From Mariniblastus sp. (GTDB taxonomy: Bacteria; Planctomycetota; Planctomycetia; Pirellulales; Pirellulaceae), in the NCBI GenBank assembly GCA_022447555.1, contig JAKVBF010000001.1, positions 273,560-337,559 of the forward strand: a DNA stretch of 64,000 nucleotides, given 5' to 3'. Both the position numbers and the translations under genes were made by a program. A model generated the notes under the pieces. It was given only the letters and a program-made list of their open reading frames with translations. It was not told the DNA's origin and searched no databases. The first letter of the stretch is position 1. Every line of letters starts with the position of its first letter. Positions 1 through 64,000 of the stretch are shown here, one piece after another.

Positions 1-519
1 ATAGGCGCCCATCCCGCACCACGGCCGTTCACCTGACTCACGATTATTTAATCCGCTGGCGCATGCCAAGTAACAACAGGGGACCCGGTCGGTATCAGGC
101 AGTGGATCATATTGGCTGCGGTCAACATTGGCCGACGGGCATTGGAAAATTCCTATGTACGTTCCTAAGGCAGCCGGGTTGTTCGGATTCACCGCGGTCC
201 AACGGCTCCACGGCCCTTCCTTGTCGAGCCCTTCGTACAAGTTATTTTGCTCGATGAAGGGAAGAATGTAGGCCGACCACATGGTCATGCCGGGTGTACT
301 AAATCCCGACGGCAAAGAGCCATTCGCGCTCTCAAAATCAAGTATTGCTAAAGACTGTTGTTTGATGTGATTCGTACACTGCACCCGCCGCGCGGCCTCG
401 CGCACCATCTGAACCGCCGGCAAAAGCATCCCGATTAGAATACCGATGATAGCGATCACAACCAACAATTCCACCAACGTGAATGCGTTGCGTCGAGCCT
501 TAACACATGATTGAAACAC
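1..519 (-). CDS. DUF1559 pseudopilin-like protein (partial, C-terminus beyond the left edge)
   Basis: The reading frame is open from a GTG at 517-519 to the window edge. GGAGGGG lies two bases upstream of that GTG and no in-frame ATG is better placed. The first residues give a type IV prepilin-like N-terminus: a short basic leader (KARRN), then AFTLVELLVVIAIIGIL and a MLLPAVQ segment. This is the N-methylation and membrane helix signature of planctomycete DUF1559 proteins. Further in, LPSG, the PFIEQNN stretch, CPS and YLACASG also match that family. Members occur in many copies per planctomycete genome and are thought to be exported and processed like pseudopilins, but their role is not established. 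Only about 173 residues lie in the window. Confidence 0.9.
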   Translation of the reverse strand, partial: MFQSCVKARRNAFTLVELLVVIAIIGILIGMLLPAVQMVREAARRVQCTNHIKQQSLAILDFESANGSLPSGFSTPGMTMWSAYILPFIEQNNLYEGLDKEGPWSRWTAVNPNNPAALGTYIGIFQCPSANVDRSQYDPLPDTDRVPCCYLACASGLNNRESGERPWCGMGAY

Positions 520-704
520 AGCCCCTCCAAATCTATTAACCGACACTTACTCAATTGTGCCTAACCGAGTGACAATCTGTCAACGAAAACGCTCTACGGT
601 GAAGTAATTTACTGCTACACCCCTTTCTAGAGAGTCCTACCGCAGTCAACTCGGTAGCTCGCCGTCAAACCATCTAAAGAGCAAGATAGATATTGATCTA
701 ACTT

Positions 705-3197
705 TTATTCCCCGCTGCTTGCTTCCAGCACGCTGGTTGACTTCATGTAAGCCAATAAGTCAAGAATTTCTTGGCGAGTGAAATTGTCGAGCAGGCCGGT
801 TGGCATCATCGAGACCTTTGAAACTTTAGAATCTTCAATCTTGGAAACGTTGATTCGGGTCAGCTTGCCCGGATTGATCATATCCTCTTGAACCATATAG
901 GTCTGGCCGTTGAGATTCACCACCCGGCCGCTGACCGTTCGCCCATCCTCCATCTGAAAGATCATTGCCTGATATTGATCTGAAACCTCCTTGCTCGGAT
1001 CAATCAGTGTTTCCAAAAGATCGCGCGTATTGAATCGGCGCCCCGCGTTGGTGAGATCCGGACCGACGATCCCCCCCTGCCCTTGGACGCGGTGGCACTT
1101 GTAGCATTGGGCTGCGGAAAAAATTTCTTTTCCTTTTTCCGTGTCGCAATTCGAAAAATCGAGCTCGTTCCCGACCAGCAAATCATCCAACCCCCATTTT
1201 TGAACAAACGGCCGAGCTTTGAGATCCGCATAAGGGTCGATCGGTGTTGGCTTCTTAGCCAGTAGCTCGGCCAACTCGGTTTGCTGATCGGCATCCATCG
1301 TTTTGATCGCCGCTTCGCGAATATTGTTTAAGTAGGGTGCAAACGAATTACCACCCTGCAAACCAGCCGCTTTGAGAAACCACTCGAAATACCGTTCTCG
1401 CAAACCCCGATCCCATCCCTCCGTCACGTTATGCAGGACGATCGCGTAATGGATCTGCTCCTCTTGGGTGGGGGCGGTCTCCAACAAACCTATCGTCCCA
1501 CCCACCACCGCGGGAACTCCAGCAGCAGCCAAAACGCGAGATAATTCTCGATCCAACTCTGGATCATTAGACGGGAAGTGTCTAGCCAGATTTTGGATCG
1601 CCTCAAGCGTTGCCGGATGCGGAGTTCCCAAGCGAATCAAAATCAACGCGTAGTCGCGCAGCATATGCAAGCGCTGTTCCTTGTTAAGCTGGTCCCAATC
1701 CAGCTTTGACAAGCCTTGGACGGCCAGATCTTGCTGACTAGCATTCCCCAATCGAGCCAATGCCATCACTGCTTCCAACCGGGTTTGCGGGTCTTTTTCC
1801 AGTTCTAATTTATTGACCCAGTCATTCGGCTTGTTATTTTCCAAGGCAGTCCGAGCCGCGTAACGAACGAAGCGATCTGAATGATTGAGTTGATCCCAAA
1901 TCTCATTGATTGAACCTTGGTTACCGTTTCCATGATTTTTTTCCAATAACCTTCGCGTTTTAGCCGCTTCGGTCATCGCGGGGTACTGAGCCGGCGCCGT
2001 GGAGTCGCTACCTTCGTAAGTCAATCGGTAAAGGCCGGACTGGATTCGCCGGCCTCCGATCAAAAAGTACATCGCCCCATCCACCGGGTTGATGACCAAA
2101 TCGGTGACTGGGAGAGCGGGGGCCGTGCAGAACAACTCTTTCTCCGCTTTGAAGGAAGCCCCATCAGATTGCATGTGCACGGCGTATATAATCCCATAGC
2201 TCCAGTCTGATATGAAAAGCGCGTTCTGGTACTCAGCGGGAAACTTGGCACCCGTGCCAAACACGATTCCAGTCGGACAACCCGGCCCCACATCGAGTAC
2301 GGCAGGCAGATTATCGGGAAACCAAGTAGGCCATTTACCGGAGCCGTGGCGCCAACCGAATTCGCTGCCGCTCGTCACATGACAAACGCGTGTCGGCCGA
2401 TACCAAGGCAGACCCACATCCCATTCCATGTCAGCATCGTAGGTAAATAATTCCCCGTTGGGGTCAAAGGCGATATCATATTCGTTGCGGTAGCCAGAAC
2501 TGATCAACTCAAAATGCTTGCCATCTGGATCGATCTTGCAAACCCAACCCCCGGGAGCCATCCGTCCCACCGCATGCCCTCGGGCATCGGGCAGTCGCGG
2601 GGTTGCCTGGTCTTCCTGCCAAACTTTGGTCACTCGCGAGTCCTGTACCTCCGGCAGGTTGGTATGGTTTCCGGCGCAAATGTAAAGCGATTCCTTATCG
2701 GGACCCAATACAATGGCGTGAGGCCCATGCTCACCACCACCCTGCATCGCTCTCAGCAATTCGACATGATCATATTGGTCATCGTTATTTCGATCTTGCA
2801 GGCGGTAAAGACCTGCGGGGCGACCCTCGCTGCCGTGCGCCATCACGTACAAACTACCGAAAGCATGTAATAGTCCCTGTGCATGACCAATCGAAAGGTC
2901 GATCGGCTCTACGTCAAACTCCGATCCTGTGACCGAGACCCGATAGAGCTTTCCATATTGATCTGAAGTGATCAATCGCCCCTGAGGATCGGTGGTCATC
3001 GCCACCCACGAACCCTGCTCCTTAGGGACGCTGTAAAGACACTCTGCTTTAAATCCCTCTGGCAGTCGCAGTTGCTCACCAGCGACAGCCTGATTCGCGC
3101 CAGCTTGAAACACGACCGCCTCACAGCGAGTGAGACCCAGCATCAAGATGAGGCTTGAAAAAAACAAAACAAACGCCGTAGAAAATCGCAGTGTCAT
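705..3197 (-). CDS. PVC-type heme-binding CxxCH protein with beta-propeller, HEAT-like and cytochrome c domains
   Basis: A secreted protein of about 830 residues. The chosen ATG gives a classical signal peptide (MTLRFSTAF followed by a hydrophobic stretch). A TTG 45 bases upstream is also in frame and has AGGAAG directly before it, so the start is not certain. After the signal comes a sugar-dehydrogenase-like beta-propeller (roughly residues 40-400), then a helical HEAT-like stretch, then a cytochrome c domain with CYKCH as the heme site near residue 700. The tail carries the usual GPDLT, LIDPS and MP-GLLD motifs. This architecture is typical of Planctomycetes, Verrucomicrobia and relatives, where such proteins are thought to act in periplasmic oxidation of sugars or polysaccharide breakdown products. 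The substrate cannot be read from the sequence. Confidence 0.9.
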   Translation of the reverse strand: MTLRFSTAFVLFFSSLILMLGLTRCEAVVFQAGANQAVAGEQLRLPEGFKAECLYSVPKEQGSWVAMTTDPQGRLITSDQYGKLYRVSVTGSEFDVEPIDLSIGHAQGLLHAFGSLYVMAHGSEGRPAGLYRLQDRNNDDQYDHVELLRAMQGGGEHGPHAIVLGPDKESLYICAGNHTNLPEVQDSRVTKVWQEDQATPRLPDARGHAVGRMAPGGWVCKIDPDGKHFELISSGYRNEYDIAFDPNGELFTYDADMEWDVGLPWYRPTRVCHVTSGSEFGWRHGSGKWPTWFPDNLPAVLDVGPGCPTGIVFGTGAKFPAEYQNALFISDWSYGIIYAVHMQSDGASFKAEKELFCTAPALPVTDLVINPVDGAMYFLIGGRRIQSGLYRLTYEGSDSTAPAQYPAMTEAAKTRRLLEKNHGNGNQGSINEIWDQLNHSDRFVRYAARTALENNKPNDWVNKLELEKDPQTRLEAVMALARLGNASQQDLAVQGLSKLDWDQLNKEQRLHMLRDYALILIRLGTPHPATLEAIQNLARHFPSNDPELDRELSRVLAAAGVPAVVGGTIGLLETAPTQEEQIHYAIVLHNVTEGWDRGLRERYFEWFLKAAGLQGGNSFAPYLNNIREAAIKTMDADQQTELAELLAKKPTPIDPYADLKARPFVQKWGLDDLLVGNELDFSNCDTEKGKEIFSAAQCYKCHRVQGQGGIVGPDLTNAGRRFNTRDLLETLIDPSKEVSDQYQAMIFQMEDGRTVSGRVVNLNGQTYMVQEDMINPGKLTRINVSKIEDSKVSKVSMMPTGLLDNFTRQEILDLLAYMKSTSVLEASSGE

Positions 3198-3358
3198 TGT
3201 TAAAATCTCACTTGGGTGGGTGGATGGCCATGATGTATTCAACTTCCTACCGAAATCAATGGCCGCGCTCTAGACCGTTTGATTTTAGCCGAATTTAACA
3301 AACTTTCGACCAAGTCCGGTGCCAAGAAACTTAAATTTGAAAATGATTTGGAAATCCT

Positions 3359-4342
3359 TTGTCTGATTCACAAATAAACGCACTGCTGGCCCACTATCGC
3401 CTTCACAATCGAAATGCCGTCACACACGTGATCCGATCAGCGGTTTCACTCGGTATTATCGAAGCTTTGGCCGAAGGGCAAAAAACGTTAGAGCAATTAG
3501 CTCAAACATTGAATCTGCAAAAAGATCCCTTGTTGCTCGTGATGAATATCTTGGTTGAAACCGAGCTGGTCGAGCAGTATGAAGAAGACTACGCCTTATC
3601 CACCGTCGCTCGATTGATCCCTAAAAATTTGCGTGATTTTGGAGACTTTCATTGGAGTCATCTGGGAGATTTCGTCCGGACGGGTGTCAACCTTCCCAGC
3701 GACGATGCCATCCCGGCTACAGATGCCGATTTCCTTTCCAACGCCAAAGCAAATGAATGGCTTGCGACCCCCGCTGCCCTGGACGCCGCACAGGTGCTTG
3801 ATTTCGGGGCGTCGAGAAAATCATTAAGAGTCTTGGAACTTGGCAGTGGCAGCGCCGTCTTTGGAGCGACCCTCATTCATCGTGATCCAGATTCTCGCTT
3901 AGTATTACTGGATGATGCAGCAGGCTTAAGGGCGGCCAAAACAACGATTGATGGCGTGGGGATCGACGATCGCGTTGAGATGGTCGAAGGCAACTACTTG
4001 GAACCAGATCTAGGAGACGATACCTTCGACATGGTCCTCATGGCAGGGCTACTTCATCGACACACGCTAAAGACCTGTCACGATATTTTTTCCAATGCAC
4101 ACCGCCTCCTGAAACCCTCAGCAGAATTGGTGGCCATTGATATTTTCAACGGACAAGAAAAAGGCGATCTGAATTACCGAATCGTCGAACTGGAAATACG
4201 TCTACGATCCTCCAATGGAGCGCTGCACGATCCTACACAGCTCCAGCATGAAATGATCATGCAGGGGTTCGACCAGATTCGCTATGCCCACTTGCCTGCG
4301 GCTCCGTACTTTTGGGGTTTGATTCTTGCTGTCCGCGACTGA
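3359..4342 (+). CDS. SAM-dependent O-methyltransferase-like protein
   Basis: 327 residues in two parts. Residues 1-110 look like the winged-helix dimerisation domain of plant-type or acetylserotonin-like O-methyltransferases (AVSLGIIEAL, LAQTLNL, LLLVMNIL, YALSTVA). Residues 155-325 form a Rossmann methyltransferase domain with motif I VLELGSGSAVFG, an acidic LVLLDD strand end and the later FDMVLMAGLLHR and LLKPSAELVAIDIF segments. The start is TTG. GGAAA lies about five bases before it, and the ATG just upstream runs into a stop after seven codons. The gene stands alone between divergent and convergent neighbours, so the acceptor substrate is unknown. A role in methylating a small aromatic or polyketide-like molecule is only a family-level guess. 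Confidence 0.75.
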   Translation: MSDSQINALLAHYRLHNRNAVTHVIRSAVSLGIIEALAEGQKTLEQLAQTLNLQKDPLLLVMNILVETELVEQYEEDYALSTVARLIPKNLRDFGDFHWSHLGDFVRTGVNLPSDDAIPATDADFLSNAKANEWLATPAALDAAQVLDFGASRKSLRVLELGSGSAVFGATLIHRDPDSRLVLLDDAAGLRAAKTTIDGVGIDDRVEMVEGNYLEPDLGDDTFDMVLMAGLLHRHTLKTCHDIFSNAHRLLKPSAELVAIDIFNGQEKGDLNYRIVELEIRLRSSNGALHDPTQLQHEMIMQGFDQIRYAHLPAAPYFWGLILAVRD

Positions 4343-4356
4343 GCCAAAGCGGTTTT

Positions 4357-5187
4357 TTAAACAGCTCCTGCAGCAGCCTCGATATCCAATTGGACTAACT
4401 GGTCCACCAATAACTGGGCATCCGCCCCATGTTTATCAATCCATAATGAACGAGCCGCTTTCGGTAGCTGGGCGGAATCAAATCGGTCCGCCTCAAAGAA
4501 GCCGATGATGCCAGCAGCAATATCTCGGTTTATCATTGGATTGGCGGCGCTACGCTCGGTCGCACTGACCAAGTCGTTTTGAAAAAACTGAATGTATAGA
4601 GACGTCCCATGCACCCCATCTGAATCGGGGCGCGTTTGTCGCTCCTGTCGCTCCTCGGCAAAATCAACCATTCGCCGAGTGTCGAATGCAAATCGGACGG
4701 CAACCTGCGAATCCGGCAGCTGCCCGAGTAATAAATCCGTCCATCTTTCAAGCTTGCGGCGGAGTCCATTCGTAGATACCAAAACCTGCACGTCTCTTTC
4801 CTCAGCCAATAAAATTAGGTGAAGCGCCCGATTTCTTGCCTCGATCTGATGGGTATAAACATTTTGAGCGACCGCCTCCATCTCTTCGAAGGCATGAAAA
4901 TACTGATGGCTGGACATCATGGCGACCCAAACCCGAGCCAAGACTTCCGATACCAAGATCTCTTCTACGACGATCTTAACCGAGGGCCACGGATCGTGAT
5001 CCGGCTGTGAATACCGCACAGCATCTTCGAAAATCTTCAACGTTCGCATCCATCGTTGCATTCGGCACTTGGAGGAAGTCCAATATCGTTGGGCTGCAAC
5101 CGCCGCCTTTGATTCTTCGTCCGCGACTAGATGAATGGCATTAAAAGCGGCCCAACTGGCGATGTCGGCGAGTTCTCTGGCGTGCAT
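4357..5187 (-). CDS. Conserved-looking hypothetical protein, mostly helical
   Basis: 276 residues from the ATG at 5187. The frame stays open upstream to 5442, but that part would run into the divergent deoxyhypusine-synthase-like gene and has a different composition, so the internal ATG is preferred. No Shine-Dalgarno sequence stands out. The protein is soluble, with no signal peptide or membrane segment, and is rich in amphipathic helices (for example AEERDVQVLVSTNGLRRK and RRMVDFAEERQER). I do not recognise the family. It is divergently transcribed from the gene at 5393 with a shared 205-base spacer, which is the only functional hint. Confidence 0.6.
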   Translation of the reverse strand: MHARELADIASWAAFNAIHLVADEESKAAVAAQRYWTSSKCRMQRWMRTLKIFEDAVRYSQPDHDPWPSVKIVVEEILVSEVLARVWVAMMSSHQYFHAFEEMEAVAQNVYTHQIEARNRALHLILLAEERDVQVLVSTNGLRRKLERWTDLLLGQLPDSQVAVRFAFDTRRMVDFAEERQERQTRPDSDGVHGTSLYIQFFQNDLVSATERSAANPMINRDIAAGIIGFFEADRFDSAQLPKAARSLWIDKHGADAQLLVDQLVQLDIEAAAGAV

Positions 5188-5392
5188 TGTGGGGTGTCCG
5201 GTGAAACATGATGGTTCGTTGTCATTATGAAATGCAAAAAGAGTGCCAAGCACCGAAAACCTATTGCGCCATGGGCGAAGCCAATATTTGCCTTGAGTTG
5301 TATGGTGATTAAATGAAACTTGTTGTATTTTCACCACGTCTCGTTGCCTTATACCAACCCATTCATTCACTCCCCGACTCTGGTACCATCCG

Positions 5393-6385
5393 ATGATGAC
5401 CCGATCAAAACAGGAAAACTCGCCGGTAATTTCCCGGTTCATGGAAAAACATTTCCGTCACTTTAACGCCCGAGAGACGCTTGCCGCTGCTGAGGGCTAC
5501 CGCGGCCATCTGGATCAAGGTGGCAAAATGCTCCTCGCAATGGCCGGCGCGATGAGCACGGCCGAATTGGGAATTTCACTCGCTGAAATGATCCGGGCAG
5601 ACAAGATTCATGCCATTTCCTGCACGGCCGCAAATTTGGAAGAAGACGTTTTTAATTTGGTAGCCCATTCAGAATATAAAATCTGTAGTGAATACCGCGA
5701 CCTTTCACCCGATGATGAAGCGCAGCTTCGAGATAGCGGATTCAACCGTGTAACGGATACGTGCATTCCAGAAAGCGTGATGCGTCACATCGAGGGCCCC
5801 TTCATGGAGCAGTGCAGTCGCTTGGCCGATCAAGGTCTTGCGATGTTTCCTTACCAGATTTTTTATCACCTATTCGAAGAGAAAGCGCTGCAGCCATATT
5901 TTGATATTTCACCATCCGATAGCTGGCTCTATGCCGCTTGGGAAAAAGGTATCCCGGTGTATTCACCTGGATTCGAAGACTCTACGTTGGGAAATATATT
6001 TGCAGCTCGGGTCATGCAAGGAAAAATCCAATCCCATCATGCCATCCGTACGGGAACCGAGCAGATGCAAGACTTGATTGAGTGGTATCTCGCAACGGAC
6101 GCCGCGGCACCGATTGGTTTTTTTCAAATCGGCGGAGGAATTGCTGGGGACTTTGCGATATGCAGCGTTCCAACCATTTTGCAGGATCTTCAGCAAGACT
6201 GCCGGCTTTGGCAATACTTTGCTCAAATCTCGGACTCAACAACGTCCTATGGTTCCTACTCGGGAGCTGTCCCAAATGAAAAAATAACGTGGCATAAGCT
6301 GGCTCCTGAAACACCCACTTTTATGATCAACTCAGACGCATCCCTCGTCGCTCCGCTGATCTTTGCCTATGTGCTGGGACAGTAG
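5393..6385 (+). CDS. Deoxyhypusine synthase-like protein (possible homospermidine or spermidine-transferring enzyme)
   Basis: 330 residues matching the deoxyhypusine synthase fold over the full length. Visible signatures are GGKMLLAMAGAMSTAELG near residue 45, CTAANLEEDVFNL, IPVYSPGFEDSTLG, GGGIAGDF and the C-terminal DASLVAPLI. K302, in the WHKL motif, aligns with the lysine that carries the aminobutyl intermediate in eukaryotic deoxyhypusine synthase (the WGKI motif). Bacteria lack eIF5A, and bacterial members are thought to act on small polyamines, as homospermidine synthases derived from this family do. The agmatine-to-putrescine genes at 21.9-23.9 kb would supply a substrate, but that link is inference. 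Translation may start at either of two consecutive ATGs. No strong ribosome-binding site is visible. Confidence 0.85.
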   Translation: MMTRSKQENSPVISRFMEKHFRHFNARETLAAAEGYRGHLDQGGKMLLAMAGAMSTAELGISLAEMIRADKIHAISCTAANLEEDVFNLVAHSEYKICSEYRDLSPDDEAQLRDSGFNRVTDTCIPESVMRHIEGPFMEQCSRLADQGLAMFPYQIFYHLFEEKALQPYFDISPSDSWLYAAWEKGIPVYSPGFEDSTLGNIFAARVMQGKIQSHHAIRTGTEQMQDLIEWYLATDAAAPIGFFQIGGGIAGDFAICSVPTILQDLQQDCRLWQYFAQISDSTTSYGSYSGAVPNEKITWHKLAPETPTFMINSDASLVAPLIFAYVLGQ

Positions 6386-6477
6386 ACATCGCTAGGACAT
6401 GATGTCGCTTCTTGGCGAGAGCTGGATCAGCCCAAAAGAGAGGCTTTCACGGTTTCAAGATCCGTTTACCGCCCGCC

Positions 6478-6511
6478 TTGTTGCCGATTTTTGTTGCCGA
6501 TTTTGTTGCCG
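6478..6511. repeat. Short tandem repeat, about 2.7 copies of a 12-13 base unit
   Basis: The unit TTGTTGCCGATT occurs at 6478 and again at 6491, followed by a partial TTGTTGCCG at 6503. It lies in the non-coding gap between the deoxyhypusine-synthase-like gene and rpmG, about 140 bases upstream of the rpmG promoter. It looks like a slippage repeat; no function is apparent. Confidence 0.75.
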
Positions 6512-6627
6512 TTAACGGATCGGGAGCTCAGAATCCATGAAATCGCTGACTTTTGGCTTTTGTATGGCTTTGCGAGGACTGTTTTATGGATTTGCTGGAT
6601 CGACGATCCGATATTCAGAAAAGTGCC

Positions 6628-6656
6628 TTACGGCATGCCACGGGGTTTGCTATAAT
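6628..6656 (+). promoter_or_regulatory. Predicted sigma-70 promoter of rpmG with extended -10
   Basis: TATAAT at 6651-6656 is a perfect -10 box and is preceded by TGC, giving the extended -10 form. A weak -35 (TTACGG, 6628-6633) lies 17 bases upstream. The rpmG start codon follows 50 bases later. The rest of the 321-base gap before rpmG holds only the short tandem repeat and no coding signal that I can see. Confidence 0.6.
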
Positions 6657-6706
6657 CCGAGGCTCGAAAAAATCCGAAACAACCCCTCTGTAGGTTTGGA
6701 GTGGCC

Positions 6707-6880
6707 ATGGCCAAAAAGGGTAAAAGCAAAAAGAAACTCGAAATACTGCACCTCGTTTGTGAAGAAACGGGTGACTACAACTATACCATTCGTAAAAAGT
6801 CTGGTGGCGAAAAACTTAAGGTCAAAAAGTATTGCCCCCGACTGCGAAAGCACACGATTCACAACGAAAAGAAAAAGTAA
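6707..6880 (+). CDS. rpmG: 50S ribosomal protein L33
   Basis: A 57-residue basic protein beginning [13 protein letters not shown]. It carries the L33 signatures [16 protein letters not shown], a [15 protein letters not shown] core and a lysine-rich end. Of the zinc-ribbon cysteine positions seen in some L33 proteins, only the CEE and YCPR cysteines are present, so this looks like a form with incomplete CxxC pairs. GGAG lies five bases before the ATG. The gene has its own extended -10 promoter and a strong intrinsic terminator, so it seems to be transcribed alone. It is a structural protein of the large ribosomal subunit near the E site. Confidence 0.95.
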
Positions 6881-6931
6881 TTCCGGTGACTCACCAAGAA
6901 TTCCCGTCGTGATACAAATCGATCCACCCTC

Positions 6932-6957
6932 AGTCGACATCTGTCGGCTGTTTTTTT
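6932..6957 (+). terminator. Intrinsic terminator of rpmG
   Basis: A seven-pair stem (AGTCGAC with GTCGGCT, one G-T pair) closes a four-base loop and is followed by a run of seven T. It lies 52 bases after the rpmG stop and before recJ. Confidence 0.85.
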
Positions 6958-7020
6958 ATGCCTATCTGCTAGGATGTCAAGCAGTTATCCCATCTGCTTT
7001 CGACCACAAGGACTCGTCCA

Positions 7021-8784
7021 ATGCCGTTACGCTGGACTGTCAAGCACCATGACGTTGCCACCATCGAGTCGTTGCAATCCACCTGTGGTGTTTCACCTGT
7101 GGTGGCGCAAATCCTAGCCCTTCGTGGAATCACTCACCCCGAAAAGGTCCAACAGTTTCTCGAACTAAAAATGACCGGCTTGCGCCCACCCACAGACCTT
7201 CCCGGTGTGGTTCAAGCCGTCGAGATCATTCAAGACGCCATCGAGAATCAACGCAAGGTGACCGTTTATGGTGACTACGACGCGGATGGCATGACTTCCA
7301 CAGCCATTCTCTATCGATGCCTTCGTTTGTTGGAATGCCCCGTCAACTATTATGTTCCCAACCGACTGGACGACGGTTATGGACTGAATTCGAACGCCCT
7401 CGAAAAACTCAAACAACGAGGAACCGAACTGGTGATCACTGTCGACTGCGGGATCACTAGTGTCACGGAAGTCCAACTCGCTCGTGAACTGGGTCTACAA
7501 ATCATTGTGACGGATCATCATCATATCGGTGAGACACTCCCCGAAGCTGATGCGATCGTCCACCCCGCTCTACCCAACGCGAACTACCCTTTCGAAGGCT
7601 TGTGTGGCGCCGGGGTAGCTTTCAAGCTTGCTTGGGCGCTATGCCAACAGCACTGCGGTTCCGAAAAGCTGCCCGAACGATATCGAAACTTTCTGTTCGG
7701 TGCGATTTCACTAGCCGCGATTGGCACGGTCGCCGATGTGGTGCCATTGTTGGATGAAAATCGAATTTTGGTTCGACACGGTTTAAACTGCCTTCGTCAA
7801 TTCGCCAATCCGGGCCTAACTCAATTGATGCAACTGTGCAAACTGGACAACAAACCCAATCTGGCAGCTGAAGACATTGCGTTCACCATTGGCCCTCGCC
7901 TGAACGCCGCTGGCCGTCTCGGACAGGCTCAATTGGGCGTTGAACTGTTGACCATCGATTCCGAAGATCGAGGTAAGGCGTTGGCCGAATACATCGATCA
8001 ACTCAACAAAAGCCGAGACTCACTTGACCGGAAAATTTTGCGCGCGGCCAATAAACTAATCGACGAACGATTCGATCCAAGCGCTGAACCTGCTCTGGTT
8101 CTAGCTCAGTCTGATTGGCACCTAGGAGTAATTGGAATCGTAGCGGGTAGGATTGCCGAGAGATATCATCGTCCGACAATCCTCATATCGATCGATAAAC
8201 TAAACCAGAAGCCGGCTGTTGGTTCGGCACGAACCTCGTGTGGGGTCAACTTATATCAGGCGATCTCGAATTGCAGCGATCTGCTGGTAAAATTTGGTGG
8301 TCACCGCGCGGCGGCAGGGCTTTCTATTGATCCTCAACGAATTGACGAATTCCGAGAAGCTTTTTGTCACCAAGTGATTCAGCAGGTCGCTGTGGAAAAT
8401 TTGGTCCCCGAACTAGATATTGACGCGGAGGCTCCCCTCAGTCAGCTGACGCTTGAGACCATGAACGATCTTGAAAAGCTGGCCCCTTTTGGACAGGAAA
8501 ACCCCCGACCAGTATTATGTGCGACAAGAGTGCGCTTGGCGGCTGAGCCGAAAACGATGGGGTCTGACAACCGACATCTTGCCTTGCAACTGGAGCAGCA
8601 CAACATACGGATTCGGGCCGTTGGCTTTGGCAAGAGTGAATGGATCGAAGGCCTAACCAGTGGGGCCGAATTCTTCGATTTCGCCTTCAAACCGGTGATC
8701 AACGAATTTCGCGGGCGTCGGAATGTAGAGCTCCAATTGATCGACTATCGCCAATCTAAGCAGGCGACGGTGTCGGCATCGTAA
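7021..8784 (+). CDS. recJ: Single-stranded-DNA-specific exonuclease RecJ
   Basis: 587 residues, the usual RecJ size. The DHH phosphoesterase core is complete: VYGDYDADGMTST near residue 85, VITVDCGI, the VTDHHH motif near residue 163, and the AIGTVADVVPL motif near residue 240. The DHHA1 part follows with GGHRAAAGLSI, and the oligonucleotide-binding C-terminal region carries LAPFGQENP. RecJ degrades single-stranded DNA 5' to 3' in RecF-pathway recombination, mismatch repair and base excision repair. AGGA lies nine bases before the ATG. ung starts 10 bases downstream, so the two repair genes are very likely one operon. Confidence 0.95.
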   Translation: MPLRWTVKHHDVATIESLQSTCGVSPVVAQILALRGITHPEKVQQFLELKMTGLRPPTDLPGVVQAVEIIQDAIENQRKVTVYGDYDADGMTSTAILYRCLRLLECPVNYYVPNRLDDGYGLNSNALEKLKQRGTELVITVDCGITSVTEVQLARELGLQIIVTDHHHIGETLPEADAIVHPALPNANYPFEGLCGAGVAFKLAWALCQQHCGSEKLPERYRNFLFGAISLAAIGTVADVVPLLDENRILVRHGLNCLRQFANPGLTQLMQLCKLDNKPNLAAEDIAFTIGPRLNAAGRLGQAQLGVELLTIDSEDRGKALAEYIDQLNKSRDSLDRKILRAANKLIDERFDPSAEPALVLAQSDWHLGVIGIVAGRIAERYHRPTILISIDKLNQKPAVGSARTSCGVNLYQAISNCSDLLVKFGGHRAAAGLSIDPQRIDEFREAFCHQVIQQVAVENLVPELDIDAEAPLSQLTLETMNDLEKLAPFGQENPRPVLCATRVRLAAEPKTMGSDNRHLALQLEQHNIRIRAVGFGKSEWIEGLTSGAEFFDFAFKPVINEFRGRRNVELQLIDYRQSKQATVSAS

Positions 8785-8794
8785 TGGAGATTTC

Positions 8795-9520
8795 ATGAGC
8801 TTTCCGCCCGGCTGGCCCATTCAATCTGACTGGTCGCAACACCTTCATGATGGCCTTATCGACGAGTCATTCCAAAGGCTGAGCCACTTCGTCGAATCGG
8901 AACGAGCAGACAAAATCGTCTTCCCGAAAGCGGAAAACGTTTTCCGAGCCTTCAAACTTACGTCGTATGCCGCCACCCGCGTGGTCGTGCTGGGACAGGA
9001 CCCGTATCACGGGCCAGATCAAGCGCACGGTCTAGCGTTTTCGGTCACCGGAAAAGTAAAAGCACCTCCGTCTTTGAAGAATATCTTTCAGGAACTTTCA
9101 AGCGATCTCAACCTCTCGCCGCCGGCAAATCCAAAGGGCGATCTGTCTTGCTGGGCCAAGCAGGGTGTTTTACTTTTAAATACCGTTCTCACAGTTCGAC
9201 AAGGTGCCCCAGGGTCTCATCAAAAAAAGGGATGGGAGAAGTTTACGGACAAAGTGATTCAATCACTCAACCAGCATCCCAAGCAACTCGTTTTTTTACT
9301 TTGGGGTAAACCAGCGGCCCGTAAAAAAGCGATGATTGACTCGCGACACACACTACTCGAGTCACCTCACCCCTCCCCTCTTTCCGCTTATCGCGGGTTT
9401 TTTGGCAGTCGCCCTTTCTCGAAGACCAATGCCGCACTGGCCGCGCAGCAATTGCCCCTCATTCAATGGCAGAAAGTCTTCGAAACCAACCTCCCAAATC
9501 GTCCCACCGAACTTCCCTAG
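8795..9520 (+). CDS. ung: Uracil-DNA glycosylase, family 1
   Basis: 241 residues. The family 1 active-site motif GQDPYHGPDQAHGLAFS contains the catalytic aspartate. The other signatures are LLLNTVLTVRQGAPGSH, LLWGKPA and the DNA-intercalating loop HPSPLSAYRGFFGS. The enzyme removes uracil from DNA as the first step of base excision repair. GGAG precedes the ATG by five bases, and the gene follows recJ after 10 bases, consistent with co-transcription of two repair enzymes. Confidence 0.97.
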   Translation: MSFPPGWPIQSDWSQHLHDGLIDESFQRLSHFVESERADKIVFPKAENVFRAFKLTSYAATRVVVLGQDPYHGPDQAHGLAFSVTGKVKAPPSLKNIFQELSSDLNLSPPANPKGDLSCWAKQGVLLLNTVLTVRQGAPGSHQKKGWEKFTDKVIQSLNQHPKQLVFLLWGKPAARKKAMIDSRHTLLESPHPSPLSAYRGFFGSRPFSKTNAALAAQQLPLIQWQKVFETNLPNRPTELP

Positions 9521-9921
9521 GCTCTTCCTATTAATCAGTGACAACTGCCGGGCGACACCTGAGCAACTACCGCCCGTTCCATCGGTACCCCTAGCCTAGC
9601 ACTTCCGTTTGCCCGACAAAAAGATGCCCATTTAGAAAAAGGTGTCACGCTCGTTCATTTTTTTTCGATCGCGACTCGATGACCGCCGGAGTTTTGGACC
9701 GGTGTTAGAAAATCCCCGCGATAGTGGTCGTAACCTTAACTTGTTTTTGTCAACCTGAATGTAAAAATTTTATTTTGTCAAAATCCCTCACTGAATCGAT
9801 CGCAACTTGTCTTCTTGAAAAAGTCTCTCGAACTTATAATTAACTCTTCGACGATCATTTCCGAGCGAGGCCCAAACAGGTGATAAGGTTCACCAGGCTT
9901 CTAAGTTCATTCCCGAATTAG
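9521..9921. other. Non-coding gap after ung
   Basis: About 400 bases without a convincing gene on either strand. The second half is AT-rich and contains a candidate promoter for the downstream DUF2617 gene, listed separately. A run of eight T near 9660 has no clear stem before it. I found no tRNA-like or known RNA motif. Confidence 0.5.
9812..9840 (+). promoter_or_regulatory. Candidate promoter for the DUF2617 gene
   Basis: TATAAT at 9835-9840 is a perfect -10. The best spaced -35 (TTCTTG, 17-base spacer) is poor, while the better TTGAAA at 9815 is only 14 bases away. The start codon follows about 80 bases later. Confidence 0.4.
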
Positions 9922-10497
9922 TTGGTACGTGAAAGCAAGCGAGTGTTAACAGTCCGGCCTAAAATTGCTGATTTAAACTTTCATCTTTATGGACGTTCGA
10001 TTCATCCAGAGCTATTTGATCCATGCGCGTTCCGGTTGATTGAACGTGAAAATTATCGCCTCCGCTTAAATGTCACATCCGACGGACACTTGATTGTATT
10101 TGAAAGTGACGCCGTCGTGCTATCAGAAGTCGCCGCCAGTGCGCTTCACCCCCTCCCGTCTCAACTACAGATTATTTCGCAGCCCATCGAAGGAGTGCGC
10201 AGTGAACAGAAATTAGTACGCGAACGAATTGGCTATCAGTGTGAATTCCAATTAGATGTTGTCCCGCCCAAAACGTTTTTCTCTATTGCACAACAACTCG
10301 ATAAAAACGAAGAATGTGAAGGACTCGTGCATCGTTTTCAATCGAGTGGTCGGATGGCATTTGGAGCTGTCAGCTATATCAATATCCAAGCATACAGAAA
10401 CCACATTCAATTAAAAACATTTCATACGTTTCCCGATTCTTGCGCGATCGTAAAAAGCCAATCAGAGTTTCGCCTACAAACCTCTGAAACTAAATAA
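9922..10497 (+). CDS. DUF2617 family protein
   Basis: 191 residues. The opening VRPKIADLNFHLYGRSIHPELF matches what I know of DUF2617, a family of unknown function seen in planctomycetes and actinobacteria. The protein is predicted soluble and beta-rich, without a signal peptide. The start used here is a TTG. A GTG 21 bases downstream at 9943 is equally possible, and neither has a good ribosome-binding site. The gene is monocistronic, ending convergently with an alpha/beta hydrolase gene across a hairpin. Its function is not known. Confidence 0.7.
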   Translation: MVRESKRVLTVRPKIADLNFHLYGRSIHPELFDPCAFRLIERENYRLRLNVTSDGHLIVFESDAVVLSEVAASALHPLPSQLQIISQPIEGVRSEQKLVRERIGYQCEFQLDVVPPKTFFSIAQQLDKNEECEGLVHRFQSSGRMAFGAVSYINIQAYRNHIQLKTFHTFPDSCAIVKSQSEFRLQTSETK

Positions 10498-10517
10498 CAT
10501 CTAATCTACCCGGGGCT

Positions 10518-10540
10518 AGGATCGCTCTTCAGAGCGTCCT
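10518..10540. terminator. Hairpin between convergent genes, possible terminator
   Basis: AGGA-CGCTC pairs with GAGCG-TCCT around a TTCA loop with one bulged T, giving nine pairs. It sits exactly between two convergent stops (10497 and 10547). No T-run follows on either strand, so it may be a weak terminator or an RNA 3'-end stabiliser. Confidence 0.4.
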
Positions 10541-10546
10541 CCAACA

Positions 10547-11335
10547 TCAGCTCAGGAAAGCGCGCAACGCTCGATTCACACTGTCTGGATTTTCCAACGG
10601 AGCGAGATGGCCAGCATGCGGAATCGTCACCCATTCCCCCTTCTTGATTCTGGATGCAACGGACTTCATCTCGTCCACCGTCGTAATGATATCTTGCTCC
10701 CCCACAATCACTAATGCCGGACATTCAATCGTTGCCAAAAGTTCTGTCGCATCCGATCGTTCAGCCATTGCCCCGAGGGCGTCGACCACGGACTGCGGTC
10801 GTGCCCGTTGAATGCAATCCTGTAATGACTGGAACGCATCAGGCTGGGCCTGCTGCCACTCAGTCGACACCAATCTTCGGGACATGGATTGAGCCAATTC
10901 GCTCACCCCTTTATGTTTCACGGACCGGGCCAGCAAACGACGGGCTCGCGCTGTTGAGCTTGCGTCTCTTTGGGCTTTTGTGCCGCACAGTATCAGATGA
11001 GAAACCTGTTCGCGGCAAGCCCGATAGAACTCCCAGGCAATGTATCCCCCCATAGACAACCCGCAAAAAGCGACAGGCTGTAATCCGACAATCTGTTGAA
11101 CGAGATCGGATAAATCTGCTGCAAACTGCTGAATCGTGAAGGGAGCCGTTCCCCTCAAGCTACCACCAAAGCCTCGCAAATCGGGCGCGAGAACCTGATA
11201 TTGATCCGAGAGGACTCTGACCTGCTGCTCCCAAATCGTGTGATCCAGTGGAAACCCATGAACCAACAATAACGGCTGGCCCTGACCTTCAACGTGACAA
11301 TCCAAGATCGTGTCTAAAACTGTAAAACGTTCCAT
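10547..11335 (-). CDS. Alpha/beta hydrolase
   Basis: 262 residues of the alpha/beta hydrolase fold. The oxyanion-hole motif is LVHGFPLD, the nucleophile elbow is GLSMGG, the acid is probably the D of VGEQDIIT, and the histidine is in PHAGHLAPLE. The closest named relatives are probably 3-oxoadipate enol-lactonase-like esterases, but the substrate cannot be assigned. The gene starts six bases after the DUF2752 gene stop on the same strand. trkH lies further upstream, so all three may be on one transcript. Confidence 0.85.
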   Translation of the reverse strand: MERFTVLDTILDCHVEGQGQPLLLVHGFPLDHTIWEQQVRVLSDQYQVLAPDLRGFGGSLRGTAPFTIQQFAADLSDLVQQIVGLQPVAFCGLSMGGYIAWEFYRACREQVSHLILCGTKAQRDASSTARARRLLARSVKHKGVSELAQSMSRRLVSTEWQQAQPDAFQSLQDCIQRARPQSVVDALGAMAERSDATELLATIECPALVIVGEQDIITTVDEMKSVASRIKKGEWVTIPHAGHLAPLENPDSVNRALRAFLS

Positions 11336-11341
11336 AGCAGC

Positions 11342-11818
11342 CTACGACGGCAAGCACCATTTGACGGCCCACTGCACAACCAAACTTCCAGCCGCGAGCG
11401 CGGGCAATACATAAATCCAGCCAGCCTCGATCGGAAGCACCCCTCGTCGTATCCGAGACAACTGGTAAATCTGCCATGGAATCTGACCCATCACTAGCGC
11501 GTAGGCAAGAAAACTGGCCGGATTTAATTTCCATGCTTTTTCAAATTCACCATGAGAAATCGCAATGAAACTTCGTGTTAGACCGCAACCGGGACATTCC
11601 AGACCGAGCAACTGCTTACTCGTACATAGGTCTGGGAGGGGAAAACCATACCCCGGCAAATAAACCAAGCTCTGGCCAGGTGATCGCATCAGCAATGAAC
11701 AACAAAGGACCGCGCAACCGATGAGAAACAACAACCAGTGCGAGCTTCTCTCCAACTTTAAAACTTGCGATTTAGTGGGTGCTTCGTTCTTGGACCGAGC
11801 AAAAGATTGCTTGTTCAA
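11342..11818 (-). CDS. DUF2752 membrane protein
   Basis: 158 residues. The family signature LGLECPGCGLTRSF is present, followed by HGEFEKAWKLNPASFLAYAL. Three hydrophobic segments can be seen (LLFLIGCAVLCCSLL, the NPASFLAYAL region, and one near the C-terminus, LPALAAGSLVVQWAV). The start is a TTG with GGAG seven bases before it. DUF2752 proteins are small inner-membrane proteins of unknown function, with a CxGCGxTR motif suggestive of a redox or metal site. The gene lies between trkH and a hydrolase gene on the same strand. Confidence 0.85.
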   Translation of the reverse strand: MNKQSFARSKNEAPTKSQVLKLERSSHWLLFLIGCAVLCCSLLMRSPGQSLVYLPGYGFPLPDLCTSKQLLGLECPGCGLTRSFIAISHGEFEKAWKLNPASFLAYALVMGQIPWQIYQLSRIRRGVLPIEAGWIYVLPALAAGSLVVQWAVKWCLPS

Positions 11819-11876
11819 ATCATCACTCCACAGAGTAATCGAGGCGTTATCATTTTACAGGATCTCCGAACCTTCG

Positions 11877-13751
11877 TCACTGATCGCGCCAAAAACTTGG
11901 CGAGAACAAAACGAGCACCGGGAACAACTCCAATCGTCCGAGCATCATCATCAAGACGAACATCAATTTCGACGGGTCACTAAAATGACCGTAATTCTGA
12001 GTGGCTCCCACCGTCCCCAAGCCCGGTCCCACGTTATTTAACGTCGACGCAACACTACTGGCTGAATCAATCAACTTGTTTTCCGCACTAGGGCCCCAAG
12101 TCGCCTCCGATTCAAAAGTCAACAGAAACATGAAACCCAAAACGAATAGACCCATAATCAAGCAAAAGTAAACCAGGATAGACTGCTTTAAATTCTGGTC
12201 GTCCACAGGCTTTCCGCCGAGACGCAACAATCGAATGACTTTTGGATGGAACGAGTGCTCAACTTCGATCCCTAATATCTTCACAAAAAGAACGTGGCGA
12301 ATCACCTTCATACCGCCGCCTGTGCTGCCGGCACAGCCACCCACAAACATCAGGATCAGCAACAGACCTCTGGAGAAATTATTCCATTGATCGAAATCGG
12401 CTGTGATGAAACCAGTCGTCGTCACAACGGAAACCACCTGAAATAAACTATTTAGAATCGCTTTACCCACCGACTCGCATTCCACGTCAGCATGCCAATA
12501 GCCGAATAAAACGATGGCAGTCGTCGCAACCAGCAAGATTCCCAGGTAACTTCGAAACTCAATATCAGCGATCAGCTTTTTGGGCTGACCCAACACCGTC
12601 AGCGCCAGTAGCGTAAAATTTGTTCCCGCTAAAATCATGAAGATGATCACGGTTGTCTCAATCGCCCCACCGTGAGTTCCCGGCAAACTCTCAAAGTGCC
12701 CCAGGCTAGCGTTGTACGTGCTAAACCCACCGGTAGCCATCGTTGTAAACGCGTGACAAATCGCATCAAACACGCTCATTCCGAGGAACAGGAAAACCAC
12801 CGCCAAGATCACATTCAACCCAATGTACATTGCTGCAAACAACCAAGCAGAGTGTTGAATCCGGGAGTTGAAATTATCATGGGTGGGCCCCGGCACCTCG
12901 GTCCGCATTAAGGCCTTCCCTGCCGAGCCTTGCCCAAGAATTGCCACAAACAAAACTATGATTCCCAAGCCTCCTAAGAACTGAGTGCTGGCGCGCCAAA
13001 ACAATATGCAGTGCGGTACCAGATAGGGATCTTCCAAATCCGACAAGACGGTCGCCCCCGTCGTACTGAAACCGGATTGAGATTCAAACATGGAATCTAC
13101 AAATCCCATTGGGATCCAATTTATCCGAAAATTCGAAGCTCGATCGGCCGGAGCTAGATCGTCGGAGTCGCCTGGCGTGAGGAGCCATTTCCGCAACGGG
13201 CCACGTTCACAAAGTTCTTCAAAAACCTGCGCTGCTTCGGGTTGTCGACTGAGCACTTCCAGTTCAAATTCGCCGATGCCTCGAGCGGAGCGACTAGCAA
13301 CCACCGACAAGACATCAAATTGCTCATCCGTTACCGAAACAGAACGCCATGACTCCCAGAACCTCCACCCGTCCGCGACCACCATGACTTGCCGAGACTC
13401 TTCAAAGACGCGAATCGCCGGCCCGCGACTCGTACCACTCAGCACAAACGGCAGGGCTCCTAGGAAGGTCGCTAAAACCCAACTCAAGCCAACTACAGCC
13501 ATCGCCTCTTTTCGAAACAACCGGCCCGATCCCTTGCGCCCAATTAATAAAAAGACGGAGCCCACTGAAAATGAAATGAGCGTGCTGTAGAGTAAGCCCC
13601 AAAAACCTTCAGCCTCAAATCGGTCGTGATCGATGGCAAAGTCTGTGTGTTGGCCAAATTTAGGATTAGCCCAAAACAGGCTAAACAGCATAAAAGCGCC
13701 GATCAGCATAGACAGAATGCCGAGTAACTTAAAAAGCAGTCGTACGTTCAT
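11877..13751 (-). CDS. trkH: TrkH-family potassium transporter with a large periplasmic insertion
   Basis: 624 residues, longer than the usual 480-490. The pore-loop repeats of the Trk/Ktr/HKT family are visible: SGFSTTGATVL, MATGGFSTYN, VTTTGFITADFD and, less regular, GPGLGTVGATQN. With the surrounding transmembrane pairs these place it as the K+-conducting membrane subunit, which normally pairs with a cytosolic TrkA/KtrA-type RCK protein. No such gene is in this window. Residues of about 107-213 form an extra, largely hydrophilic segment between the second membrane helix of repeat 1 and its pore helix, where relatives have only 10-15 residues. It should face the periplasm. The downstream neighbours are DUF2752 and a hydrolase gene. 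Confidence 0.9.
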   Translation of the reverse strand: MNVRLLFKLLGILSMLIGAFMLFSLFWANPKFGQHTDFAIDHDRFEAEGFWGLLYSTLISFSVGSVFLLIGRKGSGRLFRKEAMAVVGLSWVLATFLGALPFVLSGTSRGPAIRVFEESRQVMVVADGWRFWESWRSVSVTDEQFDVLSVVASRSARGIGEFELEVLSRQPEAAQVFEELCERGPLRKWLLTPGDSDDLAPADRASNFRINWIPMGFVDSMFESQSGFSTTGATVLSDLEDPYLVPHCILFWRASTQFLGGLGIIVLFVAILGQGSAGKALMRTEVPGPTHDNFNSRIQHSAWLFAAMYIGLNVILAVVFLFLGMSVFDAICHAFTTMATGGFSTYNASLGHFESLPGTHGGAIETTVIIFMILAGTNFTLLALTVLGQPKKLIADIEFRSYLGILLVATTAIVLFGYWHADVECESVGKAILNSLFQVVSVVTTTGFITADFDQWNNFSRGLLLILMFVGGCAGSTGGGMKVIRHVLFVKILGIEVEHSFHPKVIRLLRLGGKPVDDQNLKQSILVYFCLIMGLFVLGFMFLLTFESEATWGPSAENKLIDSASSVASTLNNVGPGLGTVGATQNYGHFSDPSKLMFVLMMMLGRLELFPVLVLFSPSFWRDQ

Positions 13752-13926
13752 TGACGATCAATGGGACCTATGCAGTGCCGTCAGCAACCATCAGATCACT
13801 GACCCAGAAGAATTTAAGTTTACAGATGATTCTCTCCGGTTGCACCGTAAACCGACTGGAAATAAGACTTGCCGTGATAAAAAATAGCTTCGTAACAAAA
13901 AAACACCCTTCTTCGTGCCGGAAACC

Positions 13927-14529
13927 ATGAGCAGCAACCTGTTGAACCCGTCTTTCTATAAGCGCACTGCGAAAGAAGTGGCGCGTTCCTTGATTGGCAC
14001 AATTTTAGTGTCGCGCATCGCCGGACTTCGAGTCTCGGGAATGGTAGTGGAAACCGAAGCATACCTAGCCACGAGAGACGCCGCCAGTCACGGCACTCAG
14101 GGACCAAACCGCAAAAATCGTTCTATGTTTGGGCCCGCGGGCCGGGCGTACGTATACCCTATTCACGCAAGGTATTGTTTCAATGCTGTCACTGGAATAG
14201 AGGGAATCGCGAGCGCTGTACTGATTCGAGCCGTCGAACCAATCGATGGTATCAAAGTCATGCAACAACGCAGGCAAAGAGAATCTTTGAAGCTGTTGAC
14301 CTCGGGGCCAGCCCGGCTGTGCGAAGCATTTGCCCTAAACCGACAACAGGATGGTATCTCACTTACCACTCGACGAACGACGTGGCTAGAACAAAACCCT
14401 GCATTCACCGCGGATCCTAAATCGCTCCGCGCGACACGACGAATTGGTGTCACCTCGGCTAAAAACCTCAAGCTAAGGTTTGTGCTCAGGGGTAATTTGT
14501 TTGTCAGTGGCCCGCGTTATCTGGGTTAG
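13927..14529 (+). CDS. DNA-3-methyladenine glycosylase (AAG/MPG type)
   Basis: 200 residues of the alkyladenine DNA glycosylase family. Signatures are ARSLIGTILV, VETEAYL with the catalytic glutamate, DAASHGTQGPNRKNRSMFGPAGRAYVY, VLIRAVEP and SGPARLCEAF. The enzyme excises alkylated and deaminated purines in base excision repair. A GTG four codons upstream is in frame, but the ATG has GGAAA before it and fits the family start better. The gene converges with, and overlaps by 26 bases, the membrane-protein gene on the other strand. Confidence 0.93.
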   Translation: MSSNLLNPSFYKRTAKEVARSLIGTILVSRIAGLRVSGMVVETEAYLATRDAASHGTQGPNRKNRSMFGPAGRAYVYPIHARYCFNAVTGIEGIASAVLIRAVEPIDGIKVMQQRRQRESLKLLTSGPARLCEAFALNRQQDGISLTTRRTTWLEQNPAFTADPKSLRATRRIGVTSAKNLKLRFVLRGNLFVSGPRYLG

Positions 14530-15043
14530 TTGTCCACGGCAACGCCAGACACAATCTGCCGCCTACGAGGGTCGCAATGGGGGCGATCGCCATGAACCCA
14601 ATCAGCATCCATTGAATCTCTGCCGGCGCAGCCATGGCCGACTGCAGGAAACCGATGAAAATAATCACGGCCAAGAAAATACAGTGTGAAAATTTGGCAA
14701 ATCGCGCCAACCGAGCAACACCAAAACCGATCGCAACGCAGCCCAAGGCGTCAAGCAGCAACAGGGGCCAGTACAATTTTTGCGGCAATAAATCCGATGC
14801 GTTGTTTTGTAACTGCTGTTCAAAAATAGCGGGATCATTCCCCGCGGCCTCAATCGTTTCCGGGGAATAAACTGTGGCTAGGCTGAACGCGAAAATAAAC
14901 AGCAAGGTCACGCTTAAGACATAACCACCCGATACCAGCATAAAGCTGATAAACAGAGTCCCCGGGGGCAAACTGTACTCTTCTTGTTCCATCTCGTTCG
15001 ATCTACCGTATGGTGATTCTGGCTCAACAAAACCGGTCCGCAT
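14504..15043 (-). CDS. Hypothetical membrane protein
   Basis: About 179 residues with four hydrophobic segments (LFISFMLVSGGYVLSVTLLF, LYWPLLLLDALGCVAIGFGV, CIFLAVIIFIGFL and WMLIGFMAIAPIATLVGG). A soluble loop between the first two holds ETIEAAGNDPAIFEQQLQNN. The N-terminus has a VEPESPYG stretch of the kind seen in planctomycete membrane proteins. An ATG at 14992 is a possible later start, and neither has a clear ribosome-binding site. It follows the lipoprotein gene at 15076 after 32 bases, so it is probably in an operon with the two lipoproteins. I do not recognise the family. Confidence 0.6.
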   Translation of the reverse strand: MRTGFVEPESPYGRSNEMEQEEYSLPPGTLFISFMLVSGGYVLSVTLLFIFAFSLATVYSPETIEAAGNDPAIFEQQLQNNASDLLPQKLYWPLLLLDALGCVAIGFGVARLARFAKFSHCIFLAVIIFIGFLQSAMAAPAEIQWMLIGFMAIAPIATLVGGRLCLALPWTTNPDNAGH

Positions 15044-15075
15044 CGCATTTGGACTAAAGGCCCCGTAAACAAGCC

Positions 15076-15711
15076 TTAACGGGTGACGGCGTTGGGATCG
15101 GACTGCTCGGCCACGATTTCCATGTCCTGTTTTGTAAATACCAACTTGGCAGTGATCCCATTCCACTCAGTCCCTAATGGCACCGTCACTTCACACTGCT
15201 TGCGATCTGGACTGAAGCTAATAAGTCGCTCACTCGTCAACGTACCACCATCGCTCGTTCGTTCACTGACTTTGAGTTTCAGCGTGTCACCCGCCGCTGA
15301 AACAACTTCATAAGACCCCAACGAAGCATCGCGGAGTAACTCGTGGCCGTTGATCATCATTTCCATATCCTCTTCGAACGTTCCGTTAGCCGTGTATTGC
15401 ATCGCCATGACGGTCGTTAAAAAGTTGCCAACGAGGCTTTCTAATTCGAGCTGTTTCTGCGGAGACAGTTGGGAAAAACGCGCTTCGAGTTCCGCTTGAT
15501 CAATTCTTGCATCGCCCAACCAAACACCCAACAGGTGTTGCGCTAAATCCGGAGTTACAGCAGCAACCTGAGGTCCAGATTGGGCTGACTTGACCGGTCC
15601 CGTCCCTATCTCCGTCGAACCGGATCCAGCCTCACACCCGAGACTCAGCAGACCACATCCTGCCAAAGCAGCGACCCATCCATAACCGATGATTCTTTTT
15701 GTTTCCCACAT
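15076..15711 (-). CDS. Putative lipoprotein, 211 aa
   Basis: The ATG at 15711 has AAAGGAG nine bases upstream and gives a lipoprotein signal: MWETKRIIGYGW, a hydrophobic run, then the lipobox-like LLSLGC. The frame is open further upstream, but that part overlaps the neighbouring gene and lacks a signal sequence. The mature part has a LLGVWLGD stretch, a helical region (LEARFSQLSPQKQLELESLV) and a beta-rich end with GTEWNGITAKLVFTK. The opening resembles the LIGKWQI of the lipoprotein encoded upstream, suggesting a related small beta-barrel or lipocalin-like fold. The function is unknown. Confidence 0.75.
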   Translation of the reverse strand: MWETKRIIGYGWVAALAGCGLLSLGCEAGSGSTEIGTGPVKSAQSGPQVAAVTPDLAQHLLGVWLGDARIDQAELEARFSQLSPQKQLELESLVGNFLTTVMAMQYTANGTFEEDMEMMINGHELLRDASLGSYEVVSAAGDTLKLKVSERTSDGGTLTSERLISFSPDRKQCEVTVPLGTEWNGITAKLVFTKQDMEIVAEQSDPNAVTR

Positions 15712-15811
15712 TTCGGCAAACTCCTTTTTACCTGACAGCAGTCGGCTGGACGCCCGCTTTGGCCCCGAGGCCTCCGCTCGTCCGTGCCACTCTAACTTTA
15801 GGGGCAGCTCG

Positions 15812-16258
15812 TCAATCAGCACGCTCAAACTCAAGCTTGGTCTTTGTCCCCGCCATATTCGGTGGAACCATTTTGAGATTTCCGTTCTCCAACCACTCAA
15901 CTCGATGTTCGGTCGTTTGACCATTCAAGACACACAGAACAAGGCTTTCTCGCTTTTTTGAATCAAAGCCCAAAAGTTGCCAGGTGCCCTCTTTTTTATA
16001 ATCCTCTTCCCACATTTTGGTCTTTGTTTCAAGCTTTCCGCTAAACCAGAAACGCAAAACCATTTGACCACTTCCCTGCGGGGACACGGTATTTGTATCG
16101 ACCGATTGAGTGTCAGCATTATCAATTCGCTTCAAAATCTTATCGGGTTTTTTAATTTGCCACTTCCCAATAAGCATATTGCGTTCTGGGGAAGAGCATC
16201 CCGCTAGCAATAAGGATGAAAAGGCGAGTAGGCAGGCTGACTGGAAGTGGTAACTCAT
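15812..16258 (-). CDS. Putative lipoprotein, 148 aa
   Basis: The signal peptide MSYHFQSACLLAFSSLL ends in a clean lipobox, LLAGC at residues 17-21. The mature part begins SSPERNMLIGKWQIKKPDKIL and continues as beta-rich segments (MVLRFWFSGKLET, TWQLLGFD, HRVEWLENGNLKMV). That pattern, a GxW near the start and then strands, is typical of small lipocalin-like secreted domains. It lies 100 bases upstream of a second lipoprotein gene on the same strand, and the two may be diverged paralogues. The function is unknown. Confidence 0.75.
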   Translation of the reverse strand: MSYHFQSACLLAFSSLLLAGCSSPERNMLIGKWQIKKPDKILKRIDNADTQSVDTNTVSPQGSGQMVLRFWFSGKLETKTKMWEEDYKKEGTWQLLGFDSKKRESLVLCVLNGQTTEHRVEWLENGNLKMVPPNMAGTKTKLEFERAD

Positions 16259-16488
16259 TGAGTCTCATCAGTTTGCGAAGGGTTGTATAGGGAAATTCTA
16301 TCCTCTCACCTGCTGTCAACTTGATAAAGTTTGACAATTACCCGGTTTTTTCTGGTTGGGGAAAACTTGCCTACCGATAAATCAGACAAGTGGAACGCGT
16401 CAAGGACGACGTGGTTTCACCTGTTGAAATGGATCTGATCTGGATCCCTTAATGGTGAGCATGGCATTGCCTTGCTGGGGGACGAACA

Positions 16489-17124
16489 ATGTATTTGCGA
16501 CTGGCATCTTTATTAATTTCGGTAACCGCTGCACTTATGTTCAGTGGTTGTTGTTGCATGCCTCCCGCTGGAGGCTGCTTTAACGGTTTTCAAACAGGTT
16601 GTGAAACCGATTGTAATGAGTGCGACACCTCAGGTTACGGGATTCCTCGGGGACCGCTGGAAACCTTACATAGGTGGCGCAGTAATCTCGTATGCGGTAG
16701 CGGGTGCGGCGAGATTTACCAAGGTGAATGGCGGGGCACACCGTCCTATGGAATCGACAGCTGCGGCGATCAATGGAAGGCATCTTACCCATGCCTACCA
16801 GGCTGCTGGTATCCGGGGTTGCTTCTTGGCAACTTATATGGCAAACGATTTTGTGGAGGCTGTGGTGAATCCTGTAACGCATGGGGCTGTGGCGGCATGA
16901 TCTCAAGCGGAGCCTATCAGTCCGACTGCGGTTGCACCGAAGATCCTTTCTCCGAGGCTGAATACATTGAATCGGCCAGCACAGCCAGAATGGCGAGGCA
17001 GGCAGTACCGACACCAAGCCGCGCCATTAGACCACCGACAAACAGCCGACCTAAAGGCGTGCCGAGTCGATCGAGAATCACCCGGGCAGCCGGAGCTCGT
17101 TACATGAGCTCGCGTCAAAATTAG
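16489..17124 (+). CDS. Cysteine- and glycine-rich putative lipoprotein
   Basis: 211 residues with a signal peptide (MYLRLASLLISVTAALMF) ending in SGC. The region from residue 21 to about 150 holds 18 cysteines, many as CxxC, CGGCG or CGC pairs, with abundant Gly, Trp and Tyr. The C-terminal 60 residues are different: basic, with Pro, Ser and Arg (SRAIRPPTNSRPKG). GGGGGA lies about six bases before the ATG. An envelope structural protein cross-linked by disulfides is a reasonable guess for a planctomycete, but no named family is recognised. It ends convergently with the DNA methyltransferase gene across a shared terminator. Confidence 0.7.
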   Translation: MYLRLASLLISVTAALMFSGCCCMPPAGGCFNGFQTGCETDCNECDTSGYGIPRGPLETLHRWRSNLVCGSGCGEIYQGEWRGTPSYGIDSCGDQWKASYPCLPGCWYPGLLLGNLYGKRFCGGCGESCNAWGCGGMISSGAYQSDCGCTEDPFSEAEYIESASTARMARQAVPTPSRAIRPPTNSRPKGVPSRSRITRAAGARYMSSRQN

Positions 17125-17183
17125 ACGAAATGACGTCCATACCAAGATACCGAGGGCTAACCGAAGTCGAGTACAGCCAAAAG

Positions 17184-17224
17184 AAATGCCGCGGGACAAA
17201 AGACGCTTTCCCACGGCATTTTCT
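17184..17224. terminator. Bidirectional hairpin terminator
   Basis: AAATGCCG (17184-17191) pairs with CGGCATTT (17214-17221). A mismatch and an inner GGG/CCC follow, with a 14-base loop. T-rich sequence follows on the plus strand. It separates the convergent Cys-rich lipoprotein gene and DNA methyltransferase gene. Confidence 0.7.
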
Positions 17225-17238
17225 TTGCGCGTTGACGT

Positions 17239-18993
17239 TCATACGGCCAGTTTTGCGACCATGTTCCATTTAGGCCGGTGCCACTTAAGTAACAGGCTTT
17301 GTCGCGCTAAACGATAATCGGCAATGGTCTCAAGGTTGTGATAGAAAACGGTTAAGTCCTCCTGCTCCCGCAACCAACCCTTACGTCGCTCAGCCGATGC
17401 AAAGTGGGCTTTGAGCCGGGCCGCTAACCCGCGAGTTTCCGCTGCGAATAGAAATTCTCCCGTGTCCGTCGCAATGCCGTAGACGCCCGCGGTCACTGGC
17501 ACTTTGGCTAAATCTAATTCGCTCAACCGGACGCCATCGGTGAATTTCTGAATGCTGAGCTTCTGCCGATAATTTTCAGCGCGACGACGCGCATTGCGAC
17601 CTTCCTTGCGCAACTTGATCGCCCCCCACCGATAGTCAACCGGTCTGAAACCTGGTGCGAACTGCTGTGCGATCACGTCAAATTGAGATGCAATTCGCGG
17701 ATCGCACAAAATATCATCGAGACTCATATTGCCGTAGTCATCACTGATTCGCCGCCAGGCGATTTCACTAGCAAAAATGAACAGCTCCAAGTCATCCCAG
17801 CTGACCTGTGTGCGGACAGATGTTTCGACGCCCGCCTGTTTCAATCGCCCCGATTTGCGAAGTCGAAACAAAAACCGGTTTCGCTCTGCAGCCGTCCCGG
17901 GTATTTGTCTTCGGTCGCAAGCTAGTTGAAAATCTTCGTTTAAAACAGGATCAGCTACGACCCGATCTACCGAGTGTCCTCGGTGAATACAACTGAACGA
18001 ATCGATCAAACCATCGGCTTCCAAGCGAGACCGACTGGGTGCACCTGTCGTATTGGAAAAAAGTTCTTTCTGATGATCGTCGACCTGACTTATTGAAGGA
18101 CGTTTTTTCGCTCTAGCTCCGGTCCGTTTTTTCGCATTCGTTTGAGGAGCACTCGCATTGGGCTCCGGAGAGCCATCAAGATCATCTCCCTCATTGATGG
18201 AATCCAAACGCCGCCGACCTAAGACCGAATACTCTTTGGACAATTCCAAGCCGATAAATTGCCGTTCCAGTTTTTTGGCAACTGCTAACGTGGTCGCGCT
18301 GCCGCTAAACGGATCCAACACCGTCTCGCCGGGATTCGAGCAAGCTTTGATGATTCGTCCCAGCAACTGTTCCGGCATTTGGCAACCATGAAAGCCAGCA
18401 CGCTCCTTAAACGTTCCGGCGACCCTTGGAAAGTACCACGTGTCTTCATCAGGACTGAAGCCATCTAGGCAATCCTGAGGGCGAAGAATCCACGTATCAT
18501 CCGGCATCCTTCCACCCTTGGCGGCCCGGGAATCGTTGTAAACCAATTGGCGAGCAGAAGGGACCTTCACCTCTCCAGAATTAAAGGTCCATTGCTTCGC
18601 ATCTTTGACGAAATAAAACAGGTGAGCGTGAGATCTTGTGAATTTATGGGTGCAATGAACGCCAAACGTATAATACCAAATCACCCAGCTCCGACACTCG
18701 AAGCCCAACTTTAAGGCCTCCACTTTTAACTCGGCAGCGTATTCGTCGCCAATCGCCAACCAGAAGGCCCCCGTCGGTTTTAACACTCGGTGGACCTGCT
18801 TCATCCACTCTACCGACCAATCAAGATACTGCTCAGATTCGAGTCTATCATTGTATTCATCGTACTCGTAACCGATGTTAAAGGGGGGGTCGGCAAATGC
18901 CAAGTCGATGCTTTCATCCGCTAGGCAAGTCATCAATTTGACGCAATCACCTTGGTTGATTTTGTTGAGCAGCTTATTTTGTTTGGCAGCCAT
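17239..18993 (-). CDS. Site-specific DNA methyltransferase fused to a degenerate GIY-YIG-like domain
   Basis: 584 residues. Residues 1-270 are an N6-adenine-type methyltransferase of the beta class order: motif IV DPPFNIGYEYDEYND comes first, then a target-recognition stretch, then motif X-like GFHGCQMPEQLLGRII and motif I LDPFSGSATTLAVA. A basic linker follows, then an unassigned domain (about 300-490). Residues 498-584 resemble a GIY-YIG nuclease: GVYGIATDTGEFLF, a TRGLAARLKAHF helix and ending LLLKWHRPKWN. The second tyrosine is F516 and the catalytic glutamate position is Q565, so cleavage is unlikely. No restriction endonuclease gene is adjacent. An orphan regulatory methyltransferase is the best reading. 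Confidence 0.85.
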   Translation of the reverse strand: MAAKQNKLLNKINQGDCVKLMTCLADESIDLAFADPPFNIGYEYDEYNDRLESEQYLDWSVEWMKQVHRVLKPTGAFWLAIGDEYAAELKVEALKLGFECRSWVIWYYTFGVHCTHKFTRSHAHLFYFVKDAKQWTFNSGEVKVPSARQLVYNDSRAAKGGRMPDDTWILRPQDCLDGFSPDEDTWYFPRVAGTFKERAGFHGCQMPEQLLGRIIKACSNPGETVLDPFSGSATTLAVAKKLERQFIGLELSKEYSVLGRRRLDSINEGDDLDGSPEPNASAPQTNAKKRTGARAKKRPSISQVDDHQKELFSNTTGAPSRSRLEADGLIDSFSCIHRGHSVDRVVADPVLNEDFQLACDRRQIPGTAAERNRFLFRLRKSGRLKQAGVETSVRTQVSWDDLELFIFASEIAWRRISDDYGNMSLDDILCDPRIASQFDVIAQQFAPGFRPVDYRWGAIKLRKEGRNARRRAENYRQKLSIQKFTDGVRLSELDLAKVPVTAGVYGIATDTGEFLFAAETRGLAARLKAHFASAERRKGWLREQEDLTVFYHNLETIADYRLARQSLLLKWHRPKWNMVAKLAV

Positions 18994-19063
18994 CTGTACC
19001 CTGACCCGATACCTTGAACGGTGAAGGAATGTTTGGAATTCGATAAATCGAAACGACTCTTGA

Positions 19064-19414
19064 TTAGCCCGGCGGCCATTTCATCTGTCGCCCGCCCAAG
19101 ACGTGCAAATGCAAATGGTCGACGGACTGGCCACCATCGATACCGCAATTGGCAACAACCCGATATCCCTGATCCACCAAATCCAACTTCTGAGCCACGT
19201 CTCTCGCCGCCAGCAGAAGCTTTCCCGCCAACGCTTGATCTGCGTCGGTTAGGTTAGCCACATTTTCAATCCTCCGTTTAGGGATGACTAATACGTGGAC
19301 CGGGGCTTGTGGTTGGATATCGTGAAAGGCCAAACAGTGTTCATTTTCATACACAATGTCTGCGGGAATTTCCCGATCGATAATCTTTTCAAAAATCGTC
19401 TTTGACGGACTCAC
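19064..19414 (-). CDS. HIT family protein (histidine triad nucleotide-binding, HINT-like)
   Basis: 116 residues. The histidine triad is VDHLHLHVLGGRQM, with N and G residues of the nucleotide pocket in ANCGIDGGQSV. The opening TIFEKIIDREIPADIVYE is characteristic of the HINT branch, which hydrolyses purine nucleoside phosphoramidates. The start is a GTG that shares a base with the stop of the preceding Trm112-like gene (TAGTG), so the two are translationally coupled. Confidence 0.93.
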   Translation of the reverse strand: MSPSKTIFEKIIDREIPADIVYENEHCLAFHDIQPQAPVHVLVIPKRRIENVANLTDADQALAGKLLLAARDVAQKLDLVDQGYRVVANCGIDGGQSVDHLHLHVLGGRQMKWPPG

Positions 19415-19710
19415 TAATCGGTCCCCAAGTTGGATGCCAGGCTCAATTCAAACTGCTTTGCGGGGATTAATTCGTCAACCAATAAGGTCACGATTCCATC
19501 CCGAACAGGGACCAGCAGCGTTTGATCTCCATTGATCAGGACGGATTCTAAATCCTGTTCCACCCGTTTCCCTATTTGATTGAAGACGTCACCCGCTTGA
19601 ATTCGTTCGTTGATCTTCAAAAGGGTGGATTTTGGCAGGCAATTCAAGCGACTCTGGGTTGCGGGACAGCGAACAAGATCCAAAAAATCCGGATGCGCGG
19701 GGTTAAACAT
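19414..19710 (-). CDS. Trm112-like protein
   Basis: 98 residues. The start LDLVRCPATQSRL and the end VRDGIVTLLVDELIP match the Trm112/YcaR fold, whose eukaryotic members activate methyltransferases. Here only one of the usual zinc-binding cysteines (RCP) is present, so the zinc site is not conserved, and there is an extra central segment (LLKINERIQAGDVFNQIG). It is coupled to the HIT gene by a one-base overlap. What it partners is unknown. Confidence 0.75.
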   Translation of the reverse strand: MFNPAHPDFLDLVRCPATQSRLNCLPKSTLLKINERIQAGDVFNQIGKRVEQDLESVLINGDQTLLVPVRDGIVTLLVDELIPAKQFELSLASNLGTD

Positions 19711-19930
19711 ACTCGAACGTTTCTCTACTAGTAGCGGTAGCTTTTACGGGTGTAATGTTGGAATGATAGCACTTTGGAGATGCCATTACCAACCGCCGTC
19801 AGATTCTCTCGGCCACTGGTAGCAGGAGATCAGTATTGCCGGAAATTAAATGGTGGATTATCACCAACAGATATGGATGTTGTATTCGCTAAAAACCGCC
19901 CTCGTTTCGCACTCAGTTGAGGACCCAATC

Positions 19931-21115
19931 GTGTCAAGGAAGACCCTTTCGTCCAGCCATTGGATACCTTTCCATGTTGGCATTTTTTTCTTTCTAGCTT
20001 TTGGATCGGCTTTATCACTTGCCGCTCAGGAGCCGCCAGTCGTGCCCGCTTTTGGGGCAAGCCCAACCCACTTAGAGTGGGTTGCACCCGGGTACCAGCC
20101 AAATGTACCGGCTCGCATTCAGATGGCGTTGATGGACGACACCAAACCGCGACTCAACCGATTAACCCCCATTCAATGCAGTGACATCGAGTGCGAGGAT
20201 ACAAGCGGCACGGATTATAACACGGGCCTCCAGATGACCTTTCATGACGAACCAATCGATTCTGATCGAAATCTACTACCACAGATCAACAAAGCATCCT
20301 ACGACGACATGGCTGAGGCTCTTTCCCGACAACTCACGCAACCAGAGCTTACGACCGAACAACGTATTAGTATTCTCCAAGCCGCGTTCGAAACCGTCGC
20401 TCAACGAACTCGCATGGACTCCCAACTGCAATTGGAAGCCGCCCAACAACAACACCAACAACAATTGGCGTTACTGGAGGCCGATCGGGCGCAAGTCCAT
20501 TCCCAGATGACCTCGATGGGAAACATCCGGCAATGGTTGCAGACGTTGTACGCCAACCAATCACGCAATGCTGCGCAGATCCAACAGATGTCTCTCGACA
20601 ATGCGGCGCTAAAAAAATCGTTACAAACGCTGCAACAACAGATAGACCGAAAAACCGTCTCGCAGATCTCTCAACCAGAACCCATGATCGTGATGCCCAA
20701 CGCTTCGCAAATGCTAAGGCCTCAGCCAGTCATGCCAAATGAAACCACGCTTGACTCCCTTTCATTCAGAGACTCCACCAGTCAAAAACAAGGGTTCAGC
20801 CACAATGGTCAAGCAGTGATGGTTTGGGGGCCGGTCCGCGGCTACCACTTAAAACCACTGGAAACCACTGGCACCGCAACCGTTTCGAACCCCAAGAAAG
20901 TGATTCGCGCCGATTATCAAATGCAGGTCGATCGCGAAATAGAGGGATTGCATCAACAAATGGAAAAATTAACCGCTCAAATCGAAGCATTCCAAGCACG
21001 ACGCCAGAGGATGCCATTGACCGCAGCCCCTCTACAGCCAGTTTATTCACCGGAACAAGAGTTGAAACCTTTGGAATCTCATTTCGGTAATCCTCTGCCG
21101 GCATTTCAGCGGTAG
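19931..21115 (+). CDS. Secreted coiled-coil protein, unknown function
   Basis: 394 residues from the GTG at 19931, which has GAGGA seven bases upstream. It opens with a good signal peptide (MSRKTLSS, then FFFLAFGSALSLAAQ). An upstream in-frame ATG at 19850 would place that hydrophobic segment 65 residues in, so GTG is preferred. The mature protein has a glutamine-rich coiled coil (AAQQQHQQQLALLEADRAQVHSQM and following) in the middle and a second short coiled coil near the end (QVDREIEGLHQQMEKLTAQIEAF). No enzymatic motif is seen. It converges with bioD after nine bases. Confidence 0.7.
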   Translation: MSRKTLSSSHWIPFHVGIFFFLAFGSALSLAAQEPPVVPAFGASPTHLEWVAPGYQPNVPARIQMALMDDTKPRLNRLTPIQCSDIECEDTSGTDYNTGLQMTFHDEPIDSDRNLLPQINKASYDDMAEALSRQLTQPELTTEQRISILQAAFETVAQRTRMDSQLQLEAAQQQHQQQLALLEADRAQVHSQMTSMGNIRQWLQTLYANQSRNAAQIQQMSLDNAALKKSLQTLQQQIDRKTVSQISQPEPMIVMPNASQMLRPQPVMPNETTLDSLSFRDSTSQKQGFSHNGQAVMVWGPVRGYHLKPLETTGTATVSNPKKVIRADYQMQVDREIEGLHQQMEKLTAQIEAFQARRQRMPLTAAPLQPVYSPEQELKPLESHFGNPLPAFQR

Positions 21116-21124
21116 GCCGTTCCG

Positions 21125-21856
21125 CTATTCCCCTTCACGAAGTATCGACAGATCTGCGCCTCGCTGCGTTGCCAACTGATACCAATCGATCGCGATGTCG
21201 AATTCGCTTGCCTCATAATTTACTTGGGCCAGTGTCGGAACTTGAATACGAGATTCAATCTCCCCGGCATTAGTTGCAATACTACAATCTCCCTCGAATA
21301 CCTGAGGGTTGTTCAAAACCACGCCAGCCACGGGTATGCCGTCACGAAAGCAAGCTGCCGTAATCAGAGTTTGCAGTGTCTGATTGATTACACCCAAGAC
21401 GTTCGGAGCCACAACCACCAGCGGGTAGCCAAATTCAAACGCCAAATCGGCGACATATTCGTCATCGCTGATCGGCGACATCAGGCCACCTGAGCCCTCA
21501 ACCACAATCAAATCACACCCCCCTTCCCAAGCGGCGATCCCCGATCGCAAGAGTTCCACGTCCACCTGCCGACCCTCCGCTTTAGCAGAAAGATGTGGGG
21601 CCAATGGCGCTCGAAATCGCTGCGGACAGACATCATTGAGAGTTCGAGGGCGGCCGGCAGCCTCCCACAAGGCGACAGCATCCTCGGAGACCAATTCCTG
21701 CCCATCATGCACGCAGTCACTGGCCGATGGCTTATAGACGCCCACCCGATAGCCGCCGCGCGTCAAAGATTCTACGATGAGGGTGCTGACGTATGTCTTC
21801 CCTACTTCGGTATCAGTGCCGGTAATGAACAAGCCGGCCGGAGGTTTTTTTAACAT
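21125..21856 (-). CDS. bioD: Dethiobiotin synthetase
   Basis: 243 residues. The P-loop GTDTEVGKTYVS starts the protein. KPSASDC supplies the substrate lysine region, and VVEGSGGLMSPI, VVVAPNVLGVINQTL and VVLNN complete the BioD pattern. The enzyme closes the ureido ring from 7,8-diaminopelargonate with CO2 and ATP in biotin synthesis. No other bio gene lies in this window, so the pathway is scattered here. Confidence 0.93.
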   Translation of the reverse strand: MLKKPPAGLFITGTDTEVGKTYVSTLIVESLTRGGYRVGVYKPSASDCVHDGQELVSEDAVALWEAAGRPRTLNDVCPQRFRAPLAPHLSAKAEGRQVDVELLRSGIAAWEGGCDLIVVEGSGGLMSPISDDEYVADLAFEFGYPLVVVAPNVLGVINQTLQTLITAACFRDGIPVAGVVLNNPQVFEGDCSIATNAGEIESRIQVPTLAQVNYEASEFDIAIDWYQLATQRGADLSILREGE

Positions 21857-21918
21857 GACTCTAAGTTAGCATTTTGGACGGCCTCTTCCAATCACATGGA
21901 ACCCAATCACAAAATCCA

Positions 21919-22791
21919 ATGAAAACCAAAACGGTTCAAGTCGCCGCGTTGCAATCCGATTGTTCAAAATCTTCTGCCGACAATCTGGAGCAGTCTATTG
22001 TGCAAATACGTACGGCCGCCGAGCAAGGCGCCCAGCTGATCTGCCTGCAAGAGCTTTTCCATCAGCCCTATTTCTGTCAAACCGAAGACCATTCGCACTT
22101 TGGCTTGGCGGAATCACTACCGGGTCCAACCAGTCGCGTTTTGGGAAAACTGGCCGCCGAATTAAACGTCGTCCTTATCGCCAGCCTGTTTGAACGAAGA
22201 ACGGCCGGCCTATTCCACAACACCGTCGTCGTTTTTGAATCAGATGGTTCGACCGCTGGGCAATATCGGAAAATGCACATACCAGATGATCCCGGGTTTC
22301 ATGAAAAATTTTATTTCACGCCCGGTGACCTTGGGTTCCTAGCCATCCCAACGTCACTCGGCAAAGTGGGGGTTTGCATCTGCTGGGACCAATGGTTTCC
22401 CGAAGCCGCTCGTTTGACAGCACTGGCCGGTGCCGAAATCTTATTTTACCCAACCGCCATCGGCTGGCTGACAGAAGATCGCCAAGATTTTGGTGACAGT
22501 CAGTTGAGTGCCTGGCAAACCGTAATGCGTTCTCACGCCATCACCAATGGCCTTTTCGTAGTCGCCGCCAATCGAGTCGGGCAAGAAGCCAATATCGAAT
22601 TCTGGGGCCATTCCTTGATTGTTGACCCTTACGGCAACGTCTTGGATCAAGGTGCAGCTAATCAAAGTCAAGTGGTCATTTCCGAATGTGATCTAGGTTC
22701 AATCGAAACGGCGCGAACCCATTGGCCTTTTCTAAGAGACCGTCGCATTGATGCTTACTCCGGCTTAACCCGACGCATGCTTGATGAGTGA
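21919..22791 (+). CDS. aguB: N-carbamoylputrescine amidohydrolase
   Basis: 290 residues of the nitrilase superfamily. The catalytic triad is E45 (CLQELFHQPYFCQ), K118 (YRKMHIPDDPGFHEKFYF) and C155 (VCICWDQWFPEAAR). The FYFTPGD and WDQWFPEAARLTAL segments are specific to the N-carbamoylputrescine amidase branch. It releases CO2 and ammonia to make putrescine. The ATG at 21919 matches the family start, although the frame is open further upstream. It overlaps aguA by eight bases, so both steps from agmatine to putrescine are co-translated. Confidence 0.92.
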   Translation: MKTKTVQVAALQSDCSKSSADNLEQSIVQIRTAAEQGAQLICLQELFHQPYFCQTEDHSHFGLAESLPGPTSRVLGKLAAELNVVLIASLFERRTAGLFHNTVVVFESDGSTAGQYRKMHIPDDPGFHEKFYFTPGDLGFLAIPTSLGKVGVCICWDQWFPEAARLTALAGAEILFYPTAIGWLTEDRQDFGDSQLSAWQTVMRSHAITNGLFVVAANRVGQEANIEFWGHSLIVDPYGNVLDQGAANQSQVVISECDLGSIETARTHWPFLRDRRIDAYSGLTRRMLDE

Positions 22792-23851
22792 TGACGACCC
22801 GATTGTCGATTTGAAATCCGCTGGTTTTCGAATGCCGCCGGAATGGCATCCGCACGCAGCCACTTGGATGGCTTGGCCTCACAATACCGAAACTTGGCCG
22901 CATAACTTATCCGCTGCACAAGATGAATTCCGGCAACTGGCAGCCGCCATTTCCAAAGAAGAACCCGTCTTGGTGATTGGGGATTTGGACGATCCGTCAA
23001 AGGGATTAGACAAGCTATTCGAAATGCCCGAGTCGCGTAACGGGGAAATTCAACTATTAAATATTCCAACCAATGATGCTTGGATCCGAGATTTTGGGCC
23101 CACGTTTTGTATCAATCCAGCAATACAGCGGTTGGCCGCGATTGATTGGCAATACAATGCTTGGGGCGGAAAGTATCCTCCCTATGAAGCCGACCAACAG
23201 GCGGTTGTTCGCATGCTGGCAGACCCTACTCGGATCCCCAACTGCCTTCATGTGCGACCTGATCTATGTCTCGAAGGAGGCGCCTTGGAGATGGATGAAG
23301 AGGGTTTGTTGCTCTGCACCACCGATTGCGCTCTTAATCCCAACCGAAACCCCAACCTAAATCAAAAAAATGTCACCGACAAACTAGAACAAACCCTTGG
23401 CGCTAACCATACGATTTGGATCAGTGGCGGTTCCATCCCGGGTGATGACACCGACGGCCATATCGACCAACAGGCTCGATTCACCCCGTCGGGTGCCATC
23501 CTCTATGCTTGGTCTGATCCTGCTGATGTTCAATTTTCATCACTCGCAAAAAATTTAAAGCAACTGCGTCATGGATTGCAGACCGCAAATATCAATAAGC
23601 AGCTCGTGCCCCTCCCCCTTCCCGCACCCGTGTCGTTTCAGGGCCGCAGACTCCCAGCTAGTTATTGCAATTTCTATGTTACCAACCACTCTGTTTGGGT
23701 CCCTCAGTTCGACGCTCCCGAAGATCGGCCGGCGCTAGAAATCATCGCACAACACTTTCCTCAGCATGCGGCCGTTGGACTGCCATCTCGCAATCTGCTA
23801 GCCGGTTTGGGATCCTTTCACTGCTTAACGCAACAACAGCCTGTCGTATAG
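22784..23851 (+). CDS. aguA: Agmatine deiminase
   Basis: 355 residues. The opening GFRMPPEWHPHAATWMAWPHN, the substrate-binding NDAWIRDFGP, the DWQYNAWGGKYPP stretch, GGSIPGDDTDGHIDQ and the catalytic cysteine in SFHCLTQQQ near the C-terminus are all diagnostic of peptidyl-arginine-deiminase-like agmatine deiminases. It converts agmatine to N-carbamoylputrescine, which aguB then hydrolyses. The start ATG overlaps the end of aguB. An arginine decarboxylase would be needed upstream in the pathway and is not in this window. Confidence 0.95.
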   Translation: MSDDDPIVDLKSAGFRMPPEWHPHAATWMAWPHNTETWPHNLSAAQDEFRQLAAAISKEEPVLVIGDLDDPSKGLDKLFEMPESRNGEIQLLNIPTNDAWIRDFGPTFCINPAIQRLAAIDWQYNAWGGKYPPYEADQQAVVRMLADPTRIPNCLHVRPDLCLEGGALEMDEEGLLLCTTDCALNPNRNPNLNQKNVTDKLEQTLGANHTIWISGGSIPGDDTDGHIDQQARFTPSGAILYAWSDPADVQFSSLAKNLKQLRHGLQTANINKQLVPLPLPAPVSFQGRRLPASYCNFYVTNHSVWVPQFDAPEDRPALEIIAQHFPQHAAVGLPSRNLLAGLGSFHCLTQQQPVV

Positions 23852-23865
23852 ATTCGTAAAAACCG

Positions 23866-24669
23866 CTAGGTTTCAGGCGTCCAAATTGCTGGAAAATCGA
23901 CCGCTTGGGACGTCCGCCTCGCTTTGATTCTAACGTAGGGAGCCACAAAGTGAGAGCGATGGCCAAAACTGCCAGGTTCGGCCGCCGGATCGGCGTGCAA
24001 CGGTTCCGTCAAATCTTCGATCGCAAAACCGGCTGAGCACATACCACCAATCAGCTCTTGCCACCGATGGATGTACTCCAGTGTTCCGGCCTCTCGGACC
24101 AATGAAGCCGTTTGAGCTGGTGGTAGTGGTTCCCTTCGATAGTAATGGGCATCTAGCCGGTACGCAGAGCCACCTTGCGAGTCCACTTGGAGACTGACGG
24201 GTTGCTTGTGCTGGCTGATATAAACCCCCCCGGGAGCCATCACCCGAGCGATCTGGCGGTAAACATTCAAAATATCCGGCACGTAACAAGTGCTGACCGG
24301 CTGGATCACAATTTCGAAACTCTCCGCGTCAAAACAGGTCAAGTCATCCATCGACTGTTCGACCACACGAATTTCCAGGTTCCGCTGATGAGCCACTTGC
24401 CGGTCCAGTTCTAACATCTCGCCGCTGATATCGAGCACGGTTACAATGCCCCCAGCGGCCGCATAAATGGGCCCCTGTCGCCCTCCCCCGGCGGCAAGGC
24501 ATAATACTCGTTTTCCTTTTATATCGCCGCCCAGCCAACCGGGACCGTCGACCGATCGTAGGGGATCGACAAAGTCTTCGTCGCGAGCAGGCCGGGCAAA
24601 GCGGTTACGCTGACGGGCCATTTGGTTCCAGGCAGATCGGTTATGACCGACGGGATCAGACGGTTGCAT
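23866..24669 (-). CDS. Class I SAM-dependent methyltransferase
   Basis: 267 residues from the ATG at 24669; a TTG five codons upstream is also in frame. The SAM-binding motif is VLCLAAGGGRQGPIYAAAGG, followed by VTVLDISGEML with the acidic ribose-binding residue. SFEIVIQPVSTCYVPD and ARVMAPGGVYISQHKQP follow as motif IV and post-motif segments. The N-terminal HNRSAWNQMARQRNRFARP fits small-molecule methyltransferases of planctomycetes and cyanobacteria. The substrate is unknown. The start is 14 bases from the divergent thioesterase start. Confidence 0.82.
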   Translation of the reverse strand: MQPSDPVGHNRSAWNQMARQRNRFARPARDEDFVDPLRSVDGPGWLGGDIKGKRVLCLAAGGGRQGPIYAAAGGIVTVLDISGEMLELDRQVAHQRNLEIRVVEQSMDDLTCFDAESFEIVIQPVSTCYVPDILNVYRQIARVMAPGGVYISQHKQPVSLQVDSQGGSAYRLDAHYYRREPLPPAQTASLVREAGTLEYIHRWQELIGGMCSAGFAIEDLTEPLHADPAAEPGSFGHRSHFVAPYVRIKARRTSQAVDFPAIWTPET

Positions 24670-24683
24670 TAAAAACTCACACA

Positions 24684-25157
24684 ATGGTTAGGAAATTGTC
24701 GAAGCAGGCATTTATCACCGAACACTACCGAGCCTCCCAAATACGATGGGGAGATGTTGACGCCAATGGACTGGCTCATTTTGATACCTATGTGCGGCTC
24801 ATGGAAGAAACGGAATACTCGTTTTTGCGACATTGCGGGCTCAGCGTAGTTCTCCAAGATGAAAAAGGAACGATGGGGTTCCCGCGACTGTCGGCCGAGT
24901 TGTCAATCGAGCTGCCCGTCGGTTTTGATTGTAAAGTAGAAACTCGATTAAGATTACTGGAGATTGATGGGAAACGGATCACTTATGCCTTCAAAATCAC
25001 CAACAACTCACGAGATCGAGTGGCAACTGGCAAGTTTTGTGTCGCCTGTTGCCGTTTTCCCGAAGATGAGCTCCCCTACGCCATTCTAACTCCCGAATTT
25101 GTAATCCAAGCAATCACCCACAATGTGGGGCAACCATCACAACACACAACCATTTGA
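24684..25157 (+). CDS. Acyl-CoA thioesterase, hot-dog fold (YbgC/FadM-like)
   Basis: 157 residues. RWGDVDANGLAHFDTYVRLMEET is the 4HBT active-site helix region with the catalytic aspartate and the typical DxNGHxxxxxY-like pattern. The rest has the hot-dog strands (LSIELPVGFDCKVETRLRLLEI, YAFKITNNSRDRVATGKFCVACC). Such enzymes hydrolyse acyl-CoA thioesters; the acyl chain cannot be told. hemH follows after 29 bases on the same strand. The start is 14 bases from a divergent start, so promoter elements must lie inside one of the coding regions or at their very ends. Confidence 0.85.
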   Translation: MVRKLSKQAFITEHYRASQIRWGDVDANGLAHFDTYVRLMEETEYSFLRHCGLSVVLQDEKGTMGFPRLSAELSIELPVGFDCKVETRLRLLEIDGKRITYAFKITNNSRDRVATGKFCVACCRFPEDELPYAILTPEFVIQAITHNVGQPSQHTTI

Positions 25158-25186
25158 TGATCCCAAGGATCCGATAGAGAATTTTC

Positions 25187-26248
25187 ATGACTGATTCACC
25201 GATTGATGCCATTATCGTCGTTTCATTTGGAGGCCCAGAGGGCCCAGAGGACGTGATGCCGTTTTTGGAAAACGTGTTGCGAGGAAAGAACGTACCCCAC
25301 AACCGGATGCTTGAAGTCGCCGAACACTACAACCACTTCGGGGGTGTTAGCCCTATCAACGAGCAAAACCGCGAATTGATTAGGGCGATCAAACAGGAGT
25401 TAGCAGATCACGCAATCGACTTACCTGTTTATTGGGGAAACCGTAACTGGAACCCCCTCCTGCCGGATACCCTCCAAGCTATGCAACAGGATGGCGTTAA
25501 AAATGCACTGGCATTTTTCACCTCCGCCTACAGCTGTTATTCAGGTTGCCGACAATACCGGGAAAACATCCTAGCGGCACAAGAGGGCCTCGGAGACAAC
25601 GCGCCCCAAGTTCATAAATTAAGAATGTTCTTCAACCACCCTCTCTACATAGAAGCATCTGCTGAGCGGGTGGAAGAAGCGCTCTCTCAAATCCCTTCGG
25701 AGCGCCGCTCAAAAACTCACTTTATTTTCACGGCTCATAGTATTCCCATTTCGATGGCCGACGGATGTAAATACACCACCCAATTAAACGAAGCTAGCCG
25801 TTTAGTTATGGAGCAAGTCGGGGGGCAGTCATGGGAGTTAGTTTTTCAAAGTCGAAGTGGACCGCCCACGCAACCGTGGCTCGAGCCAGATGTTTGTGAC
25901 TACTTAGAAGAGGTTGGTAAAGCGGGTGAGGTGAAAGACATTGTGGTGATGCCGATCGGTTTCGTTTCCGATCATATGGAGGTATTGTTTGACTTAGACA
26001 CGGAAGCCCAAGAGGTTTGTGAACGCGTCGGTATCAACATGATCCGATCCAAAACGGTCGGAACGCATCCCAAATTCATCTCGATGATTCGGCATTTGAT
26101 TCTTGAGCGATCTAACGGGGAGCCCAAGCAAGCGATCGGAGAGATGCCACCTAACCATGATGTTTGCCCTGTCGATTGCTGTTTGCCGGGAAAACGATTT
26201 ACCGGCTCTCGACCTTCACCGGGAAAACCAGCTGACTCGTCGTCCTGA
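25187..26248 (+). CDS. hemH: Ferrochelatase
   Basis: 353 residues. Family signatures are VVSFGGPEGPEDVMPFLENV, NHFGGVSPINEQNRELI, the metal-binding histidine in TAHSIPISM, the QSRSGPPTQPWLEPD motif and the acidic residue in SDHMEVLFDLDTEA. The enzyme inserts Fe2+ into a porphyrin at the end of heme synthesis. Whether the substrate is protoporphyrin or coproporphyrin cannot be decided from motifs alone. It follows the thioesterase gene by 29 bases. The C-terminal CPVDCC segment is short and may be an iron-sulfur or purely structural feature. Confidence 0.93.
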   Translation: MTDSPIDAIIVVSFGGPEGPEDVMPFLENVLRGKNVPHNRMLEVAEHYNHFGGVSPINEQNRELIRAIKQELADHAIDLPVYWGNRNWNPLLPDTLQAMQQDGVKNALAFFTSAYSCYSGCRQYRENILAAQEGLGDNAPQVHKLRMFFNHPLYIEASAERVEEALSQIPSERRSKTHFIFTAHSIPISMADGCKYTTQLNEASRLVMEQVGGQSWELVFQSRSGPPTQPWLEPDVCDYLEEVGKAGEVKDIVVMPIGFVSDHMEVLFDLDTEAQEVCERVGINMIRSKTVGTHPKFISMIRHLILERSNGEPKQAIGEMPPNHDVCPVDCCLPGKRFTGSRPSPGKPADSSS

Positions 26249-26256
26249 GCCGGCAA

Positions 26257-26460
26257 TTATCGATAAAACGCAAAGGTCCCTTGTCGGCCTGAGGGTGATT
26301 CAGCACGCTCCATCAACAACGAGCCTCCCTCGATTTGCCGGCGTGCATCCGCCTGACACTCGTAAAAAGCGATGAGTCGAGGCAAAATACTGGAGACACT
26401 TTGCAGCCCACAGCGTGGTTTAGCACTGGTCAAGTCGGGAGTGTGAATGCGTTGGGTCAT
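26257..26460 (-). CDS. Small hypothetical protein
   Basis: 67 residues. A strong AAAGGA lies eight bases before the ATG, and the gene fits closely between the hemH stop and the molybdopterin oxidoreductase promoter region, converging with hemH. The sequence is soluble with two cysteines (KPRCGLQ, YECQADARRQIEGG) and no known motif. No other frame in this stretch looks better. Function unknown. Confidence 0.5.
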   Translation of the reverse strand: MTQRIHTPDLTSAKPRCGLQSVSSILPRLIAFYECQADARRQIEGGSLLMERAESPSGRQGTFAFYR

Positions 26461-26690
26461 CTTTGATTCCTTTAAGCTGGAGGATTTTTAATCGTCTGAC
26501 TTAATCATGATTGGCAGTGCCCTGGACACATCTGGTCCTCCCGTTCGAGATTTTTAAAAAACCGTTTCCCGCGCCCTCCGAATCGAAAATCAGATAGACT
26601 GATTAGGCTAGAAACGACGGGGATCGACGCCTCAAGTCAGGTGTGACCAAACGTGTCACGCTGGGGCAAGGTGAAAGGAAAAATGCTCCC

Positions 26691-28622
26691 ATGGCCATCA
26701 TCGAGAAGAAAACAGCCTGCAATCGCGATTGCCCGGATGGCTGCGGCATCATCGCCACAGTCGACCAGGGGCGAGTCGTGCATCTAGCGGGAGATCCCGA
26801 TCACCCGATCACCAAAGGATTTCTGTGTCATCGGACCAGTCAGTTTTTGAAACGACAGTACGCACCCGACCGCATCACCCAACCGATGGTACGCAGATAC
26901 AAGAACCAGGCAAACGATCACTGGGAGTCCGTCTCGATGGACACGGCGCTCGACTTAGTAGCCGATCGCATGAACCATTATCGAGACCAAGCAGGACCAG
27001 CATCCATTTTGAATTACCGCTGTGGTGGTTCGATGGGAATGATGAAATATGTTACCGACTATTTTTTCCAAGAATTTGGTCCGGTTACCGTCAAATCGGG
27101 CGACATTTGCGCAGGCGCTGGAGACTGGGCTCAGGAAGTTGATTTTGGAACGCAAGATAGCAACGATTTTTTCGATCTTCTCAACGCCAATACTATTTTT
27201 CTGTGGGGAAAAAACGTTTACGTCAGCCACGTCCATCTGCTCCCCCTCTTGAAAGAGGCCAAATCGCGTGGAACTAAGCTGGTCTTGATTGACCCTGTCA
27301 AACACAAAACTGCCGGTTTGTGCGACGCGTTCATTCAAATCCAACCCGGTGGCGACGGGCCACTGGCGTTGGGAATCGCTCGATGGCTATTGGAACGAGA
27401 AGGCTTGTCGCCAGATGGACCCAACTATTGCGACCACTGGGATGAGTACTGTGAGTTACTCCAAACGCACTCGGTCACTCAGTGGGCTAACTTAGCAGGG
27501 GTCGAGCTGGTTGATCTCGAGCGATTAGCAGCGCTTTATGCGGCTGGACCAACGACCATTTTAGCAGGCTGGGGAATGCAGCGCCGCCGTAACGGAGCAG
27601 CTTCGATTCGAGCCATTGACGCGCTCAGTGCAGCCAGCGGAAACATTGGGATACCGGGCGGAAGCGTCTCTTTTTACTTCCCTCGCAAGAGTGCCTACGA
27701 CCTCGATTTTTTGGAACAGAGCTCGCCACCGCGGAGTATCCCAGAGCCCTTGCTGGGTAGCGGAATCGAAGATGCCAGCGATCCTCCTATCGAGATGGTT
27801 TTTATCACCGCAGCCAATCCGGTCACGAACATACCCGATTCCAAAACGGTGCAGCGGGCGCTGAACGAACGATTCACGGTCGTCGTCGACATGTTCATGA
27901 CCGATACCGCACAATGTGCTGATGTATTTTTACCGGCGGCAAGCATGCTCGAAGACGACGACCTGCTGGGCGCTTACGGGCATCACTACCTGAATACGAT
28001 GCAACCGGTAATCGACCCGCCCGGTGACGCATTGACGGACTATGAAATCCTACGACGCTTGGCACCCAAAGTAGGCCTTGGGGCGCCGTTCACCGACGAG
28101 GTCTCCACGTGGAAACGCAGAATTGCAAAACCGTTAGAGGAGGCGGGAATTTCTTGGGACACCTTGCAGGTCGGCCGTAGCCGAAATCCATTCGCGGGAA
28201 CCGTTTTGTTTGAAGGCCGTAAATTTCCCACGGCGTCAGGACGGGTCAATCTGATCACCGAATATCAACACCCCAGTGACAGGGTCGATTCAGCGTTTCC
28301 ACTCCGATTGATGGCAATTTCCACCTCTCAAGCTCAGGCCTCTCAATGGCCATCCGCGAAACAGGAAGGTCCCGCCACGCTTACCATTCACCCATCCATG
28401 GCAGGTCCCTATTCAGACGACGCGATCGTCCATATTGAATCGAGCATGGGACGACTGCAGGTTCGTTTACGCCTAGACTCTAACCAACGTAGAGACATCG
28501 CCTTAATGGACAAAGGTGGCTGGGTCTCTAAAGGTCGTTGTGCGAATGTCATCACACCGGCGGAATTGACCGATAACGGTCAGTGCGCTGTTTACTACGA
28601 CACTCCCGTGAGAATTTTGTAG
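26691..28622 (+). CDS. Molybdopterin-dependent oxidoreductase with an Fe-S domain
   Basis: 643 residues of the DMSO reductase superfamily. The N-terminal 4Fe-4S site is CNRDCPDGCG with a fourth cysteine in GFLCHR. The likely molybdenum ligand is the cysteine in SGDICAGAGDWA, as in formate dehydrogenase and nitrate reductase-like members. NTIFLWGKN and GGSVSFYFPR follow, then the C-terminal MopB dinucleotide-binding domain with ADVFLPAASMLEDDD and ASGRVNLI. No Tat signal is present, so it is cytoplasmic. No beta or gamma subunit gene is adjacent. The substrate is unknown. A GTG 16 codons upstream is possible but less likely than this ATG. Confidence 0.85.
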   Translation: MAIIEKKTACNRDCPDGCGIIATVDQGRVVHLAGDPDHPITKGFLCHRTSQFLKRQYAPDRITQPMVRRYKNQANDHWESVSMDTALDLVADRMNHYRDQAGPASILNYRCGGSMGMMKYVTDYFFQEFGPVTVKSGDICAGAGDWAQEVDFGTQDSNDFFDLLNANTIFLWGKNVYVSHVHLLPLLKEAKSRGTKLVLIDPVKHKTAGLCDAFIQIQPGGDGPLALGIARWLLEREGLSPDGPNYCDHWDEYCELLQTHSVTQWANLAGVELVDLERLAALYAAGPTTILAGWGMQRRRNGAASIRAIDALSAASGNIGIPGGSVSFYFPRKSAYDLDFLEQSSPPRSIPEPLLGSGIEDASDPPIEMVFITAANPVTNIPDSKTVQRALNERFTVVVDMFMTDTAQCADVFLPAASMLEDDDLLGAYGHHYLNTMQPVIDPPGDALTDYEILRRLAPKVGLGAPFTDEVSTWKRRIAKPLEEAGISWDTLQVGRSRNPFAGTVLFEGRKFPTASGRVNLITEYQHPSDRVDSAFPLRLMAISTSQAQASQWPSAKQEGPATLTIHPSMAGPYSDDAIVHIESSMGRLQVRLRLDSNQRRDIALMDKGGWVSKGRCANVITPAELTDNGQCAVYYDTPVRIL

Positions 28623-28647
28623 TCGTCATCTCACCTCATATCGCAGG

Positions 28648-29988
28648 TTACAGATTTTCAACGGTAAAATCTTTACGGTACTGAGATTGCAACAACTGAT
28701 TCGCAGCGGCCAAATTGGTCACGCTCATGTTTTCTGCGTCCCATTGCAATGTTTCCCCTGGAAATCGGTTGGCGACCACACCCAATAACAAGGCTTCGGT
28801 AAGCGGCCCCGAATAGCTAAAGTCCGCTGATGTCTCACCGTTGCCATGACAGGCATCAACCCATTGATGGTAGTGATTCAAGTCACCCACTTCCGGACGA
28901 ACTTGGTCTTTGAATTTATCCTCTGGAAACAGCAGGGCCTCTCCAACATGAGGTAGAACCATCACCCCATACTGGCCAACGAACAGCGAGCCCTGGCCCG
29001 GCAATTTATAAGATTCGGGCAGCTCGAATTCCTTTGGCAATGCCAGGTCGGCTATGCCGGGAGGAGCGTTAGCACCATCGTACCATTTCCAGTTCATTTG
29101 TGCTGTCGTGAAAGGGGTCCCTGGAAATTCGTATTCAACGAGGTTCTTAGCCGGATGCCCAATACCCGTCGGCACGCGACATTGAGTACGGACCCATTTA
29201 GGCGCGGTTAACTGCAATGCGGCATACGGCGTGTCAAAAATATGCACACCCATATCACCTAGTGTTCCCGTTCCGAAATCAACCAGCCTCCGCCAGTTTC
29301 CCGGATGATAAACCTGCGGCACATAGGGGCGCATGCCTGCCGTTCCGATCCATAGATTCCAATCCAACTCAGACGGAGGCACATGCTGTCCCTCGAACGA
29401 TCCACCGTCATAGCCCCAGTTCTTGTTGGACCATGCATGCACATGACTCACGCGGCCAATCATTCCAGACTGGATCATCTGCACTGCCCGTCGATAAGGG
29501 GCTGCCGAGTGGACCTGAATGCCCATCTGAGTCACCAATTTTTTTTGCTGGGCAACCTGATTTAATCGACGCGCCTCAACCACTTCGTGGGTCAGAGGTT
29601 TTTGACAATAAACGGGCTTTCCCAGATTCATGGCCGACATCGCAGCTGGAGCATGGGTGTGATCAGGAGTGGAAACCACAACCGCATCCACCGAGTCCCC
29701 CAGTTCGGTCAACATTTGGCGATAATCTGAGAACGTTCGCGCCTGCTTTTGTTTCCCGTGTGCCCGCGCTAACCGGGAGGCATCCACATCACACAAACCG
29801 GCCACCTCAACCTGGGGATGAGATGCGATGGATCCTAAGTCGGCGTTCCCCATCCCGCCGACACCGATATGCGCCGTACGGAGCTTTTCGACCGACCATC
29901 TACCTCGAACCGATCCGCCAAGTGAGGTCGTTGTGGCAATCAAGCCCGCGGTTCTAATAAATTGCCTACGTTGTAATTTCCAAGTCAT
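28648..29988 (-). CDS. Gfo/Idh/MocA family oxidoreductase, Tat-exported
   Basis: 446 residues. The N-terminus RRQFIRTAGLIA is a twin-arginine signal, so the folded protein is sent to the periplasm. The NAD(P)-binding Rossmann part shows HIGVGGMGNADLG, GLCDVDASRLARAHGK, VVVSTPDHTHAPAA and the EKP-like motif GKPVYCQKPLTHE. The C-terminal alpha/beta domain carries the usual HIFDTPYAALQL and DFSYSGPLTEALLLG segments. This subfamily is strongly expanded in planctomycetes and is probably used on sugars or glycosides; the substrate is unknown. The gene ends convergently with the molybdopterin enzyme. Confidence 0.9.
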   Translation of the reverse strand: MTWKLQRRQFIRTAGLIATTTSLGGSVRGRWSVEKLRTAHIGVGGMGNADLGSIASHPQVEVAGLCDVDASRLARAHGKQKQARTFSDYRQMLTELGDSVDAVVVSTPDHTHAPAAMSAMNLGKPVYCQKPLTHEVVEARRLNQVAQQKKLVTQMGIQVHSAAPYRRAVQMIQSGMIGRVSHVHAWSNKNWGYDGGSFEGQHVPPSELDWNLWIGTAGMRPYVPQVYHPGNWRRLVDFGTGTLGDMGVHIFDTPYAALQLTAPKWVRTQCRVPTGIGHPAKNLVEYEFPGTPFTTAQMNWKWYDGANAPPGIADLALPKEFELPESYKLPGQGSLFVGQYGVMVLPHVGEALLFPEDKFKDQVRPEVGDLNHYHQWVDACHGNGETSADFSYSGPLTEALLLGVVANRFPGETLQWDAENMSVTNLAAANQLLQSQYRKDFTVENL

Positions 29989-30138
29989 CTTGCCAGTCCT
30001 AGTCCAAATTTAAAAAAGAACATACCGCGGTTCACCCAGATTGTTACGAATCCTGGCTCTCCTGAGAATCACGCTGGATTTGAAACCGAATGAATCCTAA
30101 AATTTAGCGTTCCGTCAACCATCCAGCGGCCAAGGTGA

Positions 30139-31137
30139 ATGACCCAACCAAACAACCCACTTTCAGATCCCGAGCCGACCATTACCACCATCAGATCGGA
30201 CGCATCCGAACTGCCTCAGCGTACGGTGCCCGCTTGGTTGTTGTCGTTCCTGCTGCACACTCTCGTGTTGGTTTTCCTGATCTTGATTTTAAGCCGTTTT
30301 AGCGGTGGTGCCAGTAAAATCGAGAACCGAGCAGGAGGGATCGTCTTAGTCAACGCCGTTGCCACGACAACCGAATATCTCTCCGAGGGAGATGTTTCAG
30401 AGCCGTCACCCGCAGCAACGCTGCAACAGAGCCCTCCCCCCATGCCATCCGAAAAATCCCCCCCCCATTTACCCGGACTGGAGTCGAGCAACTCCGAACT
30501 TACGGGCGTAGGTCAGGATTTTGCAGAGTCGCTTTCCGGGGCCGAATCCTTACTCGATGGGACCGGCAGCCAACGGCCCATTGGGGGCGCTGTCACCACT
30601 GAGGTATTTGGAGTGAAAGGGACGGGATCCCAGTTTGTCTATGTCTTCGACCGTTCGGCCAGCATGGATGGCTATGGAGGCCGGCCGTTACGGGCTGCTA
30701 AGCAGGCTCTGCTTGAGAGCCTTGAGTCACTGGAAAAAAACCACCAGTTTCAAATCGTTTTTTATAACGATCAAACCAAAATATTCCGGCCCGAGCCGGG
30801 GGCTGCAAGGCTGGCCTTCGCAACCGATACGATGAAACAAAAAGGTGTTGGATTCGTTCAGTCGATTCGCGGTGACCGGGGCACCAACCATATGAACGCT
30901 TTAAAGGAAGCTTTGTCCTTCAAACCCGACGTCGTGTTTCTGTTGACCGATGCCGAAGGTGGATTTTCAGCTTCCGACTTGAATCGTATAAGTCGTTGGA
31001 ATTCATCAGGCGCTGTCATCAACGCGATAGAGTTCGGAGTTGGCACCTCTTCGGCATTGGACAATTCACTCAGAATATTATCCCGAGAAAATGGCGGGCA
31101 ATATACCTACAAGAATATTTTATCGTTTCGCGACTAA
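30139..31137 (+). CDS. TonB-like N-terminal membrane helix fused to a VWA (MIDAS) domain
   Basis: 332 residues. A cytoplasmic N-terminus of about 30 residues is followed by one membrane helix, VPAWLLSFLLHTLVLVFLI. It carries S36-x3-H40, the same Ser/His spacing as TonB needs in its helix to couple to ExbB/ExbD. The periplasmic part has a short Pro-rich stretch (SPPPMPSEKSPP) and then a VWA domain with a full metal site: D171-x-S173-x-S175, T249 and D271. Its five neighbours downstream encode a periplasmic helical protein, ExbB, two ExbD and a TPR protein on the same strand. I infer a proton-driven transducer whose output is a metal-dependent adhesion domain instead of the TonB C-terminus. Confidence 0.85.
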   Translation: MTQPNNPLSDPEPTITTIRSDASELPQRTVPAWLLSFLLHTLVLVFLILILSRFSGGASKIENRAGGIVLVNAVATTTEYLSEGDVSEPSPAATLQQSPPPMPSEKSPPHLPGLESSNSELTGVGQDFAESLSGAESLLDGTGSQRPIGGAVTTEVFGVKGTGSQFVYVFDRSASMDGYGGRPLRAAKQALLESLESLEKNHQFQIVFYNDQTKIFRPEPGAARLAFATDTMKQKGVGFVQSIRGDRGTNHMNALKEALSFKPDVVFLLTDAEGGFSASDLNRISRWNSSGAVINAIEFGVGTSSALDNSLRILSRENGGQYTYKNILSFRD

Positions 31138-31189
31138 ACTCGAGACGCTCGGCACCGGATCAGACATCCAAACACCTTAGGAATTCAAA

Positions 31190-32203
31190 TTGAGTAAAAA
31201 GCTGTTTCATTTTTTGATAAGCGGGTTGGGCGGGATGCTCTTAGTGGCTATCGCAGGTGGCCAAGACATCCTGATCACACAAACTGCTGACGCAACCTCC
31301 CCCACCAAGCGGCGGGGGATCATCACCCAGTGGGTCGGCAAACAAATCACACTGGAATCATCAGGGCGCGCGAGACTGGTCGATTCCGATACGGTATTAG
31401 AACTACAAACCCAATGGCCCCAGTCCTACACACAAGCACTTGAACGGATCGGACAAAAAAAATTCGGCGAAGCGGTCCCTTTATTACAAGCTGCAATCAC
31501 TGAAGAATCACGCCCATGGGCACGACGAGCTATCAGCGGCAAACTGCTGGAATGCCTTTTAAGGACCGGCAATGAGGCCGCGGCAATTGGCGAATTCGTT
31601 ACCATCACCCGAGAGGATCCGGAAACTCGTTTTTTCAATCTAGCCCCCCTACCTTGGGTCAGCAGCGTTTTCATGGGCAATATCAGCAACCAAGCCGTTG
31701 GCTGGATGGAGTCCAACGATCCGGTCGAAAAATTGATGGGCGCCGCTTGGTCAATGTCCGGAAACAGCCGTCAAATCGCCGTCGCTGCACTGAAAGAACT
31801 ATCGGAAAATGGAAATGCTTGCGTGGCCGGATTGGCCAAATCCCAGTTATGGCGCACCCAAAGCATGACCGCTAACCCTGACACCATCCAGCGTTGGGAA
31901 AGACAACTCAATAGGATGCCATCCTCCGTTCGGGCGGGTGCTTATTTAATGCTGGCCGATGCCCAAGCGAGAAATCAACTGACTGACGCGGCAGCGATCA
32001 ATCTGATGCGAATTGCCGTGCTACACCCTGAGCAACATGGTCTGGCCGCGGCCGCCTTGTACCGATGTGCTGATTTGAGGCAGAATGCAGGCCGCCCGGA
32101 CCAGAGTCGTACACTCTGGGCTGAGGTCGTTCGCAATTATGAAAACACTATTTGGGCGAAACAAGCGTCCGCCAAGTTAAACCAATCCAAATCCAAAAAT
32201 TGA
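31190..32203 (+). CDS. Secreted helical-repeat (TPR-like) protein of the ExbBD operon
   Basis: 337 residues from a TTG with AGGAA six bases before it. The signal peptide is MSKKLFHFLISGLGGMLLVAIAGG. The first mature part (ITQTADATSPTKRRGIITQWVGKQITLES) looks like a small beta domain. From residue 85 on, pairs of helices read like degenerate TPRs (ALERIGQKKFGEAVPLLQAAI, LLRTGNEAAAIGEFVTI, LYRCADLRQNAGRPDQS). It should sit in the periplasm. It follows the VWA gene by 52 bases and precedes exbB by 11, so it is part of the same operon and probably a partner of the motor. Confidence 0.75.
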   Translation: MSKKLFHFLISGLGGMLLVAIAGGQDILITQTADATSPTKRRGIITQWVGKQITLESSGRARLVDSDTVLELQTQWPQSYTQALERIGQKKFGEAVPLLQAAITEESRPWARRAISGKLLECLLRTGNEAAAIGEFVTITREDPETRFFNLAPLPWVSSVFMGNISNQAVGWMESNDPVEKLMGAAWSMSGNSRQIAVAALKELSENGNACVAGLAKSQLWRTQSMTANPDTIQRWERQLNRMPSSVRAGAYLMLADAQARNQLTDAAAINLMRIAVLHPEQHGLAAAALYRCADLRQNAGRPDQSRTLWAEVVRNYENTIWAKQASAKLNQSKSKN

Positions 32204-32214
32204 ATGGCTATTCG

Positions 32215-33003
32215 ATGATACATTTCAGGATGAAAACGTGCCGGCTGAGTTGGGCTCAACGACTGCGGGTTCCTGCACTGGGAATTTTGTTCTCCACCCT
32301 GGCAACCAACTGCTCGCAGATCATGGGGCAGGAAGAGACTGCCAGCGCATCAGAAGCACCCAGCGGTTTGATGAGCATTATCTTTTCTGGTGGCGTGGTC
32401 GGCGCCATCATGATTTTTATACTCTTGGCGCTATCCATGACCGCGGCCTACTTGATTTTTGATCATCTCATGACAATCCGTCTTAAAGATTTGATGCCCG
32501 AAGGATTGGCCGATCAAGTTCGTGACGCCTTGATTGCCGGAGATCCGAACGCCGCTCGCCAAGCCTGCAATGCAAGACCTAGTTTTCTGGCATTCGTCCT
32601 GATGCACGGAATTGCTGAATTAGAATTCGGTTGGACCGCAGTCGAAAAATCACTTGAGGATGCCTTGGCAGAGCAATCCGCAAGATTGTTTCGTAAAATT
32701 GAGTACCTTTCAGTGATCGGCAACATCGCACCAATGGTTGGCCTCCTAGGGACTGTCACTGGAATGATCATCGCGTTCCAAGAGGTCGCATCGACTCAGG
32801 GGATGGCCAGTGCGCCTCAGTTAGCTCGGGGCATTTATCAGGCGTTGATCACCACCGTGGGCGGGCTGATTGTCGCGATCCCCTCCATTGGCGCATTTGC
32901 CATTTTTCGTAATCGAATCGATCAGTTTGTCGCCGAAGCTGCCTTCGCGGCGCAGAATGTATTCGCACCGCTGCGTCGCAAAGCAAAGAGAAAGGCCGAT
33001 TGA
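32215..33003 (+). CDS. MotA/TolQ/ExbB proton channel protein with an N-terminal signal sequence
   Basis: 262 residues. After a signal-like N-terminus (RLRVPALGILFSTLATNCSQ) and a short periplasmic stretch come three membrane helices. VVGAIMIFILLALSMTAAYLIF is the first. The pore helices are SVIGNIAPMVGLLGTVTGMIIAF and GGLIVAIPSIGAFAIF, carrying the threonine and proline residues typical of TolQ/ExbB. A cytoplasmic domain lies between helices one and two. With ExbD it forms the proton-driven inner-membrane motor. An ATG five codons later is also possible. It overlaps the first ExbD gene by one base (TGATG). Confidence 0.92.
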   Translation: MIHFRMKTCRLSWAQRLRVPALGILFSTLATNCSQIMGQEETASASEAPSGLMSIIFSGGVVGAIMIFILLALSMTAAYLIFDHLMTIRLKDLMPEGLADQVRDALIAGDPNAARQACNARPSFLAFVLMHGIAELEFGWTAVEKSLEDALAEQSARLFRKIEYLSVIGNIAPMVGLLGTVTGMIIAFQEVASTQGMASAPQLARGIYQALITTVGGLIVAIPSIGAFAIFRNRIDQFVAEAAFAAQNVFAPLRRKAKRKAD

Positions 33004-33428
33004 TGAAGGCCCCAAGGTACAAGCCCAGTAAAAAATACGGTTTTAATATGACGCCGATGATCGACGTCGTGTTTCTACTCATTATCTTTTTCTTGGTATC
33101 CAGCCATTTGGCGCGCCAAGAAAATCAAATCGAAATGCGATTACCGGTTGCCAAGTCGGCCGATGACGATGTCGAGCAAGATGCGCCTCGCGTCACCGTG
33201 AATGTCAAAGAGGACGGCACGACTTGGATCGCTGGCCGGCCGGTTACCCCGGAAGTTTTGACGCAACGTCTGACGATCGCACGCGATCAACAAGGTGAAG
33301 ATTTAGAAGTTCGAATTCGAGGTAGTCGCGTGGCACCCTACGCGTTTTTTGAGCCCATCATGCTGGCCTGTACCGAATCTGGGATTTGGAATGTGACGTT
33401 TGCCGTCTATCGGGAGGATGTTCAGTGA
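33003..33428 (+). CDS. ExbD/TolR biopolymer transport protein (first copy)
   Basis: 141 residues. A basic cytoplasmic N-terminus (MKAPRYKPSKKYG) leads to the single membrane helix MTPMIDVVFLLIIFFLVSS, which contains the conserved aspartate that takes the proton. The periplasmic domain ends DLEVRIRGSRVAPYAFFEPIMLACTESG, as in ExbD/TolR. The ATG shares a base with the exbB stop, and the next gene starts inside the end of this one, so the stoichiometry of the motor is probably set by translational coupling. Confidence 0.93.
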   Translation: MKAPRYKPSKKYGFNMTPMIDVVFLLIIFFLVSSHLARQENQIEMRLPVAKSADDDVEQDAPRVTVNVKEDGTTWIAGRPVTPEVLTQRLTIARDQQGEDLEVRIRGSRVAPYAFFEPIMLACTESGIWNVTFAVYREDVQ

Positions 33429-33886
33429 AACGCCCTAGCCAAATCGTAGACCGGAAAGGTGACACCAGTATGGATGCCGCCATGACACCTATGATTGACG
33501 TGGTTTTTCTACTCTTGGTATTCTTTGTATGGACTGCCAGTTTTCAAATCATCGAGCAGATTTTGCCAAGCCAGATGTCCGCTCAAATGGGTTCCGAACC
33601 AGCCGAAGCGAACGAGCCTCCTCCCGAAGCGGATTTTGAGAATGTCGTCATTCGTATTGACTGGAATAACGAACGGCCTGCTTGGCAACTCAACGACGTT
33701 CCAGTGGAATCGCTTGAACAATTGCGGGAGCAATTGTCCGTCATTTCTGCAGTTAAAATCGACGCGCCCGTCATCCTGCATCCCGAGCAGATTGTTCCAT
33801 TGGGCGATGTGATTGAGGTTTACGATATCTCAAAACTGGCCGGTTTCCAGAAAGTGTCTTTTGCTGTTACTCCCGGGAAACTGTGA
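33425..33886 (+). CDS. ExbD/TolR biopolymer transport protein (second copy)
   Basis: 153 residues from a GTG that overlaps the first ExbD stop (GTGA) and has GGGAGG seven bases upstream. The membrane helix MTPMIDVVFLLLVFFVWTASF keeps the essential aspartate. The periplasmic part differs from copy 1, with an acidic, Pro-rich segment (SEPAEANEPPPEADFENV). Two different ExbD proteins suggest a heterodimer inside the ExbB ring. The next gene overlaps by one base. Confidence 0.92.
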   Translation: MKRPSQIVDRKGDTSMDAAMTPMIDVVFLLLVFFVWTASFQIIEQILPSQMSAQMGSEPAEANEPPPEADFENVVIRIDWNNERPAWQLNDVPVESLEQLREQLSVISAVKIDAPVILHPEQIVPLGDVIEVYDISKLAGFQKVSFAVTPGKL

Positions 33887-36393
33887 TGCAAGTAAATCGT
33901 TTCCTACTGGCATTGCTTTTCGCTTGGCTAACGGCAATGGATAGCGGCCCCTTACCCGCTCAAAAATCTAATATCGCGGACGATCTTCCGGTGATTCAGG
34001 GTCTCCGCCAACGACGTCTGTTTGACTTAGCGGACCAACTATGCCGCCAGTATTTATCCAACCCTGAGCTCGATGCGACGCAACGCGTGCAGTTGCAGCT
34101 CGAACTGATTCGAACGCTACTAGCCGAGGCGATCGCCACACCACTGGCCGAGCGGGCAGCGGTGTGGCGGCGAGTGGATTTAGCTATCACCGACTTTCGA
34201 AATGCATATCCCGATCACCCTCGCAAGCTCCTGATTGAGGTCCAACAGGCACTGGCGCATCAAACGCGAGGCAATCTTTTGGTTCAGGAGATTGCCGCGG
34301 AAATTGGAGGCCCCGCTGAAAAAGACAAGGCCCTGGTCGAACTGAGAAATGCCAGCCGCCAAATCAAACAAGTTGAATCCGAGATAGATCGATTAATCCC
34401 GGCACAGCGTGGCCGACGACTAGGAGAGCATGAGTTATCAGTCGACCAACTTTTGAACCTCCGTCGAAACCTGAGATTTCAAGAGGCTCAAACCAATTTA
34501 ATCAAAGCCCAGTTGTACGCGCCAGACGACCGACTCAATCGTCTTGACACGCTGAGTCTGGTCAGTGGCCGGCTGGATGAAGTATTACGACAATCAAATC
34601 CCGACCAGTCGCTTTGGTGGCAAGCACAAATTAAGCGAATGAAATGCTATACGCTGTTGGGTGATAACGCGGCAGCCGAAGCCGTATTCCGAGAGCTACC
34701 GCTGAAACAGCTTCCCGCTGCCCAAGCCGTTTCATTATTGGAGCAACGGACTGACGCAGCAGTCGCTTCCGGGAAAACCGAAAATGTCACTGAACTGCTG
34801 AACGCTGTTCAGCAAAACAGAAGCTCGTCACCCACGCTTCAATTATCTGTCCTTAGGCTTTACATACACCTAGCGAAGCAGGCAAGCGATCCTGCTGTCC
34901 GGTCTCAATGGCAAGGAGTCGCCTCCCAATTAACCCAGACCATTGAAACTACAAATGGGCCTTATTGGGGAAGGCGCGCCGAGTTAATCTTGATTGGCCC
35001 CACGGTCCGCTCCAATCCAAACGACGTCACAGGTGCTGCCGCCGACATGGGGACTGACTTCAACCTACTGATTCGCGTGGGCGATCAGGCGGTGCGCAAG
35101 GCCAATATGACGGATGCCATTCGAGCCTTTAAAAACGCTGCGGTTGTCGCACAAAAGAAAGGGAACGCGGAACAGTCTTTGCTTGCCAATGTGCGATTGT
35201 CTCAGGTTCACGAAAGTCGCAAGGATCATCAATTAGCAGCAGAAGTCTTGATTGCGGCAGCCCTTGAAAACACTCGTTTTCCGCTAGCCTCGGCAGCCCA
35301 TTTGCGAGGTTGCTGGAACTGGGCCCAGTTCTCTCAGCAAGACAAATCCCAAGCTCCTAAGTTCGTAGAACTCTTGGCTCAAAATCTGCAAACATGGCCG
35401 CAAGCTAAAACAGCAGATCAGGCTCGGCTCTGGGTTGCCAGTTACTACCAGTCCCAATCCGATTGGTCTCAAGCCATCGCTGCCTATCTTCAAGTCGATA
35501 TGGAGGGAGTTCGTACGTTCGAAGCTTGCCGGCAAATCGCCCAATGCTACACCGAGTTCCTGAAAATTCATCGACCCAATGAGCCCGAGACACGCGAACT
35601 CGCCCAGCAGATCATGAATCGATTTCCGGATCTCGTCAAACCGCCCCGAGCTGCCGTTCTGTTAATCGCTCAGGTCGGTCTGACTTCTAATACGCTACCC
35701 GTCGAACAGATCACGGCCATGCTCAAGCAGTTCATCCAAAGCGCCACCGATAACGAATGGGAGGCGAAACAGCGGGCACAGGCTTGGCAAATCGTTGGGC
35801 TCGCGCTTAAACCCAATACTGTCGCAGATGCTAAAACATCCATCGCAGACCTGCCAAACGAGTTAAGTCTTTTGCAGTTGTGCGTAACGGGCTTACGGCA
35901 GGCACAGGAATTCACGCCTCCGGAGCAGACAGCCAGTATTGCTGGCCTGAAAATACTCGTGGCCGCCAAAGCCCTAGCAGCATCTTCCCAAGGCTCGTCT
36001 CAAACGTATTGGCTGCTCGAGAAAGCGCGGGCCTTGCAGCAACTGGGTGAGGATACTACAGCCATCGAGATACTTCGCAAACTCACCGTAGAAAAACCTA
36101 AGTCGCAAGAGATTCAATTGCGATTAGGTCGCTCATTATCAAAGGTAGGCCCGGGCTCCGAGGAGGCACTTCAGCAATGGCGCCGGATTGCGACCCAAGT
36201 GAGACCTCAGTCAACTGCCTGGTTCGAGGCTAAATTGAACGTAGCCAAAACACTTGCTGCCGCGGGACAGGACCAGAAGGCATTGGAAATGCTCCAATAC
36301 ATGAACGCTATCCCTCCTGGGTGGAGCCAGTCTCTCCTAAAAGCCGAATTCGATAAACTGCTCATCCAGTTAAAAAAAGAAGCTGCTGGTTAA
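33886..36393 (+). CDS. Large secreted TPR-type protein of the ExbBD operon
   Basis: 835 residues. The signal peptide is MQVNRFLLALLFAWLTAMDSG. The rest is almost wholly helical repeats with TPR-like spacing (RQRRLFDLADQLCRQYLSN, LLGDNAAAEAVFRELP, LWVASYYQSQSDWSQAIAAYLQVD, EKARALQQLGEDTTAIEILRKL, LAAAGQDQKALEMLQYM). It should be a periplasmic or outer-membrane-associated scaffold. The ATG shares a base with the second ExbD stop; a GTG directly before it is also in frame. It is the last gene of the operon and is followed by a strong terminator. Confidence 0.85.
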   Translation: MQVNRFLLALLFAWLTAMDSGPLPAQKSNIADDLPVIQGLRQRRLFDLADQLCRQYLSNPELDATQRVQLQLELIRTLLAEAIATPLAERAAVWRRVDLAITDFRNAYPDHPRKLLIEVQQALAHQTRGNLLVQEIAAEIGGPAEKDKALVELRNASRQIKQVESEIDRLIPAQRGRRLGEHELSVDQLLNLRRNLRFQEAQTNLIKAQLYAPDDRLNRLDTLSLVSGRLDEVLRQSNPDQSLWWQAQIKRMKCYTLLGDNAAAEAVFRELPLKQLPAAQAVSLLEQRTDAAVASGKTENVTELLNAVQQNRSSSPTLQLSVLRLYIHLAKQASDPAVRSQWQGVASQLTQTIETTNGPYWGRRAELILIGPTVRSNPNDVTGAAADMGTDFNLLIRVGDQAVRKANMTDAIRAFKNAAVVAQKKGNAEQSLLANVRLSQVHESRKDHQLAAEVLIAAALENTRFPLASAAHLRGCWNWAQFSQQDKSQAPKFVELLAQNLQTWPQAKTADQARLWVASYYQSQSDWSQAIAAYLQVDMEGVRTFEACRQIAQCYTEFLKIHRPNEPETRELAQQIMNRFPDLVKPPRAAVLLIAQVGLTSNTLPVEQITAMLKQFIQSATDNEWEAKQRAQAWQIVGLALKPNTVADAKTSIADLPNELSLLQLCVTGLRQAQEFTPPEQTASIAGLKILVAAKALAASSQGSSQTYWLLEKARALQQLGEDTTAIEILRKLTVEKPKSQEIQLRLGRSLSKVGPGSEEALQQWRRIATQVRPQSTAWFEAKLNVAKTLAAAGQDQKALEMLQYMNAIPPGWSQSLLKAEFDKLLIQLKKEAAG

Positions 36394-36463
36394 TCCACCG
36401 ACCCACGCTCACGATTGATCCATTGTACAAACGTCGCAAACGCCCCTCAGGTTATGGGTGCGC

Positions 36464-36508
36464 AAAAAAAATGGCCGCCAGAGTCTCTCCGGCAGCCATC
36501 TTTTTTTT
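36464..36508. terminator. Strong bidirectional terminator
   Basis: An A-run, then ATGGCCGCCAGAG pairing with CTCCGGCAGCCAT (11 of 13 pairs) around a TCT loop, then eight T. It ends the ExbBD/TPR operon on the plus strand and the secreted-protein gene on the minus strand. Confidence 0.9.
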
Positions 36509-36667
36509 GGTTGTTATCACGATTTGAGTTTGTATCAAATCTCACTGACAATCTTTGACCCACTCAGCTCACGTCCAGGGCGAGGACGAACTGAGTGGTA
36601 TCCAAAAACTAAGTCAGCGGTGCTTGGAACCGATCGCCAAAAGCGTTTCGACAGACCCGGCTTAAGC

Positions 36668-37213
36668 TTATCTTCCAGATACAATTCGATTAACATTGTT
36701 CGCTGGATTGGCAACGATCGTATCTGAAATGTTAAAACCTGTTGTCGAGGAATCACCGTTCGCACATTCGCTTTTAACCGATTCTCCTGTGACGCACTGG
36801 CCGCCGCCGTTTCGCTGGGAAGCGTTGTATCGGCGTGTTGCCCACTTATAGCGACATCGTTCAAATGCTTTGCCACTAGAAGGTAAGTTACCCATGTGAT
36901 ATCCAGGCGTTTGCCAGTGAATACTGGTTCGAGTCAAAGCGCCGCCGTTGGAATCGCTCCCGGCGGTCCAATAGTTGCGGCTATGCCGATACAAAAATTC
37001 CTGCGGCATGAGTGGTCGATAGGTGTAGTGACTGGTACCAACATTGGCTGGCACCGGATGGGGCGCTACGAACTTAGCGGCATCCGAACCATCACTCGGT
37101 TGAGTGAATCGCTCAATAATTGAGTTTCCATCCTGGGCAACTACCGTCCCCGTAACGACTCCAGCAATTACCAATGCAGTAATTGAAAAATAAATATTCC
37201 TGATCTTCATCAT
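36668..37213 (-). CDS. Small secreted protein, possibly frameshifted at its 3' part
   Basis: 181 residues from the ATG at 37213, with GGGGG upstream. The signal peptide is MMKIRNIYFSITALVIAGVVTGTVVAQ. The mature start is reminiscent of small planctomycete exported proteins (HYTYRPLMPQEFLYRHSRNYW, ALTRTSIHW). After about residue 105 the composition changes to low-complexity Gly/Asn/Ser/Thr. In the +1 frame the strand is open from about 36955 to a stop at 36535, just before the shared terminator, and reads like an ordinary protein (DITWVTYLLVAKHLND, VIPRQQVLTFQIRSLPIQRTM). A frameshift, or a sequencing error, near 36900-36950 is therefore possible. Function unknown. Confidence 0.55.
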   Translation of the reverse strand: MMKIRNIYFSITALVIAGVVTGTVVAQDGNSIIERFTQPSDGSDAAKFVAPHPVPANVGTSHYTYRPLMPQEFLYRHSRNYWTAGSDSNGGALTRTSIHWQTPGYHMGNLPSSGKAFERCRYKWATRRYNASQRNGGGQCVTGESVKSECANGDSSTTGFNISDTIVANPANNVNRIVSGR

Positions 37214-37678
37214 CGGGCCCCCTGCTTTTTCCCTTGATTTTCGCGTGTGCGAACCACCGAATCCCATCGATTCCCTTGTCCTTTCGTCCAACTTGCACGA
37301 CCCGTTACAGGCAAATACACGTCTAGACCAACGATTTCGCCTTGGGCCATGCTACAACCCGGAAAACCGTCTGTGACCGAAACCACCTGATTGGTACAAT
37401 CGCCCCAAACATCCTGTCTTTAAATTTTCAGGTCGGCGTGGTAGACCAAGAAATAAGGCTCCCGTCGAGTTGGGTTGTATGGTCAATCGAAAGCAACGGG
37501 CTTGGAGAAGGCGTCACAAAGGTTCCAGCGAATGAACGCCTCCGCCTATTGCCTGGAATGCTGGAATGGATTCGCCTCTTTGACAGCCCATCGCGGCCGG
37601 TTTTACAAGGAATGTAGATTGAACATAGTCACTCACCAAAACCGATGGTCTCAGTACTAAATCAGAAAGGTAAGCGAC
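37214..37678. other. Non-coding gap between a divergent secreted gene and the topoisomerase pair
   Basis: 465 bases with no convincing gene. It must hold promoters for both directions. A candidate plus-strand promoter is listed separately; it would leave a leader of about 280 bases before the topoisomerase A start. I see no riboswitch or attenuator pattern in that leader. Confidence 0.5.
37373..37400 (+). promoter_or_regulatory. Candidate promoter for the topoisomerase A-B pair
   Basis: TACAAT at 37395-37400 is preceded by TGG, an extended -10 form. GTGACC at 37373-37378 is a four-of-six -35 at a 16-base spacing. Confidence 0.35.
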
Positions 37679-40159
37679 TTGGCTAAGAAGCGTGCTGCTC
37701 GAAAAAAAACCACGAAGCGAGGAACATCCGGCACTCGCGCCAAAAAATCGCGCAATGGCAAAGCAGAAGCAAGCCTGTTTGATGATGTTGATGAACAGTT
37801 GACGACTGTCCCTTTGCGGACAATTGCCCAATCCCGCTATCTGAACTACTCGTTGTCGGTCATCACCAGTCGCGCCCTACCTGACGTGCGAGATGGATTA
37901 AAACCGGTGCAGCGGCGAATCCTTTACACGATGCACCAACAGCGTTTGAACCACACCAGCAAACATCGCAAATGCGCAAAAGTTGTGGGTGATGTTATGG
38001 GTAATTATCACCCTCACGGTGATAGTTCTATCTACGACGCACTGGTTCGAATGGCACAGCCTTTTTCCCTTCGAATGCCACTTGTTGATGGCAGTGGAAA
38101 TTTTGGGTCTGTTGACGGTGACAACGCAGCTGCCATGCGTTACACAGAGTGTCGCATGACCCGAATCGCGAGTGAAGTGCTGGACGATTTGGCAACCGAG
38201 ACCGTAGCCTTTAAAGCCAACTATGACGGGAGTCGCCGGGAGCCAGTTGTCTTACCGAGTCGCGTCCCCAATTTACTCGTTAACGGTGCTACCGGGATCG
38301 CGGTAGGAATGGCCACCAATATTCCTCCTCATAATTTAAAGGAGGTCTGCAAGGCATTGCTGAAACTACTTCGCGACCCCGAAATCAAAGGATACCAGTT
38401 AGTTGCCAATGACGCGGTTCAGGGACCTGACTTCCCGACCGGCGGACAAATCACAAATACCAAAGAGGAGTTGCGTGATATTTACGCGACCGGCCAAGGT
38501 GCCATTCGGTTACGAGGCACTCACAAAATCGTCGAAAACAAGAAATTCGGCCGCATCCTACAGATCACCTCGATTCCCTATGCAGTCAATAAAGCCAATT
38601 TGGTTGAGCGAATCTCCGAGATCGTATTTAGCGGTAAAATGCCCCTTGTGACCGAAGTTCGGGATCTCTCAACGGATGACATCCGAATAGATCTGGTGCT
38701 GAAAAAGGGTGCTGACGAAAACAAGGTTTTGGCATACCTGTATAAAAACACTCAACTGCAAACCAATTTCAACGTCAACCTGACCTGTCTCGTCCCGACC
38801 GAGAGTCCTGATATCGGAGCACCTGACCGCTTAGGTCTCAAAGAGATCCTATGGCACTTCCTTCATTTTCGCCTGGAAGTGATTACACGACGACTGGAAA
38901 ACGAGCTGGAGGTGTTGAATCGCCGAATCCATATTCTCAATGGTTTTGTGACGATCTTCGACGCTTTAGACACCATCATTCGAATCATTAGGAAATCAGA
39001 TGGTAAAGCTGATGCGGCAGAAAAAATAATGAAACGTTTTCCAGCCAAGAAAGGGGGGCTGGATGCGGAACAAACCGAGGCAATTCTTGAACTCAAGTTG
39101 TATCGACTCGCTCGTTTGGAAATACAACTGATTCAAGATGAATTGAAAAAGAAAAAGCGGCGAGCGGGTCAGATCAAAAAACTGCTGCGAGAAGACACCG
39201 CCGACACCAATCAGTCGGGTCGCTGGGCGATTGTCCGCAAAGAGGTTGAAGAGCTGATTACCGGTTTCTGTCAAGATCATTGGTCAAAACGCAAGACCTT
39301 GATTGAGTCAGTTGATGCGGAACCCGAATACTCTGCGGAAGATTTCATCGTGGCCGAAGACTGCCATGTATTAATTACGCGCGACGGCTGGGTCAAGCGA
39401 CAAAAACAAATCACCGATCCCGCCAAAAGTCGACTCCGGCAGGGAGACAGCGTCTTGGCATGCGTCGCCGGTTCGACCCGGGCGACGATTGGATTTTTCT
39501 CATCTTTTGGCTTCTGCTACACCTGTCGGTTCATTGATATTCCTGCCTCAACCGGATTCGGTGATCCCATCCAAAAGATGTTTCGACTCAAAGATGGCGA
39601 AAAGATCGTTTCGGTCACTTCGTTCGACCCTCGCTTGTATCAACTGATCCCGCCCGACGAAAATCATTTTCCCGAAGATTTCGGAATCGCCGTTTCGAGC
39701 AATGGTTTTGCCCTTCTGTTCAGCTGCGACACGCTGATCGAGCCCTCCACACGAAATGGGCGCCGCTTTGCACGTCTTGGAGCGGGACACAAACTAATCG
39801 GAGCGCAGATCATCGATGACACCTATGAAACCACTTTAGCCATCTCTCGTGATTGCCGAGCGATGGTCTGTCCGACCAGTGAAATCAATTTCCTATCCGG
39901 CCCCGGCAAGGGTGTGAAATTACTTCGCCTGGCCAAGACAGATGAGTTGATCGGTTTCAAGGCATCGAAAGGGGAGCGAGATCTGCTATTGGTTGAAACC
40001 AACCGTGGGGCTCAAAAGACCATCTCCACAGCCAAGTATCGTGTCACCGGACGGGGCGGCAAAGGAACAGAGATTCAAAAGAACGGGAAAATCGCGCGGA
40101 TCGTAGAGCCGCCACCCACATCGCCGCCTCCTTTCTCCTCTAGCGGAGATAGTTCCTAA
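37679..40159 (+). CDS. Type IIA DNA topoisomerase (gyrase/topoisomerase IV) subunit A
   Basis: 826 residues from a TTG with AAAGG eight bases before it. A lysine- and arginine-rich tail of about 40 residues precedes the family start. The catalytic tyrosine is Y155 in [30 protein letters not shown] is the quinolone region, with serine at 116 and aspartate at 120, the sensitive-type residues. [15 protein letters not shown] and [19 protein letters not shown] are further signatures. The C-terminal beta-pinwheel has no full GyrA box (QRRGGKG); the nearest is TGRGGKG near residue 800, at the end rather than in blade 1, which favours a topoisomerase IV-like role. The B subunit follows after 51 bases. 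The A-then-B order is less common. Confidence 0.92.
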
Positions 40160-40210
40160 GGCTGCACTCCATGGATTTAATATTACCTTCACGCACGATG
40201 AAACATTGCG

Positions 40211-42127
40211 ATGGCCACGGCTAAAAAAGAATACCTAAGTAAAAACATTACGGTTCTCGAGGGCCTTGATCCGGTCCGAAAGCGACCCGGCATGTACATT
40301 GGCGGTGTAGGCATGCAGGGGCTTCACCATCTGGTATGGGAGATTCTTGACAACTCCATTGATGAAGCCATGAATGGCCACGCCACTGAGATTCAGGTGC
40401 AGCTCCATAAAGACGGGCAAACCATTACGGTTTCCGATAACGGGCGCGGCATTCCGATTGACAAACACTCCAAAACCAAAAAATCGGCTCTTGAAACCGT
40501 GCTAACCGTGCTGCACGCCGGTGGAAAGTTCGATGGCAACAATTACAAGACCTCCGGGGGACTTCACGGAGTCGGAGCATCGGTGGTCAACGCATTATCC
40601 AAGAAATTGATTGCGATCGTTCGGCGAGGCGGCTCTCAGTATCGAATGGAGTTCAGCAAAGGCCTTCCCAAGTCAAAGCTTCAAAAACTAAAGGGTTCGG
40701 TTCGTGGATCCGGAACGCTGATTACTTTCACGCCTGATCCAACGATTTTTCCAAAAACTGATTTTGATCCCGCCACGATTCGGTCGCGTTTGGAAATCGC
40801 CAGCTACCTACATCGCGGCATCAAATTCTCGTTTGCTGACGACACAACGAAAACCAAAGAGGTCTTCCTCCATGAGCGGGGAATCGTTGACTATTTGGAA
40901 AAAGTGATCAAACAGCGAAAAACTGCCTCGATTCATGAGCTGCCCTTCACGTTCAGCATGGATGGAGAAGTCCGCCTTGAGCTCGTGATGCAGTGGACCG
41001 AGTCCACCGATGAGCATGTACGCTCTTACGTAAACGGGATCACCACCGGCAGCGGAGGAACTCACGAAAATGGCTATCGGTCGGGATTATCCAAAGCCGT
41101 TCGAAATTACTTCGACATGCATAATTTGATCCCCAGAGGTGTCAAAATTTCATTGGAAGACATCCGCGAAGGACTCGTGGCCATCGTCTCCGTGTTTTTG
41201 GCCGACCCGCAATTCCAGGGTCAAACCAAAGACAAATTGAACAACACGGAAATAACCGCGGTCGTTGAAAGTGCCGTGCGCCCCGCCTTAGAGCAATGGA
41301 TGAATGACAATCGTAGCACGGCCGACGGTATCGCTGCAAGAATCATCGCATCGGCTCGAGCCCGGGCGGCCTCGCGAGCAGCCTCCGCCGCCGTGTCACG
41401 GAAATCGAGCGGCAAGAAAACGATGTTGCCGGGAAAATTAAGCGATTGTCTGAATTCGGGACGGGCCGATTCTGAATTATTTATTGTCGAAGGTGACTCT
41501 GCCGGCGGAAGTGCCAAGCAGGGGCGGGATCGAAATTTCCAAGCCATCCTGCCGCTAAGAGGTAAAGTACTCAACACGGAAAGCGCCACCCTCAAGAAGA
41601 TTGTTGAGAATAAAGAGATCCAAGATATCATCGCCTCGACTGGTATGGGAATCGCTAAAAATGCCAACATCACCAACCTTCGATACGACCGAATCATTTT
41701 ATTGGCCGACGCTGACTCCGATGGCCATCATATTACCACGCTGTTGCTAACATTCTTCTATCGACACATGCCGCAATTGATCTTCGAGGGCAAGCTGTAC
41801 GTCGCCATGCCTCCCCTGTATCGGATCGATGTCGGCAAAGAGACCTTTTGGGCCGCTGACGAGGAAGATCGGGAACGCATTCTCGCTGAGCATGAGAACA
41901 GCCGATCCACGCCTGAAATAACCCGATTTAAAGGGCTTGGCGAAATGATGCCCAAAGTTTTGTGGTCAACCACGCTCGATCCGAAAACTAGGCGGCTACT
42001 GAAAGTCGAGGTAGACGATCATCTAGAAACGGATCGCGTCGTATCCGACCTGATGGGACGAGACGCCTCCGCGCGGTTTAAATTCATCATGGAACGAGCC
42101 GAAGAAGCCAACGATATCGATGTATAG
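40211..42127 (+). CDS. Type IIA DNA topoisomerase (gyrase/topoisomerase IV) subunit B
   Basis: 638 residues, the short form without the proteobacterial GyrB insertion. The GHKL ATPase motifs are EILDNSIDEAMNGH, VSDNGRGIPID and SGGLHGVGASVVNALS. The transducer domain has the QTKDKLNNTE lysine loop. The TOPRIM domain has FIVEGDSAGGSAKQGRDR, LPLRGKVLN and the DADSDG acidic triplet. Together with the A subunit directly upstream it makes a complete A2B2 topoisomerase. An Ala/Arg-rich stretch at residues 377-396 joins the ATPase and TOPRIM halves. Confidence 0.94.
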   Translation: MATAKKEYLSKNITVLEGLDPVRKRPGMYIGGVGMQGLHHLVWEILDNSIDEAMNGHATEIQVQLHKDGQTITVSDNGRGIPIDKHSKTKKSALETVLTVLHAGGKFDGNNYKTSGGLHGVGASVVNALSKKLIAIVRRGGSQYRMEFSKGLPKSKLQKLKGSVRGSGTLITFTPDPTIFPKTDFDPATIRSRLEIASYLHRGIKFSFADDTTKTKEVFLHERGIVDYLEKVIKQRKTASIHELPFTFSMDGEVRLELVMQWTESTDEHVRSYVNGITTGSGGTHENGYRSGLSKAVRNYFDMHNLIPRGVKISLEDIREGLVAIVSVFLADPQFQGQTKDKLNNTEITAVVESAVRPALEQWMNDNRSTADGIAARIIASARARAASRAASAAVSRKSSGKKTMLPGKLSDCLNSGRADSELFIVEGDSAGGSAKQGRDRNFQAILPLRGKVLNTESATLKKIVENKEIQDIIASTGMGIAKNANITNLRYDRIILLADADSDGHHITTLLLTFFYRHMPQLIFEGKLYVAMPPLYRIDVGKETFWAADEEDRERILAEHENSRSTPEITRFKGLGEMMPKVLWSTTLDPKTRRLLKVEVDDHLETDRVVSDLMGRDASARFKFIMERAEEANDIDV

Positions 42128-42181
42128 AATCGCTTGCGGATAAGACCCGTTGGCTTGGTGCAGAGTCCACCGGCCAAATGA

Positions 42182-42307
42182 TTAACGCATGCAGCGCCGT
42201 ACCAAAACCAGCCCGCACACGCCCAGTAAACCCAAGGTGCTCGGTTCGGGAATGTCAATCGCAGCGATCCCAACACTCAGGCCATAGAATTGCGGTACGT
42301 TCACCAA
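42182..42307 (-). pseudogene. Orphan PEP-CTERM sorting tail (gene remnant or 41-residue peptide)
   Basis: Read on the minus strand from the TTG at 42307, the frame ends in IDIPEPSTLGLLG, a hydrophobic stretch, then VRRCMR and a stop. This is a complete PEP-CTERM signal: the PEP motif, a membrane helix and a basic end. It is the sorting tag that exosortase recognises at the end of much larger exported proteins. The preceding residues VNVPQFYGLSVGIAAI read like the end of such a protein. No signal peptide or body is present, because the helicase stop lies only 16 bases upstream in the same frame. AGGGGGG before the TTG could still allow translation. A remnant left by a deletion is the simplest reading. 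Confidence 0.6.
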
Positions 42308-42322
42308 GGTATCGCCCCCCCT

Positions 42323-44779
42323 TTAGGAAGGATTCAACTCGGTTTTTCTGGCATTTTCCAGCCATTTTTCGGTACTTTCCGAATCGACCACTCGGCAGAT
42401 ATCCTCTAAATCGTCCGCGATCTGCCCAATCTCTTCCCTCCAAATGGCCGGTTCAATATCCGGCGGGCAAAGCGTTGCAAATTCATCGATCAACAAAACC
42501 ATCCTTAGGAGATGCCGAAACACCATCCCTTCCTGCTTTTGCAATTTATAACTGGTGATGTATTTATTGAAGTCACCACCAAATTCTAATACCGCGCCTG
42601 CTACCCAGGCCGGCCAGACTCGTAGATCGTCCACGCCGGGAAAGTCGTATTGAAATAGACGCTGTAGTTTATGTGGCAGCGTCAACACAAAGGCCCGCTC
42701 TTCGTCAAACCACCCCCGCTCATCTTCTTCATCAGGATCAACCGCTCCTAGCTCTTCGGACGTAGCCAATCCTAATTTCAATAGCTGGGCATCCAGTCGC
42801 GTGGCTGCCAAAGGTCCGGATGGCATTTCATCCAGCGGCGGAATCCGAATCGCTTTACCCAGAGAACGGGGCAATTCAAGCAAACTCTCCATCGCCTGGA
42901 TGCGCTCCGTTCGATCCGCGATGCCAAGATGATTCATTAAGAACAGCCCATACAGCGGATGGACGCCTCGCAAATTAAGTAAACCTTCCATCGTCTCTGT
43001 CGGATAGGCGAAAACAGGTCGGTAGTCCGATAAGGGATCCGCTGAGGGAGCCATTGCGGCCGCGGCCCGTTTTGATCGACTGGCGACCGGATCTTTCATT
43101 TCTGTACCTTGATCGGTCGGCTCGCTCGCGCGTTGCCCCAGGTCTAACGTCGGAGCGGCAGGTTGCTCAACACGCTCTGCGGGCTCAGTATGGGTCGACG
43201 GTTCAGATGCTGGCTTCGGCTTGTCATCCGGTTTTGCCGACATTTCAGCCAGAGGCGGCTTAGGCTCTAAGCTGACATAACCTCCTCGCCAAAGCGTGAT
43301 CAATCGCCGATTCAGTTCTCGATGCGCTCGCTCCCGTCCACGGCTGTCCAAAAGCCGGCCATCAATCAACCGCCGAATCGGTTCGACCTCTGGTGAAAGA
43401 TCCAACATGTAAACCAACATTCGCCAAGGTAAGGGCCCGCGACTGGCCAAATCAGCCGGGGGTGCCACCTTAAGCTGTTCGAACTGCTGCTGCGACCAAT
43501 ACTGTACTTCCGAATTTCGTTTGGGCATCTTTTTCTTAAGTGCTTTTTTCGCTTTTCGAAGACCTGGATCTTTAGTGTCCTCAGGAATTTGCTCGTATTT
43601 CTCTCGCCAGCGAAGGAGTTTGACGTCGTCTTCGTGGGCGAGTGCAATCACGAACCCGCGATCATCAAACTGCGGCCGCCCCGCCCGACCAAACATCTGA
43701 TGCGCGGCACTGGGTTCGATTACCTTCTTTTTCCTCGGGGGCCCCTTTAATAACGTAGGCAACAACACGCTGCGGGCGGGTAAATTGATCCCCGCTGCCA
43801 GAGTTTCCGTGCACACGCAGACCGACAAAAGCTTGTCCTGAAACAGTTGTTCCACAATCCTGCGGTAACGTGGCAAAATCCCGGCGTGATGAACCCCCAC
43901 CCCGCGCATCAGGATTTGTTTGAGCTTGGGCCCCGCTCCCTTCGACCAGTCACTTTGATCGAGCCGACCCGCAATCGCTTTTTGCTGATCCGGCGTGACC
44001 ACCTTTTTGCCTTTGAGCTGTTCGGCAATGGTCCAGCATTGCTCTCGGTTAAAGCAGAACAGCAACGCCGGAGTCAAACGAGCTTCGGCGACTCCGCCCA
44101 CCATCGACTCTAGCTGCTCTGACAACAACTGATCCTCAACCCACTGATAAGTCAAAGGGACCTTGCGTTCAGTCCCCTGCACCAGATCTAAGCCTCTCTG
44201 GTGACGCGCCCGAAGCCAACTGCAAAACTCCGACGCATTACCAACGGTCGCACTCAGTAACAATGTACGAACCGAGCTGGGTAATAAACTAAGGCCAAAC
44301 TCCCAAACGATCCCACGGTCTCGATCGTTAAAACTATGGAACTCATCCATCACGACCGCCCAAACATCGCCGAAATCAAAGGCCTCCCGGTGCAGCAGCC
44401 GATTCAGTAGGATCTCTGCCACGACAACTAAAATCTTAGCTTGAGGATTGATCTTTCGATTTCCGGTCACTAATCCTATATCCGATGCGGAAAAACCCCA
44501 CGCGACAGCCTTGCGTTGCAATTCCTGGAATTTCTGATCTGTCAACGCAATCAAGGGTGTTGTGTAGTAAGCCGTTTTTCTAAGCTTCAATGCTTCGTAA
44601 ATAGCCGCTTCGGCAACCAATGTCTTACCGGTTCCAGTCGGTGCGCACATCAACACCCCCTGCTCGCTAGAGAACCAGGCGAACAGGGCTTCTTCCTGAA
44701 CGGGATACGGCTCAAAAGGCAATGCATCAAAATATTCTTGGGCAATCTCATCCCGCCGGTTTTGAAGTTGTTCCATCAT
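42323..44779 (-). CDS. Ski2-like DEAD/DEAH-box helicase
   Basis: 818 residues. Helicase motifs are clear: Q-like PYPVQEEAL, Walker A APTGTGKTLVAE, TTPLIALTDQK, the DEFH box in VVMDEFHSF, motif III LLLSATVGN, GVGVHHAGILPRYR, TETLAAGINLPA and motif VI QMFGRAGRPQFD. This spacing is that of the Ski2/Mtr4/Hel308 group, which unwind RNA or branched DNA. After residue 430 comes a basic segment, a Pro/Glu-rich linker (KPKPASEPSTHTEPAERVEQP) and a C-terminal helical domain not assigned to a known family. A GTG one codon earlier is also possible. Confidence 0.88.
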   Translation of the reverse strand: MMEQLQNRRDEIAQEYFDALPFEPYPVQEEALFAWFSSEQGVLMCAPTGTGKTLVAEAAIYEALKLRKTAYYTTPLIALTDQKFQELQRKAVAWGFSASDIGLVTGNRKINPQAKILVVVAEILLNRLLHREAFDFGDVWAVVMDEFHSFNDRDRGIVWEFGLSLLPSSVRTLLLSATVGNASEFCSWLRARHQRGLDLVQGTERKVPLTYQWVEDQLLSEQLESMVGGVAEARLTPALLFCFNREQCWTIAEQLKGKKVVTPDQQKAIAGRLDQSDWSKGAGPKLKQILMRGVGVHHAGILPRYRRIVEQLFQDKLLSVCVCTETLAAGINLPARSVLLPTLLKGPPRKKKVIEPSAAHQMFGRAGRPQFDDRGFVIALAHEDDVKLLRWREKYEQIPEDTKDPGLRKAKKALKKKMPKRNSEVQYWSQQQFEQLKVAPPADLASRGPLPWRMLVYMLDLSPEVEPIRRLIDGRLLDSRGRERAHRELNRRLITLWRGGYVSLEPKPPLAEMSAKPDDKPKPASEPSTHTEPAERVEQPAAPTLDLGQRASEPTDQGTEMKDPVASRSKRAAAAMAPSADPLSDYRPVFAYPTETMEGLLNLRGVHPLYGLFLMNHLGIADRTERIQAMESLLELPRSLGKAIRIPPLDEMPSGPLAATRLDAQLLKLGLATSEELGAVDPDEEDERGWFDEERAFVLTLPHKLQRLFQYDFPGVDDLRVWPAWVAGAVLEFGGDFNKYITSYKLQKQEGMVFRHLLRMVLLIDEFATLCPPDIEPAIWREEIGQIADDLEDICRVVDSESTEKWLENARKTELNPS

Positions 44780-45124
44780 CACTTTATTTTGCTAGCAGTT
44801 TGAGCGGGACGGGTTTGTTTTGAGGTAACCCCGTCATCAAATTGTTGACGCCGATTCCATTTCGCGACAGGTGGCATCTCGCACTTACCTGAGAGAAATT
44901 TATTTTAACTCTTTTATCATTATCGATTTGCGCCGAGAGATTCCAAACCTTGGCGAACTTGGCATCGTGGTTGCTCGTAAGAGAAGTGCGAAAATACGCC
45001 GCTCTTGCTTTACACGACGTAGAGACTTGCCCGCCGCTCCGACCAACGAGGCGTTGTTCGAATTTAAGGGAATCGTTCCCGGCCGGCCCCGGTAATTCAT
45101 CCGTATTCTGGAGAATCTTGAAAC
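44780..45124. other. Divergent non-coding spacer
   Basis: About 345 bases between the helicase start and the small membrane-protein start. Short open frames exist on both strands, but none has a good ribosome-binding site or a protein-like sequence. An AT-rich stretch around 44900-44930 is the likeliest promoter area. Confidence 0.45.
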
Positions 45125-45388
45125 ATGTCACAACGTCGAACCAAATCTACCCGCCGAAAACGATCCAGCAAGAACCGCCGAGTCTCTACCGTGATTGGAA
45201 ATTTACTCTTGGAATCGCTTGGCTTTGGCGTCCTCATGTTCGTCTTGTTTTTCATTCACACAACGCCGGCCGACACCGCAACCTCGCAGATCGAGTCCAA
45301 TCGATCGAACGATGGATGGCAGGATAAAAACGACTTCAGGGCATATGTTTCAGAATTATTTGCCACGCCCATCCAGCTGACGAACTAA
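45125..45388 (+). CDS. Small membrane protein with a basic N-terminus
   Basis: 87 residues. The first 20 are strongly basic (MSQRRTKSTRRKRSSKNRR), followed by one membrane helix (IGNLLLESLGFGVLMFVLFFI) and a hydrophilic tail that should lie in the periplasm. GGAG lies 11 bases before the ATG, a little far. The basic end would hold the N-terminus inside by the positive-inside rule. No family is recognised. The pattern of charge and hydrophobicity argues that it is real. Confidence 0.5.
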   Translation: MSQRRTKSTRRKRSSKNRRVSTVIGNLLLESLGFGVLMFVLFFIHTTPADTATSQIESNRSNDGWQDKNDFRAYVSELFATPIQLTN

Positions 45389-45485
45389 TTGTGGTTTCGG
45401 AATGGTTTGCAGACAGCCTCTTCTTGAGGTGCGTGCCCCTGCGTTGTATGGATTCAAACCAAGGCAACACCGCCGAGTGATTACG

Positions 45486-45515
45486 AAAAAAAGGCAGCCA
45501 CTCACGGTGACTGCC
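45486..45515 (-). terminator. Intrinsic terminator downstream of rpoD
   Basis: On the minus strand GGCAG and an inner CAC pair with GTG and CTGCC around a five-base loop, with one mismatch, followed by seven T. It begins 45 bases after the sigma factor stop. Confidence 0.75.
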
Positions 45516-45559
45516 TCATTCTCTAACCTGGAGGAAACTGAGCTGATCTTGTCTCTAGA

Positions 45560-47122
45560 CTAGTCTAGAAAGCCAACCAATTCTTGACTGCGGCTCGGCT
45601 GTTGTAACTTCCGAACTGCTTTCGCTTCAATCTGGCGAATACGCTCTCGGGTCACTTTGAAAATGTGGCCTACTTCTTCAAGCGTATAGCTGTAGCCATC
45701 TCCCAAGCCGTAACGCAGCTTGATGATTTCACGCTCTCGATAGCTCAGGGTTTTTAATACCTTATGAATACGCCCTCGCAGCATTTCTTGGGACGCTCCA
45801 ATGGATGGACTTTTGGCCTCGCCATCCGGTAACAAATCTCCAAAATGACTGTCTTCACTATTACCAACAGGTCGGTCGAGACTGATCGGGTAACGGCTCA
45901 TCGCTAAAACTCGCCGCGCCTCATCAACAGTTGTTTCAGAACGTCGGGCCACTTCTTCAAGCGTCGGCTCACGCCCCAACTCCTGAAGCAATTGTCGTGA
46001 TACGGTCCGAACTCGCGACATTGTCTCAACCATATGGACCGGAATCCGAATAGTTCGGCTCTGATCTGCAACCGCTCGGGTGATCGCCTGTCGAATCCAC
46101 CACGTGGCATACGTACAAAACTTGAATCCCCTACGGTACTCAAACTTGTCTACAGCTCGCATCAAACCCGCATTCCCTTCTTGAATCAAGTCAAGAAAGC
46201 TCAAGCCTCGGTTGCGATACTTTTTGGCGATAGAGACAACCAATCGCAAGTTACCTTCGGAGAGCTCACGTTTGGCTTTCTGGTACTTGGAGTAGATCGA
46301 CCGCAAGAAATTGATGCGGTGTCGAAGACTGGCCGGTGATTCCTGACAAGCCACTAAAATGGTACGCATTTCGTCCATCCACGGCTGCCGTTCTTCAATC
46401 GGCTTTTTTGCCTTCTTGTGAACTTGGATTTTTTGCTGTAGTTCGTCGACTCGGTCGCTGAAATCTTCGACGGTACGGATCATGGATTCGATTCGCTGGG
46501 TGCGCAAACCAAGCTCCTCGATCAACCGGACCGAGCGTCTGCGACGACGAGCTAAATTTTGCCAGGCTTTTCGGCGAGATGTCTTCGTTTCCGAAAGAGA
46601 AAATGCCGTCATGTAATCGCGGCGATTTCTTTTCAGCAAGACATCAAGCGTTCGAAGGTTATGCGGGATACGACCGAGGATCTGTTCTTTCTCTAAACGA
46701 TCGGTTACCGAAACCTGAACCGTTCGGTCAAATGGTAGTTCGCCTCGATGCACCCGGAGTAATGTTTTGTAAGCAGATTGAATGACGTAATCACATTCAA
46801 GCAACTTGGTTCTAAATTCGCGGCGTGTCTCTTCGATGCGCTTGGCGAGCGCAATTTCTTGCTGCCGGGTCAACAGTGGAATTTCGCCCATTTGAGTCAG
46901 GTACATCCGGACAGGGTCATCCGACCAAGACTCCGTCTCGTCAATTCCAGCCAACATCTCTTCGCTAGCCTTCATATCCGCGTCTGAAACTTGACCGTCA
47001 ACTGGCGATGAGGCGGTGCGGTGCTCATCAGACTCGACCCCGGGATCCGCAAATGCTCCGCCACCGGTGCCTCTAGTCCTAGTCGCTTCATCTTCAAAAT
47101 TATCGAGTATTGCGTCGTACAA
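45560..47122 (-). CDS. rpoD: RNA polymerase sigma-70 factor (housekeeping type)
   Basis: 520 residues from a TTG with GAGGAG eight bases upstream. Region 1.2 is visible in [23 protein letters not shown]. Region 2 is [21 protein letters not shown] through [20 protein letters not shown]. Region 3 includes [19 protein letters not shown]. Region 4 ends with [25 protein letters not shown] and [20 protein letters not shown], the helix-turn-helix for the -35 box. Between regions 1.2 and 2 lies a helical non-conserved insert of about 180 residues. It lacks the long acidic region 1.1. The TTG start may keep expression moderate. Confidence 0.93.
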
Positions 47123-47776
47123 GTTCGCACTCCTCAGGCGTTTAGTACTTTATTTCGAGTTGTGTTCGCAGGCCTACGATGACAACCTACTGTTCAACCA
47201 CAAAAACTTTCTAAGTTTACCACTCTATTTACATCTACCCTGATAAGAGTCTTATTTGGAAAGAGATTCCGATTAGAAAACCAATTCACATGACATGGAC
47301 TCGCTCCTGTTTAATGCTGATCAATTGAAAGCGATTGGGGCAGGCACAAATGCCTGAATGTCTGAGACCTACCTGTCTTGATTCACAATCACACCAAGCG
47401 GCGATGACCGTGACCCATCCTGATTATTGCTTTCAAAAATTCAACCCAGCAACGAACAGTCCTGCTTCTGGAATTGGCTTCTCTAAGGTTCTTTCCCGAC
47501 TCCCCGCGGGGTACCCGTAAAGGCTTGGTTTCAATGGAAACCCACTTCGCAACCGCTTGCTCTTTAAGACGAAACATCCCATAGAAAACCAGGACTGTTG
47601 GGCATTAGACAGAGCATGAGTTTGCGATGACATAATTTTAACTACCACCCCATTAGGGTCCAGCAGTAAAAAGGCCGGAGTTGACAGAAAACGGGACTAT
47701 CTCCAATTTAATGCCATCAATAAGCCGGTCGCTACAAGGATTGACCACTCTCATCGTAAGGTCGTTGATTTTTCCG

Positions 47777-47798
47777 CACTAACACTTAAGTTTTAGTG
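47777..47798. repeat. Inverted repeat, 9-base arms
   Basis: CACTAACAC and GTTTTAGTG face each other around TTAA, with eight of nine positions paired. It lies 34 bases before a second palindrome and upstream of the zinc-ribbon membrane-protein gene. It could be a protein-binding site. Confidence 0.5.
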
Positions 47799-47831
47799 AA
47801 TTGAGATAGGCAATTGACAAATCCACCAAGA

Positions 47832-47849
47832 TTTACCCTATTGGGTAAA
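47832..47849. repeat. Perfect inverted repeat, TTTACCC-N4-GGGTAAA
   Basis: Seven-base arms with no mismatch around TATT, located 13 bases after a TTGACA hexamer. The position, overlapping where a -10 box would be, suits an operator, but no regulator is known here. Confidence 0.5.
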
Positions 47850-48013
47850 ATTCAACGACTGGAATAAGTTACCAATAAGTAAACCTTTTGAGATCGACCT
47901 CTTTTAAGCCATCTGAAGTTATTTTCACCGACCTCTCGTATTAAAAATTGGCGACCAAAAGAACTGATGTGGATTTCAAAAAGGTTCTAAAACTTAACAA
48001 ATACGGCAAATCC

Positions 48014-48565
48014 ATGGCTCAGCTTTACCTTTTGCCCTGCGGCAGTTGTGACACCAAGATCGAAATCGAACTCAAACAAGCCGGAAGCGAGATTCCCTGC
48101 CCCGAGTGCCAAGCAACCATCAACATACCCACGATGGGTGGGATTAAAAAACTCGAACTTTCCGATATCTCTGGCATTACGGTGGATTCGGCGGCGAGTG
48201 CGACAACAGTACGCCATATTGGCTCGAAACAATGGCTATTTTCCGGCGGTTTGGTAGTTCTGGTTTTAGCTGCGATCGCTGGCTTCGCGATCTGGTTCTA
48301 CGCTGACAGCCTAGTGACGATCAGTGATATTGATCAAACGGTGCAAAAAGCCAATCAACCACTCGCCAATATTAGTCCAGCCGCTGTATGGGATGCTTGG
48401 GACGAGATGTTTGCAAAAGGTCCGTTACCTGAATGGCAAGAGAACGAAGAGATGGGCTTTAATAGACAGGCCCACTACCTCAAAAACATCGCATATGGAT
48501 TCATGGCCGTCGCTGCTTTGGGATTCCTCGCCCTATTATCTTCGCTCCTTATGAAAGACAAGTAG
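48014..48565 (+). CDS. Zinc-ribbon membrane protein
   Basis: 183 residues from the ATG at 48014. An upstream TTG at 47948 is in frame but adds residues that do not fit the domain. The N-terminal domain has two CxxC pairs (LPCGSCDTKIEIELKQAG and IPCPECQATINIP), a zinc ribbon of the kind found at the start of many planctomycete membrane proteins. Two membrane helices follow (LFSGGLVVLVLAAIAGFAIWF and NIAYGFMAVAALGFLALLSSLL), with a soluble segment between them containing DAWDEMFAKGPLPEWQ. No enzymatic function is apparent. Confidence 0.75.
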   Translation: MAQLYLLPCGSCDTKIEIELKQAGSEIPCPECQATINIPTMGGIKKLELSDISGITVDSAASATTVRHIGSKQWLFSGGLVVLVLAAIAGFAIWFYADSLVTISDIDQTVQKANQPLANISPAAVWDAWDEMFAKGPLPEWQENEEMGFNRQAHYLKNIAYGFMAVAALGFLALLSSLLMKDK

Positions 48566-48630
48566 ATCGAGCAGCTCAAACCTGAGCAAAGGCTGTTGGT
48601 CGAGGAATCAACCAAGTTATTTGTTTGTGC

Positions 48631-49431
48631 TCATTTAACTCTCAACACAAACACCGCATCTTCTGTCCCGGTATCCAACGTCACCGGAAGTGTCAGATCG
48701 TACTGAAAATCATAGATGGCCTCAACTTCGATTCCATTGACCCCATCAACGAGTTGGCAAAACTGATCCGCGGTATAGGTTCTAAACCGGAGTTGATCTC
48801 GAATACGAAACTGTCGCGAGGGGGTGTAGATGTCATACTGCATTGCATACTCTTCGTAACGTTCAGACCAATTGCGATCCACCAGCCAGAGGTTGCTATT
48901 GACGGTCAAGTGCCCCCGAGTGGCCGACCAAGCTTCACTATCGCAAGTCTCCCCATTGAGCGGAGATAAGTGGATGCCGATTACGTAAATCCCACCTGAC
49001 CGTATCGCTTGTTGCATGCATGTCAGATGCCGAACCGCCAAATCTTCGGTATTCAGATGCCGAAAGCTGTTGATCATGTTAAACCCGACATCCACCGGTT
49101 GATCCAACTGAAACTGCGTCATATCTCCGACCATCCCGGTTTCTGGTAAGCCGTACCGCGTCAAACGCTCGTTGCAAAACGCGATTGCTTTGGCGTTCAG
49201 GTCATTCCCTGAAACGCAAATTCCTGCCTGACATAAACGAAATAACAGTCGTCCCGTTCCGCAGGCTGGCTCGAACATCGACTTCGGCTCTTGCCCTAAA
49301 AATCGCTCAGCACAACTGACCAAGAAATCAAACTCTGCCCTCCAATCCGAACCATAAATCAGATCGTAGTACTTTGGATAGTCATAGATATCAGCCTGAA
49401 GTTCTTCCACGCGTTTCACCCCGGATTGCAT
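48631..49431 (-). CDS. Class I SAM-dependent methyltransferase
   Basis: 266 residues. The N-terminal YPKYYDLIYGSDWRAEFDFL is typical of small-molecule methyltransferases. Motif I is MFEPACGTGRLLFRLCQAG, followed by VSGNDLNAKAIAFC. The motif IV region reads VDVGFNMINSFRHL, with GGIYVIGIHL as the post-motif strand. The C-terminal half has extra strands (RFRTYTADQFCQLV, YDFQYDLTLPV). The substrate is unknown. It is convergent with the zinc-ribbon gene and upstream of no obvious partner. Confidence 0.8.
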   Translation of the reverse strand: MQSGVKRVEELQADIYDYPKYYDLIYGSDWRAEFDFLVSCAERFLGQEPKSMFEPACGTGRLLFRLCQAGICVSGNDLNAKAIAFCNERLTRYGLPETGMVGDMTQFQLDQPVDVGFNMINSFRHLNTEDLAVRHLTCMQQAIRSGGIYVIGIHLSPLNGETCDSEAWSATRGHLTVNSNLWLVDRNWSERYEEYAMQYDIYTPSRQFRIRDQLRFRTYTADQFCQLVDGVNGIEVEAIYDFQYDLTLPVTLDTGTEDAVFVLRVK

Positions 49432-49594
49432 ACAGCGAGCATTGGCTTGGTTTCTAAGCGATAGCCGCCCCAGTGGCTACCCGGTAGGTACGGGGACACT
49501 CTAAAACGCTCAAGCGGAATGGCGTATTGACCAAGCGGGATGGCCTACAGGGCAAGCGTCGAAAGTCAGCTGCCAAGAGAGAGACTCGCGGTTG

Positions 49595-51103
49595 TTAAAC
49601 TTGCGTTGAGTTGGCCAACAATTTGTTTAAAGCTTTTCGGACCAACTTAAATTTAAGCGGCATGTCCAGGGGCAAACGGCACTCAGAAATCTTGGCATCC
49701 GGAAGGTATTTTTTCATCCCCGCCGTCAGCAGCAGCAACGCCGGAATCTCCGCCGTTTCTTCGTTGTCGGCAAACATATTGAACGCCTGAATACCCTCGT
49801 AGCCCAGACCGGAACAACCAAAAATCACACAATCCGCTGGGCGCTCCTCCGCCGGATCAAGCTCCGAAAACCGGACCAATGCCCTCTGAGGATCTCCAAT
49901 CACCAGAACTCGATAACCGAGGTTTTTCAACTTTTCCCGCAGCGTGTTTTGAATTTTTTGATTGGACTCAATCACCATCACTGTTTTTCCGTCGCCCTCA
50001 ATTTCGCGGTGCGTGATTTTCGCGTAATGCTCCGCGTCTTGCTGAGCCGCCTGCGGATCGTACCGTTCGTTTTTACCGCGATCCAACGCGTCGATCGTTT
50101 GGTCGATTTCCCGCAAAGCGGCGCCCGGCGTCTGAGGTCGTTTCTCTGGATCTAATTCCATCAAACGATTGACTAGGATCACTAAACGGTGTGGCATATC
50201 CGGCTCGAGATTAGTGATGGGCACAATCTCCCTGTATCGCCTTGGCGACAGACGCTTGATCCGCTCACGAGTTTCCAAAAGAGGCGACTGACCCGTCAAC
50301 ATATGGTATAAAATACAGCCCAAAAAATACACGTCGCTTCGCGCATCATTCCGGGCCACATTGGTCGTTTTTTCGAGACCAGCATAGTCGATACTTCGAG
50401 GGTTAAACGACGTCTTGTTCGCCGCATCAACGTCCACCTCAGTGTTAACCGCCGCCAAACCAAAGTCGACAATTTTGGCCTGTCCGCTCGTTGACAATAA
50501 GACGTTCGATAACTTCATATCACGATGGCTAATTCCAAGTTTGAATGCATAATCCAGTCCGGCCCCGAGATCACGAATGATTTTTATTGCTGTATGCCGC
50601 TTGATTTTGTTATGAGCCTTGACAAAATCTCGCAAGTTTTGACCTTCAATAAAATCCATCACCATAAACGTCCGACCTCGATCTTCCGCCACTTCATGAA
50701 TGGGAACGATGTTGGGATGTCTTAGACGCATCACCATCCGCGCTTCCCGCATGAATCGATCCCGCGTATCAACATCGGTGGCGTAGCGGTTTCTGAGAAC
50801 CTTGACCGCTTTAATGTCACCCGTTTTTTGATGGGCTGCTCGATACACTCTGGCGAATGTACCGGCTCCAACCAAGTAAAGAACTTTCCAGCTGCCGTAA
50901 AAATAGCCGCGCCGATGGCCCTCAATCAATCGCTGAATCTGCCAGTTGGTGAGGTACTCTTGCTGCAGTAAAACACTTTGCAGGGCATCAAAAGACGTAC
51001 CGCGACCCCCAGCCGCAGACATAGCTCGGTCTAATTGGGCTGTCTCCAGCAAGCGACATTCATGCGCTCGTTGCGATAACTGTTCTGCTGATAGGTCCGG
51101 CAT
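49595..51103 (-). CDS. Hanks-type Ser/Thr kinase fused to a degenerate receiver domain
   Basis: 502 residues. A 65-residue helical N-terminus of planctomycete kinases comes first, then a complete kinase domain. It has the Gly-rich loop GAGTFARVY, K101, E120, HRDMKLSN at 193-200, DFG at 213-215, and SDVYFLGCILYHMLTG. All catalytic residues are present. From about residue 370 the sequence follows a receiver fold (TVMVIESNQKIQNTLREKLKNLGY, ADCVIFGCSGLGYEG, IPALLLLTAG). The acidic pair is replaced by ES and the phosphate-accepting aspartate by glycine, so it cannot work as a normal response-regulator receiver. No membrane helix is present. It probably binds a partner or ligand through this domain. 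Confidence 0.88.
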   Translation of the reverse strand: MPDLSAEQLSQRAHECRLLETAQLDRAMSAAGGRGTSFDALQSVLLQQEYLTNWQIQRLIEGHRRGYFYGSWKVLYLVGAGTFARVYRAAHQKTGDIKAVKVLRNRYATDVDTRDRFMREARMVMRLRHPNIVPIHEVAEDRGRTFMVMDFIEGQNLRDFVKAHNKIKRHTAIKIIRDLGAGLDYAFKLGISHRDMKLSNVLLSTSGQAKIVDFGLAAVNTEVDVDAANKTSFNPRSIDYAGLEKTTNVARNDARSDVYFLGCILYHMLTGQSPLLETRERIKRLSPRRYREIVPITNLEPDMPHRLVILVNRLMELDPEKRPQTPGAALREIDQTIDALDRGKNERYDPQAAQQDAEHYAKITHREIEGDGKTVMVIESNQKIQNTLREKLKNLGYRVLVIGDPQRALVRFSELDPAEERPADCVIFGCSGLGYEGIQAFNMFADNEETAEIPALLLLTAGMKKYLPDAKISECRLPLDMPLKFKLVRKALNKLLANSTQV

Positions 51104-51415
51104 GTGGTTTATTAAGAAAAAAGACTCGTTTGGAATTGGGTATTCAATAATTCATTCTATGTCACCCGAAGATGGAACTTACTATCACCTACGGGAATTT
51201 GGCCCACCCTTAAATAGGCCGTATGTTTAAATGATCGGGCACTCATTGACTAACCCGTCATTCTAATATGCCAGTTTATTCAACTCCCTATTTTCCGGCA
51301 ACTTTTACCCGGTTTGAGCTTCCCGTCGTTTCTAAATATGGGCAAATCAAGAGAATAATCGGAAAATTCGTTAAATCGGGTAAATTGTAGCTCGCAGTTT
51401 ACTCGCCGCGGGGAA
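51104..51415. other. Non-coding gap upstream of the kinase gene
   Basis: 312 AT-rich bases between two minus-strand genes. It should hold the kinase promoter, but I could not pick a clear pair of hexamers. No open frame of interest and no terminator hairpin with a T-run are seen. Confidence 0.45.
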
Positions 51416-51694
51416 TTAAAACTCTCCGTCCAGCGCTTCTTTATATTTATCTCTCTCTACTCGGGTCGATTCGAGATCAAACATCAGGTATTTCATATCC
51501 AAGCGGAGCTGACTCAACGCTTCCTGGATCAGATTCAGAATACGCCGTCGCCGACGTGTGTATTCCACAACCCGATTCAAACTGGGATTCAGTTGATTTC
51601 GATACTCTTCTGGAAGGCTGCCAACTTGGGCAATGAGATCCGACAAGTCTGCGGGCAAACTGTCGGTCGTGATCGTCAAACGTTTGGCAGTCAT
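51416..51694 (-). CDS. Small helical hypothetical protein
   Basis: 92 residues from the ATG at 51694, which has AAAAGGA six bases upstream. An earlier in-frame start is possible but lacks a ribosome-binding site. The sequence begins MTAKRLTITTDSLPADLSDL, with a basic helix in the middle (VVEYTRRRRRILNLIQEALSQL) and a coiled-coil-like acidic end (FDLESTRVERDKYKEAL). It is soluble, without cysteines or known motifs. It may be a small nucleic-acid-binding or scaffold protein, but that is a guess. Confidence 0.65.
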   Translation of the reverse strand: MTAKRLTITTDSLPADLSDLIAQVGSLPEEYRNQLNPSLNRVVEYTRRRRRILNLIQEALSQLRLDMKYLMFDLESTRVERDKYKEALDGEF

Positions 51695-51963
51695 GGTGTT
51701 CCTTTTTTTATAATTGATACCTCCGATAGATGCACACCGAATGCCAAGCCATTTAAATCCCAGCCCATTAACCATAAAGCAAATCTATCATTAGACTTAC
51801 AGAGAAAGAACGCTTCCTAAGCCCATGCATCCGTGTTGCCAAAAAGCAACGAACTGATCTGGCTACAAATCTTAAATAACGCTACAAGAACGACTTACGT
51901 TAAATTCAACGTCTTTACTGTATTGGTGACTAAACGAAACGCTTCCACTCCCTTTCAGTCTTC

Positions 51964-54696
51964 ATGTGTTGCAAATCCACCTCAAATCGAACGAGATACG
52001 GGCGTCTACGGACTCTCTCGGTCTGCCTTCTCCTCGGGGTAATGGGCTGGCTTGCGACACCCTCTGTCGCCCAGTTTCACGAAACGTTCGATGCTAAATC
52101 AGTCTCTTGGTCGCTAAAGGAAACCGATTGCAGCATCCCAAAATCAAAGTGGTTGCAACAACGCAAAAACGAGCCACCAAGAGCCTATGAACAAATTTAC
52201 TTTCAATGCGGTCCGGGTACCAAGGCATTAATCGCCCACCCGGTGACGCCCGCATTTGTGATTCCCGAACTATCTGTCGAGGTGCGATTGCGTTCACGCC
52301 AACCTGGCGCGCAATTGATGGCACGCATCGTCCTGCCACACTCTTCGCAGCGGGACAATGACAAACCGATTACGACTTATGTTTCCGGACCGGAGTATCA
52401 AACGACCGACCAATGGCAAACACTGAAGTTCACGGCCGGCCAGCTATCCGAAGGTTTGCGTGAAAAACTCTGGTTGCTGCGACGGCAATTCGGGCCCCAC
52501 GTGACCCTTCAAAACGCCTACGTTGATCAAATCATTTTGAACGTCTACGCCGGCCCCGGCACGGCTGATATCGAGATTGACGACCTCAAGGTCAATTCAA
52601 TCGTGTCTGCCGAACAAACGGCCCAGGAAGTCAACATCCATGGCACCATAGTGAAGGCGATGGCGAATCCCATGCGGGATGAAAACGTCCAACCCGCTAG
52701 TGCAATTCAAATGAATGAGAAACAAAAATCTTTGGTGACGCGGGATGGCACCGTGCTACTGACCCAAGACAAACCCTTCTTCACACGCCTCATTCAACAC
52801 AATGGTGAAACTTTTGAATTCCTCAAATCACTCGGGTTTAACGCGATTCAGTTACGCTCAACCGCCACGCCACAACAATTACGCGAAGCCCGCCAGCTAG
52901 ATCTTTGGTTAGTTTGCCCGCCTCCAAGCTCGATTGGTATAAGCTCTATCCCGTTCGCGTATGATCGCGTATTGGCCTGGTCATTGGGTGAGCAAAAGAC
53001 TTTGCGAGATTTACAAAACATCCAAGCCACAATTCGAGAAATCCGGGAGTCTGACTTACGCATTGGCCGACCGGTGGTTTGTAACGTTGCGTCGCACTGG
53101 TCGGCACTGGGTCGTGAAATCGATATTCTATCGATCGGCTTAGAACCGGTTGGAACAAGTTTTATTGCCAGCGGCTACAGCGCCTGGATTGAAGAGCGAG
53201 CGACATCTGCGGGTACGGCAACGGTCTGGGCTGATCTACAGACTGAATCCACCCCCGACATGCAACGGCAGGCAAAATCAATCATACCGAATCTGCCACC
53301 CACGCCGATCGAATCCCAGCAAATTCATTTCTTAGCTTACGAGGCTTTAGCCGGCGGAGCGAGGGGGATTCGCTTTCTGTCAAGAACGAGACTAGATGGT
53401 GAAGACAGTGGAACCAAATTGCGATCGCTCACCATCACTCACGTATTGAATCAACTGCAACAGATAGAGCCCTGGGCAGCAGGCGGGGCTGTTCGCGGCG
53501 AGCTCAAAATAACTGATGAACAACTTGAAGTGACTGCGCTCGATACCAATCGCAGTCGCTTGCTGTTGATTCAGCGACCCACCCATCATGAACAGTATTG
53601 GGCCGGCGACACGCCGACCAAGACCGTCACGTTTCGAGATAGCTCCGCATCGTTCACGGATCGTGCCTATCAAATCACTCCGGCTGGATTGAATCCCGTG
53701 CCGCACGAACGAGAACCGGGCGGCATTCGAATAACTCTTGAAAACTGTCCGTTCGCTACGGCCGTCGTATTGACCCAAGACCCATTGATTGTCAGCCGTC
53801 TGAATAGCGCCTACGACGACCAGCCGGGGCAGCAAAGTCAAATGCAACAATACATGGAACTGACACGGCAATGGTTGGCGACCATGCAAACCATCGAACG
53901 CCAAATGAGCGATTTAGGCCGAAGCACCTCCGTGGCCAGCGGCGCGTTGAACGAGGCCACTAATTCCATGCGACAGGCCAACCGTTTGCAAATGGCTAGC
54001 AGTGATAGTATCGGTCTCAAATACGTAACCCGGACCAATGAACGTTTAGCCTTTGTTCGCCGCGAACTGATGACCGAGCCACTCGGAACCTTTTCTTCAA
54101 AGACATCCACTCCGCTGTTAACCCATTTCAGCCTGGTGCCGTTGCATTGGCAACTAGCCACTTACTTACAGCAGTCCACGTGGAAACCAAATAGCCTGCC
54201 CGGCGGAGACTTCGAAAACCTTGGACACATGACCAAAACTGGATGGATCAATCGACGCTTAGATTTTCCAGGTGTAGAAACCAAAGTCGAGCTCTCAAAA
54301 GAAGCAAAGGCAGAGGGGACGTACGGTCTAAAAATTAGTGTCACGGCGGACCCCACACTGGGCGTCCTCCAGGCCACTCCAGTTTGGATCACCAGCGCGC
54401 CAGTTGCTGTCAAGTCAGGACAATTGGTTCGAATCCACGGGTGGGCCAACGTTCCCAAGGTCATCTCGCGCAGTCATGATGGGTTAATGATCACCGACAG
54501 TCTGGGCGGAGAAACTCTAGCCGAGAGAATTCCGGTGACTGATGGATGGCAAGAATTCACTATTTATCGCGGCGTCCCTCAGGATGGTGATATCACCGTG
54601 ACGCTGGGGTTGGCTGGCATCGGCACGGCGATGGTTGATGAAATGACCATTCGCGTGGTTGATCTTCCCAACTCGGTACGTCAAGCTCGCAAATGA
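51964..54696 (+). CDS. Large secreted protein, possible glycoside-hydrolase-like barrel with beta-sandwich domains
   Basis: 910 residues. The signal region is LRTLSVCLLLGVMGWLATPSVAQ, ending near residue 37. Residues 40-210 look like a beta-sandwich (LSVEVRLRSRQPGAQLMARI, GTADIEIDDLKV). Residues 260-510 resemble an (alpha/beta) barrel of the glycosidase type (RDGTVLLTQDKPFFTRLIQHNGE, LKSLGFNAIQL, AYEALAGGARGIRFLSRT), but I cannot point to catalytic acids. A helical segment follows (about 620-720), and the C-terminus is a carbohydrate-binding-like sandwich (GGDFENLGHM, VDEMTIRVV). Function unknown; polysaccharide processing is a fold-based guess. The start ATG has no visible ribosome-binding site. 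Confidence 0.7.
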   Translation: MCCKSTSNRTRYGRLRTLSVCLLLGVMGWLATPSVAQFHETFDAKSVSWSLKETDCSIPKSKWLQQRKNEPPRAYEQIYFQCGPGTKALIAHPVTPAFVIPELSVEVRLRSRQPGAQLMARIVLPHSSQRDNDKPITTYVSGPEYQTTDQWQTLKFTAGQLSEGLREKLWLLRRQFGPHVTLQNAYVDQIILNVYAGPGTADIEIDDLKVNSIVSAEQTAQEVNIHGTIVKAMANPMRDENVQPASAIQMNEKQKSLVTRDGTVLLTQDKPFFTRLIQHNGETFEFLKSLGFNAIQLRSTATPQQLREARQLDLWLVCPPPSSIGISSIPFAYDRVLAWSLGEQKTLRDLQNIQATIREIRESDLRIGRPVVCNVASHWSALGREIDILSIGLEPVGTSFIASGYSAWIEERATSAGTATVWADLQTESTPDMQRQAKSIIPNLPPTPIESQQIHFLAYEALAGGARGIRFLSRTRLDGEDSGTKLRSLTITHVLNQLQQIEPWAAGGAVRGELKITDEQLEVTALDTNRSRLLLIQRPTHHEQYWAGDTPTKTVTFRDSSASFTDRAYQITPAGLNPVPHEREPGGIRITLENCPFATAVVLTQDPLIVSRLNSAYDDQPGQQSQMQQYMELTRQWLATMQTIERQMSDLGRSTSVASGALNEATNSMRQANRLQMASSDSIGLKYVTRTNERLAFVRRELMTEPLGTFSSKTSTPLLTHFSLVPLHWQLATYLQQSTWKPNSLPGGDFENLGHMTKTGWINRRLDFPGVETKVELSKEAKAEGTYGLKISVTADPTLGVLQATPVWITSAPVAVKSGQLVRIHGWANVPKVISRSHDGLMITDSLGGETLAERIPVTDGWQEFTIYRGVPQDGDITVTLGLAGIGTAMVDEMTIRVVDLPNSVRQARK

Positions 54697-54733
54697 CCCC
54701 GTCGAATCCTCCCGTGAATCAACAGGCCAAATA

Positions 54734-54761
54734 AAAAACCCAGTGTATGAACTGGGTTTTT
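54734..54761. terminator. Bidirectional terminator
   Basis: AAAAACCCAGT and ACTGGGTTTTT form a perfect 11-pair stem around a six-base loop. It works for the large secreted-protein gene (plus) and for rplX (minus), whose stops lie on either side. Confidence 0.9.
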
Positions 54762-54797
54762 ATCGTGACGCATCGTGTTTTCGCTATTCAAGCGCGG

Positions 54798-55145
54798 CTA
54801 CTTTTTGGCATAAGCCGGTTTGGGGGGCGAAACCATTCCCATGGAGGCTCCACTAGAGCGGGCGAATCGTTCTTTACTGCCGTCATCTAGATACCGGTAT
54901 CCAATGCGCGTTGGTTCATTCGTCTTGGGACATAACGCCATCACGACCGATGCGTGGATCGGCATCTCTTTATGCAGACGCCCACCCTGCGGGTTTCGCT
55001 GACTTGGCTTAACGTGCTTGTAGACCATATTAACGCCTTCAACGAGAACTTTATTATTCTCGTGATCCACAGATACTATTTTACCGGTCACACCACGGTC
55101 TTTACCGCGAATCACCTTTACCACATCGCCGACGCTAATTTTCAT
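54798..55145 (-). CDS. rplX: 50S ribosomal protein L24
   Basis: 115 residues. MKISVGDVVKVIRGKDRGVTGKI is the KOW motif of L24. VEGVNMVYKHVKPSQRNPQGG and PIHASVVMALCPKTNEPTRIGYR complete the family pattern. L24 starts assembly of the large subunit by binding 23S rRNA near its 5' end. It is normally encoded in the S10/spc ribosomal protein cluster. Here its neighbours are cutC and a secreted-protein gene, with its own terminator, so it is transcribed separately. Confidence 0.95.
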   Translation of the reverse strand: MKISVGDVVKVIRGKDRGVTGKIVSVDHENNKVLVEGVNMVYKHVKPSQRNPQGGRLHKEMPIHASVVMALCPKTNEPTRIGYRYLDDGSKERFARSSGASMGMVSPPKPAYAKK

Positions 55146-55253
55146 GTTACTACTCTATTTTTATTGAGGTGCGAACTGGCACCAATCACGATCGATTTCG
55201 AACCGCGAATCTTCGTACAAGTCCTCGCCAATGTCAAGGCATAATCCCTATTT

Positions 55254-55961
55254 TTACTGGTTGAAATGGGTTTTCAAATTCCCTACAGCGGCCACAATTT
55301 CAGCCTCAATCGCCAAGAAATCTCTAGGATTTCCCCCTGAGAAACTCCCGTGAACCTGATCTACATCGACCGCTTCAAGCACCTCGACCACGTTTGTAGC
55401 AGTGATCCCACCGGCCGGTAAAACCGCTAAACGCCCCCTGAATTCACATTGGAGACGCTTCATCGCGGGCACTCCCTCTAGGCAGCCGGTCTCCCGGCCA
55501 CTCGTCATGACCCGGTCAATGCCGATATCAATCAATTGCTGTCCCGCTTGAGACCAATCAGCAATCTCATCAAACGCCTTATGGAAAACGAGTTCGCGAT
55601 CAGCCGCCAAGGCTCGCATTTCCTGACACCGTTTTTCATCGACCGTACGGTCCTGATTCAAAGCACCGAAGGCCACTCCAGCGGCCCCGGACTCCAACAG
55701 CCACGCCGAACTGCGGAGCATCGTCGACCATTCCGCCGGCCGATAAAAAAAATCTCCGGAACGCGGTCGTACCATGGTGATGACGGGTAGATTAACTTGC
55801 TCAAGAACAGACTCCACTAATCCTAGAGACGGCGTCAAACCATCAAGCTCAAGAGCAAAATTCAGTTCCAAGCGATCAGCACCGGACTTTTCTGCGATCA
55901 GTGCCGCCTCCAGAGAGTCAACACACACTTCGACCAAAAACGGTTTGGGCGGTGAGATCAT
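55254..55961 (-). CDS. cutC: CutC-family protein (copper homeostasis)
   Basis: 235 residues. The family pattern is LVEVCVDSLEAALIAEKSGADRLELNFAL, LPVITMVRPRSGDFFY, GVAFGALNQDRTVD, FHKAFDEI, VMTSGRETGCLEG and VHGSFSGG. CutC is a TIM-barrel protein linked to copper tolerance in E. coli, though its direct role is disputed. The gene starts eight bases after the squalene-cyclase-repeat gene, so they are one operon. Confidence 0.92.
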   Translation of the reverse strand: MISPPKPFLVEVCVDSLEAALIAEKSGADRLELNFALELDGLTPSLGLVESVLEQVNLPVITMVRPRSGDFFYRPAEWSTMLRSSAWLLESGAAGVAFGALNQDRTVDEKRCQEMRALAADRELVFHKAFDEIADWSQAGQQLIDIGIDRVMTSGRETGCLEGVPAMKRLQCEFRGRLAVLPAGGITATNVVEVLEAVDVDQVHGSFSGGNPRDFLAIEAEIVAAVGNLKTHFNQ

Positions 55962-55969
55962 GTAAACAC

Positions 55970-57142
55970 TTACTTGTCTTTATCGGGGTGGCAATACTGT
56001 AGGGCCAAGAGACAATAACTCGTGACCAGATTGGGATCGCCTTCGTACCACCGATCAGCCTCATTGGTCCAAGCTCCACTGGCTTGCTGCTTGGCCTCAA
56101 ATTCATCCACCAGATCAGCCCGCCAGTTATGTTGTTTTCCATCGGCGTCCTTGATCCATCGGTCGCCATTAGCGTCCAGCGCTTTGGCAAACACGTGGTA
56201 ATAATAATAAAGCCCCTGCAATCCCATACCCGGATTCGTTTTTAAATCATAGTGACGTGAGATCCAATCTTTAGCAGACCGAACTCGAACGTCATCTTTC
56301 GACAGCCCGGCATACAAAAAACTTTTTAGACCAGCGTAGGTCATCGAAGCATAACTCCGCAAACCACCTTCAGGCGTTCGTCCGCCATTTTCGACGACCT
56401 TGGTTTCACCCTCACCCACAGGCGTGTAAATGAAGCCGCCTCGATCATCGGCGGCAACCTGCACGGCAAACTCTTGGTCGTTGAATTCTGTGGGTAAATT
56501 CTGGGCTCGAGACATAAAAACAACTGCTTTTTGCACGGCCTCGCTGGACGCATCTTCACCTGCAGCTTTTAAAGCATCGAGGAAATATGATGTGTTCGAC
56601 ATATCAGGACGCTTGTGCTTTCCATAGCCTTGCCCTCCATAAAAAGGACTGGATGTCGTGTGTCCTTCAGCGTCATCCCACTGTATTCTCTTCTGGAAAT
56701 CAATGGCGTTGCGGATGGTTTTATCATAGCGTCCATCTTTATTTGCCGCCGCAAAACACATCACGGCAACACTCGTTTCGTAATTACGCAAGTTGCTATT
56801 GGGTGCATAAACACCACCGTCGCTTTGAACAAACCCCTGCAGATAGCCCAGTCCTTTTTGAATCGCCGGGCTGCTCATAGGTACTCTATTTTCCAGCAAT
56901 GCCGTAGTACACATTGCCGTCACTGCCGGACCCAATTGAGCACTGAAAGAACCATCAGCCGCTTGATTGTTTTCGAGATAGCGAATCGCCTTGGCAACCA
57001 CTTTTTGGTAACTCGCGGCATCAACGGGTTTGACCGTCACTTCATCCTGCGCGACAACGCATGGCAGCCAACACGAGGCAATGGCAATCCAAAATAGAAG
57101 AGTAACAGATAGCAGAAAACAGTTGGATTGAGTGCACTTCAA
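55970..57142 (-). CDS. Secreted prenyltransferase/squalene-cyclase-repeat protein
   Basis: 390 residues from a TTG that has GGAG seven bases upstream and begins a good signal peptide (MKCTQSNCFLLSVTLLFWIAIAS, cleaved near VVAQ). Upstream in-frame ATGs give a long basic extension and no proper signal, so TTG is preferred. The mature protein is a ladder of alpha/alpha repeats: AIRYLENNQAADGSF, GLGYLQGFVQSDGGV, RNYETSVAVMCFAAAN, LRSYASMTYAGLKSFLYAG, GMGLQGLYYYYHVFAKAL. This is the prenyltransferase and squalene oxidase repeat fold without cyclase acid motifs, common in planctomycete exported proteins of unknown role. cutC follows after eight bases. Confidence 0.85.
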   Translation of the reverse strand: MKCTQSNCFLLSVTLLFWIAIASCWLPCVVAQDEVTVKPVDAASYQKVVAKAIRYLENNQAADGSFSAQLGPAVTAMCTTALLENRVPMSSPAIQKGLGYLQGFVQSDGGVYAPNSNLRNYETSVAVMCFAAANKDGRYDKTIRNAIDFQKRIQWDDAEGHTTSSPFYGGQGYGKHKRPDMSNTSYFLDALKAAGEDASSEAVQKAVVFMSRAQNLPTEFNDQEFAVQVAADDRGGFIYTPVGEGETKVVENGGRTPEGGLRSYASMTYAGLKSFLYAGLSKDDVRVRSAKDWISRHYDLKTNPGMGLQGLYYYYHVFAKALDANGDRWIKDADGKQHNWRADLVDEFEAKQQASGAWTNEADRWYEGDPNLVTSYCLLALQYCHPDKDK

Positions 57143-57314
57143 GGGATCTCTCCTGAGGGAGCAAGGACTTTTCTGATAGCTTCGGCGAGCGACTGTAGCC
57201 ATCTTCGCTGAGGGTGTATTGTTACGGCGCATCAACGGGTGGCAATTCGAAACCACGAAATCACGCAGTTTCAAAATCGATCCACTTTATGACACTTATG
57301 CAAAGTCGAATCTG

Positions 57315-57602
57315 TCAATTCATGATCGCGAGGATATCTGCCTCGCCCATGATCAACAGCTCTTGGCCATCGACGTCGATTTCTGTTCCGGCATAACTCG
57401 AAAACAGTACGCGATCACCTTCGCCAATCTGAGGCTTGGCCCGCGTGCCGTCTCGCAACATAGAGCCTTCGCCCACCGATAGCACTCGGCCTTGATGGGG
57501 CTTCTCTTTGGCGCTTTCAGGAAGAACAATGCCACCAGCCGTTACGTCTTCGGCTTCCATTCGCTTGACCACAATTTTGTCGCCAAGGGGTTCAATTCTC
57601 AT
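57315..57602 (-). CDS. groES: Co-chaperonin GroES
   Basis: 95 residues from the ATG at 57602 (GGAA upstream). MRIEPLGDKIVVKRMEAED, the mobile loop TAGGIVLPESAKEKPHQGRV, and RVLFSSYAGTEIDVDGQELLIM are typical of GroES. It caps GroEL for ATP-driven folding. No groL gene is adjacent on either side and no CIRCE element was found upstream, so this copy is expressed alone. Confidence 0.95.
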   Translation of the reverse strand: MRIEPLGDKIVVKRMEAEDVTAGGIVLPESAKEKPHQGRVLSVGEGSMLRDGTRAKPQIGEGDRVLFSSYAGTEIDVDGQELLIMGEADILAIMN

Positions 57603-57957
57603 TTCAAATTCCAAATGGGAGGTTTGTCGCCGAACTTAATAACCAGAAGGTAACCTACCAGCTTGCTCGGGGGTCAAAGCTACCTATTGTTTCATGGGAG
57701 AAAAACAGCTTCAAGGCTGAACGCAAAGGATGTGGAAATTGTTCTGGTTTCACTCACCCAAGCTCCCCGACCAGTATAATTTGCCAAAAACACCCGTTTA
57801 GACGCCAAGCTGCAATAAAGGAGGGCGAAACCCCTTTAAGAGGATTCTTGTGCCTTGCGGTCCCGGGTCACTTTTCCCGATAATTTATAATTCGCTGTCC
57901 CCGTTGGATAGGATTGAGAGGTTGTTGGAACTTTCATGAAATCACCTAACAGATGGT
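57603..57957. other. Divergent spacer upstream of groES
   Basis: 355 bases between groES (minus) and a secreted-protein gene (plus). TATAAT occurs on the plus strand near 57774, but its -35 is poor. No CIRCE-type inverted repeat was found. No gene was recognised. Confidence 0.45.
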
Positions 57958-59166
57958 GTGAAAATTAATAATTACTTAAATCTCAGCAAAATAAACCTCC
58001 GGCAGATCTCAATCTTTGGGATTCTGCTGTGCGGGGTTTCCTGCGCTTCTCCCGTCTTTGGCACCCCCCTTCAAGACCTCAAATCCGCAAGCCCCGCGGA
58101 TACGGCCGCTTTTTTTGAACGCACCCACGGTGCTTTGGAAACCGCGTTAGAGATGTTTGATCAACAGCGCCAAATGCCCAACGACGACGACTTGGCCTTT
58201 TATGATTTCCTGAGCCGAACGAAAGAGTCTCAGCAACAGAAGATCGAAGGTTATTTAGAAGTCGCGGCTGAAGCCCTCGGAATCTCCAACGTCAATGATC
58301 GGCGGGCCAAAATCTCAAAACTGCGGCAACAGATCGTCAGTTCTCGGCAGAATATTTCCATCTATCAACGCAAGCGGATTTCAGCTCCTGAATCAACCTA
58401 CAACCCACTGACCGTCAGCCAAGCTGGATACGATAAAAAAATCGCCTACGAACAAGCTCAAATAAAATATGCCGAGGCGGATATCAAAACAGAAAAAGAG
58501 GTTTTGGTTGCCGAACTCAATCAGCTAGGCATGCAGATTTCTCCCGCCAATGTCGACATCTTGCTGGAGTCCATCACGGGAGATGAATTTGTTCGCATTT
58601 CTGTGATTTTCGACAACGCAAAAGAATTTGCTCGAGCGCTCGAACAATTGACGGAGCAGACGGGCGAGGACTTGGAGACCGCCAAGAAATACTACGGTGT
58701 CTATTTAATGCTGTTAAAAACCATCGACCAACTTCAAAACAAATTTATCGACAACGTAGACGACGTTTACTACCCCCAACTGGATGAATATGCCAAGCAA
58801 GCCAAGCTGAACATCGCCGACGCGCGACAAGCCATTCGCGATGGAGGGAATCTCAGTGTGCTTGAAAATAATATTTTCAATAATCAAATCACCTATGACA
58901 CCGCCATGTTTTACAAGCAGAGTTTGGCCAAACAGAAAGCACAAATGATGCGTGCTAACCGAGATACCCGTAAAAACATCCTCACCGCCGTAAACACGTA
59001 TCGAACGGCCGCGCTCAGCAAGGATTTGGCGTCACTGATGGCCGTCAGCCGACGAGCCTTCGAGTCCATCTCAAAACTATCAGTTCCTGATCTGCGACCG
59101 TTTGACAATTCACGTCTAAAAGAGGAGTTCAACAAATTGACTCGAGAGATGGAGTCCGATCGGTAG
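57958..59166 (+). CDS. Secreted coiled-coil protein, unknown function
   Basis: 402 residues from a GTG; no strong ribosome-binding site is visible. The signal peptide is ISIFGILLCGVSCASPVFG. The mature protein is nearly all helical, with long heptad-like stretches (RRAKISKLRQQIVSSRQNI, AYEQAQIKYAEADIKTEKEV, ALEQLTEQTGEDLETAKKYY, QSLAKQKAQMMRANRDTRKN). There is no known domain and no second membrane segment. It is probably an envelope scaffold. It converges with the 5-formyl-THF cyclo-ligase gene. Confidence 0.7.
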   Translation: MKINNYLNLSKINLRQISIFGILLCGVSCASPVFGTPLQDLKSASPADTAAFFERTHGALETALEMFDQQRQMPNDDDLAFYDFLSRTKESQQQKIEGYLEVAAEALGISNVNDRRAKISKLRQQIVSSRQNISIYQRKRISAPESTYNPLTVSQAGYDKKIAYEQAQIKYAEADIKTEKEVLVAELNQLGMQISPANVDILLESITGDEFVRISVIFDNAKEFARALEQLTEQTGEDLETAKKYYGVYLMLLKTIDQLQNKFIDNVDDVYYPQLDEYAKQAKLNIADARQAIRDGGNLSVLENNIFNNQITYDTAMFYKQSLAKQKAQMMRANRDTRKNILTAVNTYRTAALSKDLASLMAVSRRAFESISKLSVPDLRPFDNSRLKEEFNKLTREMESDR

Positions 59167-59207
59167 CCGCTCAGAACGGTCACAAAAACTGGCCCCACAG
59201 TCATCCA

Positions 59208-59801
59208 TCAGCCCTCTCGGCAATAGATCTGCAACTCAGTAACCACCGTATCCAAGGGAACATCCCATTTCTCGGGATGTAATTGAGGCACCCTTTGTAA
59301 TTCATATCCCAAACCAACCAAAAACGGTCGCTGGCCAAGAGGAACGCCCACCGAAAAAGCGAAGCTCCGATCATAATAACCACCACCCACACCCAACCGG
59401 TTGCAATCCTCATCGAATCCGACCAACGGCAAAAGGGCCAAATCCAACTCGCTGGCCGCGATCCAGTCCGACTCTGGCACATCGGGCTCATCAATTCCAA
59501 ATCGGTTCGTTTTCATGCATGACCCCCGATCCCACGGGGCAAATCGTAAGGGACTGGCTTTGCCTTGCATCACGGGAACCCAAACCCGTTTTCCATCCTG
59601 TATCGCTCGGTCCATGAGCGGCAGCGGGCTCACCTCACCATCAAAGGGCAAAAATGCCGAGATGGATTGGCTGGCCCCGTACCCTGGCAGGGCAGCAACC
59701 TGCTCCGAAAGCCGGTAACTAGCCTGCACCGCGTAGGCTTTCGGAATATCCTTTCGCAGCTGGCGAATTTTCTGACGCAATCCCATTGGTTTTTGTTTCA
59801 T
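59208..59801 (-). CDS. 5-formyltetrahydrofolate cyclo-ligase
   Basis: 197 residues from the ATG at 59801; a TTG one codon earlier is also in frame. The substrate and ATP motifs are FLPFDGEVSP, GKRVWVPVMQGKASPLRF, LALLPLVGFDEDCNRLGVGGGYYDR and the terminal VPLDTVVTE. The enzyme converts 5-formyl-THF to 5,10-methenyl-THF using ATP. It lies 69 bases downstream of hutF on the same strand. In this histidine pathway variant formate, not a formimino-THF, is released, so a direct link to hut is not needed. Confidence 0.92.
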   Translation of the reverse strand: MKQKPMGLRQKIRQLRKDIPKAYAVQASYRLSEQVAALPGYGASQSISAFLPFDGEVSPLPLMDRAIQDGKRVWVPVMQGKASPLRFAPWDRGSCMKTNRFGIDEPDVPESDWIAASELDLALLPLVGFDEDCNRLGVGGGYYDRSFAFSVGVPLGQRPFLVGLGYELQRVPQLHPEKWDVPLDTVVTELQIYCREG

Positions 59802-59870
59802 CAATACTCTTTGTTTCTGGCCTAGCTAGCCCCAAGCCCACTTCGATAGTTTCCGCCAATCATCAGGACA

Positions 59871-61202
59871 TTAACTGGAGCCCTGCAACGGATGACGCTC
59901 AAAGACCAAATCACCGTGTACGAATGTTTTTAAAACTGCATTGCCCCATTGGCAAAAAATCAATCGGTCCATGATTCGTTCGGCAGGACAATCCGAGAGG
60001 GTGGCGTGATCCGGATCCAGCACCACCCAGTTGGCCGGGGCACCGACTTCGAGACCGTTGACTCGAGATCGTCCGACCGCCTGCGCGCCGCCCGCTAACG
60101 CATCACGGAACAGCCGTTCACCGCAAGAATGGTCATTGTCACACAGGACCGCGCGGCGATGAGTCGTCAGCCGCTGTCCATATTCTACCAGACGCAATTC
60201 CGCGAATGGGTCGAGGCCAACATGAGAATCGCTTCCCATAGCAATGCGCCCACCAGCAGATAAGAATTCAGCTGCCGGAAAAACCCCATCCCCCAAATTA
60301 GCTTCGGTGGTGGGGCACAAGCCAACCACCGCGTCAATTTCGGCCAACCGACATATCTCATGTTCACTCATGTGCGTAGCGTGAATCAAACACCATCCGG
60401 CATCCACATCCGCTAGGTCCAAAAGTAATTCAACCGGTCGCTTTCCAAATTGCGACTGACACTGGTCCACCTCGCCAGCTTGTTCTGCGACATGGATATG
60501 CACCGGTCCGCATGGACCGGTGATCGCTCTCGCGGCTTCTACCGATGGCCCAATGGTTTTAGGATCGACAGCCCGCAACGAATGGAAGGCGACTCCCAAT
60601 TGAAATAATGGCTGGTCACCCCATTTATCTTGCAGTCGATGACTAAGGCTCAACAGCTCGTCAAAACTTAATTCAAATCGTTTCTGGGCTCCCTCCAGTG
60701 GCCTGCCATCAAATCCCCCGCGTTGATAGAGCACCGGTAACATACATATAGCGATTCCGGTATCCACAGCAGCTTGGACGAGTTGATCCGCCAGACGCTC
60801 CAGTTGGGGATAACGTGTGCCGTCCGGCTCGTTGTGGATGTAGTGAAACTCCCCGACCTCGGTATACCCAGCAGCCAGCATCATCCGGTACAGCTTGCAA
60901 GCGCGATGATAATATTCCTCCGGAGTCAGCTGTTCAACGCTGCGATACATCTGCTCTCGCCAGCTCCAAAAACTATCCCGCTGGCGGGTTCGAAACTCGC
61001 TCAATCCTGCAAAAGTCCACTGGAATGCGTGGCTATGGACATTTGGCATCCCCGGGATCACTGGGCCTTCTAGGGGGTGGGCGCCGCCGCATAACTGATC
61101 GCCCAAAACCTGATGAAGCCTTCCGGTAGAATCGACCGTCAACAAAACGTTTTTTATCCAGCGATTGCCAACCCAAGCGAGAGGCGTCCAGTATTTTTTC
61201 AT
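59871..61202 (-). CDS. hutF: Formimidoylglutamate deiminase
   Basis: 443 residues of the amidohydrolase superfamily. The metal site starts with GMPNVHSHAFQWTFAGLSE. Other signatures are EVGEFHYIHNEPDGT, PVHIHVAEQAGEVDQC, WCLIHATHMSEHE, GLCPTTEANLGDG and IAMGSDSHVGLDP. The enzyme converts N-formimino-L-glutamate to N-formyl-L-glutamate and ammonia, the branch of histidine degradation that hutG then completes. It lies 45 bases after hutI on the same strand. Confidence 0.93.
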   Translation of the reverse strand: MKKYWTPLAWVGNRWIKNVLLTVDSTGRLHQVLGDQLCGGAHPLEGPVIPGMPNVHSHAFQWTFAGLSEFRTRQRDSFWSWREQMYRSVEQLTPEEYYHRACKLYRMMLAAGYTEVGEFHYIHNEPDGTRYPQLERLADQLVQAAVDTGIAICMLPVLYQRGGFDGRPLEGAQKRFELSFDELLSLSHRLQDKWGDQPLFQLGVAFHSLRAVDPKTIGPSVEAARAITGPCGPVHIHVAEQAGEVDQCQSQFGKRPVELLLDLADVDAGWCLIHATHMSEHEICRLAEIDAVVGLCPTTEANLGDGVFPAAEFLSAGGRIAMGSDSHVGLDPFAELRLVEYGQRLTTHRRAVLCDNDHSCGERLFRDALAGGAQAVGRSRVNGLEVGAPANWVVLDPDHATLSDCPAERIMDRLIFCQWGNAVLKTFVHGDLVFERHPLQGSS

Positions 61203-61247
61203 CTTGACTCTCTAAATTTACATCACCCGTCAACCGCTCTTATCTCA

Positions 61248-62483
61248 TTAGGCCACACGGCGACCCGCTTTATAAACTGCCGTACAGGGCTGATGGCCGA
61301 TCAAATAGGGCAGTTCACTGGGAACACTCAGGTCCCAAACCGCCAAATCCGCCAACTTCCCCAGCTCCAATGATCCTACTTGATGTGCCACTCGCAAGGC
61401 GCGAGCTGCGTTCAACGTCACGCCGCGGACGCTCTCAACCGGTGTCAAGCCAAACAGAGTACAAGCCATATTGGCCACCAACAAAGGTGACATAACGGGT
61501 GAGCTGCCCGGGTTCATGTCGGACCCCAGCGCGATAGGAACATGCCTTTCTCGCAAATCTGCGACCGGCGGCCGCTGGGTTTCATTGAGAAAATAAAAAG
61601 ACCCTGGCAGTAGCGTTGCCACCGATCCACACGCTGCCATCGCCTCGATTCCTGGCAGGTCGAGATACTCTAGATGATCGGCAGAAATCGCCCCTAATTG
61701 GGCTGCTAATTTTGCAGAACCCATGTGACTTAATTGTTCCGCGTGAATCTTTATTTGAAACCCATGATCAACGGCTGTTCGCAGAACCCGCTCCGTTTGC
61801 GGCAAATTGAACGCAATGGATTCTGTAAAAATATCCACTGCGGTCGCTAACCCGCCGATCGCCGGCAGCATCTCGTTGCAGACCATCGAAATGTATTCAT
61901 CAGGCCGTTCGGCAAACTCCGGTGGCAGAGCATGGGCCCCAAGAAACGTTGCGTGGACATCCACCGGCAATGACGCTCCTAATGAGCGGATCACCCGCAA
62001 CATTTTCAACTCGGTTTCCAGATCAAGTCCGTATCCGGATTTTATCTCAACCGTCGTGATTCCCGACGCCAACAATGTTTTTAATCGGCTCGCGGCGGAT
62101 TGGTAAAGCTGCTCCTCTGTCGCGGCGCGGGTAGCGCGAACGGTCGATAAGATACCCCCTCCTGCATTAGCGATTTCCTGATAGCTGGCCCCCTCCAATC
62201 GCTGCGCCCATTCATCGGCTCGGTTGCCACCAAACACTAGGTGCGTGTGGCAGTCGACCATGCCAGGACTGACTAGGCGGCCTTTCAGATCAATGACTTC
62301 GGGCGAAGACTCGATCGGAGGTAGGTTAGCAGATTCACCCAGCCAAGCAATCTTTCCGCTCTGGACCGCTAGCGCACCCTGCTGGATCAAGCCCCAGCCC
62401 GGGTCCAACTGAGGGTCGAACGTGATGAAGTCCGCATTGGTAAAAACTTGTTCCCAATCGTTGGTTCGTACCTGATTTAGCAT
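61248..62483 (-). CDS. hutI: Imidazolonepropionase
   Basis: 411 residues. The metal-binding VDCHTHLVFGGNRADEW, the GGGILSTVRATR loop, VEIKSGYGLD, HAEQLSHMGSAKLAAQLGAISADHLEYLD and LGSDMNPGSSP are diagnostic of HutI. It opens the imidazolone ring to N-formimino-L-glutamate. The ATG at 62483 has GGAG four bases upstream and overlaps the hutG stop by seven bases, so translation is coupled. Confidence 0.95.
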   Translation of the reverse strand: MLNQVRTNDWEQVFTNADFITFDPQLDPGWGLIQQGALAVQSGKIAWLGESANLPPIESSPEVIDLKGRLVSPGMVDCHTHLVFGGNRADEWAQRLEGASYQEIANAGGGILSTVRATRAATEEQLYQSAASRLKTLLASGITTVEIKSGYGLDLETELKMLRVIRSLGASLPVDVHATFLGAHALPPEFAERPDEYISMVCNEMLPAIGGLATAVDIFTESIAFNLPQTERVLRTAVDHGFQIKIHAEQLSHMGSAKLAAQLGAISADHLEYLDLPGIEAMAACGSVATLLPGSFYFLNETQRPPVADLRERHVPIALGSDMNPGSSPVMSPLLVANMACTLFGLTPVESVRGVTLNAARALRVAHQVGSLELGKLADLAVWDLSVPSELPYLIGHQPCTAVYKAGRRVA

Positions 62484-63262
62484 TGGCTCCAATCCAACAA
62501 AAGCTCGATCAATCGGCGAATTTCTTTGGCGACATTTGCGGCCGAATCAGACTGCCAACTCCCATTCGACTCGTTCATATAAGTGGCTTGTGATAATTCC
62601 AACTGCACACTATTGACCGAATGCATTTGACCATAATGGCGGGTGATGTACCCCCCAATAAAGCGGCCATTGTCGGCATAGGAGTACTCCGATAAACCAT
62701 CGCAAAATCCTCGAATCCGCGCGGATAATGACGGTTCACAGGTCGCTCCCCGCTGAGTCCCCATATTAAAGTCTGGCAGGACTCCATCAAAAAACATGGG
62801 AACCCGACTAGCAATCGAATGCGCATCAAGCAAAACAACTTTTCCGTGAATCTCAACCAAACGCTCCAATTCGGATCTCAATTGCTGATGATAGGGCTGC
62901 CAAAATTGGGTTTTTCGTTGCTCCACCTCGACCGTTTGCGGTTTCTCCGAGTCGGCATAGATCGGGTTTTGGGAAAACGTGATTTGTGGGCAAAGCCCGG
63001 TCGTGTCCTGCCCCGGGTAGAGACTTTTCCCATCGGGTGATCGGTTGAGATCAATCACATAACGGCTGGGTCGGGCGATAATCGAAGAAACCTCTGGCAT
63101 CTCCGAAATTTGATACAAGCGCGGCAAAAACCAGTCCGTGTCGACGGAGTTTCGGCCAAGTGGGGTCATCCGTGGCAACAATTCGCTAGGAATCCAAGTG
63201 CCGCTGTGGGGGAAACTGATCATTAAAGGGAGTTGACCCTCATGAAATTCGTACAGATTCAT
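62477..63262 (-). CDS. hutG: N-formylglutamate deformylase
   Basis: 261 residues. LMISFPHSGTWIPSELL, VDTDWFLPRLYQ, YVIDLNRSPDGKSLYPGQ, LLDAHSIASRVP and IGGYITRHYG are characteristic of the N-formylglutamate amidohydrolase family. It releases formate and glutamate, the last step of the five-step Hut pathway. The ATG at 63262 fits the family start; in-frame ATG codons at 63280 and further upstream are possible. It is the first gene of hutG-hutI-hutF and is divergent from hutU. Confidence 0.9.
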   Translation of the reverse strand: MNLYEFHEGQLPLMISFPHSGTWIPSELLPRMTPLGRNSVDTDWFLPRLYQISEMPEVSSIIARPSRYVIDLNRSPDGKSLYPGQDTTGLCPQITFSQNPIYADSEKPQTVEVEQRKTQFWQPYHQQLRSELERLVEIHGKVVLLDAHSIASRVPMFFDGVLPDFNMGTQRGATCEPSLSARIRGFCDGLSEYSYADNGRFIGGYITRHYGQMHSVNSVQLELSQATYMNESNGSWQSDSAANVAKEIRRLIELLLDWSQC

Positions 63263-63463
63263 GACTTGCCCGTTGGACATTAAATTGCACCGGCGTTTAG
63301 AATCGCCTAAGACGCGGTCGAGACGAAGGAACAAGCCGCAACGGCTTTAACTTACAACCCCTGCCCTAGCCTAACTTTTAGCCAAATTGTTAGCTGAGGT
63401 CTGTCACCAAGGTCGTTATCATACCAGTCGTTCACTCCTTGTTGCTATCACAGGAATCAAATT

Positions 63464-64000
63464 ATGGCGATCGCCGATCCCAACAACCGCCAATCGAGCC
63501 GGATGATCCAAGCCCCAACGGGCACTCAAATCAGCTGTAAAAGTTGGCTGACGGAAGCCCCTTTGCGGATGTTGATGAACAATCTGGATCCAAACGTCGC
63601 TGAACGCCCAGAAGAGCTGGTCGTATACGGCGGGATTGGCCGGGCCGCACGCAACTGGAAGTGCTTCGACAAAATCGTTGATTGCCTGCGTCATCTGGAG
63701 ACCGACCAAACATTGCTGGTTCAATCCGGCAAACCGGTTGGAGTGTTTCAAACTCATCCAGATGCCCCCAGAGTCTTGATCGCCAATAGCAATCTCGTCC
63801 CCCATTGGGCGAACTGGGAACACTTTCACGAACTCGATCGAAAAGGCTTAATGATGTACGGTCAAATGACGGCCGGCTCATGGATTTACATCGGTAGCCA
63901 AGGAATTGTGCAAGGCACTTACGAAACCTTCGTTTCTGTTGGCCGCACCCACTTCGAGGGGGACTTGGCCGGCAAATGGCTTTTAACGTCCGGGCTAGGT
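63464..64000 (+). CDS. hutU: Urocanate hydratase (partial, 3' end beyond the window)
   Basis: The first 179 residues of urocanase are in the window, open to the edge. AGGA lies eight bases before the ATG. The sequence carries [71 protein letters not shown] and GTYETF, with strong family conservation. The enzyme adds water to urocanate to give imidazolonepropionate, the substrate of hutI. It is divergent from the other hut genes across about 200 bases. hutH is not in the window. Confidence 0.96.

Follow-up and report, generated by a model that had tools for sequence, protein, structure and literature searches.

Gene content and organization of the locus

In the window, i.e., the whole 64,000-nucleotide stretch of a Mariniblastus sp. 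(Pirellulaceae) contig analyzed here, six forward-strand genes are followed by a terminator, and both open reading frames and Pfam matches agree with their preliminary description as an operon encoding a VWA protein, ExbB, two ExbD proteins, and two repeat proteins:

30139..31137, + strand: VWA force transducer, 332 aa (open reading frame, Pfam, conservation, AlphaFold2)
31190..32203, + strand: gene 2, repeat protein, putatively exported, 337 aa, TTG start (this start and the signal sequence were both judged by eye); predicted structure with a small beta domain (residues 26–73), then a TPR-like helical solenoid (78–336)
32215..33003, + strand: ExbB/TolQ-like motor subunit, 262 aa from ATG (Pfam MotA_ExbB)
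33003..33428, + strand: ExbD1 (TolR-like), channel Asp D21 (Pfam ExbD)
33425..33886, + strand: ExbD2 (TolR-like), channel Asp D25 (numbered from the protein start at 33425)
33886..36393, + strand: gene 6, TPR-type protein, 835 residues, putatively exported (signal sequence by eye)
36471..36508, + strand: terminator hairpin and U run (folding energy)

The last four genes (ExbB, ExbD1, ExbD2, and the TPR protein) overlap by 1, 4, and 1 bases, within the range of 1–4 bases first reported, gene 2 lies 11 bases upstream of ExbB, and 52 bases separate genes 1 and 2. The terminator that had been proposed to close the unit was likewise recovered as a hairpin of −16 kcal/mol (z −2.85) with its U run, and is absent from a simple consensus terminator scan. 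Pfam matches were clear for ExbB (MotA_ExbB, 92.3 bits) and the two ExbDs (ExbD, 83.1 and 78.7 bits), while gene 1 matched VWA_2 at 27 bits, exactly the cut-off, and both repeat proteins (genes 2 and 6) had weak TPR matches, all below cut-off. Plasmid records yielded no match to the gene cluster.

The channel Asp is conserved in both ExbD1 (57/57) and ExbD2 (53/53, in each case for rows >140 bits), and T180 and T214 of ExbB are found in 30/30. The ExbB position that we equate with Glu176 of E. coli is mostly Gln here (22/30). For gene 2, a fold search with the predicted model returned generic TPR solenoids at low TM-scores, and thus no hint of function.

A conserved helix and metal site in the VWA protein

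The VWA protein can be divided into the following parts:

30232..30297, + strand: transmembrane helix, residues 32–53 (AlphaFold2)
30244–30258, + strand: S36-x3-H40 in the transmembrane helix (both residues in 80/80 homologues)
30298..30588, + strand: disordered linker, residues 54–150 (AlphaFold2 and alignment)
30328..30351, + strand: putative motor-box-like strand, residues 64–71 (RAGGIVLV)
30592..31128, + strand: VWA domain with MIDAS residues D171, S173, S175, T249, and D271 (Pfam, conservation, AlphaFold2, fold search)

AlphaFold2 predicts a single helix at residues 32–53, followed by a linker modelled at low confidence and, from about residue 152, a VWA fold in which most ten-residue blocks have a pLDDT of 92–97 and three are at 76–85. 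A fold search with this model retrieved inter-alpha-trypsin inhibitor heavy chains and other VWA domains as best matches. The five MIDAS residues sit where the preliminary description had placed them and are identical in 80/80 homologues. Its designation of the domain as "adhesion-type" describes the VWA fold only. The Pro-rich stretch that it had called short turned out to be 97 residues long with 10 prolines, close to the median of 102 residues in the 80 homologues.

Free variation of the Ser/His pair among orthologues had been put forward as an argument against motor coupling, and did not occur: S36 and H40 are identical in 80/80 homologues and are the only invariant residues of the helix region, the remaining helix being variable. 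The pair was also kept in 36/36 sequences of a separate alignment and in 28/30 of the best loci in a phylum-wide search. On the spacing of E. coli TonB, we take H+7 and H+11 to be the Leu and last Ser of SHLS; the former is Leu in 61/80 homologues and the latter Ser in 1/80. Past the helix, positions 68, 69, and 70 are hydrophobic in 79/80, 74/80, and 78/80 homologues, respectively. This conserved stretch (68–71) is visible at the sequence level and has no strand in the AlphaFold2 model; it appears to resemble the published motor box. Together, the invariance of S36/H40, the conservation of the ExbD Asp, and this motor-box-like strand support, in line with the earlier TonB-like proposal, a transducer of TonB/TolA type that couples to the motor and carries VWA at its end.

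Profile comparisons with the Protein Data Bank were borderline. The full VWA-protein profile matched three TolA chains (E 0.0097, 0.011, and 0.013), with composition bias making up about half of the score, and S and H align in the single TolA alignment shown. A helix-only profile had no matches up to E 10, so that the likeness of the helix to TolA/TonB consists of spacing and invariance rather than demonstrated sequence homology.

Distribution and linkage across the family

A VWA match and an ExbB match were each found in 149/149 Pirellulaceae genomes, and the weaker matches may be paralogues. Linkage of the two genes is frequent and not universal. ExbB lies downstream at 58/80 VWA loci, 17/80 are unlinked, and 5/80 are incomplete. 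Seen from the ExbB side, and among the matches listed, 64 of 137 orthologues have a VWA match ≤5 kb upstream, 64 have no adjacent VWA gene, and another nine have no VWA match listed. The concern that the VWA gene might often occur without ExbB/ExbD is thus partly borne out, by the 17 unlinked loci (besides the 5 incomplete ones) and by an ExbB side on which 64 of 137 orthologues have a listed upstream VWA match. Other arrangements include a VWA–ExbB–ExbD order that lacks gene 2, seen in two genomes from outside class Planctomycetia, and gene 2–ExbB–ExbD–ExbD–TPR clusters without a VWA gene, including within the same genus. At 14 of the 17 unlinked loci, the VWA gene keeps a periplasmic repeat gene resembling gene 2 or gene 6. 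The VWA copies without ExbB in the stretch examined, one of which ends at a contig edge, keep S and H in 19/19 cases, an indication of coupling in trans and not of a different role.

A proposed VWA-ended envelope machine

We consider it likely that the operon encodes an envelope machine driven by the proton motive force, of the vWA force transducer class, in which a VWA arm is mounted on an ExbB/ExbD motor. ExbB would form a ring around a core of ExbD1 and ExbD2, a heterologous pair whose members both retain the proton-carrying Asp. The VWA protein may use its S36-x3-H40 helix to dock on the exterior of the ring and may donate residues 64–71 as a strand to an ExbD domain, with the flexible linker of about 100 residues spanning the periplasm. 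The MIDAS metal site would then grip a partner, and motor cycles would pull on or release this contact, comparable to TolA with TolB–Pal. In the periplasm, the VWA domain probably has the two putatively exported repeat proteins as its partners or adaptors, and TonB-dependent receptors would not be required.

The proton-driven motors known to act on the outer membrane are chiefly Ton and Tol–Pal. The same motor with a metal-dependent VWA grip and a family-wide homologue would show that the planctomycete envelope is worked by different tools, and the invariant motor-contact and metal residues provide exact sites for mutants.

Alternative readings

The operon could instead substitute for Tol–Pal and stabilize or constrict the outer membrane when the cell divides; the VWA protein would then stand in for TolA and gene 2 for CpoB. 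A homologue in 149/149 family genomes would suit such a role, as would the only OmpA-domain match in the genome, a Pal-like lipoprotein encoded away from the operon. TolQ is the top NCBIfam model for ExbB and TolR for both ExbDs, and gene 2 has weak NCBIfam matches to YbgF/CpoB; however, all of these scores are far under the curated cut-offs, and gene 2 matches what any generic TPR would match. With TolA itself, the VWA protein shares the S-x3-H helix, a post-helix strand, a long linker, a TolQ/TolR-like motor, and the borderline profile match, but a VWA domain replaces the TolA C-terminal domain, and neither tolB nor pal is among the six genes. Overall, we regard a Tol–Pal substitute as possible but unlikely.

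The ExbB/ExbD pairing and S-x3-H helix, i.e., the motor type and helix motif of TonB, could also indicate a variant of TonB whose VWA domain binds outer-membrane receptors and opens them for uptake. This reading is disfavoured, and we consider it very improbable: neither a Plug-type (TonB-dependent) receptor nor a TonB_C domain was matched in this genome (97.5% complete), and Plug had no match in 63/149 family genomes, including all six of the genus, yet VWA and ExbB are matched in 149/149. Plug family receptors are found in the other 86/149 genomes. A TonB-receptor role was accordingly rejected as a general role.

An adhesion or gliding device, in which the motor would expose and unmask the VWA domain as proposed for CglB-type adhesins, seems comparably improbable. 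Pirellulaceae are mostly non-gliding, and yet all 149 genomes have a VWA match; the domain is moreover anchored in the inner membrane via some 100 linker residues. The complete MIDAS of the VWA fold would fit such a device, and gliding has been raised as a possible role of the published class (PMC12204202, section 8).

Finally, we give very little credence to an incidental S-x3-H in an ordinary membrane-anchored (Bat-like) VWA protein merely beside ExbB/ExbD, a reading that could draw on the frequently unlinked VWA genes, on a VWA paralogue adjoining a divergent operon whose genes were read by eye as MoxR and DUF58, and on the membrane-anchored VWA shared with BatA/BatB (BatB ranking 24 among structural matches), but that runs against the S/H invariance, retained in copies without ExbB, and against an operon with ExbB/ExbD rather than MoxR/DUF58.

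A second transducer type with a squalene-cyclase-like end

Besides the VWA arm on its ExbB/ExbD motor, the same genome encodes, outside the 64-kb window, a second transducer with an S-x3-H helix and a squalene-cyclase-like domain at its end. This 668-aa protein lies in a separate TPR–ExbB–ExbD operon, and its end, related to squalene-hopene cyclase, is expected to be an alpha/alpha toroid. In the best 30 loci of this type, S and H are invariant and a same-strand ExbD adjoins in 30/30. S-x3-H falls in a hydrophobic helix in 36–37 of 71 toroid ORFs (33 distinct helices), compared with 1–7 for other S–H spacings, and outside class Planctomycetia genomes carry many copies. No description of a toroid-ended transducer was found in the literature searched, a scope that excluded most subscription journals and preprints, and the whole words squalene, toroid, TED, prenyl, and terpen are absent from the main text of PMC12204202.

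We give roughly even weight to the idea that Planctomycetes use one motor-plug module (S-x3-H helix and linker) with interchangeable ends, either VWA or a so far undescribed end related to squalene-hopene cyclase. If so, one motor set would power a broad and varied range of envelope tools, and the toroid-ended relatives suggest that transducer ends are more varied than TonB, TolA, and vWA.

Comparison with known systems

The preliminary description knew of no VWA-ended TonB-type system, a statement superseded by Williams-Jones et al. 2025 (PMC12204202, section 8 and Fig. 4a,b), which describes computationally a class of force transducers with a transmembrane helix, linker, and vWA domain in PVC bacteria, encoded next to TPR, tolQ-like, and two tolR-like genes, and already models their complex with AlphaFold3. 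In the parts of PMC2754498 considered, the class is not described, and a term search of the main text of a 2026 review (PMC12905483) found no vWA, von Willebrand, or Planctomycet. A second vWA family, TPH-vWA (PMC12204202, Fig. 4c,d), is without SHLS and tolR/exbD, and its helix is TolR-like with an Asp; it shares with our operon a vWA domain adjoining a tolQ-like gene, whereas S36/H40 and two ExbDs are present here.

As the class is presented in section 8 and Fig. 4a,b of PMC12204202, the operon is a new member of the vWA force transducers. It shares their single transmembrane helix with a Ser/His motif (80/80 here), a motor-box-like strand (here apparent from residue patterns), a linker of about 100 residues (97 here), the vWA C-terminal domain, and a syntenic tolQ-like gene, pair of tolR-like genes, and TPR gene. 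Three differences can be noted relative to that account: the VWA gene comes first here, upstream of the motor, and is often downstream there; two repeat proteins are encoded here, whereas one TPR gene is mentioned there; and the last Ser of SHLS, a motif stated for "many" members rather than all, is not conserved here (1/80 at H+11, the position assumed equivalent). These differences in gene order, repeat-gene number, and last Ser are variation within the class. Beyond what those parts of PMC12204202 contain, this analysis adds the 149/149 VWA distribution, the linkage counts, and the repeat gene kept by unlinked VWA genes.

Operon structure and conservation of the transducer

Open reading frames and Pfam matches in the window place all six genes, in the order VWA protein, gene 2, ExbB, ExbD1, ExbD2 and gene 6, within a single unit:

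30139-36393, six-gene operon, the last four genes overlapping by 1, 4 and 1 bases
36471-36508, terminator hairpin

The preliminary description had reported these genes, overlaps of 1–4 bases and a closing terminator; its reading of the operon genes is right and the finding is real. Pfam matches were clear for ExbB, ExbD1 and ExbD2 and sat at the cut-off for the VWA domain, and genes 2 and 6 weakly resembled TPR proteins. The genome falls in the Pirellulaceae, near Mariniblastus, and the closest loci from named genomes (L118 and L119) encode VWA proteins 79 and 77% identical to that of the window.

All 80 of the VWA protein's nearest homologues in named genomes retained both S36 and H40 of the putative motor-coupling helix, as well as each of the five MIDAS residues (80/80), which bears out the complete metal site and the Ser/His pair noted earlier. 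Within residues 28–59, S36 and H40 were the sole invariant positions, followed by G57 (72/80), A32 (67/80), and W33 (65/80), and they were also the sole invariant residues upstream of residue 158 among 36 members with a mean column identity of 32%. A set of 40 loci drawn from family VWA matches, overlapping with the 80 homologues, gave, together with the window, S/H in 41/41 and MIDAS in 40/41, the exception (L063) carrying Ser in place of Thr. Phylum-wide, aligned S/H was found in 28 of the 30 best loci (exceptions L223 and L224); VWA matches occurred in 245/294 genomes, most of the weaker ones beginning past the helix and probably representing ordinary VWA proteins. Seven residues after the His, Leu was found in 61/80; the H+11 position, which we take to be that of the last Ser of the SHLS motif, was Ser in 1/80. 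Two more VWA transducer-like proteins of the same genome (L073:9983-10990, minus strand; L229:6053-7231, minus strand) each have an S-x3-H helix and a MIDAS, and the L073 gene adjoins a divergent operon reading as MoxR/DUF58/Bat-like.

Between helix and linker lies a conserved R-x-x-G-I-V-L-V stretch which, judged by sequence, resembles the TolA/TonB motor box. AlphaFold2 predicted a helix at residues 32–53, then a disordered linker without any strand, then the VWA domain. An extended chain measures ~0.35 nm per residue, and the linker (residues 54–150; 97 residues, 10 prolines) should be long enough to span the periplasm. Among motor subunits, the channel Asp was present in ExbD1 (57/57) and ExbD2 (53/53; matches >140 bits), and ExbB T180 and T214 in 30/30 members. 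ExbB residue 209 (window 32839-32841), presumably the counterpart of a conserved glutamate in the E. coli protein (Glu176), was Gln in 22 of these 30 members and Leu in 6, with one His and one Glu.

Linkage and distribution

VWA and ExbB matches were each found in 149/149 family genomes searched, although weaker ones may be paralogues. ExbB lay downstream of the VWA gene in 58 of the 80 closest homologues, a choice that favours linkage, and was absent from 17, while 5 loci ended too soon. Seen from the motor, a listed ExbB match reached at least 205 bits in 137/149 genomes; among the matches listed, a VWA gene lay within 5 kb upstream of 64 of these 137 orthologues and not of another 64, and 9 genomes had no listed VWA match. 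Linkage, which the preliminary description had proposed to survey, is thus common but no rule.

VWA genes without ExbB in the sequence at hand retained S/H in 19/19 cases (L067 stops at a contig end). Of the 17 loci lacking a downstream ExbB, 14 were followed by a repeat gene resembling gene 2 or gene 6: gene-2-like genes occurred in 11 (8 of them scoring 70–108 bits), a TPR gene followed directly in L175, L176, and L190, and both were present in L197; L123, L132, and L133 had neither. The VWA protein and the repeat proteins thus seem to form a set, and a single motor may be able to drive transducers whose genes lie elsewhere. Conversely, some gene2-ExbB-ExbD-ExbD-TPR clusters have no VWA gene, including in the same genus (L104 and L105), several ExbB orthologues stand without any other operon gene (e.g., L082–L084), and a shorter order VWA-ExbB-ExbD occurs outside the class (L220 and L221).

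Searches of the Mariniblastus genome for TonB_C and Plug gave no match, while the same searches were positive in E. coli, Caulobacter, and Bacteroides controls; Plug was found in 86/149 family genomes and in 0/6 of the genus. It therefore probably works without TonB-dependent receptors. The motor part follows by analogy with the Ton/Tol family; our best guess is that it would pull on, or let go, a putative MIDAS-dependent contact between the VWA domain and a partner in the periplasm or outer membrane. For gene 2, structure prediction gave a small beta domain followed by a TPR-like solenoid, at a mean pLDDT of 92.7, a modelled fold that would suit an adaptor role. The sole OmpA-domain match found in this genome (L228:889-1845, plus strand; contig C12, domain 395367-395648) is a Pal-like protein with, by eye, a lipoprotein-type N-terminus and a coiled-coil-like stretch.

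A putative toroid-ended transducer type

The genome has 7 MotA/ExbB matches; beyond the window, the analysis covered four loci pairing ExbB with ExbD (L098–L101). L098 (3104-8651, minus strand) is a paralogous cluster in the window's order, with a weak gene-2-like match (26 bits), ExbB, ExbD, ExbD, and TPR, and no adjoining VWA gene. L099 (2796-9143, plus strand) reads TPR (1068 aa)-repeat protein-ExbB-ExbD-ExbD, with no transducer gene recognised nearby. L101 (5465-10440, minus strand) joins ExbB-ExbD-ExbD to two proteins that Pfam does not recognise, a 292-aa membrane protein lacking S-x3-H and one of 571 aa; these are possibly another motor-client type. The remaining locus encodes a 668-aa protein, P0007:

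L100:3985-10482 (contig C62, 222984-229481), TPR-ExbB-ExbD-P0007 motor operon, gene order as read

P0007 carries the helix VILSVAAHILLL, with S59-x3-H63, and a further hydrophobic segment lies before this helix. The C-terminal part of P0007 matches SQHop_cyclase_C at 26.7 bits (cut-off 26.1). By sequence the protein is transducer-like, with a squalene-cyclase-like C-terminal domain whose fold is expected to be a toroid. In the best 30 family loci, own genome included, Ser and His were present in 30/30, ExbD lay on the same strand in 30/30, and SQHop_cyclase_C matched 30/30 members at E ≤0.01. Against protein chains, the toroid profile matched squalene-hopene cyclase (E 3e-5), one unrelated-looking cilia protein (E 0.0015), and, at the borderline, TolA (E 0.017–0.036).

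Toroid-profile matches occurred in 149/149 family genomes, lower ones often covering the C-terminal part only, and in 142/149 genomes phylum-wide, with 20–35 matched stretches per genome in four genomes picked for many copies. Of 71 toroid ORFs from 58 loci, close paralogues included, 54 had a hydrophobic stretch, and 37 held S-x3-H inside it, under a filter defined after examples had been seen; a recount gave 36, with 33 distinct helix sequences, one neighbouring ORF having been counted twice. The same filter gave 1, 1, 3, 1, 2, 1, and 7 ORFs for S-H offsets 1, 2, 3, 5, 6, 7, and 8; H-S pairs never exceeded 3 ORFs, whatever the offset, whereas A-H reached 15 at offset 2. Among 30 phylum toroid loci, 8 had a same-strand ExbD (two from the family and six from the class), 1 a weak ExbB match alone, and 21 neither ExbB nor ExbD within short flanks. 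We found no description of this transducer type in the literature searched.

Relation to described systems

The window operon belongs to a class that was published in 2025. Williams-Jones et al. (PMC12204202) describe vWA force transducers with an SHLS helix, motor box, linker, and vWA end, syntenic in PVC bacteria with a TPR gene, a tolQ-like gene, and a pair of tolR-like genes, and give an AlphaFold3 complex; the preliminary claim that no such system had been described is thus wrong. The authors call the function unknown and name gliding as a possibility. The interest of the operon lies in its strict conservation, its family-wide presence regardless of TonB-dependent receptors, its separable repeat partners, and its toroid-ended relatives.
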